Part shown: one piece after another, positions 1 through 24,454 of the stretch
Numbering within the stretch: the first letter of the stretch is position 1
Layout of the letters: each line of letters begins with the position of its first letter
Source of the DNA: a virus
IMG/VR virus record: IMGVR_UViG_3300042398_000516
Location: 1-24,454 of that record
DNA length: 24,454 bases
Strand: one strand, 5' to 3'
The notes under the pieces: generated by a model
What the model saw: only the letters and a program-made list of their open reading frames with translations
Told to the model about the DNA's origin: nothing
Databases searched by the model: none
Translations under genes and position numbers: made by a program

Positions 1-1
1 G

Positions 2-667
2 CAGCCCGATGCCGGTGTCTCTGCGATTGATCGGCACATGGCCAACAGGTACATGGACACCATTCTTGCTGATCCCGCTAAACGCGAGGCTTTCCAAAAA
101 CGGGCGCTTAACCTTGCGGCTATGCGTGCAGCAAAAGAAGGAAAAGAAGCGCCTACTTCTTTCGAAGATTTGAACAAGGGTTTGATACAAGAGTTACTCT
201 TGTCAGAAGTCGGCAACTCCCCCTCACCAAAGTTCCGCGTGAAATCCGGCGACGTAAACCCAGCGGTTCCTGACTATCTTGCCGATGTTGATTGGATTTC
301 TGAACCGCAAAAAGCCGAATTGATGGGCCAGACATACAAAGATGTGGTCGCAGCCAATGAGGACGCTATGGCTGGGTCAGGCTTGCATCTGTTTGGCAAC
401 CAGTGGAACATTTGGGATCGCATTCGGCAACGCTTGGAGCCACACGAAAACATGTTCCCCGGTCTTGAGAATATTCCAAGGCTCAGTGTTGAACAGATGC
501 GTGTTATAGACGCGGCCCACGGCTTAACTGGACACAAAAACTACAGCAAAGACAGTGAGTTTAGGCTCCAGCCAACGAAGGCTGGGGACTACCGGCGCTT
601 CCGTTATTTCTCGGATGGCGGTCTTGCTGTAAAGAAGCGTAACGAGGACTTTGCTGTCCGTGCATAA
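2..667 (+). CDS. 3' part of a rightward late gene, product unknown (partial)
   Basis: The frame is open from base 2, before the first ATG at 38, so the window cuts into a larger gene whose start lies upstream. The visible part has about 221 residues. It is mixed charged and polar, with no signal peptide or membrane segment. A conserved-looking stretch near the C-terminus contains W-x-I-W-D-R-I-R-Q-R-L-E-P-H-E and then I-D-A-A-H-G-L-T-G-H-K. I do not recognise the family. It runs on the same strand as the packaging genes at the other end of the window and ends at a hairpin terminator facing the leftward block. It is therefore plausibly the last late gene of a circularly permuted or terminally redundant genome, for example the tail of a large virion protein. 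The location is firm; the role is inference. Confidence 0.8.
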   Translation, partial: QPDAGVSAIDRHMANRYMDTILADPAKREAFQKRALNLAAMRAAKEGKEAPTSFEDLNKGLIQELLLSEVGNSPSPKFRVKSGDVNPAVPDYLADVDWISEPQKAELMGQTYKDVVAANEDAMAGSGLHLFGNQWNIWDRIRQRLEPHENMFPGLENIPRLSVEQMRVIDAAHGLTGHKNYSKDSEFRLQPTKAGDYRRFRYFSDGGLAVKKRNEDFAVRA

Positions 668-809
668 ACGCGGTCGATAGGCAAGAAGAGAACCAGAGGC
701 TGACTTCATGCAGGTCGGCCTCCTGTTTTATTTCCATAAAAGTTTTTGCCCAAACATCCGCGTCAACGCACATGTCCTGCTCCAGTTTCTGTCGTGCATC
801 GTGCGTCAA
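561..809 (-). CDS. Possible 82-aa protein overlapping the convergent late gene
   Basis: This would be the last leftward gene. It starts at a TTG that overlaps the stop of the DUF6378 gene as TTGA, with GGGAG 8 nt upstream of the TTG. The predicted protein opens M-T-H-D-A-R-Q-K-L-E-Q-D and includes a helical stretch E-V-S-L-W-F-S-S. Its 3' third runs antisense through the terminator hairpin and about 107 nt into the rightward gene that ends at 667. The last 35 or so residues look unlike normal protein (S-P-R-Y, N-N-G-S-A-G-S-P). Translational coupling supports the start. The overlap with a terminator and a convergent gene counts against it, so it may be only a remnant. I do not recognise the family. 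Confidence 0.4.
   Translation of the reverse strand: MTHDARQKLEQDMCVDADVWAKTFMEIKQEADLHEVSLWFSSCLSTAFMHGQQSPRYASLQQDRHPRNNGSAGSPQPSLAGA
696..730 (+). terminator. Rho-independent terminator, possibly bidirectional
   Basis: A 9-bp stem (696-704 GAGGCTGAC with 714-722 GTCGGCCTC, one G-U pair) encloses a 9-nt loop and is followed by TGTTTTATTT. It lies 29 nt after the rightward stop codon at 665-667 and 84 nt beyond the leftward stop at 806, so it sits between the two converging blocks. Read leftward, the tail after the stem is only weakly T-rich. Confidence 0.75.
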
Positions 810-1198
810 CGTCCGTCTCCCTTCGCTTCAGCCAGCAACGCGGCATAGGCGATGTTATCCTCGGCGCTGTCGGCGTGATACTCGCTGCGCGTGAACAGGC
901 GCACCAGCTTGACCTGCTGCATGAACATCCACCCCTCGCTCTCGGTCAGATCGCGGCCTGTGATGGCGTTGAAGGCCGTCACAATCTTGCCCATTGAACG
1001 CTCGCCCTCTGGCTCATCATAAGTCGAGGATCGGTCGTGCATGTGCGCCGCAGCGCGACCCAGCAGCTCGGCAGCCTTTGGCTCAGGCACCTTGGCCGCC
1101 TCTTTGGGCGTCTCCTCGTGCGAGTGGTAGCACTCCATCGTCTTCTTCATCGTGTCGTGCTCAACGCCGCAGCCGCTACATATAAAGCTCTTGCTCAT
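806..1198 (-). CDS. DUF6378-type phage protein with N-terminal Cys/His motif
   Basis: This 130-aa protein resembles the phage DUF6378 family: D-R-S-S-T-Y-D near residue 55, then a helical core E-G-W-M-F-M-Q-Q-V-K-L-V-R-L and the ending Y-H-A-D-S-A-E-D-N-I-A-Y-A-A-L-L-A-E-A. The role of the family is unknown. The first 25 residues add C-S-G-C and C-Y-H-S-H, which look like a small metal-binding finger. The start is ATG, with AAGGA 7-8 nt upstream, overlapping the SNF2 helicase stop as ATGA. It is cotranscribed with the helicase, VRR-NUC and polymerase genes, which suggests an accessory role in DNA metabolism. The family call is from memory of conserved motifs and is fairly secure. Confidence 0.8.
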   Translation of the reverse strand: MSKSFICSGCGVEHDTMKKTMECYHSHEETPKEAAKVPEPKAAELLGRAAAHMHDRSSTYDEPEGERSMGKIVTAFNAITGRDLTESEGWMFMQQVKLVRLFTRSEYHADSAEDNIAYAALLAEAKGDGR

Positions 1199-2562
1199 TT
1201 CTTTTTCCTTCGTTTCATGGCTTCTAACAGCACCTCTTGGACGCTGCGCTTACTTGACAGGCGTTCCATGACCACATCGTCCACCGTGTCGCGCACCAAT
1301 ATGGGGTATATCAGCACTGGGCGATCATGCCCCGCCTGCTTCTGCCGCATGGGGCCGATGCGCTCGATAATCTGCATATGCTCTTCTAAGTTCCAGTTGA
1401 CCCCGAAGAAGGCGAGGATGTTGCCGCCGTCCGCGAGGTTGAGGCCGTGTCCCGCCGACGCAGGGTGAGCGAATAGTATCGGCACCCGTCCGGCGTTCCA
1501 ATCCCTGATCGTATCAGGGTTAGCGTCCAGCACCCGACCCTGACGGAAACGAGCTTGTAGACGTTCGAGATCGTGCTTGAAGTTATAGGCCACCAACACG
1601 GGCGTGCCGTTAGCCTCTTCGATAATGCTTTCCAGCGCATCCAGCTTGGCATTATGTATCGTCTCCCACTTCCCGTCTTCGCCTACGTACAGCGCGCCGT
1701 TGGTAATCTGCAACAGCTTCTGCGTCCGCACGGCGGCGTTGGCCGCCTCGACCTCGTTCTCCGCGAGCTGCGCGAACATCTCCGTCTCCATCGACACGTA
1801 CAGCTTGCGCACCGACGGGATGAAGTCGGCGTAGACTGGCACCACGTTCGGCTCCTCGACGGACAGCGCACGGACAGTCAGGCAGACGTCGCGCAGCTTC
1901 TCCTCGACCTCACGCTGCGTGTGCTCGTATGGCACGAGGCTGTAGCCGTCATAGCCCTTGCGGAACCACCGCTGCTCGAAGGCGCTGAACGTGCGGCCCA
2001 GACGCTCGCCCTTGTCCAGAAACCATATCTGCCCCCACAGGTCTTTGACCCCATTGGGCGCAGGCGTCCCTGTGAGGCCGATAAAGCGCGTCCCCTCACC
2101 GTGGGCTACCTGAGCCAGCAGACGCGCCCTGCCGCCTCCCTGACGCAGCCTGAAGGACTTCAGGCGGGTGAACTCGTCGGACACCACAGTCTTGAACGGC
2201 CACGCGTCGCCCAACTGGTCGCGCAGCCATTTCAGGTTTTCGTAGTTCATGCAGTAGATGTCAGCTTCCTTGGCCACCGCACGTTCGCGCTGCTTCTGCG
2301 TGCCGGTGATGACACTGACGCGCAGGTGCGACAGGTGGTCCCACTTCTGAACCTCTTCGGGCCACGTTGACTTTGCAACGCGCAGCGGTGCCAGCACGAG
2401 CACAGGGTAGATGTCGTCCACGACGGACATATTGTCCAGCGCGGTGAGCGTGGTGACGGTCTTGCCGCCACCCATCGGCATCCACAACGCACAGCGCGGC
2501 ACGTCGTATAGGAAGCGCATGGCCTCCTCCTGATAGTCGTGTGGCTTAAACGTCCGTGTCAT
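1195..2562 (-). CDS. SNF2/DEAD-like superfamily 2 helicase
   Basis: A 455-aa SF2 helicase of the short phage SNF2 type. Visible motifs are Q-E-E-A near residue 11, Walker A P-M-G-G-G-K-T (29-35), the DE of motif II in V-V-S-D-E-F-T-R-L-K (D129-E130), motif III L-T-G-T-P-A-P-N (163-170), motif V A-S-A-G-H-G-L-N-L (368-376) and motif VI Q-I-I-E-R-I-G-P-M-R-Q (397-407). Both RecA-like lobes are complete. It should couple ATP hydrolysis to translocation on duplex DNA, and in phages such proteins sit in replication or recombination modules. The gene overlaps the end of the VRR-NUC gene by 17 nt. A helicase next to a VRR-NUC nuclease is a common phage pairing, which suggests they work together on branched DNA. 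The start ATG has only a weak ribosome site, so coupling is likely. Confidence 0.93.
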   Translation of the reverse strand: MTRTFKPHDYQEEAMRFLYDVPRCALWMPMGGGKTVTTLTALDNMSVVDDIYPVLVLAPLRVAKSTWPEEVQKWDHLSHLRVSVITGTQKQRERAVAKEADIYCMNYENLKWLRDQLGDAWPFKTVVSDEFTRLKSFRLRQGGGRARLLAQVAHGEGTRFIGLTGTPAPNGVKDLWGQIWFLDKGERLGRTFSAFEQRWFRKGYDGYSLVPYEHTQREVEEKLRDVCLTVRALSVEEPNVVPVYADFIPSVRKLYVSMETEMFAQLAENEVEAANAAVRTQKLLQITNGALYVGEDGKWETIHNAKLDALESIIEEANGTPVLVAYNFKHDLERLQARFRQGRVLDANPDTIRDWNAGRVPILFAHPASAGHGLNLADGGNILAFFGVNWNLEEHMQIIERIGPMRQKQAGHDRPVLIYPILVRDTVDDVVMERLSSKRSVQEVLLEAMKRRKKK

Positions 2563-2839
2563 GTCTTATCTTTTCCGCGATTTCTTCGATTTCTTCGATG
2601 GTGCGCGCCGTGAACACCGGAATGCCTGCGTCCTGCATGCGCCTGACCTCACGCTCCTGTAGCTTGCTGTAGCGGTCTTTGTCGGCCTTAACCTCAATGA
2701 AGGCGATGCGCGGCCACGTCCACCACACAAAGCAGTCAGGGCAGCCCCTGCGGCCTTCCCAGCGCACCTTGCGGTACTGGCCGCCGCTCTGCTGCACGAC
2801 GCGCTTGAGATGCGCCTGTAGCTTGCCTGCGGGCGTCAT
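2546..2839 (-). CDS. VRR-NUC domain nuclease
   Basis: A compact 97-aa VRR-NUC protein of the PD-(D/E)XK superfamily, close to the usual length of stand-alone phage members. The catalytic pattern is complete: G-C-P-D (D35), F-I-E-V-K (E49, K51) and the downstream K-L-Q-E-R-E (Q61). Family members cut branched or flapped DNA, including Holliday-like structures. ATG start with GAGGA about 8 nt upstream; ATGA overlap with the upstream 60-aa gene. Its 3' end overlaps the SNF2 helicase start by 17 nt, so the two are translationally linked. The exact substrate is unknown. Confidence 0.92.
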   Translation of the reverse strand: MTPAGKLQAHLKRVVQQSGGQYRKVRWEGRRGCPDCFVWWTWPRIAFIEVKADKDRYSKLQEREVRRMQDAGIPVFTARTIEEIEEIAEKIRHDTDV

Positions 2840-3018
2840 GCGTCAGTCCTCACATGTTTGTATACGGTATAGTAAGCCTCAGTACGCGACGGTGGTTGGC
2901 ACCAGCACGCGCTGGACGCCTCGTGGCTCTCGTCCGGCAAGTCGTGCCCAATCACTTTCGGCCCCTTTAGGCGGCCTTGGGCGTCTGTGCAGCTCTGATC
3001 CAGTACAACACGTCGCAT
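2836..3018 (-). CDS. Small 60-aa protein, function unknown
   Basis: Starts at an ATG three nt after the DNA polymerase stop, with AAGGA about 9 nt upstream inside the polymerase gene, and ends in an ATGA overlap with the VRR-NUC gene. The protein is basic and hydrophilic. It begins M-R-R-V-V-L-D-Q-S-C and has two Cys in the middle (S-A-C-W-C). I do not recognise a family. The tight packing on both sides and the ribosome site make it a likely real gene. Confidence 0.7.
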   Translation of the reverse strand: MRRVVLDQSCTDAQGRLKGPKVIGHDLPDESHEASSACWCQPPSRTEAYYTVYKHVRTDA

Positions 3019-3021
3019 GCC

Positions 3022-4983
3022 TCAGTCCTTCTTGTAGCGGTGGGTCTCGAACCCAGCCGCAGCCAGTGGCAGGCCGACAGCCCACGACGGGTTGGTGGAC
3101 ATGGCCCCTGCCAGTTGGCCTACCGAGTACTCATCCGTGTCGGGCACTTCGGTAATCAGTTCGTCGTGCACGCGGATGCAGACTTCGTAGCCGAGCTTCT
3201 CTGCGCCGACCATGCCAGTCATGAACACATCGCGGGCGACTGCCTGCACGATGTTCTCGACCAGCTTGCCGCCGTAGGTCTCAACGCGCTCCCACTTGCG
3301 GGTGTATTGGTTCGTACCGTCGAAGGTGATGCGCCCGTCCTCGATTGTCGCGTTCGGGTAGGACAGATAGCGTCCGCTGGGCAGCTTGATGCGCAGCCAG
3401 CCGTCTTTCATGTCGAACTGGAGCATGTCGTAGTGGGACAACTCGTCTGGCTTCCTGATGGCTTGCTTGGCCGACGCCTCGACGCCGTACCAAAGTTTGA
3501 CCACATTGGGGTGCGACTTGCGCCACGCGCTGACCAGTGGCTGGATTTCTTCGTCCGTCATGGCTGCGACCGCAGGGCCGCCCATCGTGCGGAAAGCTCC
3601 GACGCCGCCCTGATAGCCGCACGCCAATTCCATTGTCTTGCCGTACTGGCGCATCGATCCGTCGCCGCTCTTCTTGTTATCGACCACCTCTTCGGGATCG
3701 ACGTTGAAGCCCTTGGCATAGGCGACCACATACAGGTCGTGCCCGACGCCACGGTCGAAGTCACAGAACGCCTTAACCTTCCAGTCCTCGCCCGCCAGCC
3801 ACGCAAGCACGCGGCCCTCGATGTTGGACAAGTCGGCGATGACCAGCTTGCGACCCTCTGGGGCCACCAGACAGCCGCGCACGGCGGACGAGCATAGGTC
3901 GGTCACGTTGTCGAACAGTAGGTCTTCGCAGTCCAGCTTCATGGCGGAGATGCCGGTCTCAATCACGTCGGCGTCCATCGTGGGGCGCGGCAGGTTCTGT
4001 GGCTGGAATATACGCCCCGCATCGCGGCCTGTGCGCGATGCGCCGCAGAACTGTAGTGTGCCGCGCAGCCGCCCGTCAGAGGACGTTGCGTCGAGCAGCA
4101 CCTTATATTTGGCTGGTGAGGTAGCCGCCGCCTGCTGCCGTATTTCCAGCAACTCGCGCACTATGGGCGTCAGGCCGTTGCTGCGGAGCAGCTCGGCGAC
4201 TGTGGACTTAGTTAGGTTCTCTGGCGCAAAATTGTGGTAGTCTCTTAGATACTGTAAGAAGCGCGCGCCCTGCGTCAGCTTCGTTACGTGGCCGCCTGTC
4301 AGATCGGCTGCACGAGTGGCCAGAGTTCCTGAAGTTCTTCGAAAAGCTCGAAGGGCTGCGTGGGCGAGTTCAAGGTCGATGGCGATGCCACGGTCATTAA
4401 CTCCTTGGTCAATTCGCCAAAGGTTCCGCTCACTCCGACTATTGTTCCAATTCGGCAGACGTCCATATACGTCTCGCATCGCGTCCACATCAAGGCGGGC
4501 GTATTCGATGAACTCATTCCATTCGGTGGGGTGACTGACATGATCGGCTCTCCTCAGCTTCATGTTTTTTGGGCGTGGCTTGGTGAACAAGTGTATCAAC
4601 TTCTTGCCCGCCTTGTCTTTAGCTTTGTCGGTCGGCACGCCGAGGACGTCGCACAGCGTGCCCAGCGAGCCGGGGAGGCTGTGGGCGAGCGCCTGCACCA
4701 TCGTGTCGCGTATCTTCTCAACGGGTATGTGGATGCCTCGATGGCGCAGGATTGTGCGGTCGAAGTGGCTGTTGTGGATGACGACGCGGTCGGCGAAGTC
4801 AATCATCGTCTGAAGTCCCTCTGGCCAGTGACGTCGGCCATGTGTGCAATCCCAGACCTCCACAGGCGCATCGTCTACCGCAAACGCCACAAGCAGCACC
4901 TCCGCCTCTTCGGCATAGCGGTGCGTGCCGTGCGTGATCGGCACGGGGCTGTATGTTTCGAGGTCAAGCCAGAGAGTGCTCAC
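3022..4983 (-). CDS. Family A DNA polymerase with 3'-5' exonuclease domain
   Basis: A 653-aa replicative polymerase of the phage Pol I type. The N-terminal proofreading domain has Exo I D-L-E (D7, E9), Exo II H-N-S-H-F-D (70-75) and Exo III Y-A-R-L-D (161-165). The polymerase domain has T-G-R-D-A-G-R (318-324), motif A A-D-L-S-N-I-E-G-R (383-391), motif B R445-x3-K449-x7-Y457 and motif C V-H-D-E (605-608). No 5'-3' exonuclease domain is present, as is usual for phage enzymes. GTG start overlapping the upstream nuclease stop as GTGA; the ribosome site is weak, so translation is probably coupled. It is the centre of a replication operon with the GapR-like, ssDNA-binding, nuclease and helicase genes. 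Confidence 0.97.
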   Translation of the reverse strand: MSTLWLDLETYSPVPITHGTHRYAEEAEVLLVAFAVDDAPVEVWDCTHGRRHWPEGLQTMIDFADRVVIHNSHFDRTILRHRGIHIPVEKIRDTMVQALAHSLPGSLGTLCDVLGVPTDKAKDKAGKKLIHLFTKPRPKNMKLRRADHVSHPTEWNEFIEYARLDVDAMRDVYGRLPNWNNSRSERNLWRIDQGVNDRGIAIDLELAHAALRAFRRTSGTLATRAADLTGGHVTKLTQGARFLQYLRDYHNFAPENLTKSTVAELLRSNGLTPIVRELLEIRQQAAATSPAKYKVLLDATSSDGRLRGTLQFCGASRTGRDAGRIFQPQNLPRPTMDADVIETGISAMKLDCEDLLFDNVTDLCSSAVRGCLVAPEGRKLVIADLSNIEGRVLAWLAGEDWKVKAFCDFDRGVGHDLYVVAYAKGFNVDPEEVVDNKKSGDGSMRQYGKTMELACGYQGGVGAFRTMGGPAVAAMTDEEIQPLVSAWRKSHPNVVKLWYGVEASAKQAIRKPDELSHYDMLQFDMKDGWLRIKLPSGRYLSYPNATIEDGRITFDGTNQYTRKWERVETYGGKLVENIVQAVARDVFMTGMVGAEKLGYEVCIRVHDELITEVPDTDEYSVGQLAGAMSTNPSWAVGLPLAAAGFETHRYKKD

Positions 4984-5657
4984 GAAGCACCCGACTGACC
5001 GTGCTCAAACCGTGCGCTGCGCGCCGCTTCGGCGGCGGCAACAATCTTAGGGTGATTGCCGCTGTAGGCTTTATCGCCGTGATACAGGCCGCCCCAGAAG
5101 CCCAAGGCAAGCGCTTTTTCCCGCGTGCGCTTGGGCCTACAGATGTCTCCGCAAACGCGGTCACCGCGCCCATCAAACTCAATGCCAATCTTATCGCACA
5201 GCGGGCACACACAGAACAGGTACGGGCCGTCCATTTGACCTGCACGGTTCATCTCGTCGCCCTCTTCGCGGTAATACGTGTCTACCGTCCACCATTGGTC
5301 GTAGGGAAGAACTCCGGGGGCCATGTAATCTTCAAAATTGCCCATCACCACATTGTGGTACGGCTCCCCCGCGACAAGCAAGCCCCGCGCGTCGGTGGCC
5401 GCGCCAACGTAAGCCAGCTTCCGGTATGCGTCTTGGTCGCGGTGGTCGAAGTTGTCCGGCTTTACCTCGATCCAATAGTTTTGGTCAGGCAAGAAGAAGT
5501 CTGGAAGATAGTAGCCGAGGCCATATTCGGACAGGTCGAACCCTTCAGGCTCAAACTGCCAGCGCAGGCCGAGATGGTCGAAGAAGACCGCCCAGCGGGC
5601 CTCAAGACGGCTGCGGAAGTGATAACCTTTGTAGCGTGTTTCGATTGCTTTAATCAT
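4980..5657 (-). CDS. PD-(D/E)XK nuclease-like protein with Zn-ribbon
   Basis: This 225-aa protein has an N-terminal restriction-endonuclease-like fold signature: R-S-R-L-E-A-R-W-A (E19), Y-L-P-D-F (D53) and W-I-E-V-K (E64, K66), which together form a complete PD-(D/E)XK site. A cysteine cluster follows, C-V-C-P-L-C at 149-154 and C-G-D-I-C at 169-173, probably a zinc ribbon. The start is ATG at 5657, chosen because GAGGG lies 8 nt upstream; a TTG 15 nt further up has no such site. It follows the double-hairpin gap at 5674-5801, so the ribosome site emerges directly from the base of a long hairpin. It overlaps the polymerase gene as GTGA. The DNA substrate is unknown. Confidence 0.85.
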   Translation of the reverse strand: MIKAIETRYKGYHFRSRLEARWAVFFDHLGLRWQFEPEGFDLSEYGLGYYLPDFFLPDQNYWIEVKPDNFDHRDQDAYRKLAYVGAATDARGLLVAGEPYHNVVMGNFEDYMAPGVLPYDQWWTVDTYYREEGDEMNRAGQMDGPYLFCVCPLCDKIGIEFDGRGDRVCGDICRPKRTREKALALGFWGGLYHGDKAYSGNHPKIVAAAEAARSARFEHGQSGAS

Positions 5658-5673
5658 GATGTTTTCCCTCAAT

Positions 5674-5746
5674 TCTGGTGGACCGCGCCCCGCGAGTTAC
5701 CAACAACGGGGGAGGGACCACCCGGTGCGCGGCGCGGTCCGCCAGA
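5674..5746 (-). other. Long hairpin A; loop antisense to early leaders
   Basis: Positions 5674-5689 and 5731-5746 form a 16-bp GC-rich stem with one G-U pair, enclosing a 41-nt loop. On the plus strand the loop contains ACCAACAAC (5699-5707) and AGGGAC (5713-5718), the same two elements in the same order as the early-gene leaders. The leftward transcript therefore carries their complement. The stem ends 3 nt before the GAGGG ribosome site of the nuclease gene, so folding could also affect access to that site in cis. Confidence 0.65.
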
Positions 5747-5752
5747 AAAGAG

Positions 5753-5801
5753 GGCGCGACGGTTGCTTCCAACTGATGCCGAGGCATCCAACCGTCGCGC
5801 C
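5753..5801 (-). terminator. Hairpin B, possible attenuator downstream of the GapR-like gene
   Basis: A perfect 13-bp stem (5753-5765 GGCGCGACGGTTG with 5789-5801) has a 23-nt loop that itself contains the 6-bp inverted repeat GATGCC-GA-GGCATC (5775-5788). Read leftward it is followed by CTCTTTTCT, a weak terminator tail, 13 nt after the GapR-like stop codon. It could lower transcription into the polymerase genes, or protect mRNA ends. There is no evidence that it stops transcription completely. Confidence 0.55.
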
Positions 5802-5813
5802 GTCCCTATAGCG

Positions 5814-6071
5814 TTAAATTAGATCGAGGCCAATAGCTGACGCGTAGGCATCGACAAGGTAGCGTTCTTCCTGCCGCTTGTCGGGGTCTAGTGCCCGCAG
5901 GCGAAGGACTTGCCGCATGATCTTGACGTCATAGCCGCGAGATTTACCCTCGGCAAAAACGTCTTTGATGTCCTCGGCGATTTCCTTCTTCTGCGCCTCC
6001 ATGTTTTCGATGCGCTCAAAGAGCAGGTTCAGCTCTTCGCCAGCAACGAGGTTGTGTCCGATGTCAGACAT
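5814..6071 (-). CDS. GapR/DUF2312-like nucleoid-associated protein
   Basis: The 85-aa protein is full length for the DUF2312/GapR family. It starts G-H-N-L-V-A-G-E-E-L, then a long helix I-E-N-M-E-A-Q-K-K-E-I-A-E-D-I-K-D-V, then A-E-G-K-S-R-G-Y-D-V-K-I-M-R-Q-V-L-R-L-R and D-K-R-Q-E-E. Known GapR proteins of alphaproteobacteria bind AT-rich, overtwisted DNA ahead of polymerases and stimulate type II topoisomerases. A phage copy probably supports rapid replication or transcription of its own DNA, or competes with the host protein; that is inference. Start ATG, overlapping the ssDNA-binding protein stop as TAATG with no clear ribosome site of its own, so it is coupled. Two hairpins follow it. 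Confidence 0.93.
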   Translation of the reverse strand: MSDIGHNLVAGEELNLLFERIENMEAQKKEIAEDIKDVFAEGKSRGYDVKIMRQVLRLRALDPDKRQEERYLVDAYASAIGLDLI

Positions 6072-6637
6072 TACAGGAGGTCTTCCGCGTCAACCGCAAA
6101 GTCAGCGAACTCGCTGGCTGAGGCTGTGGAGCCGCCGCCAAAGTTCTCACCGTCATTGGCAAACATGACGCCGCGCAGGGTGCAGTTAATGCGCTGACCC
6201 CACTTGTTGTCCTGCGGCCAGATGTCAACCGACGCGTGGACATAGCAGCCTGAATAAATCAGACGCTCGATCTCTGCCTTGCTGGTGACTTCATTGCCGA
6301 GGCGGTCAACGACCGTAGGCTGTGTGCCTGCGTTGCGTGCGGACAGGTAGAACTTGCCCTCAAAGCCCGCATACGGCTGGCGTGTCTTCTTGTTGCGGTA
6401 CTCGGCCTCAACATAGCAGACCTTCTTGTCGTCGGTCAGGGCGTCGATTACCTCTTGCGCCTCGTCCTTCCACTTGTCCTTGGCTGCCTCCAAGATGGCG
6501 TCCTTGATTTGCTTCACGTGTTCGCCCTTGGGGTCAACGATCAGCTTGGCTCCGTAGGCTGGCTCACCTTCGCCAAATGCTTGGGGCGCGCCCAAGGCAG
6601 GGAAAGCGATACGGATATTTTTAAGCATTACTTGCAT
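6071..6637 (-). CDS. DUF2815 single-stranded DNA-binding protein
   Basis: A 188-aa protein of the DUF2815 family, regarded as phage ssDNA-binding proteins of OB-fold type (T7 gp2.5-like). Recognisable parts are N-I-R-I-A-F-P-A-L near the start, A-K-L-I-V-D-P at about 30, Y-R-N-K-K-T-R-Q-P-Y in the middle and I-Y-S-G-C-Y-V-H-A-S-V-D-I-W-P-Q. The tail is Gly/Ser-rich and acidic, ending A-E-D-L-L, typical of SSB tails that recruit partners. ATG start with GAGGAA 7 nt upstream, which overlaps the stop codon of the DUF2800 gene. It would coat ssDNA for the family A polymerase encoded downstream. Confidence 0.93.
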   Translation of the reverse strand: MQVMLKNIRIAFPALGAPQAFGEGEPAYGAKLIVDPKGEHVKQIKDAILEAAKDKWKDEAQEVIDALTDDKKVCYVEAEYRNKKTRQPYAGFEGKFYLSARNAGTQPTVVDRLGNEVTSKAEIERLIYSGCYVHASVDIWPQDNKWGQRINCTLRGVMFANDGENFGGGSTASASEFADFAVDAEDLL

Positions 6638-6648
6638 TTTTCATTTCC

Positions 6649-7833
6649 TCAGTTTGCAGTTAAGTCACGGAAATCATCCATGACGGGTTTTACGACCATC
6701 TCTGGCCGCTTATCGGTGGCGGGTGCCACTGATGGCTTGCCCTCGCTGCGGGTGATCTGCTCTTGCAGGTTCGCCCAACGCTTGGGGTTTTCTTTGAATA
6801 TCTTCTCGGCCTTTGTGGGGCTGATTAGCTTGAAGTCGTAGACCTGATCGTCACGCATGCGGAAGGTCTTCTTCATCATCTCCTCGACGGCTGTTGCGTC
6901 CTTCCAGTCACGGTTGCCAGCGCGGCCCGCGACCAGCTTGTATCCAGTGACAGGCTGACCCGCGAGCAGGCGACGCTCCGCTTCTGCACGCACAGCCTTA
7001 CACCACTGCTCGACCAGTTCAACCTTCGACAGTGCCACAGGCAAGTAATTGTCGCTGGTATCGGGCGTGACCTCCTGCGGCACCAAATCGGCGAAGTCGC
7101 TCAGGTCCGCCGCGCCGACCACCTCGGCCATCTCGGCGCGCAGGGCTGGGCATGTCGCCTTGGCCTTGCAGAACTTGCATTGCTTCTCACCCGGCACAAG
7201 CGCAGGGTCTTCCCACCGCACCTTGTCCGCCGCGTGGCGAACATCCTCACCGAAGGTAAGTAATTCACTTACTGGGATGCTGTATTCGCTGACGTGGTTC
7301 AGACGCGGCTGGTGGATGACCATCGTGACCGTGTCGAAGTCGCCGATGAGGTCGTATTCGTTCAGCGCACCGAGGGCGTAAATCATGAGCTGCGGGTTGT
7401 TGTCCGCATCGACCCTGACACCCATGCCGTATTTCAGGTCAATGATGATGATCTCGCTGCCTTTGATGATGATGGCGTCAGACGTGCCGCCTGCGCCTTC
7501 TTCTCCGGTCAGGTGGCCGATGCCGACGCGCTTCTCAACCATAAGCTCGCCGCCTTCAGCATACTCACGGACGAGCTTCATATAGTCCTTGACGTGGTCA
7601 ACCATCGTCTGGTCGATGGTGAAGTCGAAGCCGTCAACAGTGGCTGGCTTGCCAATCAACAGCGCGGGGTCTGCGCCGCTGATGAGGCACTCTGACGCAA
7701 TCTCATGCGCCAGTGTCCCTTCGGCGGCAAACGAGCTGCTGCTGTCAGGGAACGGTGCCTCAAGCGCGACGCTGCCGTGGCAGACCATCCAGCGATGTGC
7801 GCCAGACGGGCTTAATTTGGCGTGGATGCTCAC
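6649..7833 (-). CDS. DUF2800 RecB/Cas4-like nuclease
   Basis: A 394-aa DUF2800 protein. N-terminal S-P-S-G-A-H-R-W-x3-C (C19) is followed by G-T-L-A-H-E-I-A (39-46), then the nuclease core T-S-D-A-I-I-I (D119), I-I-D-L-K-Y-G (D132, K134) and Q148. Three cysteines, C219, C222 and C228, with C19 make the four-Cys pattern of RecB/AddB/Cas4 iron-sulfur nucleases. It probably processes DNA ends for recombination with the adjacent ssDNA-binding protein. GTG start overlapping the upstream gene as GTGA; the nearest purine-rich site, GAGG, is about 11 nt upstream. The C-terminal 150 residues are helical and less recognisable. Confidence 0.92.
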
Positions 7834-8354
7834 TTCGCCAGCGCCTCTTGCATGAGGGCGACCAGTTCAGGCAGCAAGGCTGGATCGATCATGGATGCCT
7901 TAGCCACACCGAAGCGGGACAGCATCTCTTCCATGACCGGCTTGCCACGCACCTCCACGACCTTCAGGACCATCGGCCGCACGTCGGCTTCGAAGTCGAG
8001 CGTGGCGATTGGCAGGTCAACGACCTCCAGCTCTTCGTCCTCAGAGGCCGATGCCGCAGGGGCAGGGGTAGAAGAGGGTTCCGTCGTCGTTGGCTGGCTC
8101 TCGGAGACTTCCGCAACTGGCGCACTCTTGGGGGCCGGAGTAGGGTCCACGGGTGCGGCTTCGGCTACCTCCACCTCAACGACCGCAAGCGCCGCCGGAT
8201 TGATGTCGGCGTCCTCGGAAACGTGTACGTTGCCGACGGGGTGGGCAGCACTGTTGAGCAGACCACCATTGTTGCCGCGCAGGCTGGCACCGATGGCCAA
8301 CAGCTTGTCGGCCACTTCGGGGATACTGTTGCCTGTTACTTCGATCTTAATCAT
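7830..8354 (-). CDS. Two-domain protein with Ala/Pro/Glu-rich linker, function unknown
   Basis: In 174 aa it has a short N-terminal domain ([13 protein letters not shown]), a linker from about 60 to 115 rich in Ala, Pro, Ser, Thr and Glu, and a C-terminal domain with [25 protein letters not shown], then P-A-L-L-P-E-L. That C-terminal pattern (long helix, F-G-x-A-K-A-S, helix) recurs in phage proteins next to ssDNA-binding and recombination genes, but I cannot name a function. ATG start with AAGGA about 9 nt upstream. It lies directly before the DUF2800 nuclease, suggesting a partner in end processing or strand annealing (inference). Confidence 0.8.
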
Positions 8355-8357
8355 CTA

Positions 8358-8651
8358 TCAGTTTCCTTTTTTCAGTTCTTCAATAGTTTCGTCGCGCGTG
8401 GCAAGCATGAGTTCGAGTACGTCGATTTTATGCTGCAACTCGCAAAGCTCGTCGTCGAGCCGATTGGCGTCGCGTTCAAAGTCGGCGGCGCGCTCCCTTG
8501 CGGCTTCAAGTTCTTCGTCAAAGTCGATGTACACCTCTTCCAGACGCTCGCCCAGCACGATGGCCAGCTCTGCGGAGGGATTGTACTTCGCCTCTTCAAG
8601 AAGTTTGCTGTCCTCGCACATGCGATAGCGGCTGCGGTCTAAAAGTTCCAC
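8358..8651 (-). CDS. Acidic coiled-coil protein, function unknown
   Basis: This 97-aa protein is almost entirely predicted helix, with strongly acidic heptad-like segments (L-E-E-V-Y-I-D-F-D-E-E-L-E-A, R-L-D-D-E-L-C-E-L-Q-H-K-I). It probably dimerises as a coiled coil. GTG start at 8651 supported by AGGGAG 7 nt upstream, inside the end of the preceding 56-aa gene, which it overlaps by 13 nt; an internal ATG at 8621 has no comparable site. Role unknown. Confidence 0.8.
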   Translation of the reverse strand: MELLDRSRYRMCEDSKLLEEAKYNPSAELAIVLGERLEEVYIDFDEELEAARERAADFERDANRLDDELCELQHKIDVLELMLATRDETIEELKKGN

Positions 8652-8809
8652 GGTTCTGCTCCCTGTTGCTTCGCCAGCTTGCGCGCCTCGCGCTTGCCTG
8701 ACACGGTAAATGCGGCCACGTTCGAACGGCGTCCGTCCGCGATCCGGTTGATGTAGAGGGTTGGCGGGTACCGATTGGTACCCGACGTGTATTCTGCGGC
8801 TAAAATCAT
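8639..8809 (-). CDS. Small 56-aa protein, function unknown
   Basis: A complete ATG-to-TAG frame fills what otherwise looks like a 154-nt gap. The start overlaps the upstream gene's stop as ATGA. The protein begins M-I-L-A-A-E-Y-T-S-G and continues through I-N-R-I-A-D-G-R-R-S-N-V-A-A-F to a basic helix K-R-E-A-R-K-L-A-K-Q-Q-G and the end P-W-N-F. Alternating hydrophobic residues followed by a basic helix suggest a small alpha/beta nucleic-acid- or protein-binding fold. The family is not recognised. Its 3' end carries the ribosome site of the next gene. Confidence 0.78.
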   Translation of the reverse strand: MILAAEYTSGTNRYPPTLYINRIADGRRSNVAAFTVSGKREARKLAKQQGAEPWNF

Positions 8810-9123
8810 GCCTTCCTCGCTACGACCTTCACGGTCGTGTAGCCCTTGGCTACTTTCTGGTTCTTGCTGAACCAGCGTCCGTCAACGCCCAGCTCGCGGA
8901 GCTTGGCTTCGGCTGCCTTGGCGTCGAGCGACGAACGCTCGGCGACCGTAGACACGGTGGCGCGGAAGGTGTTGCCTTCGACAGCGCCTTCGCCGCCATT
9001 GATGAGGATGCCGATGAGATTGGCCTCGACTGCCTTCAGTTCGGCAATCTGAGCCTTGATGTCGCCCAGACGGTCAGCGATTTGGCCGCCGAGGTCAAGA
9101 ACGGTGTTAGGTTGTGTAGCCAT
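8806..9123 (-). CDS. Conserved phage-type protein, function unknown
   Basis: The 105-aa protein has a helical N-terminal half (L-G-D-I-K-A-Q-I-A-E-L-K-A-V-E-A-N-L-I-G) followed by a beta-rich half (G-N-T-F-R-A-T-V-S-T-V-A-E-R, then W-F-S-K-N-Q-K, then T-T-V-K-V-V-A-R). This helix-then-sheet layout is seen in small phage proteins near recombination genes, but I cannot assign a role. It is the first gene after the promoter at 9157-9185, with the shared ACCAACAAC leader and AAGGGA about 9 nt before the ATG. Confidence 0.82.
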   Translation of the reverse strand: MATQPNTVLDLGGQIADRLGDIKAQIAELKAVEANLIGILINGGEGAVEGNTFRATVSTVAERSSLDAKAAEAKLRELGVDGRWFSKNQKVAKGYTTVKVVARKA

Positions 9124-9140
9124 TAGTAATTTCCCTTCGT

Positions 9141-9185
9141 GTTGTTGGTGACACGGTCTCTAAACCAGTTCGTTGCAGGCGTCAA
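9141..9185 (-). promoter_or_regulatory. Early promoter P1 with conserved leader
   Basis: Read leftward: -35 TTGACG (9185-9180), 17-nt spacer, -10 TAGAGA (9162-9157), 7 nt, then the leader ACCAACAAC (9149-9141) and the ribosome site AAGGGA. The 29-nt -35 to -10 region differs from P2 at only two positions. It should drive the recombination and replication block 8806 to about 561. Confidence 0.75.
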
Positions 9186-9190
9186 CCCCC

Positions 9191-11275
9191 TTACGTGTAA
9201 AAAATTACAATGCCGTTCTTTATTTCTATCAACGGGTCTTTACGCTTGACCAGCGACTGGATCGCACGGTCCAGATCGCGGCGGCGCAGGTCGCGCTTCG
9301 GCGGCTCTGGCTTCGTCATGGCGGCAAAGCACTTGTCGAACAGTTCGGTCAGTGGCGCACGCTCAACGCCCGCATACTGGTCCTCGATAATCTCAAGCAC
9401 GTGGCGCTCATGTGGGCCGAAGCGTTGGGCCTTTGGACCCGTCTCCTGAACCACCGGCACAGGCACGTCAGCCTCGACGGCAACGCAGCTCGTGATTGGG
9501 TCGCCATCGGCGTCCACGCCGACGACTATGGTTTCCAGACGGAAGCCCCACTTCAGGCCGTCATCGCCGTCCTTCATCTTCGTGATGCGCAGCTCGCGTG
9601 TGCCGTTCTCATACTTCAAGACCTCAAGCTCGGCGTCGGCCGCCGCACGCTTGCCTGACCAGCCGCGCACGCCCTTCGACGCGTCCTTGCCGCTGTGGTC
9701 CACCATTAGGATCGTCGCGCCTGTGGCTGTCTCCAATGCGCGTGCGTTGGCCAGCGCCAGACCGACGTCCTCGGAGCTGTTCTCGTTCGCGCCGGGCGTG
9801 ACCTGCGCCATCGTGTCAACGATGATGACGTCCGCGCCGCCTGATGCTGCCACAGCCGCAGCCAGTTCGGTCACGTCCTCGGACAGCAGGAAGTTCGGCG
9901 GCACGGTCAGCAGGCCGATGTCAACGTCGGCCGGATCAATCTTGTGGTGCTTGAGGTACGCCTTCAGACGCTTGCTCATGCCCTTACCGCCCTCGGCGGC
10001 GATGATTAGCACGCGGCCCTTCTTCGTACGGTTACCGCGCCACGCGATGCCCATAGCGATTGCGTAAGCCATGTCGATGGCGACAAAGGTCTTGCCTGAG
10101 CCTGACGCGCCGAACAGCACGATAAGCCCAGCGTCAGGCAGCACGTTCTTAATCAGCCAGCCGCCCGGCTCCATCATGATGCTGACGGCGAGTGACGTGA
10201 TCGGGAAGCGGCCCGTATACTCTTCGGGTGTGAACATGCCGAGTGCAGGCGTGGCGGCAACCGCGCTCATTGCTGTGCGCAGATCGTCAACGGTTGCCGC
10301 CAAGGTGGGGCGCGGGGTGGATGATGCGCCAGCCTCCTTTGCCATCTTGATGACGGACGCCATAGTCACCTGACGGTGGCCCGAACCCTTGCGGCGCTCG
10401 AAACTGTCCCATTGCGTCCGTAAACCTTCCTCGCTGGGGTACTTCGACCCCTGCGCCGACCAGTCGTTCCATATCTCAAAGCCAGTGTCGTCACCATCGC
10501 ACTCGTGGTGCAGGGCCATGCCGACCCTAATCCAGTCTTCGCGGGGCATGTCCGCGTCGAGCACGGACAGCAGTTCCTCCATCTGGGAGATGCTCAGGCC
10601 GATCTTCGGCTCGCGGCCGACCATGAAGTCGTCAGGGTCAGCCACGCGTTGCTGTGTCGCGGGGAAGCGCGCCGCGCAGAGCGGTGCCACCAGCGTGTCC
10701 AGATCGGCGATGGTGTCCTCAAGGCCGAGTAGGTCGGTGTATGGCATGGCGTTGCCGGTGAAGGTCACAAAGCCGTTGCTGGTGAAGACTTCAAAGCCGT
10801 AGGGGTTGCCCTCGGTTGGCGACTTACGGTTGCCATAGGAGCCACGCACGAAGGCACGGACGCCCATGCCGCTGGGCGAGTACTCGGCGTAAGTCGAGCT
10901 GGCGATGCGCTCGATCTCTGGCGGCAGCTTACCCTGCGCGTCAACGCAGTTGTCGAAGTCGAGCGCAGTGATGCCGAACTCTGGCATGAGCGCCAGACCG
11001 ATGCCGGTGAAGCCACGGCGCGCGGCCGCGTCGCGGGCTGCGGCGAAGGTGGTCATGCGGCCACGGTCGTCAATGCCGCCCTGCTTGCCGTGGCGCTTTC
11101 CGCCGTCGGCATAGTAAGGCACCTTCAGCGGCTTGCCGTTGGGGTTGTCGGGGTCTTGTTCGAACCGCCAGATTAGCCAGCCCTGTAGCTCCCGCAGCTC
11201 GGCGGGGGCCAACACGGACGTGTTGTGCGGTGTAATTGGTTGCACGTTGCCCACAGGCGGTCCCTCCTCGCTCAT
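9191..11275 (-). CDS. Primase-helicase: AEP-like N-terminus, PriCT-2, RepA-type ATPase
   Basis: A 694-aa fusion. Residues 25-200 resemble a bifunctional primase/polymerase (AEP) domain, with G-K-P-L-K-V-P-Y (48-55) and the catalytic-type I-T-A-L-D-F-D (102-108). Residues 230-300 match PriCT-2 (E-D-W-I-R-V-G-M-A-L-H-H, then I-W-N-D-W-S). Residues 380-590 are a RepA/DnaB-like ATPase with Walker A G-A-S-G-S-G-K-T (389-396), Walker B V-I-I-V-D (483-487), V-D-H-S-G-K (525-530) and R-G-W-S-G-K-R-A-A-A-D (537-547). It would open and prime the replication fork. The start is ATG at 11275, 4 nt after the repressor-like gene; a TTG at 11293 lies inside that gene and is less likely. Its 3' end carries a possible operator of P1. 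Confidence 0.93.
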   Translation of the reverse strand: MSEEGPPVGNVQPITPHNTSVLAPAELRELQGWLIWRFEQDPDNPNGKPLKVPYYADGGKRHGKQGGIDDRGRMTTFAAARDAAARRGFTGIGLALMPEFGITALDFDNCVDAQGKLPPEIERIASSTYAEYSPSGMGVRAFVRGSYGNRKSPTEGNPYGFEVFTSNGFVTFTGNAMPYTDLLGLEDTIADLDTLVAPLCAARFPATQQRVADPDDFMVGREPKIGLSISQMEELLSVLDADMPREDWIRVGMALHHECDGDDTGFEIWNDWSAQGSKYPSEEGLRTQWDSFERRKGSGHRQVTMASVIKMAKEAGASSTPRPTLAATVDDLRTAMSAVAATPALGMFTPEEYTGRFPITSLAVSIMMEPGGWLIKNVLPDAGLIVLFGASGSGKTFVAIDMAYAIAMGIAWRGNRTKKGRVLIIAAEGGKGMSKRLKAYLKHHKIDPADVDIGLLTVPPNFLLSEDVTELAAAVAASGGADVIIVDTMAQVTPGANENSSEDVGLALANARALETATGATILMVDHSGKDASKGVRGWSGKRAAADAELEVLKYENGTRELRITKMKDGDDGLKWGFRLETIVVGVDADGDPITSCVAVEADVPVPVVQETGPKAQRFGPHERHVLEIIEDQYAGVERAPLTELFDKCFAAMTKPEPPKRDLRRRDLDRAIQSLVKRKDPLIEIKNGIVIFYT
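9197..9208. promoter_or_regulatory. Possible operator GTAAAAAATTAC upstream of P1
   Basis: The sequence has GTAA/TTAC symmetric ends around an A-run. It lies 12 bp upstream of the P1 -35, within the last codons of the primase-helicase gene. The identical 12-mer occurs 11 bp upstream of the P4 -35. It could be an operator or an A-tract UP element. Confidence 0.4.
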
Positions 11276-11279
11276 GGTT

Positions 11280-11486
11280 TTAGTTAGATGCAAAGAGAGC
11301 GGTCAGCTCTGGCTTAAACAGCTCCACGCGTGGGATGTCAAACAGCTTCTCGATCTCTAGTGCGCGGTTGGCTGGCACCCAGCCCTTGCGCAGCCAGACA
11401 TATACCGCCTGATGCGATACGCCGAGCTTGGCGGCGAGCGGATTTGCGCCGCCCGCCATGTCGATGGCTTTCTGAATGCCTGTCAT
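11280..11486 (-). CDS. YdaS/Cro-like HTH regulator
   Basis: The 68-aa protein has a Cro/YdaS-type helix-turn-helix: A-I-D-M-A-G-G-A-N-P-L-A-A-K-L-G-V-S-H-Q, then A-V-Y-V-W-L-R-K-G-W-V-P, the usual turn before R-A-L-E-I-E-K-L. Such proteins repress phage promoters. The start ATG at 11486 has TGGAG 6 nt upstream; an ATG at 11498, overlapping the upstream stop as TAATG, would add four residues and is the alternative. It sits in the leftward operon just before the primase-helicase gene. No divergent repressor or integrase is in the window, so an early-gene switch is more likely than lysogeny control. GTAAAAAATTAC upstream of P1 and P4 is a candidate target. Confidence 0.88.
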   Translation of the reverse strand: MTGIQKAIDMAGGANPLAAKLGVSHQAVYVWLRKGWVPANRALEIEKLFDIPRVELFKPELTALFASN

Positions 11487-11497
11487 TTCAATCTCCA

Positions 11498-11704
11498 TTA
11501 TGCGGCCAGCTTCTTGCCGATGCGCGCCTCGACGGCGTGCCGCAGCATGAGCGGCGACGTAATCCATATCTTGGACACAGTGCGGTAGCGTTGCGTGAGC
11601 TGGCTCAGTTCCATATCGGCCTGACGCAGTTGCTCGGCCAGACGGTCGCGCTTGACAAGCGCCTTGCGGGCGTCGGAGAGGACGATGTCGATGGTGTCGG
11701 TCAT
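11498..11704 (-). CDS. Small coiled-coil protein, function unknown
   Basis: A 68-aa protein that is mostly helical: a heptad-like stretch A-L-V-K-R-D-R-L-A-E-Q-L-R-Q-A-D-M-E-L-S-Q-L then a basic C-terminus ending R-I-G-K-K-L-A-A. ATG start overlapping the upstream stop as ATGA, and TAATG overlap with the longer start of the HTH gene. Family not recognised. Confidence 0.75.
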   Translation of the reverse strand: MTDTIDIVLSDARKALVKRDRLAEQLRQADMELSQLTQRYRTVSKIWITSPLMLRHAVEARIGKKLAA

Positions 11705-11904
11705 TTGAAAACCTTCCCCTTGGGGCCGATGCAGCCGGTCTTTGGGTTACGGAAGTGGCCTTGCGCTATTATCGCCTTCAAGTTGGCAACCCGCGCGTCG
11801 GCTTCGTCAAGCTCTCTGTAGAGCGCGTCGATGAGATGTGTTCGCTCTATTATTACGATCTTTGCGCGGCGCAGTGCGCCCCACGGATTGATAACGTCCA
11901 TCAT
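11701..11904 (-). CDS. Small protein with helical core and basic tail, function unknown
   Basis: The 67-aa protein begins M-M-D-V-I-N-P-W-G-A-L-R-R-A, has an amphipathic helix L-I-D-A-L-Y-R-E-L-D-E-A-D-A-R-V-A-N-L-K, and ends with a Gly/Lys-rich tail (N-P-K-T-G-C-I-G-P-K-G-K). Start ATG with GAGGGG 8-9 nt upstream, located in the 3' end of the 28-aa gene. Not recognised. Confidence 0.78.
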   Translation of the reverse strand: MMDVINPWGALRRAKIVIIERTHLIDALYRELDEADARVANLKAIIAQGHFRNPKTGCIGPKGKVFK

Positions 11905-11905
11905 G

Positions 11906-11992
11906 TCAGTTTCCCCTCATTGTGTGATAGATGCTCCAAACTGCGAATATGAGCGCCGCAGAGAAGGCGAGTGTGATAAGTTCGTGTAGCAT
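11906..11992 (-). CDS. 28-aa single-pass membrane micro-protein
   Basis: A complete ATG-to-TGA frame preceded by GAGGGGAGACAGACA, an excellent ribosome site. The peptide is M-L-H-E-L-I-T-L-A-F-S-A-A-L-I-F-A-V-W-S and then I-Y-H-T-M-R-G-N: one 18-20 residue hydrophobic span with a short positive tail, so the C-terminus is probably cytoplasmic. It fills the gap between 54-aa and 67-aa genes. Membrane micro-proteins of this kind can be lysis or superinfection-exclusion factors, or modulators of host membrane complexes; nothing here decides which. Confidence 0.7.
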   Translation of the reverse strand: MLHELITLAFSAALIFAVWSIYHTMRGN

Positions 11993-12005
11993 TGTCTGTC
12001 TCCCC

Positions 12006-12170
12006 TCAGTGTAACGTGCCGTCTGGGTCGTTGGCGACATTATAAATCGCCCGCTGTATGGCCTCGTGCATGGTGATGATGTCTTCGCTCTCGGCGGCGA
12101 TGTATGACGCCTCCGTGAATATATCGGCCAGCACGGCGTTAACCTTCGCGGCGAGTTCTTTTTCATCCAT
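12006..12170 (-). CDS. Acidic 54-aa protein, function unknown
   Basis: Start ATG at 12170, chosen because GGGA lies about 8 nt upstream within the shared ACCAACAACGAAGGGA leader; longer in-frame starts would run through that leader. The protein is a single acidic helical unit (M-D-E-K-E-L-A-A-K-V-N-A-V-L-A-D-I-F). Not recognised. It is the first gene of a subgroup leading to the HTH regulator and primase-helicase. Confidence 0.75.
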   Translation of the reverse strand: MDEKELAAKVNAVLADIFTEASYIAAESEDIITMHEAIQRAIYNVANDPDGTLH

Positions 12171-12184
12171 GTGTATGTCCCTTC

Positions 12185-12206
12185 GTTGTTGGTCCGTATG
12201 CAATAC
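12185..12206 (-). promoter_or_regulatory. Fifth copy of the early leader (P5), promoter unclear
   Basis: Read leftward, ACCAACAAC (12193-12185) is followed directly by GAAGGGA and the ATG at 12170. Seven nt upstream of it is GTATTG (12206-12201), a poor -10, and I see no good -35. It may be a weak or activator-dependent promoter, or a conserved mRNA element without its own promoter. Confidence 0.45.
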
Positions 12207-12232
12207 ACAAGTTGATTGCGGATGAAAAGCCC

Positions 12233-12460
12233 CTACGGCAAAATAATTGATGACTTCGGCTGCGGCGCTTCGCCGCGATGCAGATTGTCCTCGATGCTCT
12301 CGATGATGCCGCCGACAAAGCCGCTGGCGAAGCGCAGGGTGCCGATGTCAGCAGGCCCAGCGGTGCGCGTGGCGACGTCTATGCCGCTCTGCATCGTTGT
12401 CAGCATCTCAATGACGGCTGCCTTCTCGGCCTCGACTGCGGCGGTTATCTTCTTGCTCAT
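12233..12460 (-). CDS. 75-aa protein, function unknown
   Basis: Start ATG at 12460 overlaps the upstream stop as ATGA; an earlier in-frame start lies inside the upstream gene. N-terminal helix M-S-K-K-I-T-A-A-V-E-A-E-K-A-A-V, a middle G-T-L-R-F-A-S-G-F-V-G-G-I-I-E-S-I-E-D-N and a polar tail. Last gene of the P2 group before the P5 leader. Not recognised. Confidence 0.72.
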   Translation of the reverse strand: MSKKITAAVEAEKAAVIEMLTTMQSGIDVATRTAGPADIGTLRFASGFVGGIIESIEDNLHRGEAPQPKSSIILP

Positions 12461-12777
12461 CTCGATAGGTTCCAATCTACTAAGCGCAGCGTGCGCGGTG
12501 GTATGCTCGACACGCGCTGGACGGCGGTGTCGGTGATCTTGACGCTGTGCGCGTACTGTATGGCGGCGAGCTGCTGCTCAGGCGTCATCGGCCCGTGCGT
12601 TCGGCCAGAGGCCAAGATCGCGGCGCACAGGTTCTTCGATCCGAAGAAGGCGTCCTCGATAATCTGGCGCATCTTAGGTTCGAGGCCGATGGGCGACTTG
12701 TCGGGGCCGTCACTGATTGGCGTCCTGCTCTTCTTGGGGGCGGGTGCGATGCGCCGCTTGGCGTGCGCGCCGCTCAT
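12457..12777 (-). CDS. Basic 106-aa protein, function unknown
   Basis: It has a basic, Pro-rich N-terminus (A-K-R-R-I-A-P-A-P-K-K-S-R-T-P) and a more ordered rest with M-R-Q-I-I-E-D-A-F-F-G-S-K-N and M-T-P-E-Q-Q-L-A-A-I-Q-Y-A. The basic arm suggests nucleic-acid binding. ATGA overlaps on both sides place it in one unit with its neighbours. Not recognised. Confidence 0.72.
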   Translation of the reverse strand: MSGAHAKRRIAPAPKKSRTPISDGPDKSPIGLEPKMRQIIEDAFFGSKNLCAAILASGRTHGPMTPEQQLAAIQYAHSVKITDTAVQRVSSIPPRTLRLVDWNLSR

Positions 12778-13007
12778 GCGTTGAACTCAACGTCAAAGGC
12801 TTCCGCGACCGTTAGCTGGCCGTGCCAATCTTCGAAGGCGTCGTCGTCCTCGCTGCGAAATTCGCACCACAGGTCGGTCAGATACTCTTCGCGGATTAGC
12901 TCAAGCTGCTCTTCGTGTTTAAGCGAAAATTCGTCGAACTCCTTGGCGTGCGCAACGGCCTCCACCATCAGTGCAGCGGTACGTTCGTCTTTGGTCCAGT
13001 CCATCAT
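12774..13007 (-). CDS. Acidic 77-aa protein, function unknown
   Basis: First gene behind promoter P2, with GAGGA about 8 nt before the ATG. Rich in Asp and Glu (F-R-S-E-D-D-D-A-F-E-D-W) with helical segments M-V-E-A-V-A-H-A-K-E-F-D-E-F and E-E-Q-L-E-L-I-R-E-E-Y. Such acidic early phage proteins are sometimes DNA mimics that block host enzymes; that idea rests only on composition. Not recognised. Confidence 0.75.
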   Translation of the reverse strand: MMDWTKDERTAALMVEAVAHAKEFDEFSLKHEEQLELIREEYLTDLWCEFRSEDDDAFEDWHGQLTVAEAFDVEFNA

Positions 13008-13021
13008 TTTGTAGTCCTCTT

Positions 13022-13066
13022 GTTGTTGGTGAGACTGTCACTAAACCAGTTCGTTGCAGGTGTCAA
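13022..13066 (-). promoter_or_regulatory. Early promoter P2 with conserved leader
   Basis: Read leftward: consensus -35 TTGACA (13066-13061), 17-nt spacer identical to that of P1, -10 TAGTGA (13043-13038), 7 nt, leader ACCAACAAC (13030-13022), then GAGGA and the ATG at 13007. The promoter lies within the last codons of the DnaA-like gene, and its -10 includes that gene's TAG stop. Confidence 0.78.
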
Positions 13067-13286
13067 CAGGCTTATTTAACGCATGCACGATGGTGGTATG
13101 GCAGCGGTTCATTATCCTGCCGATCTCATTCGTTGAGTAGCCCTCCTCTCTGAACATCAGGATGCACAGGCGGCGCACGCCGACCAGATGCTTGAGCCGC
13201 GAGGGGCCGAGGATGTCATGCACCGTGTAGCCGTGCTCGCTTGCGATGGCGTCGATAGCGGCGAGGTTCTTTTCTCTGGGTGTCAT
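13041..13286 (-). CDS. Stand-alone DnaA domain IV-like DNA-binding protein
   Basis: The 81-aa protein resembles the C-terminal DnaA-box-binding domain of DnaA without its AAA+ part. V-R-R-L-C-I-L-M-F-R-E-E-G-Y-S-T-N-E-I (37-55) is followed by G-R-I-M-N-R-C-H-T-T-I-V-H-A (56-69), matching the G-x-x-F-G-G-R-D-H-T-T-V signature with Cys for Asp. Similar small proteins occur in alphaproteobacterial phages and may bind DnaA-box-like sites to regulate host or phage replication. ATG at 13286, overlapping the upstream micro-gene as ATGA, with AAGGAT about 8 nt upstream. Its 3' end contains P2. Confidence 0.85.
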   Translation of the reverse strand: MTPREKNLAAIDAIASEHGYTVHDILGPSRLKHLVGVRRLCILMFREEGYSTNEIGRIMNRCHTTIVHALNKPVDTCNELV

Positions 13287-13351
13287 TGATCCCAATCCTT
13301 ATTGTTTTTGAACATGTAGGCCAGAAGCCGGTCGATGATGCGGCGTATCAA
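13283..13351 (-). CDS. Possible 22-aa basic peptide
   Basis: A TTG start overlaps the 41-aa gene's stop as TTGA, and the frame ends exactly in an ATGA overlap with the DnaA-like gene. The peptide is M-I-R-R-I-I-D-R-L-L-A-Y-M-F-K-N-N-K-D-W-D-Q in sequence. It could serve mainly to carry ribosomes across the gap. The junction geometry is the only support. Confidence 0.4.
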   Translation of the reverse strand: MIRRIIDRLLAYMFKNNKDWDQ

Positions 13352-13473
13352 TCCCACCAATCTTCCTCCATCTCTTTGCGATCTTCGGCGGTGAGCGGAG
13401 GGCGCGTTGCGAAGAGGTAGGCGGTGAGGGCTGCCAGCCCAAGGACCACGAAGAATAAAGGTGTGTCGCTCAT
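13348..13473 (-). CDS. 41-aa single-pass membrane protein
   Basis: Start ATG with AAGGAG 6 nt upstream, one of the best ribosome sites in the window. The peptide starts M-S-D-T-P-L-F-F-V-V-L-G-L-A-A-L-T-A-Y-L, a clear membrane helix, followed by R-P-P-L-T and an acidic tail E-D-R-K-E-M-E-E-D-W-W-D. The C-terminus is probably cytoplasmic by the positive-inside rule. Function unknown. Confidence 0.75.
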   Translation of the reverse strand: MSDTPLFFVVLGLAALTAYLFATRPPLTAEDRKEMEEDWWD

Positions 13474-13483
13474 TTGTTGCTCC

Positions 13484-13561
13484 TTAAAATCTAATCTCAT
13501 CGTCGGCCCAGTCGTAAATATCCCAGCCGAAATTGGTGAACAGGAATTGGCGCAGGGTCAT
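13484..13561 (-). CDS. 25-aa micro-protein
   Basis: ATG start overlapping the upstream stop as ATGA with GGGAG 8 nt before it. The sequence M-T-L-R-Q-F-L-F-T-N-F-G-W-D-I-Y-D-W-A-D and then D-E-I-R-F is rich in aromatic and acidic residues. The stop is 10 nt before the next gene, and AAGGAG lies between. Not recognised. Confidence 0.6.
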   Translation of the reverse strand: MTLRQFLFTNFGWDIYDWADDEIRF

Positions 13562-13695
13562 TTACTTTTCTCCCGTATATAAAACCAGTCAGCCCACGAA
13601 ATGCGGCCAGACCTGCTCCCCGAAAAGTAGAAGCAGCTTCTGCCCTTGCGTTTGTCAGCCATCTCAATACGCTTAGTTTGAATTGGGTTTGTCAT
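13558..13695 (-). CDS. 45-aa basic protein, function unknown
   Basis: Start ATG at 13695 (M-T-N-P-I-Q-T-K-R-I-E-M-A-D-K-R-K-G), overlapping the upstream stop as ATGA with GGGAG 8 nt upstream; an in-frame extension upstream would lie inside the neighbour. Basic and aromatic, ending Y-I-R-E-K-S-K. The last codons double as the ribosome site of the next gene. Not recognised. Confidence 0.68.
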   Translation of the reverse strand: MTNPIQTKRIEMADKRKGRSCFYFSGSRSGRISWADWFYIREKSK

Positions 13696-13886
13696 CGCCC
13701 CTTCTCCCATGTCAGCGCGTCGGCTTTGCCTGTGAACACTAACCACGCCGCCTTAACCCTCGAGCAGAACGACGGGTAGCCGTATGCCCTAGCCGGGACC
13801 CATGCCATGCCGGGTGGCACGCGGGTCGTGTTCTGGTTGGCGGTTTCGATAATCTCGCGCACCGATATTATGTTCGGGTATTTCAT
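13692..13886 (-). CDS. 64-aa protein, function unknown
   Basis: Begins M-K-Y-P-N-I-I-S-V-R-E-I-I-E-T-A and has a Pro/Tyr-rich middle P-P-G-M-A-W-V-P-A-R-A-Y-G-Y-P-S-F, ending W-E-K-G-R. The middle resembles small phage proteins of the P-x-G-W-V-P-A-R type, which I cannot name. ATG start overlapping the upstream stop as ATGA, with GGGAG 8 nt upstream. Confidence 0.72.
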   Translation of the reverse strand: MKYPNIISVREIIETANQNTTRVPPGMAWVPARAYGYPSFCSRVKAAWLVFTGKADALTWEKGR

Positions 13887-14254
13887 TGCCCCTTCTCCCG
13901 TATCTCCAGCCCACGGGCTTCCAGTTTGGCGCGAAGATACTTAGCATCGTGCTGACCTTGCTCTTGGTCGCTGCTTAATTCCATGTCCAAAAGAATATTT
14001 ACCAGCGGGTCAGGCTTGGGCTTGGGGATGATGAAGCGGTTGAGCGAATGGGAATAAATCCGGTTGTTAGGGTTTAAGTATGCTTCCACCGCATCGCTCA
14101 CCTCTTGCTTAAAGGCTTCGTGCTGTTCGATGGCGCGGCATAGGGCTTCGTCCATGATAAGTCCGCGCATAATACGGCGTGTAAGTTCCTTTTCCCCTTC
14201 CTCGCGCTCAACCTCATTCACTAGCGCCAAGGCTTTTGCTTCAATGTCTGTCAT
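13883..14254 (-). CDS. 123-aa protein, function unknown
   Basis: Start ATG at 14254 with AAGGA about 7 nt upstream and an ATGA overlap; upstream in-frame codons lie inside the neighbour and are ignored. The N-terminal half is helical and acidic (L-A-L-V-N-E-V-E-R-E-E-G-E-K-E-L). A central L-C-R-A-I-E-Q-H-E-A-F-K-Q-E-V-S-D-A-V-E resembles a motif in several phage hypothetical proteins. It ends E-I-R-E-K-G-Q. Function not known. Confidence 0.75.
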   Translation of the reverse strand: MTDIEAKALALVNEVEREEGEKELTRRIMRGLIMDEALCRAIEQHEAFKQEVSDAVEAYLNPNNRIYSHSLNRFIIPKPKPDPLVNILLDMELSSDQEQGQHDAKYLRAKLEARGLEIREKGQ

Positions 14255-14469
14255 TTGCTTTCCTTTAGTGCTGCGTGGGCTGCAAGGAACAGGCGCGCTT
14301 GCCGTCGGTACTGGTGCCACGCTGGGCCAAAGCACCCGACAGCATAGCCGTTCCACTCGCTCCGCTGCTCTGCGAAATCGTTGGGGCCGCCTGATGCGCG
14401 GGCTTCGGGGTCAACTCCGTCGGCCTCGCACATGGCTCGCGCCAGCTTCTCAATCAGTTCGTCGGTCAT
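14251..14469 (-). CDS. 72-aa protein, function unknown
   Basis: Start ATG at 14469 with GAGGT 4 nt upstream. N-terminal L-I-E-K-L-A-R-A-M-C-E-A-D-G-V-D-P is a pattern often seen in small phage proteins that continue to a Trp-containing region and a helix ending A-A-L-K-E. Here W-x7-G-C-F-G-P-A-W-H-Q-Y and A-R-L-F-L-A-A-H-A-A-L-K follow. No function can be given. Confidence 0.75.
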   Translation of the reverse strand: MTDELIEKLARAMCEADGVDPEARASGGPNDFAEQRSEWNGYAVGCFGPAWHQYRRQARLFLAAHAALKESK

Positions 14470-14651
14470 GCTAACCTCGTGATGAATGTTACGCCGTCTA
14501 TCGTGCGGCACTTGAACGCCTTGCCGTTGCGTATGCCGTACTGGCTGACGTTGCGGCTGGTGCGCTTTGCTGAACCCTTGGCGTCGGCTGGCATCGTTGC
14601 CACCTCGCCGACTTCCAGAGTACCCATTGGGTAAATCATTGGTCTAGCCAT
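14466..14651 (-). CDS. 61-aa small basic protein, function unknown
   Basis: Start ATG at 14651, overlapping the upstream stop as TAATG. M-I-Y-P-M-G-T-L-E-V-G-E-V-A-T-M-P-A is followed by S-R-N-V-S-Q-Y-G-I-R-N-G-K-A-F-K-C-R-T and T-F-I-T-R-L. This layout (Y-P-x-x-x-L-E-V-G, a basic helix, then K-x-F-x-x-R-T) is common among small phage proteins and suggests a compact nucleic-acid-binding fold. Function unassigned. Confidence 0.77.
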   Translation of the reverse strand: MARPMIYPMGTLEVGEVATMPADAKGSAKRTSRNVSQYGIRNGKAFKCRTIDGVTFITRLA

Positions 14652-15184
14652 TATTCGCAGTTCCATACTTGTGTTGATGTCTTGATGTCAGTCGGCCAGC
14701 CTGTGTCGCTGGTGAAGCTGCGCTCCTCGAAGAGCAGCATGTTGGTCGGTCGGATCAGCAGCCTGTCGCCTGTCGTCCGCATGAACATGAACTCCTTGCT
14801 CTGCTCTGGCGCGGCGCTGAAGCCGTCGCCGTGCGGGCATGCCGTGAACAGGCAGGTCGCCCGGTCATCGCCGCCATCATAACGCGCCTCAAGGTCGGCC
14901 AGATAGTCGTACCGTATGACGTCGAACTCAGTGCCGTAGCAGTCCCAGACCTGCGCCTGTGGCAGTGTCCAGTAATAGTCTGGGCTGTTGCTGAACGCCA
15001 TCGCATGAGGCGGCACGTTGCGGTAGACCGCGCCGCACCCCAGCATGACGTGGCAGCCCCACGCGCGGTTCGGTGTCGAGCGCAGCGCGAACCAGACGGC
15101 GGGTTCAAAGCCCTTGCCGTCCTTGCGGATGAACGCGCTGTCAACCCAGACGTACAGGTGGTGGGGCAGGTTGCGGCTGGCCAT
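14651..15184 (-). CDS. 177-aa conserved phage-type protein, function unknown
   Basis: Start ATG at 15184, in a TAATG overlap; the longer in-frame reading has low-quality sequence overlapping the neighbour and is rejected. The protein is rich in aromatic residues, with A-V-W-F-A-L-R-S, R-A-W-G-C-H-V-M-L-G-C-G-A-V-Y-R-N-V-P and A-Q-V-W-D-C-Y-G. These motifs recur in phage hypothetical proteins I remember, but no activity is known to me. Several Cys and His residues could bind metal. Confidence 0.78.
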   Translation of the reverse strand: MASRNLPHHLYVWVDSAFIRKDGKGFEPAVWFALRSTPNRAWGCHVMLGCGAVYRNVPPHAMAFSNSPDYYWTLPQAQVWDCYGTEFDVIRYDYLADLEARYDGGDDRATCLFTACPHGDGFSAAPEQSKEFMFMRTTGDRLLIRPTNMLLFEERSFTSDTGWPTDIKTSTQVWNCE

Positions 15185-15393
15185 TACTCGCCCCGCGCTT
15201 CGATCATGGCGTCGGCCACGTTGTAGCTGCTCTCGGCGAGTAATTGCCCGTCCAGTGTTTTGACGGTTGAGCAGGCGATCAAGCCCATGACTGCCTGCCC
15301 GGCGAAGTAGTCGCGCAGGGTCATGCCGGTTTGCGTGAATTGTGTAGTTGGGTCGCGCAACTGGACGTGCGGGAATGCTGGTATGTCGCTCAT
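15184..15393 (-). CDS. 69-aa phage protein of the G-M-T-L-R-D-Y-F-A family
   Basis: Carries G-M-T-L-R-D-Y-F-A-G-Q-A and ends S-S-Y-N-V-A-D-A-M-I-E-A-R, a signature found in very many phage genomes without an assigned function. Excellent ribosome site AAGGAG 8 nt before the ATG. It stands after a 36-nt gap without a recognisable promoter. Confidence 0.85.
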   Translation of the reverse strand: MSDIPAFPHVQLRDPTTQFTQTGMTLRDYFAGQAVMGLIACSTVKTLDGQLLAESSYNVADAMIEARGE

Positions 15394-15429
15394 TAGTTTT
15401 CTCCTTCGTTAAAGTTCTTCGCCGCAGGA

Positions 15430-15678
15430 TTAGCACTCATCGAGGTCTTGAAGCTCGATGATGTAGCCCGCGTCACGCAGGACGCCGACGGTCAGGCGGT
15501 TGGTCAGTGTTTCGAAACGGTCTTGAAGTGCGAAATAGCTCTTCTCCGTCTCCCTGTGGCTGCGGCGCTCACGCTCCAGATCGGCGGCGTGCCGCTCGAC
15601 CTGCTCGATCAGCCGGTCGATCTTCCACTGAAGCTCCTCTGGGCCGCCCTCTGGTGTGTCTTCGGTGATGATGGTCAT
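15430..15678 (-). CDS. 82-aa coiled-coil protein, function unknown
   Basis: Residues 15-60 form a long charged helix with heptad spacing (L-I-E-Q-V-E-R-H-A-A-D-L-E-R-E-R-R), followed by L-T-N-R-L-T-V-G-V-L-R-D-A-G-Y. ATG start in an ATGA overlap. No family recognised. Confidence 0.75.
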   Translation of the reverse strand: MTIITEDTPEGGPEELQWKIDRLIEQVERHAADLERERRSHRETEKSYFALQDRFETLTNRLTVGVLRDAGYIIELQDLDEC

Positions 15679-15866
15679 GACGCGTACCCAAGGATTTCGC
15701 TGCGTAGGCGCTCTTTGTCGGCGCGGCGCTTCGCAATCGACTTATCTACGTCTACGCCGAGGAAGTCAGCGGCGCTCGGATTGGCGCTTTTGAGGTCGTA
15801 GATCGCCAGTACCTGCATCTCGTATTGCAGCAGTAGGCTGTTCAGTTCTAGTTGCTTAGGTGTCAT
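15675..15866 (-). CDS. 63-aa helical protein, function unknown
   Basis: Start ATG at 15866 (M-T-P-K-Q-L-E-L-N-S-L-L-L-Q-Y-E-M) overlaps the upstream stop as ATGA; the same frame is open far upstream but encodes Arg/Ser-rich antigene-like sequence there. The C-terminal half is basic (K-R-R-A-D-K-E-R-L-R). Not recognised. Confidence 0.72.
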   Translation of the reverse strand: MTPKQLELNSLLLQYEMQVLAIYDLKSANPSAADFLGVDVDKSIAKRRADKERLRSEILGYAS

Positions 15867-16129
15867 TCTGGGGGTGCTCCGTGATGTTCGCCGCGTTCGA
15901 TGTTGTGCGCGATGTCCTCTAGCGCAACGTATGTGTCTTGGCCTCGGCTGAGATAAAGCTCCTTTATTTCTAACAGCCACGCCACAATCGCGGCGCGCTC
16001 TTCGGCGGCAGGGTCGTAAGACCCTTGGGTAAATCGTCCGTTTCCACCAACGTCTTTGCCCGTCAGGGTTATGCTTCCGTCCAGCAGCTTGCCGATACGC
16101 ATGATTGCCTCTTGCTTTGTCTCGGTCAT
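15863..16129 (-). CDS. 88-aa protein, function unknown
   Basis: Has a polar N-terminal half and a helix E-E-R-A-A-I-V-A-W-L-L-E-I-K-E-L-Y, then A-L-E-D-I-A-H-N-I-E-R-G-E-H-H. ATGA overlaps at both ends. Second gene behind promoter P3. Not recognised. Confidence 0.75.
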   Translation of the reverse strand: MTETKQEAIMRIGKLLDGSITLTGKDVGGNGRFTQGSYDPAAEERAAIVAWLLEIKELYLSRGQDTYVALEDIAHNIERGEHHGAPPE

Positions 16130-16389
16130 GCTGCCGCCCTTTCTTGTTGCTGGATGTGTAGCGCCTCGTCGAGCAGCTCCTCACGCAGCGTGTGCAGCGC
16201 GGCCAGTCGGTCGAAGTGGGTGATGCGGTCTGCGGCGCAGGCCAGTGTGTCGTTGGGGTAGTCGCGACCGTTGGGCGTGACCTGCTTGAGCGCGTCGATG
16301 ACCTCGTCGATAAGAGCCATCGCATTGCGGCGCGGGTCGATGAGGTCAAAGGCGCTGCTGCCGTTGATGTTCAGTGTTGGTCGTATCAT
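16126..16389 (-). CDS. 87-aa protein, function unknown
   Basis: First gene behind promoter P3. AAGGGA lies about 7 nt before the ATG in the shared leader. It contains A-L-I-D-E-V-I-D-A-L-K-Q-V-T-P and a C-terminal helix R-E-E-L-L-D-E-A-L-H-I-Q-Q-Q-E-R. Not recognised. Confidence 0.77.
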   Translation of the reverse strand: MIRPTLNINGSSAFDLIDPRRNAMALIDEVIDALKQVTPNGRDYPNDTLACAADRITHFDRLAALHTLREELLDEALHIQQQERAAA

Positions 16390-16407
16390 GGTGGTGTCCC
16401 TTAGTTC

Positions 16408-16451
16408 GTTGTTGGTCTGATTGTCTGTAAACAGTTTGAGGGTAGGGTCAA
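16408..16451 (-). promoter_or_regulatory. Early promoter P3 with conserved leader
   Basis: Read leftward: -35 TTGACC (16451-16446), 16-nt spacer, -10 TACAGA (16429-16424), 7 nt, leader ACCAACAAC (16416-16408), then AAGGGA and the ATG at 16389. The spacer shares TACCCTCAAAC with P4. Confidence 0.7.
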
Positions 16452-16455
16452 GCGC

Positions 16456-16647
16456 CTATTTGATGCGCCACACGAGGAGCATGTTGTTCTCGCGCATGGT
16501 GCGCCAGCGCCAGCCGTGGATGTGGCTCTTGTTGAGCGAGTAGATAAGGCGGCGTGTGCGCATCATCTCTGGCGGTGACAGCTCGAACTCGCCGCAACGG
16601 GCAAGCGGTATGGCCAAGATGCGGTCGTCAGTTGGTATGCGGATCAT
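16456..16647 (-). CDS. 63-aa basic protein, function unknown
   Basis: Basic and aromatic: M-I-R-I-P-T-D-D-R-I-L-A-I-P-L-A, P-P-E-M-M-R-T-R-R-L-I-Y-S-L-N, then H-G-W-R-W-R-T-M. GAGGAG lies 8 nt before the ATG, inside the HhH gene, which it overlaps by 20 nt. Possibly nucleic-acid-binding from its charge; not recognised. Last gene of the P4 group. Confidence 0.75.
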   Translation of the reverse strand: MIRIPTDDRILAIPLARCGEFELSPPEMMRTRRLIYSLNKSHIHGWRWRTMRENNMLLVWRIK

Positions 16648-17122
16648 TGGGCGTCTCCTCTTTGGCTATGGATATATCGACGGTGAAGCCGATGCGGCGC
16701 AGCTCAGGCACGGTCAGTCCGTTGCGCACCAGATCGAGCATCTTATGCATCTGGTTGATGCGGTAGGTCAGGCTCTGGTTTTGCCAGACAAGGTCTTGGA
16801 CCTCAGTCTCCTTGGCCGACAGCCGCCCAGTCAGCTCGCTGACACGCTCGATCCGCCCTTCAAGCTGCGTGTGCAGTTGCTCAATCTCCAGTTGCAGCGT
16901 CTCTGCCTCGGTCAGTGGGTTCGAGATCGGGTTGTTGGCCTTGAAGCGCTTCCACGCCTGCAGCCGTCCGGGGCCGACGCCGTGCACGACGCGCAGCTCG
17001 GCGTCGGTCACAGTCAGCGCGTGTTCATATGTGTAGGCTGGTAGCTTGCGCGGTAGACGCCAGAACGCGTCTATGATGGCCCAGTTCAGCGGCAGGTGCC
17101 GTATCAGTGTGTTCTTGTCCAT
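16628..17122 (-). CDS. Helix-hairpin-helix plus coiled-coil protein
   Basis: The 164-aa protein has a HhH-like motif at about 36-60 (L-T-V-T-D-A-E-L-R-V-V-H-G-V-G-P-G-R-L) followed by a coiled coil at about 72-135 (L-Q-L-E-I-E-Q-L-H-T-Q-L-E-G-R). HhH motifs bind DNA without sequence specificity through the G-V-G-P-G hairpin, and the coiled coil would dimerise it. AGGAG about 9 nt before the ATG. An early DNA-binding protein is likely; its precise job is not known. Confidence 0.78.
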   Translation of the reverse strand: MDKNTLIRHLPLNWAIIDAFWRLPRKLPAYTYEHALTVTDAELRVVHGVGPGRLQAWKRFKANNPISNPLTEAETLQLEIEQLHTQLEGRIERVSELTGRLSAKETEVQDLVWQNQSLTYRINQMHKMLDLVRNGLTVPELRRIGFTVDISIAKEETPNDPHTN

Positions 17123-17137
17123 GTGTCGTGTCTCCTG

Positions 17138-17332
17138 TTAAACTTGTGCGCCGTTGACGAACGTCTCGACGAGAGGCTCCTCAGTCCAGCGGCGGTCGAT
17201 GGTGCGGTATGGGCAGCCCTCGTGCTCGCTCAGGGCGATGGCGGCAGCGGCGGCCATCGTGGCGTATGAGAAGCGGGCAACCAGCTCCCACTTGTGGGTG
17301 GCGGTGCATTTGCATTCTAGGTCGATAAGCAT
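17138..17332 (-). CDS. 64-aa protein, function unknown
   Basis: A mixed alpha/beta small protein with C-K-C (7-9) near the N-terminus, an Ala-rich helix S-Y-A-T-M-A-A-A-A-A-I-A-L-S and C-P-Y-R-T near 40. AAGGGA lies about 9 nt before the ATG. Not recognised. It stands 5' of the HhH gene in the P4 group. Confidence 0.75.
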   Translation of the reverse strand: MLIDLECKCTATHKWELVARFSYATMAAAAAIALSEHEGCPYRTIDRRWTEEPLVETFVNGAQV

Positions 17333-17351
17333 GTTGGTAGTGTCCCTTTGG

Positions 17352-17534
17352 TTAAAAGTTTGTAGTGAAGATGCGGGCGTCGGTGTATCCCTCTGATTTG
17401 AGGCGGGCTACTTCCGCCTCGGCGTCTTCAGCAATCTCGTAGTAGGTGACACTCTTGTTGCCGACGAAAACATTATGGCGTTTACGGACCGGGGAAAGCT
17501 CTGCGAGGAGGGCTTCGAAGTCGGTGTCTGTCAT
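17352..17534 (-). CDS. First leftward early gene, 60-aa protein of unknown function
   Basis: Small acidic protein: M-T-D-T-D-F-E-A-L-L-A-E-L-S-P-V-R-K, a V-F-V-G-N-K-S-V-T-Y-Y-E-I-A strand region and E-V-A-R-L-K-S-E-G-Y-T-D-A-R-I. AAGGG stands about 8 nt before the ATG behind promoter P4, so it is probably among the first phage proteins made. Not recognised. Confidence 0.78.
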   Translation of the reverse strand: MTDTDFEALLAELSPVRKRHNVFVGNKSVTYYEIAEDAEAEVARLKSEGYTDARIFTTNF

Positions 17535-17552
17535 TTTGTGTACCCTTATTCT

Positions 17553-17596
17553 GTGTTGGTGAAACCACCCCTATAGAAGGTTTGAGGGTATGTAAA
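17553..17596 (-). promoter_or_regulatory. Early promoter P4 at the head of the leftward block
   Basis: Read leftward: -35 TTTACA (17596-17591), 17-nt spacer sharing TACCCTCAAAC with P3, -10 TAGGGG (17573-17568), 7 nt, then ACCAACAC, a variant of the leader, and AAGGG before the ATG at 17534. A shifted TATAGG could also serve as -10. Confidence 0.65.
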
Positions 17597-17606
17597 CCCC
17601 CTGCAC

Positions 17607-17618
17607 GTAAAAAATTAC
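17607..17618. promoter_or_regulatory. Possible operator GTAAAAAATTAC upstream of P4
   Basis: Identical to the 12-mer at 9197-9208, in the same position and orientation relative to the -35. Both copies are separated from the -35 by a C-rich tract. Possible site for the HTH regulator at 11280-11486 or a promoter UP element. Confidence 0.4.
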
Positions 17619-17707
17619 GGCATGTTACATTTGTTCGCAATCATGTGGTTTACACCATCTGAGATGACCCTGCAACCAAAGCGTTTACACCGTCCCGTCT
17701 CAATCCC

Positions 17708-17744
17708 ATGGTGCAGTGATGGGTCACGGTGCATACTGCACCAT
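17708..17744. repeat. 10-bp inverted repeat with TGGTGCA core
   Basis: ATGGTGCAGT (17708-17717) and ACTGCACCAT (17735-17744) are perfect inverted copies 17 nt apart. A second, overlapping pair GTGATGG/CCATCAC lies at 17716-17722 and 17741-17747, and CGGTGCA sits between at 17727-17733. Confidence 0.75.
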
Positions 17745-17756
17745 CACGACCAGCCC

Positions 17757-17786
17757 ACGGTTACATACTCCTTCGGAGTAACCGTG
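17757..17786 (+). other. Stem-loop in the control region
   Basis: CACGGTT pairs with AACCGTG, enclosing a 4-nt bulge and an inner ACTCC-TTC-GGAGT hairpin. It could form in RNA or in single-stranded DNA. No T-run follows, so it is not a simple terminator. Confidence 0.55.
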
Positions 17787-17792
17787 GATGGT

Positions 17793-17827
17793 GTGGGTGG
17801 TGCACCCAAAATTTCGTGGGTGGTGCA
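17793..17827 (+). repeat. Direct repeat GTGGGTGGTGCA x2
   Basis: Exact 12-bp copies at 17793-17804 and 17816-17827, starting 23 bp apart, about two turns of B-DNA. Both contain the TGGTGCA core of the cluster, so two protein molecules could bind on the same face. Confidence 0.75.
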
Positions 17828-17885
17828 AATCGAAATGGGTCGGATAAAAAATTTGATGTCGGGTCTGAACCATCACTCGCACCAT

Positions 17886-17914
17886 CTGCTGATGGCGTGG
17901 TGCACGTTTATATT
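17886..17914 (+). promoter_or_regulatory. Candidate rightward late promoter
   Basis: A -10-like TATATT (17909-17914) with a poor -35 (CTGCTG, 17886-17891). TGGTGCAC (17898-17905) lies in the spacer. The weak -35 plus a repeat inside the promoter fits activation or repression by a protein binding TGGTGCA. Assignment is tentative. Confidence 0.35.
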
Positions 17915-17963
17915 TGCGTCATGATTAAAAGGGTGGTATCCCTAAACCACTAGGGGAATAGAA

Positions 17964-18254
17964 ATGTCAGCTAAAACGTACAGAGGAAATAAACCAGAGG
18001 ACCCTCGCTGGTCGCAGATTGGTGAATTTGAGGATGATGTCCGTTGGTTTGTATTCGTGCGGGAGAACGATGGTAGTCCGTGGCTTTCGGTAAAAGTTGT
18101 GGCTGATGGTCGCGCAAAAAAGAAAGGGAACTATTGGCTCGGCTGGAACGGAAGCCGCTTCGCACAACGGTCGGACGTGAACCCGCTAATGTCACAACGC
18201 CCAAATCTATATGGGTATGTAGAGGCATTGATGTCGGCCTACGATTTACTGTGA
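17964..18254 (+). CDS. First rightward gene, 96-aa protein of unknown function
   Basis: Basic protein with a beta-rich feel: R-W-S-Q-I-G-E-F-E-D-D-V-R-W-F-V-F, W-L-S-V-K-V-V-A-D-G-R-A and N-Y-W-L-G-W-N-G. AGGGGA stands 6 nt before the ATG. Codon use is less GC-biased than in the packaging genes, which may mean a different origin or early use. Being next to the control region, it could encode a late regulator, but no DNA-binding motif is recognised. Confidence 0.8.
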   Translation: MSAKTYRGNKPEDPRWSQIGEFEDDVRWFVFVRENDGSPWLSVKVVADGRAKKKGNYWLGWNGSRFAQRSDVNPLMSQRPNLYGYVEALMSAYDLL

Positions 18255-18260
18255 CCCCTT

Positions 18261-18290
18261 GCGCAGACGGATAACAGGTGTTATTTGCGC
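18261..18290 (+). other. Hairpin between the 96-aa gene and the small terminase gene
   Basis: The palindrome ATAACA-GG-TGTTAT (18271-18284) is flanked by GCGCA (18261-18265) and TGCGC (18286-18290). No T-run follows, so it is more likely an operator or RNA-processing site than a terminator. It lies in the 72-nt gap ahead of the small terminase gene. Confidence 0.5.
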
Positions 18291-18335
18291 CATCGTGACT
18301 GGTAGCACTGTGTAAGCGAACGGAGCATGCAGACG

Positions 18336-18782
18336 ATGCCGTACCCGGCGAAGAAGACTGAGAAGTTGGTGGCGGAGGTGCTTGAGCGCCTGTCGCTCGG
18401 CGAGACGTTGACGTCCATCAGTCGCGACTTGAAGTTCAGCGCGATGTCGTGGGGCAGGTGGCTCGAAGAGGACGAAGCGTTAGCGCAAGCGCACGCGCAA
18501 GCCAGAGCCGCTGGCGCAGACGCAGTCGCCGACCACGTGCTTGAGATCGTGGACACCCCACCAGAGCGCTTCGAAGGCAAGATTGACAACGGCTCGATAA
18601 GCTGGGCGCGCAACCGCGCAGAGTATCGCCTTCGACTGCTCGGCTTCTGGCAGCCAGCCAAGTACAGCGCAAAGGCTGCCGACACTCCACCTAAGGCAGA
18701 CGACGAGGACAAGGTCGACGAGATCGATTTGATGCTGCGCGTCACCGAACGTCTGCTGGCCTCAAAGCGTGACGCCGAATGA
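18336..18782 (+). CDS. terS: Terminase small subunit
   Basis: The 148-aa protein is recognised by an N-terminal HTH-type segment (L-V-A-E-V-L-E-R-L-S-L-G-E-T-L-T-S-I-S), then W-x-R-W-L-E-E-D-E-A-L-A and the long helical region with A-D-A-V-A-D-H-V-L-E-I-V-D, and by its position just before the large subunit. It binds the packaging site and regulates the motor. Start ATG at 18336 has GGAG 10 nt upstream; an ATG at 18327 (three residues longer) has the same site only 1 nt away and is less likely. ATGA overlap with the next gene. Confidence 0.88.
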   Translation: MPYPAKKTEKLVAEVLERLSLGETLTSISRDLKFSAMSWGRWLEEDEALAQAHAQARAAGADAVADHVLEIVDTPPERFEGKIDNGSISWARNRAEYRLRLLGFWQPAKYSAKAADTPPKADDEDKVDEIDLMLRVTERLLASKRDAE

Positions 18783-18964
18783 AGCTCGCCCTGTTCACCA
18801 ACCCATGGCGTCGCGTCCGCGAACTTGAAGAGGCAGCCGCGCACCACGCGACTGAGCAGTATGCGCTCAACCACGCACTGCATCTGGCGAACGAGCGTTA
18901 CGACAAAATCCGCGCAGCCAATGCCGAGCTGCGTGAGACACTGACACTCTATCGCAATGCTTGA
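18779..18964 (+). CDS. 61-aa coiled-coil protein between terminase genes
   Basis: Starts in an ATGA overlap with the small terminase gene and ends 8 nt inside the large one. Helical (V-R-E-L-E-E-A-A-A-H-H-A-T-E-Q, then Y-D-K-I-R-A-A-N-A-E-L-R-E-T-L). Coupled translation suggests a role in packaging, but the family is not recognised. Confidence 0.78.
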   Translation: MKLALFTNPWRRVRELEEAAAHHATEQYALNHALHLANERYDKIRAANAELRETLTLYRNA

Positions 18965-20408
18965 CACGCTCACCCGCGACACCGAGCGCGTCTCTACGCT
19001 CAAGCCGAAAATGAAGACGTTCATTGACTGGCAGGAACGCTGGTCACGCACAGCGCGACCGAACCAGATACCGAAGAAAGACTTCAGCGAGCACGGCTTC
19101 ATGGCCGGGCGCGGCTTTGGCAAGACGCGGATCGGTGCCGAGTGGCTCGGTGCCAAGGCCTGCTCTGTACGCAACACGTACTGCGCCGTGATCGCGCCGA
19201 CCTACGCCGACATCAAGCACACGTGCTTTGAGGGCGAGAGCGGCCTGCTCAAGGTTATCCCCAAGTCGCTAATCGCGAAGTATAACAGCACCGACCTCAT
19301 CCTCGAACTGAAGAGCGGCACAACGATACGCGGCTTCACGAGCGAGAAGCCCGCGCGACTTCGCGGCCCGCAGCACGAGTTCATCTGGTGCGACGAGCTG
19401 GCCGCGTGGCAGAACGCCGAAGAGACATGGGACATGGCCATGATGGGTCTGCGTCTGGGCAACGCGCCGCAGGTGGTCTGGACGACGACGCCGCGTCCGG
19501 TCGAGCTGGTCCGCAAGCTGATCGTACCGAAGCAGGGCCGCGTCGTGGTCAACGGATCGACGTTCGACAACCGCGACAACCTGCCCGACCGCTTCTTCGA
19601 GCAGCTTGAGCAGTACGAGGGCACGACCATCGGTCGGCAGGAACTGTATGGCGAGCTTATCGATCCCGAAGAGAGCGGCGTCATCAAGCGGAGTTGGCTC
19701 AAGCTCTGGCCAGCGAAGAAGCCGCTGCCCGCCTTCGACTGGATCATCATGTCGCTCGACACCGCATACACCGAAGCCACCCGCGACAAGAAGAGCGGCG
19801 AGGCGGACTACACGGCGTGCAGCGTCTGGGGCGTGTTCCAGCACGAGACGAAAGGCTACGCCTTGCTGCTCGATTGTTGGCAGGAGCAGCTCGGCATGCC
19901 CGACCTCATCAAGCGCGTGAAGAAAGAGATGAACACGTCATACGGCGACGATCAGGACGTCGCGATGATTAAGCCCATGTACGGCAGCGTGAAGCCGCTG
20001 ACGTCAGGGCGCAAGCCAGACATCCTGCTGATAGAGGACAAGGGGAGCGGCATCAGCTTGAGACAGATGCTCGAACGCGAGGGGATACTGGCACACGCCT
20101 ACAACCCCGGTCGAGCAGACAAGCTGGCGCGCCTGCATGTGGTCAGCCCCGTGTTCGCACGGCGCAGGGTGTTCCTGCCTGAGAGCGACAAGTTCCCCGG
20201 CAAGCCGCGCGTCTGGGCCGACCCTCTGGTGGCGCAGCTATGCAGCTTCACCGGCAAGGGGAGCATCAAGCACGACGACTTTGTGGACAGCACGACGCAG
20301 GCCATGCGCCTGATGATGGACAAGGGGCTGCTCGGTTCGCTGGTCGATAAGCGGCAAGAGATGGACAAACCACCGCCGAAGGTGATACAGAACCCGTACG
20401 GGCAATAA
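18957..20408 (+). CDS. terL: Terminase large subunit
   Basis: The 483-aa protein has the complete ATPase and nuclease of a phage packaging motor: Walker A G-R-G-F-G-K-T (51-57), Walker B F-I-W-C-D-E (142-147), coupling motif T-T-T-P-R-P (176-181), and nuclease residues in S-L-D-T-A-Y (D268), L-L-I-E-D-K (E360, D361) and K-H-D-D-F-V-D (D440, D441, D444). It translocates DNA into procapsids and cuts concatemers. Start ATG overlaps the preceding gene by 8 nt. It is followed 10 nt later by the portal gene, the normal order. Confidence 0.96.
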   Translation: MLDTLTRDTERVSTLKPKMKTFIDWQERWSRTARPNQIPKKDFSEHGFMAGRGFGKTRIGAEWLGAKACSVRNTYCAVIAPTYADIKHTCFEGESGLLKVIPKSLIAKYNSTDLILELKSGTTIRGFTSEKPARLRGPQHEFIWCDELAAWQNAEETWDMAMMGLRLGNAPQVVWTTTPRPVELVRKLIVPKQGRVVVNGSTFDNRDNLPDRFFEQLEQYEGTTIGRQELYGELIDPEESGVIKRSWLKLWPAKKPLPAFDWIIMSLDTAYTEATRDKKSGEADYTACSVWGVFQHETKGYALLLDCWQEQLGMPDLIKRVKKEMNTSYGDDQDVAMIKPMYGSVKPLTSGRKPDILLIEDKGSGISLRQMLEREGILAHAYNPGRADKLARLHVVSPVFARRRVFLPESDKFPGKPRVWADPLVAQLCSFTGKGSIKHDDFVDSTTQAMRLMMDKGLLGSLVDKRQEMDKPPPKVIQNPYGQ

Positions 20409-20418
20409 GGATTAGGCA

Positions 20419-22980
20419 ATGATCGAGGAAGAAGACATCATCGAGGGCGAAGTCGTTGAGTTCGACGGCGAGGACGTGACCGACGTTGAGGACACCGAGG
20501 ACGGTGGCGCTATCGTCACGCTCGACGAGGGTGGACCCGCCGCAGGCGAGAGCAGCTTCTACGACAACCTCGCAGAAACTATGTCCGAACCGGACCTAAA
20601 GTCACTGGCGTCGAAGTTCCTCGAACTGATCAGCCGCGACAAAGAGGCGCGCAAAAAGCGCGACGAGCAGTACGAAGAAGGCATCCGCCGCACTGGTCTG
20701 GGCGATGACGCCCCCGGCGGCGCGCAGTTCAACGGCGCGTCGAAGGTCGTCCACCCGATGATGACCGAGGCGTGCATCGACTTCGCATCACGCGCCATCA
20801 AAGAGCTTCTGCCACCGCAGGGTCCAGCAAAGGACTTGATCGAGGGCGAAGTCACGATGAAGAAAATCCAGAAGGCGAAGCGCAAGACTTCGCTGATGAA
20901 CTGGCAGCTCACCGTGCAGAGCCAAGACTTCCGCTCCGAGCTTGAGCAGCTACTGACGCAGGTGCCACTGGGCGGCGCGCAGTACCTCAAGATGTCGTGG
21001 GACGAGGCGCGCAACCGCCCCGGCTTCCTGTTCGTCGCAATCGACGACATGTATCTGCCGTTCGCGGCGACCAACTTCTACACCGCGCAGCGCAAGACGC
21101 ACGTGCAGTATCTGACGCAGCTCGACTATGAGATGCGCGTCGAGAGCGGCATGTATCGCGACGTTGACCTGACGCCAGCCGGTCTTGAGCCTGAGCGCTC
21201 GGCAGCCGACGTGGCCAACGACAAGATCGAGGGCCGGTCAGACACCAGCTACAACGAGGACGGTCTGCGCACCGTGTTCGAGTGCCACGTCATCGCCGAC
21301 GTCGAGGGCAACGGCAACGCGCCGTACATCATCACCATCGACAAGCCATCGAGCAAGGTGCTTGCGATATACCGCAACTGGGACGAAGAGGACGAGAGCC
21401 GCGAGCCGCTGGACTGGTTCGTCGAGTTCCCGTTCATCCCGTGGCGCGGCGCGTATCCAATCGGCCTGCCGCACATGATCGGCGGCCTGTCCGCCGCCGC
21501 GACTGGCGCTCTGCGCGCACTGATGGACAGCGCACACATCCAGAACGTGCCGACGATGCTCAAGCTGAAGGGCGGCACACGCGGCGGCCAGTCGCTGAAC
21601 ATCCAGCCGACACAGGTCGAAGAGATCGAGGGTGGCCTCAACGTGGACGACGTCCGCAAGCTGGCCATGCCAATCCCGTTCAATCCGCCATCGCCGACCC
21701 TGTTCCAACTGCTCGGCTTTGTGGTCGATGCGGGCAAGGGCGTGGTCCGCACGTCGATGGACAACCTCGCCGACCAGAACCCGAACGCACCAGTCGGCAC
21801 GACGCTCGCCCTAATCCAAGAGGGCATGACCGTGTTCTCCTCAATCCACGCGCGTCTGCACAGCGCAATGGCGCGCACGCTGCGCATCCTGCACCGCCTC
21901 AACGCGATGTATCTGGACGACGCGGACGTGAAGCACGAGGTCGGCGAAGTGCTGGCCACCCGCGCAGACTTCGAAGGCCCGATGGACGTCGTGCCTGTGT
22001 CCGACCCCGCGATCTTCAGCGAGAGCCAACGCTTTGCGCAGGTGCAGGCCGTGTCGCAGCGCGCCGCTGCGCTGCCGCAACTGTACAACCAGCGCAAGGT
22101 CGAGGAGCGTCTGCTTGAGACGATGCGCGTCCCGAACCCGAAAGAGCTGCTCGTCCCGCCGATGGAGCCGAAGCAGCAGAACGCGGTGAACGAGAACGTC
22201 GCGGCCACGATGGGCCGACCGATCGTCGCCTTCCCAGAGCAGGACCACATCGCCCACCTCAAGACGCACCTTGCGTACATGACGAACCCCGCGCTCGGCG
22301 CGAGCCAGCTCATCGCGCCGTCATACCTGCCAGTGATACTGGGCCACATCAAAGAGCACCTTGCGTTATGGTATGCGTCAACCGTGCTCGATTTGGCCGA
22401 AGAGACGTCGGGCATCGACATCAGTGAGGACATGAAGAACCTCAAGGACAACGAAGCCAAGCGGGCGTTCGACCGCATGCTGGCCGAGGCGTCTCAGACT
22501 GTGGTCACCGACGCGACTGAGGTGTTCGCATCGCTGCCGCCTGTCATTGCGCAGGCCATGCAGATGATGCAGCAGCTTGCACCGCAGCCGCCGCAAGACC
22601 CACGCGTCGCGCTTGAAGGTCAGAAGCTACAGGCACAGCAGCAGCGCGATCAGGCGCAGATGCAGCTCGACGGTCAGAAGATGCAGATGCAAATGCAGAA
22701 AGATCAGACGGCCATGCAGATCGAGGGCCAGAAGATGCAGGCTGACGCGGTGAAGACCCAAGCCGAGATGCAGCTTGAGGCGCAGAAGCTACAGATCGAG
22801 CAGCAGCTTGAGCAGTTGAAGCAGGACCGCGAGGACGCCCGCACATCGGCTGAACTCAACGCCCGCATGACCATGAACCAGCAAGACAACCAAACGGCCA
22901 TGCAGCTTGCGCAGGCCGAGATCATGTCTGGCGAACGCATCGCAGTGTCCACGGGCACTGGGATAAACCCACAACCATAA
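20419..22980 (+). CDS. Portal protein with repeated C-terminal helix
   Basis: The 853-aa protein follows the terminase genes and has portal-like features: an acidic N-terminal arm (E-E-E-D-I-I-E-G-E-V), a core with K-V-V-H-P-M-M-T-E-A, the I-P-W-R-G-A-Y-P-I-G-L-P-H-M-I region, and a helical stem. Residues 734-805 are four 18-residue repeats rich in Gln and Met, which would extend the helical barrel. The length resembles long portals of podovirus type such as P22 (725 aa) rather than those of siphoviruses. It forms the dodecameric ring through which DNA enters. ATG with AAGGA about 9 nt upstream. Confidence 0.9.
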   Translation: MIEEEDIIEGEVVEFDGEDVTDVEDTEDGGAIVTLDEGGPAAGESSFYDNLAETMSEPDLKSLASKFLELISRDKEARKKRDEQYEEGIRRTGLGDDAPGGAQFNGASKVVHPMMTEACIDFASRAIKELLPPQGPAKDLIEGEVTMKKIQKAKRKTSLMNWQLTVQSQDFRSELEQLLTQVPLGGAQYLKMSWDEARNRPGFLFVAIDDMYLPFAATNFYTAQRKTHVQYLTQLDYEMRVESGMYRDVDLTPAGLEPERSAADVANDKIEGRSDTSYNEDGLRTVFECHVIADVEGNGNAPYIITIDKPSSKVLAIYRNWDEEDESREPLDWFVEFPFIPWRGAYPIGLPHMIGGLSAAATGALRALMDSAHIQNVPTMLKLKGGTRGGQSLNIQPTQVEEIEGGLNVDDVRKLAMPIPFNPPSPTLFQLLGFVVDAGKGVVRTSMDNLADQNPNAPVGTTLALIQEGMTVFSSIHARLHSAMARTLRILHRLNAMYLDDADVKHEVGEVLATRADFEGPMDVVPVSDPAIFSESQRFAQVQAVSQRAAALPQLYNQRKVEERLLETMRVPNPKELLVPPMEPKQQNAVNENVAATMGRPIVAFPEQDHIAHLKTHLAYMTNPALGASQLIAPSYLPVILGHIKEHLALWYASTVLDLAEETSGIDISEDMKNLKDNEAKRAFDRMLAEASQTVVTDATEVFASLPPVIAQAMQMMQQLAPQPPQDPRVALEGQKLQAQQQRDQAQMQLDGQKMQMQMQKDQTAMQIEGQKMQADAVKTQAEMQLEAQKLQIEQQLEQLKQDREDARTSAELNARMTMNQQDNQTAMQLAQAEIMSGERIAVSTGTGINPQP
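22618..22833 (+). repeat. Four in-frame 54-bp repeats in the portal gene
   Basis: CAGAAG recurs at 22621, 22675, 22729 and 22783, exactly 54 nt apart. Each unit encodes 18 residues starting (G/A)-Q-K-(L/M)-Q, for example G-Q-K-M-Q-M-Q-M-Q-K-D-Q-T-A-M-Q-I-E. The nucleotide copies have diverged but the register is exact. Confidence 0.8.
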
Positions 22981-22990
22981 GGAACTTATT

Positions 22991-23125
22991 ATGGCGAACA
23001 ATGCAAAGAGCGCGACACCGAAGGGCACAACCCCGAAGGCGAGCGACAAGACGATGCCCATGCACAAGAAAATGGCGCAAGGCATCATGCCTCATCCAGT
23101 TAAGTCACCCAAGACACCGGCATGA
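22991..23125 (+). CDS. 44-aa Lys-rich protein
   Basis: Complete frame from ATG (AAGGAA 6 nt upstream) to a TGA that overlaps the next start as ATGA. Rich in Lys, Thr and Pro (A-T-P-K-G-T-T-P-K-A-S-D-K-T), then M-P-M-H-K-K-M-A-Q-G-I-M-P-H-P. Highly basic and probably disordered, so it could neutralise DNA or bind the acidic portal or scaffold; this is inference. Short Lys-rich genes after the portal gene are often seen in related phages. Confidence 0.75.
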   Translation: MANNAKSATPKGTTPKASDKTMPMHKKMAQGIMPHPVKSPKTPA

Positions 23126-23310
23126 GAATAGAGACCCTCCTCCAACGTCTCGAGACAGAACAGGCAGCGATGGCTGTTGAGGCGATGGAGAGGCCGTCCG
23201 GCAAGACCGAGTTTGATTATGGACGCGCCGTTGGCCTGTATGCTGGATTGCAGCGGGCCAAGGAAATCCTGATCGACACGGTCGCGGAGGACAACAAACG
23301 TGAATTTTAG
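23122..23310 (+). CDS. 62-aa protein, function unknown
   Basis: Small helical protein (I-E-T-L-L-Q-R-L-E-T-E-Q-A-A-M-A) with a central F-D-Y-G-R-A-V-G-L-Y-A-G-L-Q-R-A-K-E-I-L, a pattern common to short phage proteins lying between portal and capsid genes. ATGA overlap with the 44-aa gene. Function unknown. Confidence 0.78.
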   Translation: MRIETLLQRLETEQAAMAVEAMERPSGKTEFDYGRAVGLYAGLQRAKEILIDTVAEDNKREF

Positions 23311-23318
23311 GAGCACAC

Positions 23319-23744
23319 ATGCAGATAAATGGAAACAGCGTCGAGTTTAGTTACGACGGTCTCGATGAAGCATTCCCACCCTGTGACGCAGGCGTGAAGC
23401 CGTTCGGCTCGCGCGTCCTGTGCCAGATACGCACGCCAAAGACGAAGACGAAGGGTGGCATCATCCTGACGGGCGACGTCCGCGAGACGGAGCACTACAA
23501 CACGCAGGTAGCCAAAGTCATCGACATCGGCAGCCTCGCGTTCAAGAACCGCAACACAATGGAACATTGGCCCGAAGGGTCGTGGTGCGAAGTCGGCGAC
23601 TTCGTCCGCGTGCCCCGCTACGGCGGTGACCGTTGGTCGGTAAAGACCGATGATGGAGAAGAGGCCATCGTCGTAATCTTCAACGATCTTGATTTGGTGG
23701 GTAAGGTCACTGGTGACCCGCTTGCCGTCAAGGCATTCCTCTAG
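23319..23744 (+). CDS. GroES-like co-chaperonin
   Basis: The 141-aa protein has the Cpn10 pattern: F-G-S-R-V-L-C-Q (26-33 or so), then the mobile-loop region K-T-K-G-G-I-I-L-T-G, V-A-K-V-I-D-I-G and a later G-D-F-V-R-V-P-R-Y-G-G-D, V-I-F-N-D-L-D-L-V-G-K-V. The mobile loop I-I-L hydrophobic triad that contacts GroEL is present. It is longer than bacterial GroES (about 95 aa) owing to an N-terminal arm, an insert (L-A-F-K-N-R-N-T-M-E-H-W) and a C-terminal tail. Like T4 gp31 it may retune host GroEL for capsid folding. AGGAG 6 nt before the ATG. Confidence 0.88.
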   Translation: MQINGNSVEFSYDGLDEAFPPCDAGVKPFGSRVLCQIRTPKTKTKGGIILTGDVRETEHYNTQVAKVIDIGSLAFKNRNTMEHWPEGSWCEVGDFVRVPRYGGDRWSVKTDDGEEAIVVIFNDLDLVGKVTGDPLAVKAFL

Positions 23745-23754
23745 GAGCATGTAA

Positions 23755-24454
23755 ATGGCTGACAACCAACTGACAGAAAATGACGAAGACGATATCGTAA
23801 TCATCGAAGGCGAGGAACCCGTACAGGAACCTGTACAGGAAGACGCCGATACCGATGACAGCGATGACGATGATGACGATGATGACGGCGATGAGCGGCT
23901 TGGCGATAGCGAAGACGACAGCGACGAAGAAATCGCCCGCAAGAGCCGTAGCAACGTCAAGCGCATGAAGCAGCGCGAGCGTCGGCAACGCGCCAAGGAG
24001 CACGCAGATCGCGAGCTTGCCGAGTTGCGTGAGCAGAACGATGCGCTGTTGCGCCGCGTCTCTGCCATCGAGGGCAACACGCTTGCCAGCAACGTAAGCG
24101 CCATCGACCAACGCATCGCGCAGGCTCAGGCCGACGTGAAGCAGGCCGAGGCCATCATCGCACGCGCAGTCGAGGCCGGTAACGGCGACGACGTGGCAAC
24201 GGCGATGCGTCTGCGCGACGAGGCGCAGTACGAGGCGCAGCAACTGTGGCAGCAGAAGCAGCAAGTGGAGCAGGTCCGCCAGCAACACGCCAACCCCGGC
24301 CCTGACCCGCGCGTGGTGAACTACGCCAAGGAATGGATGAACGCGAACCCATGGTACGACCCTAGTGGCCGTGACGAGGACAGCGCCATCACGAAGGTCA
24401 TTGACAACCAGCTCGCCGCCGAGGGGTACAACCCCAAGGACGCCGACTACTGGC
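23755..24454 (+). CDS. Scaffold-like acidic coiled-coil protein (partial)
   Basis: The frame runs off the window end after 233 codons. The first 70 residues are extremely acidic, with an eight-Asp run and the short repeat E-P-V-Q-E-P-V-Q-E-D. A basic segment K-R-M-K-Q-R-E-R-R-Q-R-A-K-E and a long coiled coil follow (about 85-185), then N-Y-A-K-E-W-M-N-A-N-P-W-Y. This plan and the position after portal and chaperonin, before the expected capsid gene, fit a scaffolding protein that shapes the procapsid and is later released. AGGAG 8 nt before the ATG. Confidence 0.8.
   Translation, partial: MADNQLTENDEDDIVIIEGEEPVQEPVQEDADTDDSDDDDDDDDGDERLGDSEDDSDEEIARKSRSNVKRMKQRERRQRAKEHADRELAELREQNDALLRRVSAIEGNTLASNVSAIDQRIAQAQADVKQAEAIIARAVEAGNGDDVATAMRLRDEAQYEAQQLWQQKQQVEQVRQQHANPGPDPRVVNYAKEWMNANPWYDPSGRDEDSAITKVIDNQLAAEGYNPKDADYW

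Follow-up and report, generated by a model that had tools for sequence, protein, structure and literature searches.

Why does the loop of an intergenic hairpin in a virus genome carry, in antisense orientation, the sequence with which the leftward early units of the same genome begin? The window analysed here was the entire virus record IMGVR_UViG_3300042398_000516 (24,454 bases), and the hairpin lies in the gap between a GapR-like gene and a nuclease-like gene. The initial annotation had suggested that the hairpin RNA pairs with the early leaders and slows their translation.

The nonamer ACCAACAAC was found in five exact copies in the window, against 0.11 expected from dinucleotide shuffles, and five or more copies were seen in 0 of 100 shuffles. 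Matches with one mismatch were mildly enriched (8 vs 4.4). One copy is on the plus strand (5699-5707) and is the antisense copy; the four minus-strand copies (9141-9149, 12185-12193, 13022-13030 and 16408-16416) are the 5' ends of leftward early units. Each of the latter lies a few bases 3' of a sequence resembling a promoter (TTGAC-N17-TA...., or a weaker form of it), placing the leaders at predicted transcription starts, and is followed by a Shine-Dalgarno (SD) sequence and then ATG. The leftward units had been described as opening in this way, with no exact copy other than those in the leaders and the loop, and both descriptions held. The leaders begin 20-30 nt before the ATG, and no attenuator lies between.

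9124-9149, minus strand: early leader 1, ACCAACAACACGAAGGGAAATTACTA then ATG; it heads the operon holding the hairpin, which lies ~3.4 kb into this unit
12170-12193, minus strand: early leader 2, ACCAACAACGAAGGGACATACAC then ATG
13008-13030, minus strand: early leader 3, ACCAACAACAAGAGGACTACAAA then ATG
16390-16416, minus strand: early leader 4, ACCAACAACGAACTAAGGGACACCACC then ATG

The genes from the 9141 leader to the hairpin are a 105-aa gene and those for a DUF2800 exonuclease, an Enc34-like ssDNA-binding protein and the GapR-like protein. Several other repeats were noticed in the window. A 57-nt promoter-leader duplication (9137-9193 and 13018-13074, 86% identical) includes TTGAC, the -10 region and ACCAACAAC. 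A second repeated start region, GGGAGAAGGGGCRATG, is present in two copies (13685-13713 and 13876-13904, minus strand) without the ACCAACAAC leader, and a similar sequence, CGGGAGGTGGGGCAATG, was seen in the relative L222. Four 54-nt repeats of in-frame length (22611-22832, plus strand) lie near the end of a large rightward gene (20419-22980).

The antisense ACCAACAAC and AGGGAC (5713-5718) were located, as annotated, inside the loop of an inverted repeat with arms at 5666-5693 and 5727-5754 (86% complementary); the loop has UCCCUCCCCCGUUGUUGGU. The folding energy of the leftward strand of the element was -87.5 kcal/mol (z = -5.6). The hairpin, given earlier as 16 bp, is actually longer, as further pairs are added at its base, and a second hairpin, equally conserved, was found directly upstream of it. 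The element and its neighbours are, in leftward order:

5814-6071, minus strand: GapR-like DNA-binding protein gene (Pfam PF10073, E = 5e-26), the constant neighbour on the upstream side of the element
5805-5833, minus strand: putative promoter-like TTGGCC-N17-TATAGG that overlaps the GapR-like gene at its end; transcription would be expected to start at the edge of hairpin 1
~5753-5801, minus strand: hairpin 1, stem of ~13 bp, directly after the GapR-like gene, with a CUCUUUU tract after it; the 49 relatives show compensatory pairs
5666-5754, minus strand: hairpin 2, at whose base CCCUC (5750-5754) pairs with GAGGG (5666-5670), the SD of the downstream gene; it holds a conserved C.A mismatch
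5712-5718, minus strand: loop block 1, GUCCCUC, complementary to the leader SD AGGGA(C) and also to the nuclease-gene SD GAGGGA
5699-5707, minus strand: loop block 2, GUUGUUGGU, antisense to the 5' ends of the early leaders
4980-5657, minus strand: nuclease-like gene, downstream of the element; in relatives swapped for a DNA polymerase, a 97-aa protein or others

The pairings of 10 + 6, 10 + 6 and 9 + 5 bp given in the initial annotation for three leaders were correct and can be read from the sequence, but the fourth leader at 13022 was missing from that list. The loop had also been regarded as exposed. The antisense blocks do lie in the loop, but weak internal pairs are predicted there, and the mean unpaired probability of the loop blocks was ~0.67 in single-sequence models. 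Hairpin 1 is putatively terminator-like or a 5' stabiliser. No terminator was found after hairpin 2, so a free small RNA would need processing. The motif TTGGNN-N17-TATA was present in 45/49 relatives. Its TTGG overlaps GapR codons, which partly fix the motif, and transcription would be expected to start at the edge of hairpin 1; the promoter at the gapR end is only putative. No match to 5500-6100 was obtained at E<=1 by cmscan with all Rfam 15.

Relatives were collected in several ways. A search of IMG/VR with the nuclease protein gave 9 close relatives, whose upstream gaps keep both hairpins with a loop that differs between groups. A stem-only pattern, with the loop left free, matched 74 virus contigs, 65 of which were members by loop and context; the 9 others (L033, L040, L051, L062, L063, L074, L078, L084 and L090) were without loop and context and were dropped. 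Further relatives were added by a GapR-like protein search, giving a total of 49 distinct elements (IMG/VR), and all element members were uncultivated virus contigs. Across these 49, the element is directly 3' of the GapR-like gene wherever gapR is intact, and the downstream gene varies. Among the matches listed, hits of the hairpin pattern in genome contigs appeared to be chance in G+C-rich genomes. In GenBank phages, nothing of the element was found at blastn sensitivity beyond short weak matches, and the nuclease had only distant relatives there.

Several unusual arrangements were observed. In L036 (IMGVR_UViG_3300008266_001284), the GapR-like gene is apparently truncated up to hairpin 1, with hairpin 2 and the loop intact, reflecting either a natural deletion or an assembly joint. 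L231 and L232 have a more distant two-hairpin element after gapR, with a ~50-nt loop and no recognisable leader match; another leader may be used. In the related Caulobacter phage RW, which shares the DUF2800-DUF2815-GapR-polymerase synteny, the corresponding gap contains two tandem hairpins as well; the second hides the polymerase SD and has a short loop. The gene starts of RW showed no shared leader; long loop and shared leader are therefore absent together.

Leaders of the relatives were collected by a general pattern, a 5' nonamer RYCARYAAY followed by an SD and a start codon. For ACCAACAAC-complementary loops, 21/21 distinct leader contexts were ACCAACAAC (gene strand). The leaders also matched in 4/4 cases for the ATCAACAAC loop, in 3/4 for the GTCAGCAAC loop (L055/L222), the fourth pairing via G.U, and in 51/63 for the ATCAGCAAC loop, 12/63 being not exact. 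The agreement extends into the SD: in L010, 16 consecutive bases of the loop are complementary to the leader of its own operon, through GGAG (SD). In L362, whose stem is diverged, the loop is complementary to both halves of the altered leader, ATCAGCAA and GAGAGCAAC; the SD block of this leader is changed (GAGAGCAAC / GGAGCAAC), and the loop has the matching GTTGCTCTC.

In a duplex-energy matrix, every loop class bound most strongly to the leaders of its own class; in the column of the single E-type leader, the B and C loops bound about equally well. On the ssb-gapR tree, the loop/leader classes needed 5 changes, and the single C, D and E branches were apart from the A/B split, so that matched changes arose at least 3 times. 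In the larger records (39-60 kb), the several copies of the leader motif share one strand, and the loop was the only match on the other. Ranking of all gene starts within one genome by duplex energy was noisy, because the loops are G+C-rich, and was not taken as main evidence. Independent drift of the loop had been named beforehand as the observation that would speak against the pairing; it was looked for in the relatives, and loop and leader were found in lockstep instead. The base-pairing of loop and leader put forward initially is thus supported by related phages, which change both together at several positions on at least 3 tree branches and conserve the stems on the predicted strand.

Two local features of the leaders were also observed. 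On the contig of L285, one ATCAGCAAC-type (B-type) leader (G003:36130-36145) stands amid ACCAACAAC-type (A-type) leaders, and was possibly imported along with its gene. In L007-L010 and L030-L102 (e.g. L010:6468-6513), TTGCAAY-N6-TTGCAT-like repeats precede ATC-type leaders, over the -35 region, and perhaps represent an operator or a promoter-specific motif.

Both stems showed many two-sided changes, as counted in a sequence alignment of the 49 elements with no tree-aware null, for example at columns 56-67 in hairpin 1 and, in hairpin 2, C-G/U-A at 125-208, G-C/A-U at 136-197 and C-G/G-C at 144-189. The same alignment contained 40 G.U cells vs 5 A.C cells, and the leftward RNA is therefore favoured as the selected strand. 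The RNA structure is conserved on the leftward strand, and its loop co-evolves with the leaders. Nearly all members keep a C.A mismatch in the long G+C-rich stem of hairpin 2, which possibly limits RNase III cutting or marks a protein contact.

From the sequences we infer that a stable RNA would exist, would pair with the leaders in cells and would be repressive. Our preferred reading, to which we give a probability of roughly 0.6, is that the leftward intergenic RNA at 5658-5801 serves the phage as an antisense riboregulator, which targets the shared early leader with its SD and lowers early translation. The loop of hairpin 2 would display two blocks, one for the leader 5' end (ACCAACAAC) and one for the following SD region. 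Transcribed as a late part of the early unit, or else from the putative promoter at the gapR end, the RNA would base-pair in trans with the leader of every early operon, including the one that encodes it. Such pairing would span each leader, from the base at which transcription is predicted to start up to and including the SD, and block translation initiation. Early translation would then be lowered once the transcript has accumulated enough, amounting to negative feedback on the RNA's own unit, and hairpin 2 would also hide the SD of the directly downstream gene. A role as an early-gene riboregulator is likely on this comparative evidence, and the specific action as a brake on early translation, proposed at the outset, is plausible because the predicted pairing would leave neither the ribosome site nor any other part of the 20-30 nt leader free.

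The loop might instead serve as a sensor of early transcription. Hairpin 2, together with a loop-tail pseudoknot in ATCAGC-type phages, would keep the start of the downstream gene (nuclease or polymerase) closed until abundant early leaders bind the loop and free that gene. The downstream SD is indeed paired within the base of hairpin 2. In ATCAGC-type phages, moreover, the loop 3' end is complementary to the bases preceding the downstream start codon, and the two co-vary: GATAACC occurs with TTATCAGC in 11 and GATACAC with GTATCAGC in 19, one ACTC loop being a misfit, and in L362 the tail AGAGCAAC matches its own loop. Loop end and tail thus vary together, so that two alternative pairing partners are available to the loop, the early leaders and its own downstream start. 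However, a leader bound in the loop would not alone open the SD-holding stem, the cis pairing in the window's class is limited to its SD/anti-SD part, and the downstream gene is not conserved. The sensor is considered unlikely.

Structured antisense RNAs that lie within the transcript that they control, and that are complementary to more than one site in phage transcripts, include c4 of P1/P7 and CA of N15. The CI RNA of P4 terminates transcription by pairing with its own transcript at two sites, seqA and seqC (PMC4825925). Like CI, the element would be a structured RNA inside a controlled transcript, that of one of its own targets, and its complementarity likewise extends to multiple sites in the transcripts of its phage, namely four leaders in the window and several leader motifs in the larger records. 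By analogy, the element RNA could act on nascent leaders and trigger (Rho-dependent) termination in the early units. But only 20-30 nt separate the leader start from the ATG, with no attenuator there, and since the pairing covers the SD, blocking translation directly is the simpler route, of which polarity could be a consequence. CI acts by termination in one immunity region, whereas here several separate early units have the same 5' leader and their SDs are covered. Attenuation of the P4 kind is accordingly rated improbable.

A shade less probable still is a shared DNA site, that is, a phage protein that binds ACCAACAAC/ATCARCAAC as double-stranded DNA at the early starts and at 5699, with covariation reflecting protein specificity. 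Similarity among the copies would be maintained by a DNA site as well, and the leaders are located at predicted transcription starts. Such a site leaves unexplained the matched SD block (L010, L362), the hairpin with compensatory pairs and its one-strand G.U bias, the loop-tail covariation and the invariable antisense orientation. The tandem hairpins of phage RW, at the same place and without a long loop, would fit a purely cis-acting device in which a terminator and an SD-hiding hairpin uncouple gapR from the next gene and the leader similarity is secondary; this fails to explain the lockstep of the loop with leaders 3-9 kb away, and we consider it very improbable. Chance complementarity, for which the mild enrichment of one-mismatch matches is the sole point, is refuted by the loop/leader covariation, with at least 3 matched changes on the tree, and disagrees with the 5 exact copies against 0.11 expected.

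The antisense riboregulator that we favour resembles several known RNAs in part. The alphaproteobacterial sRNAs alpha-r14 / NfeR1 keep a C-rich anti-SD unpaired in hairpins and silence mRNAs at the translation initiation region (PMC10746234). The element likewise appears to be a hairpin exposing an anti-SD, with block 1 complementary by sequence to the leader SDs. Alpha-r14 has three hairpins, each with an unpaired CCUCCUCCC, whereas the element has two hairpins and one long loop, in which a variable anti-SD block is joined to a target-specific block co-evolving with the leader; alpha-r14 is host-encoded, the element phage-encoded. Among phage antisense RNAs on phage mRNA, P22 sar interferes with the initiation of ant translation, and lambda OOP is another (PMC12197685); each is described with a single target, whereas the element matches a leader common to several operons. 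IsrK of Gifsy-1 is a short phage RNA that acts in trans on a translation-blocked phage mRNA of the same locus (PMC4825925), but it activates one mRNA and has no shared leader set of the kind matched by the element. Searches of the open-licence literature turned up no description of an antisense element that matches a leader common to several phage operons.

Phage antisense RNAs have so far mostly had one target or region; here, one RNA would face the leader of several early operons. It is an even bet, in our judgement, that one co-evolving antisense hairpin switches several leader-marked early operons together, with no need for a protein repressor, and is coupled via the same loop to translation of the next (replication) genes. 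Since natural compensatory changes show the pairing bases, such an early-to-later switch is directly testable, and complementarity between a repeated 5' leader and the loop of a phage hairpin may serve as a search principle.
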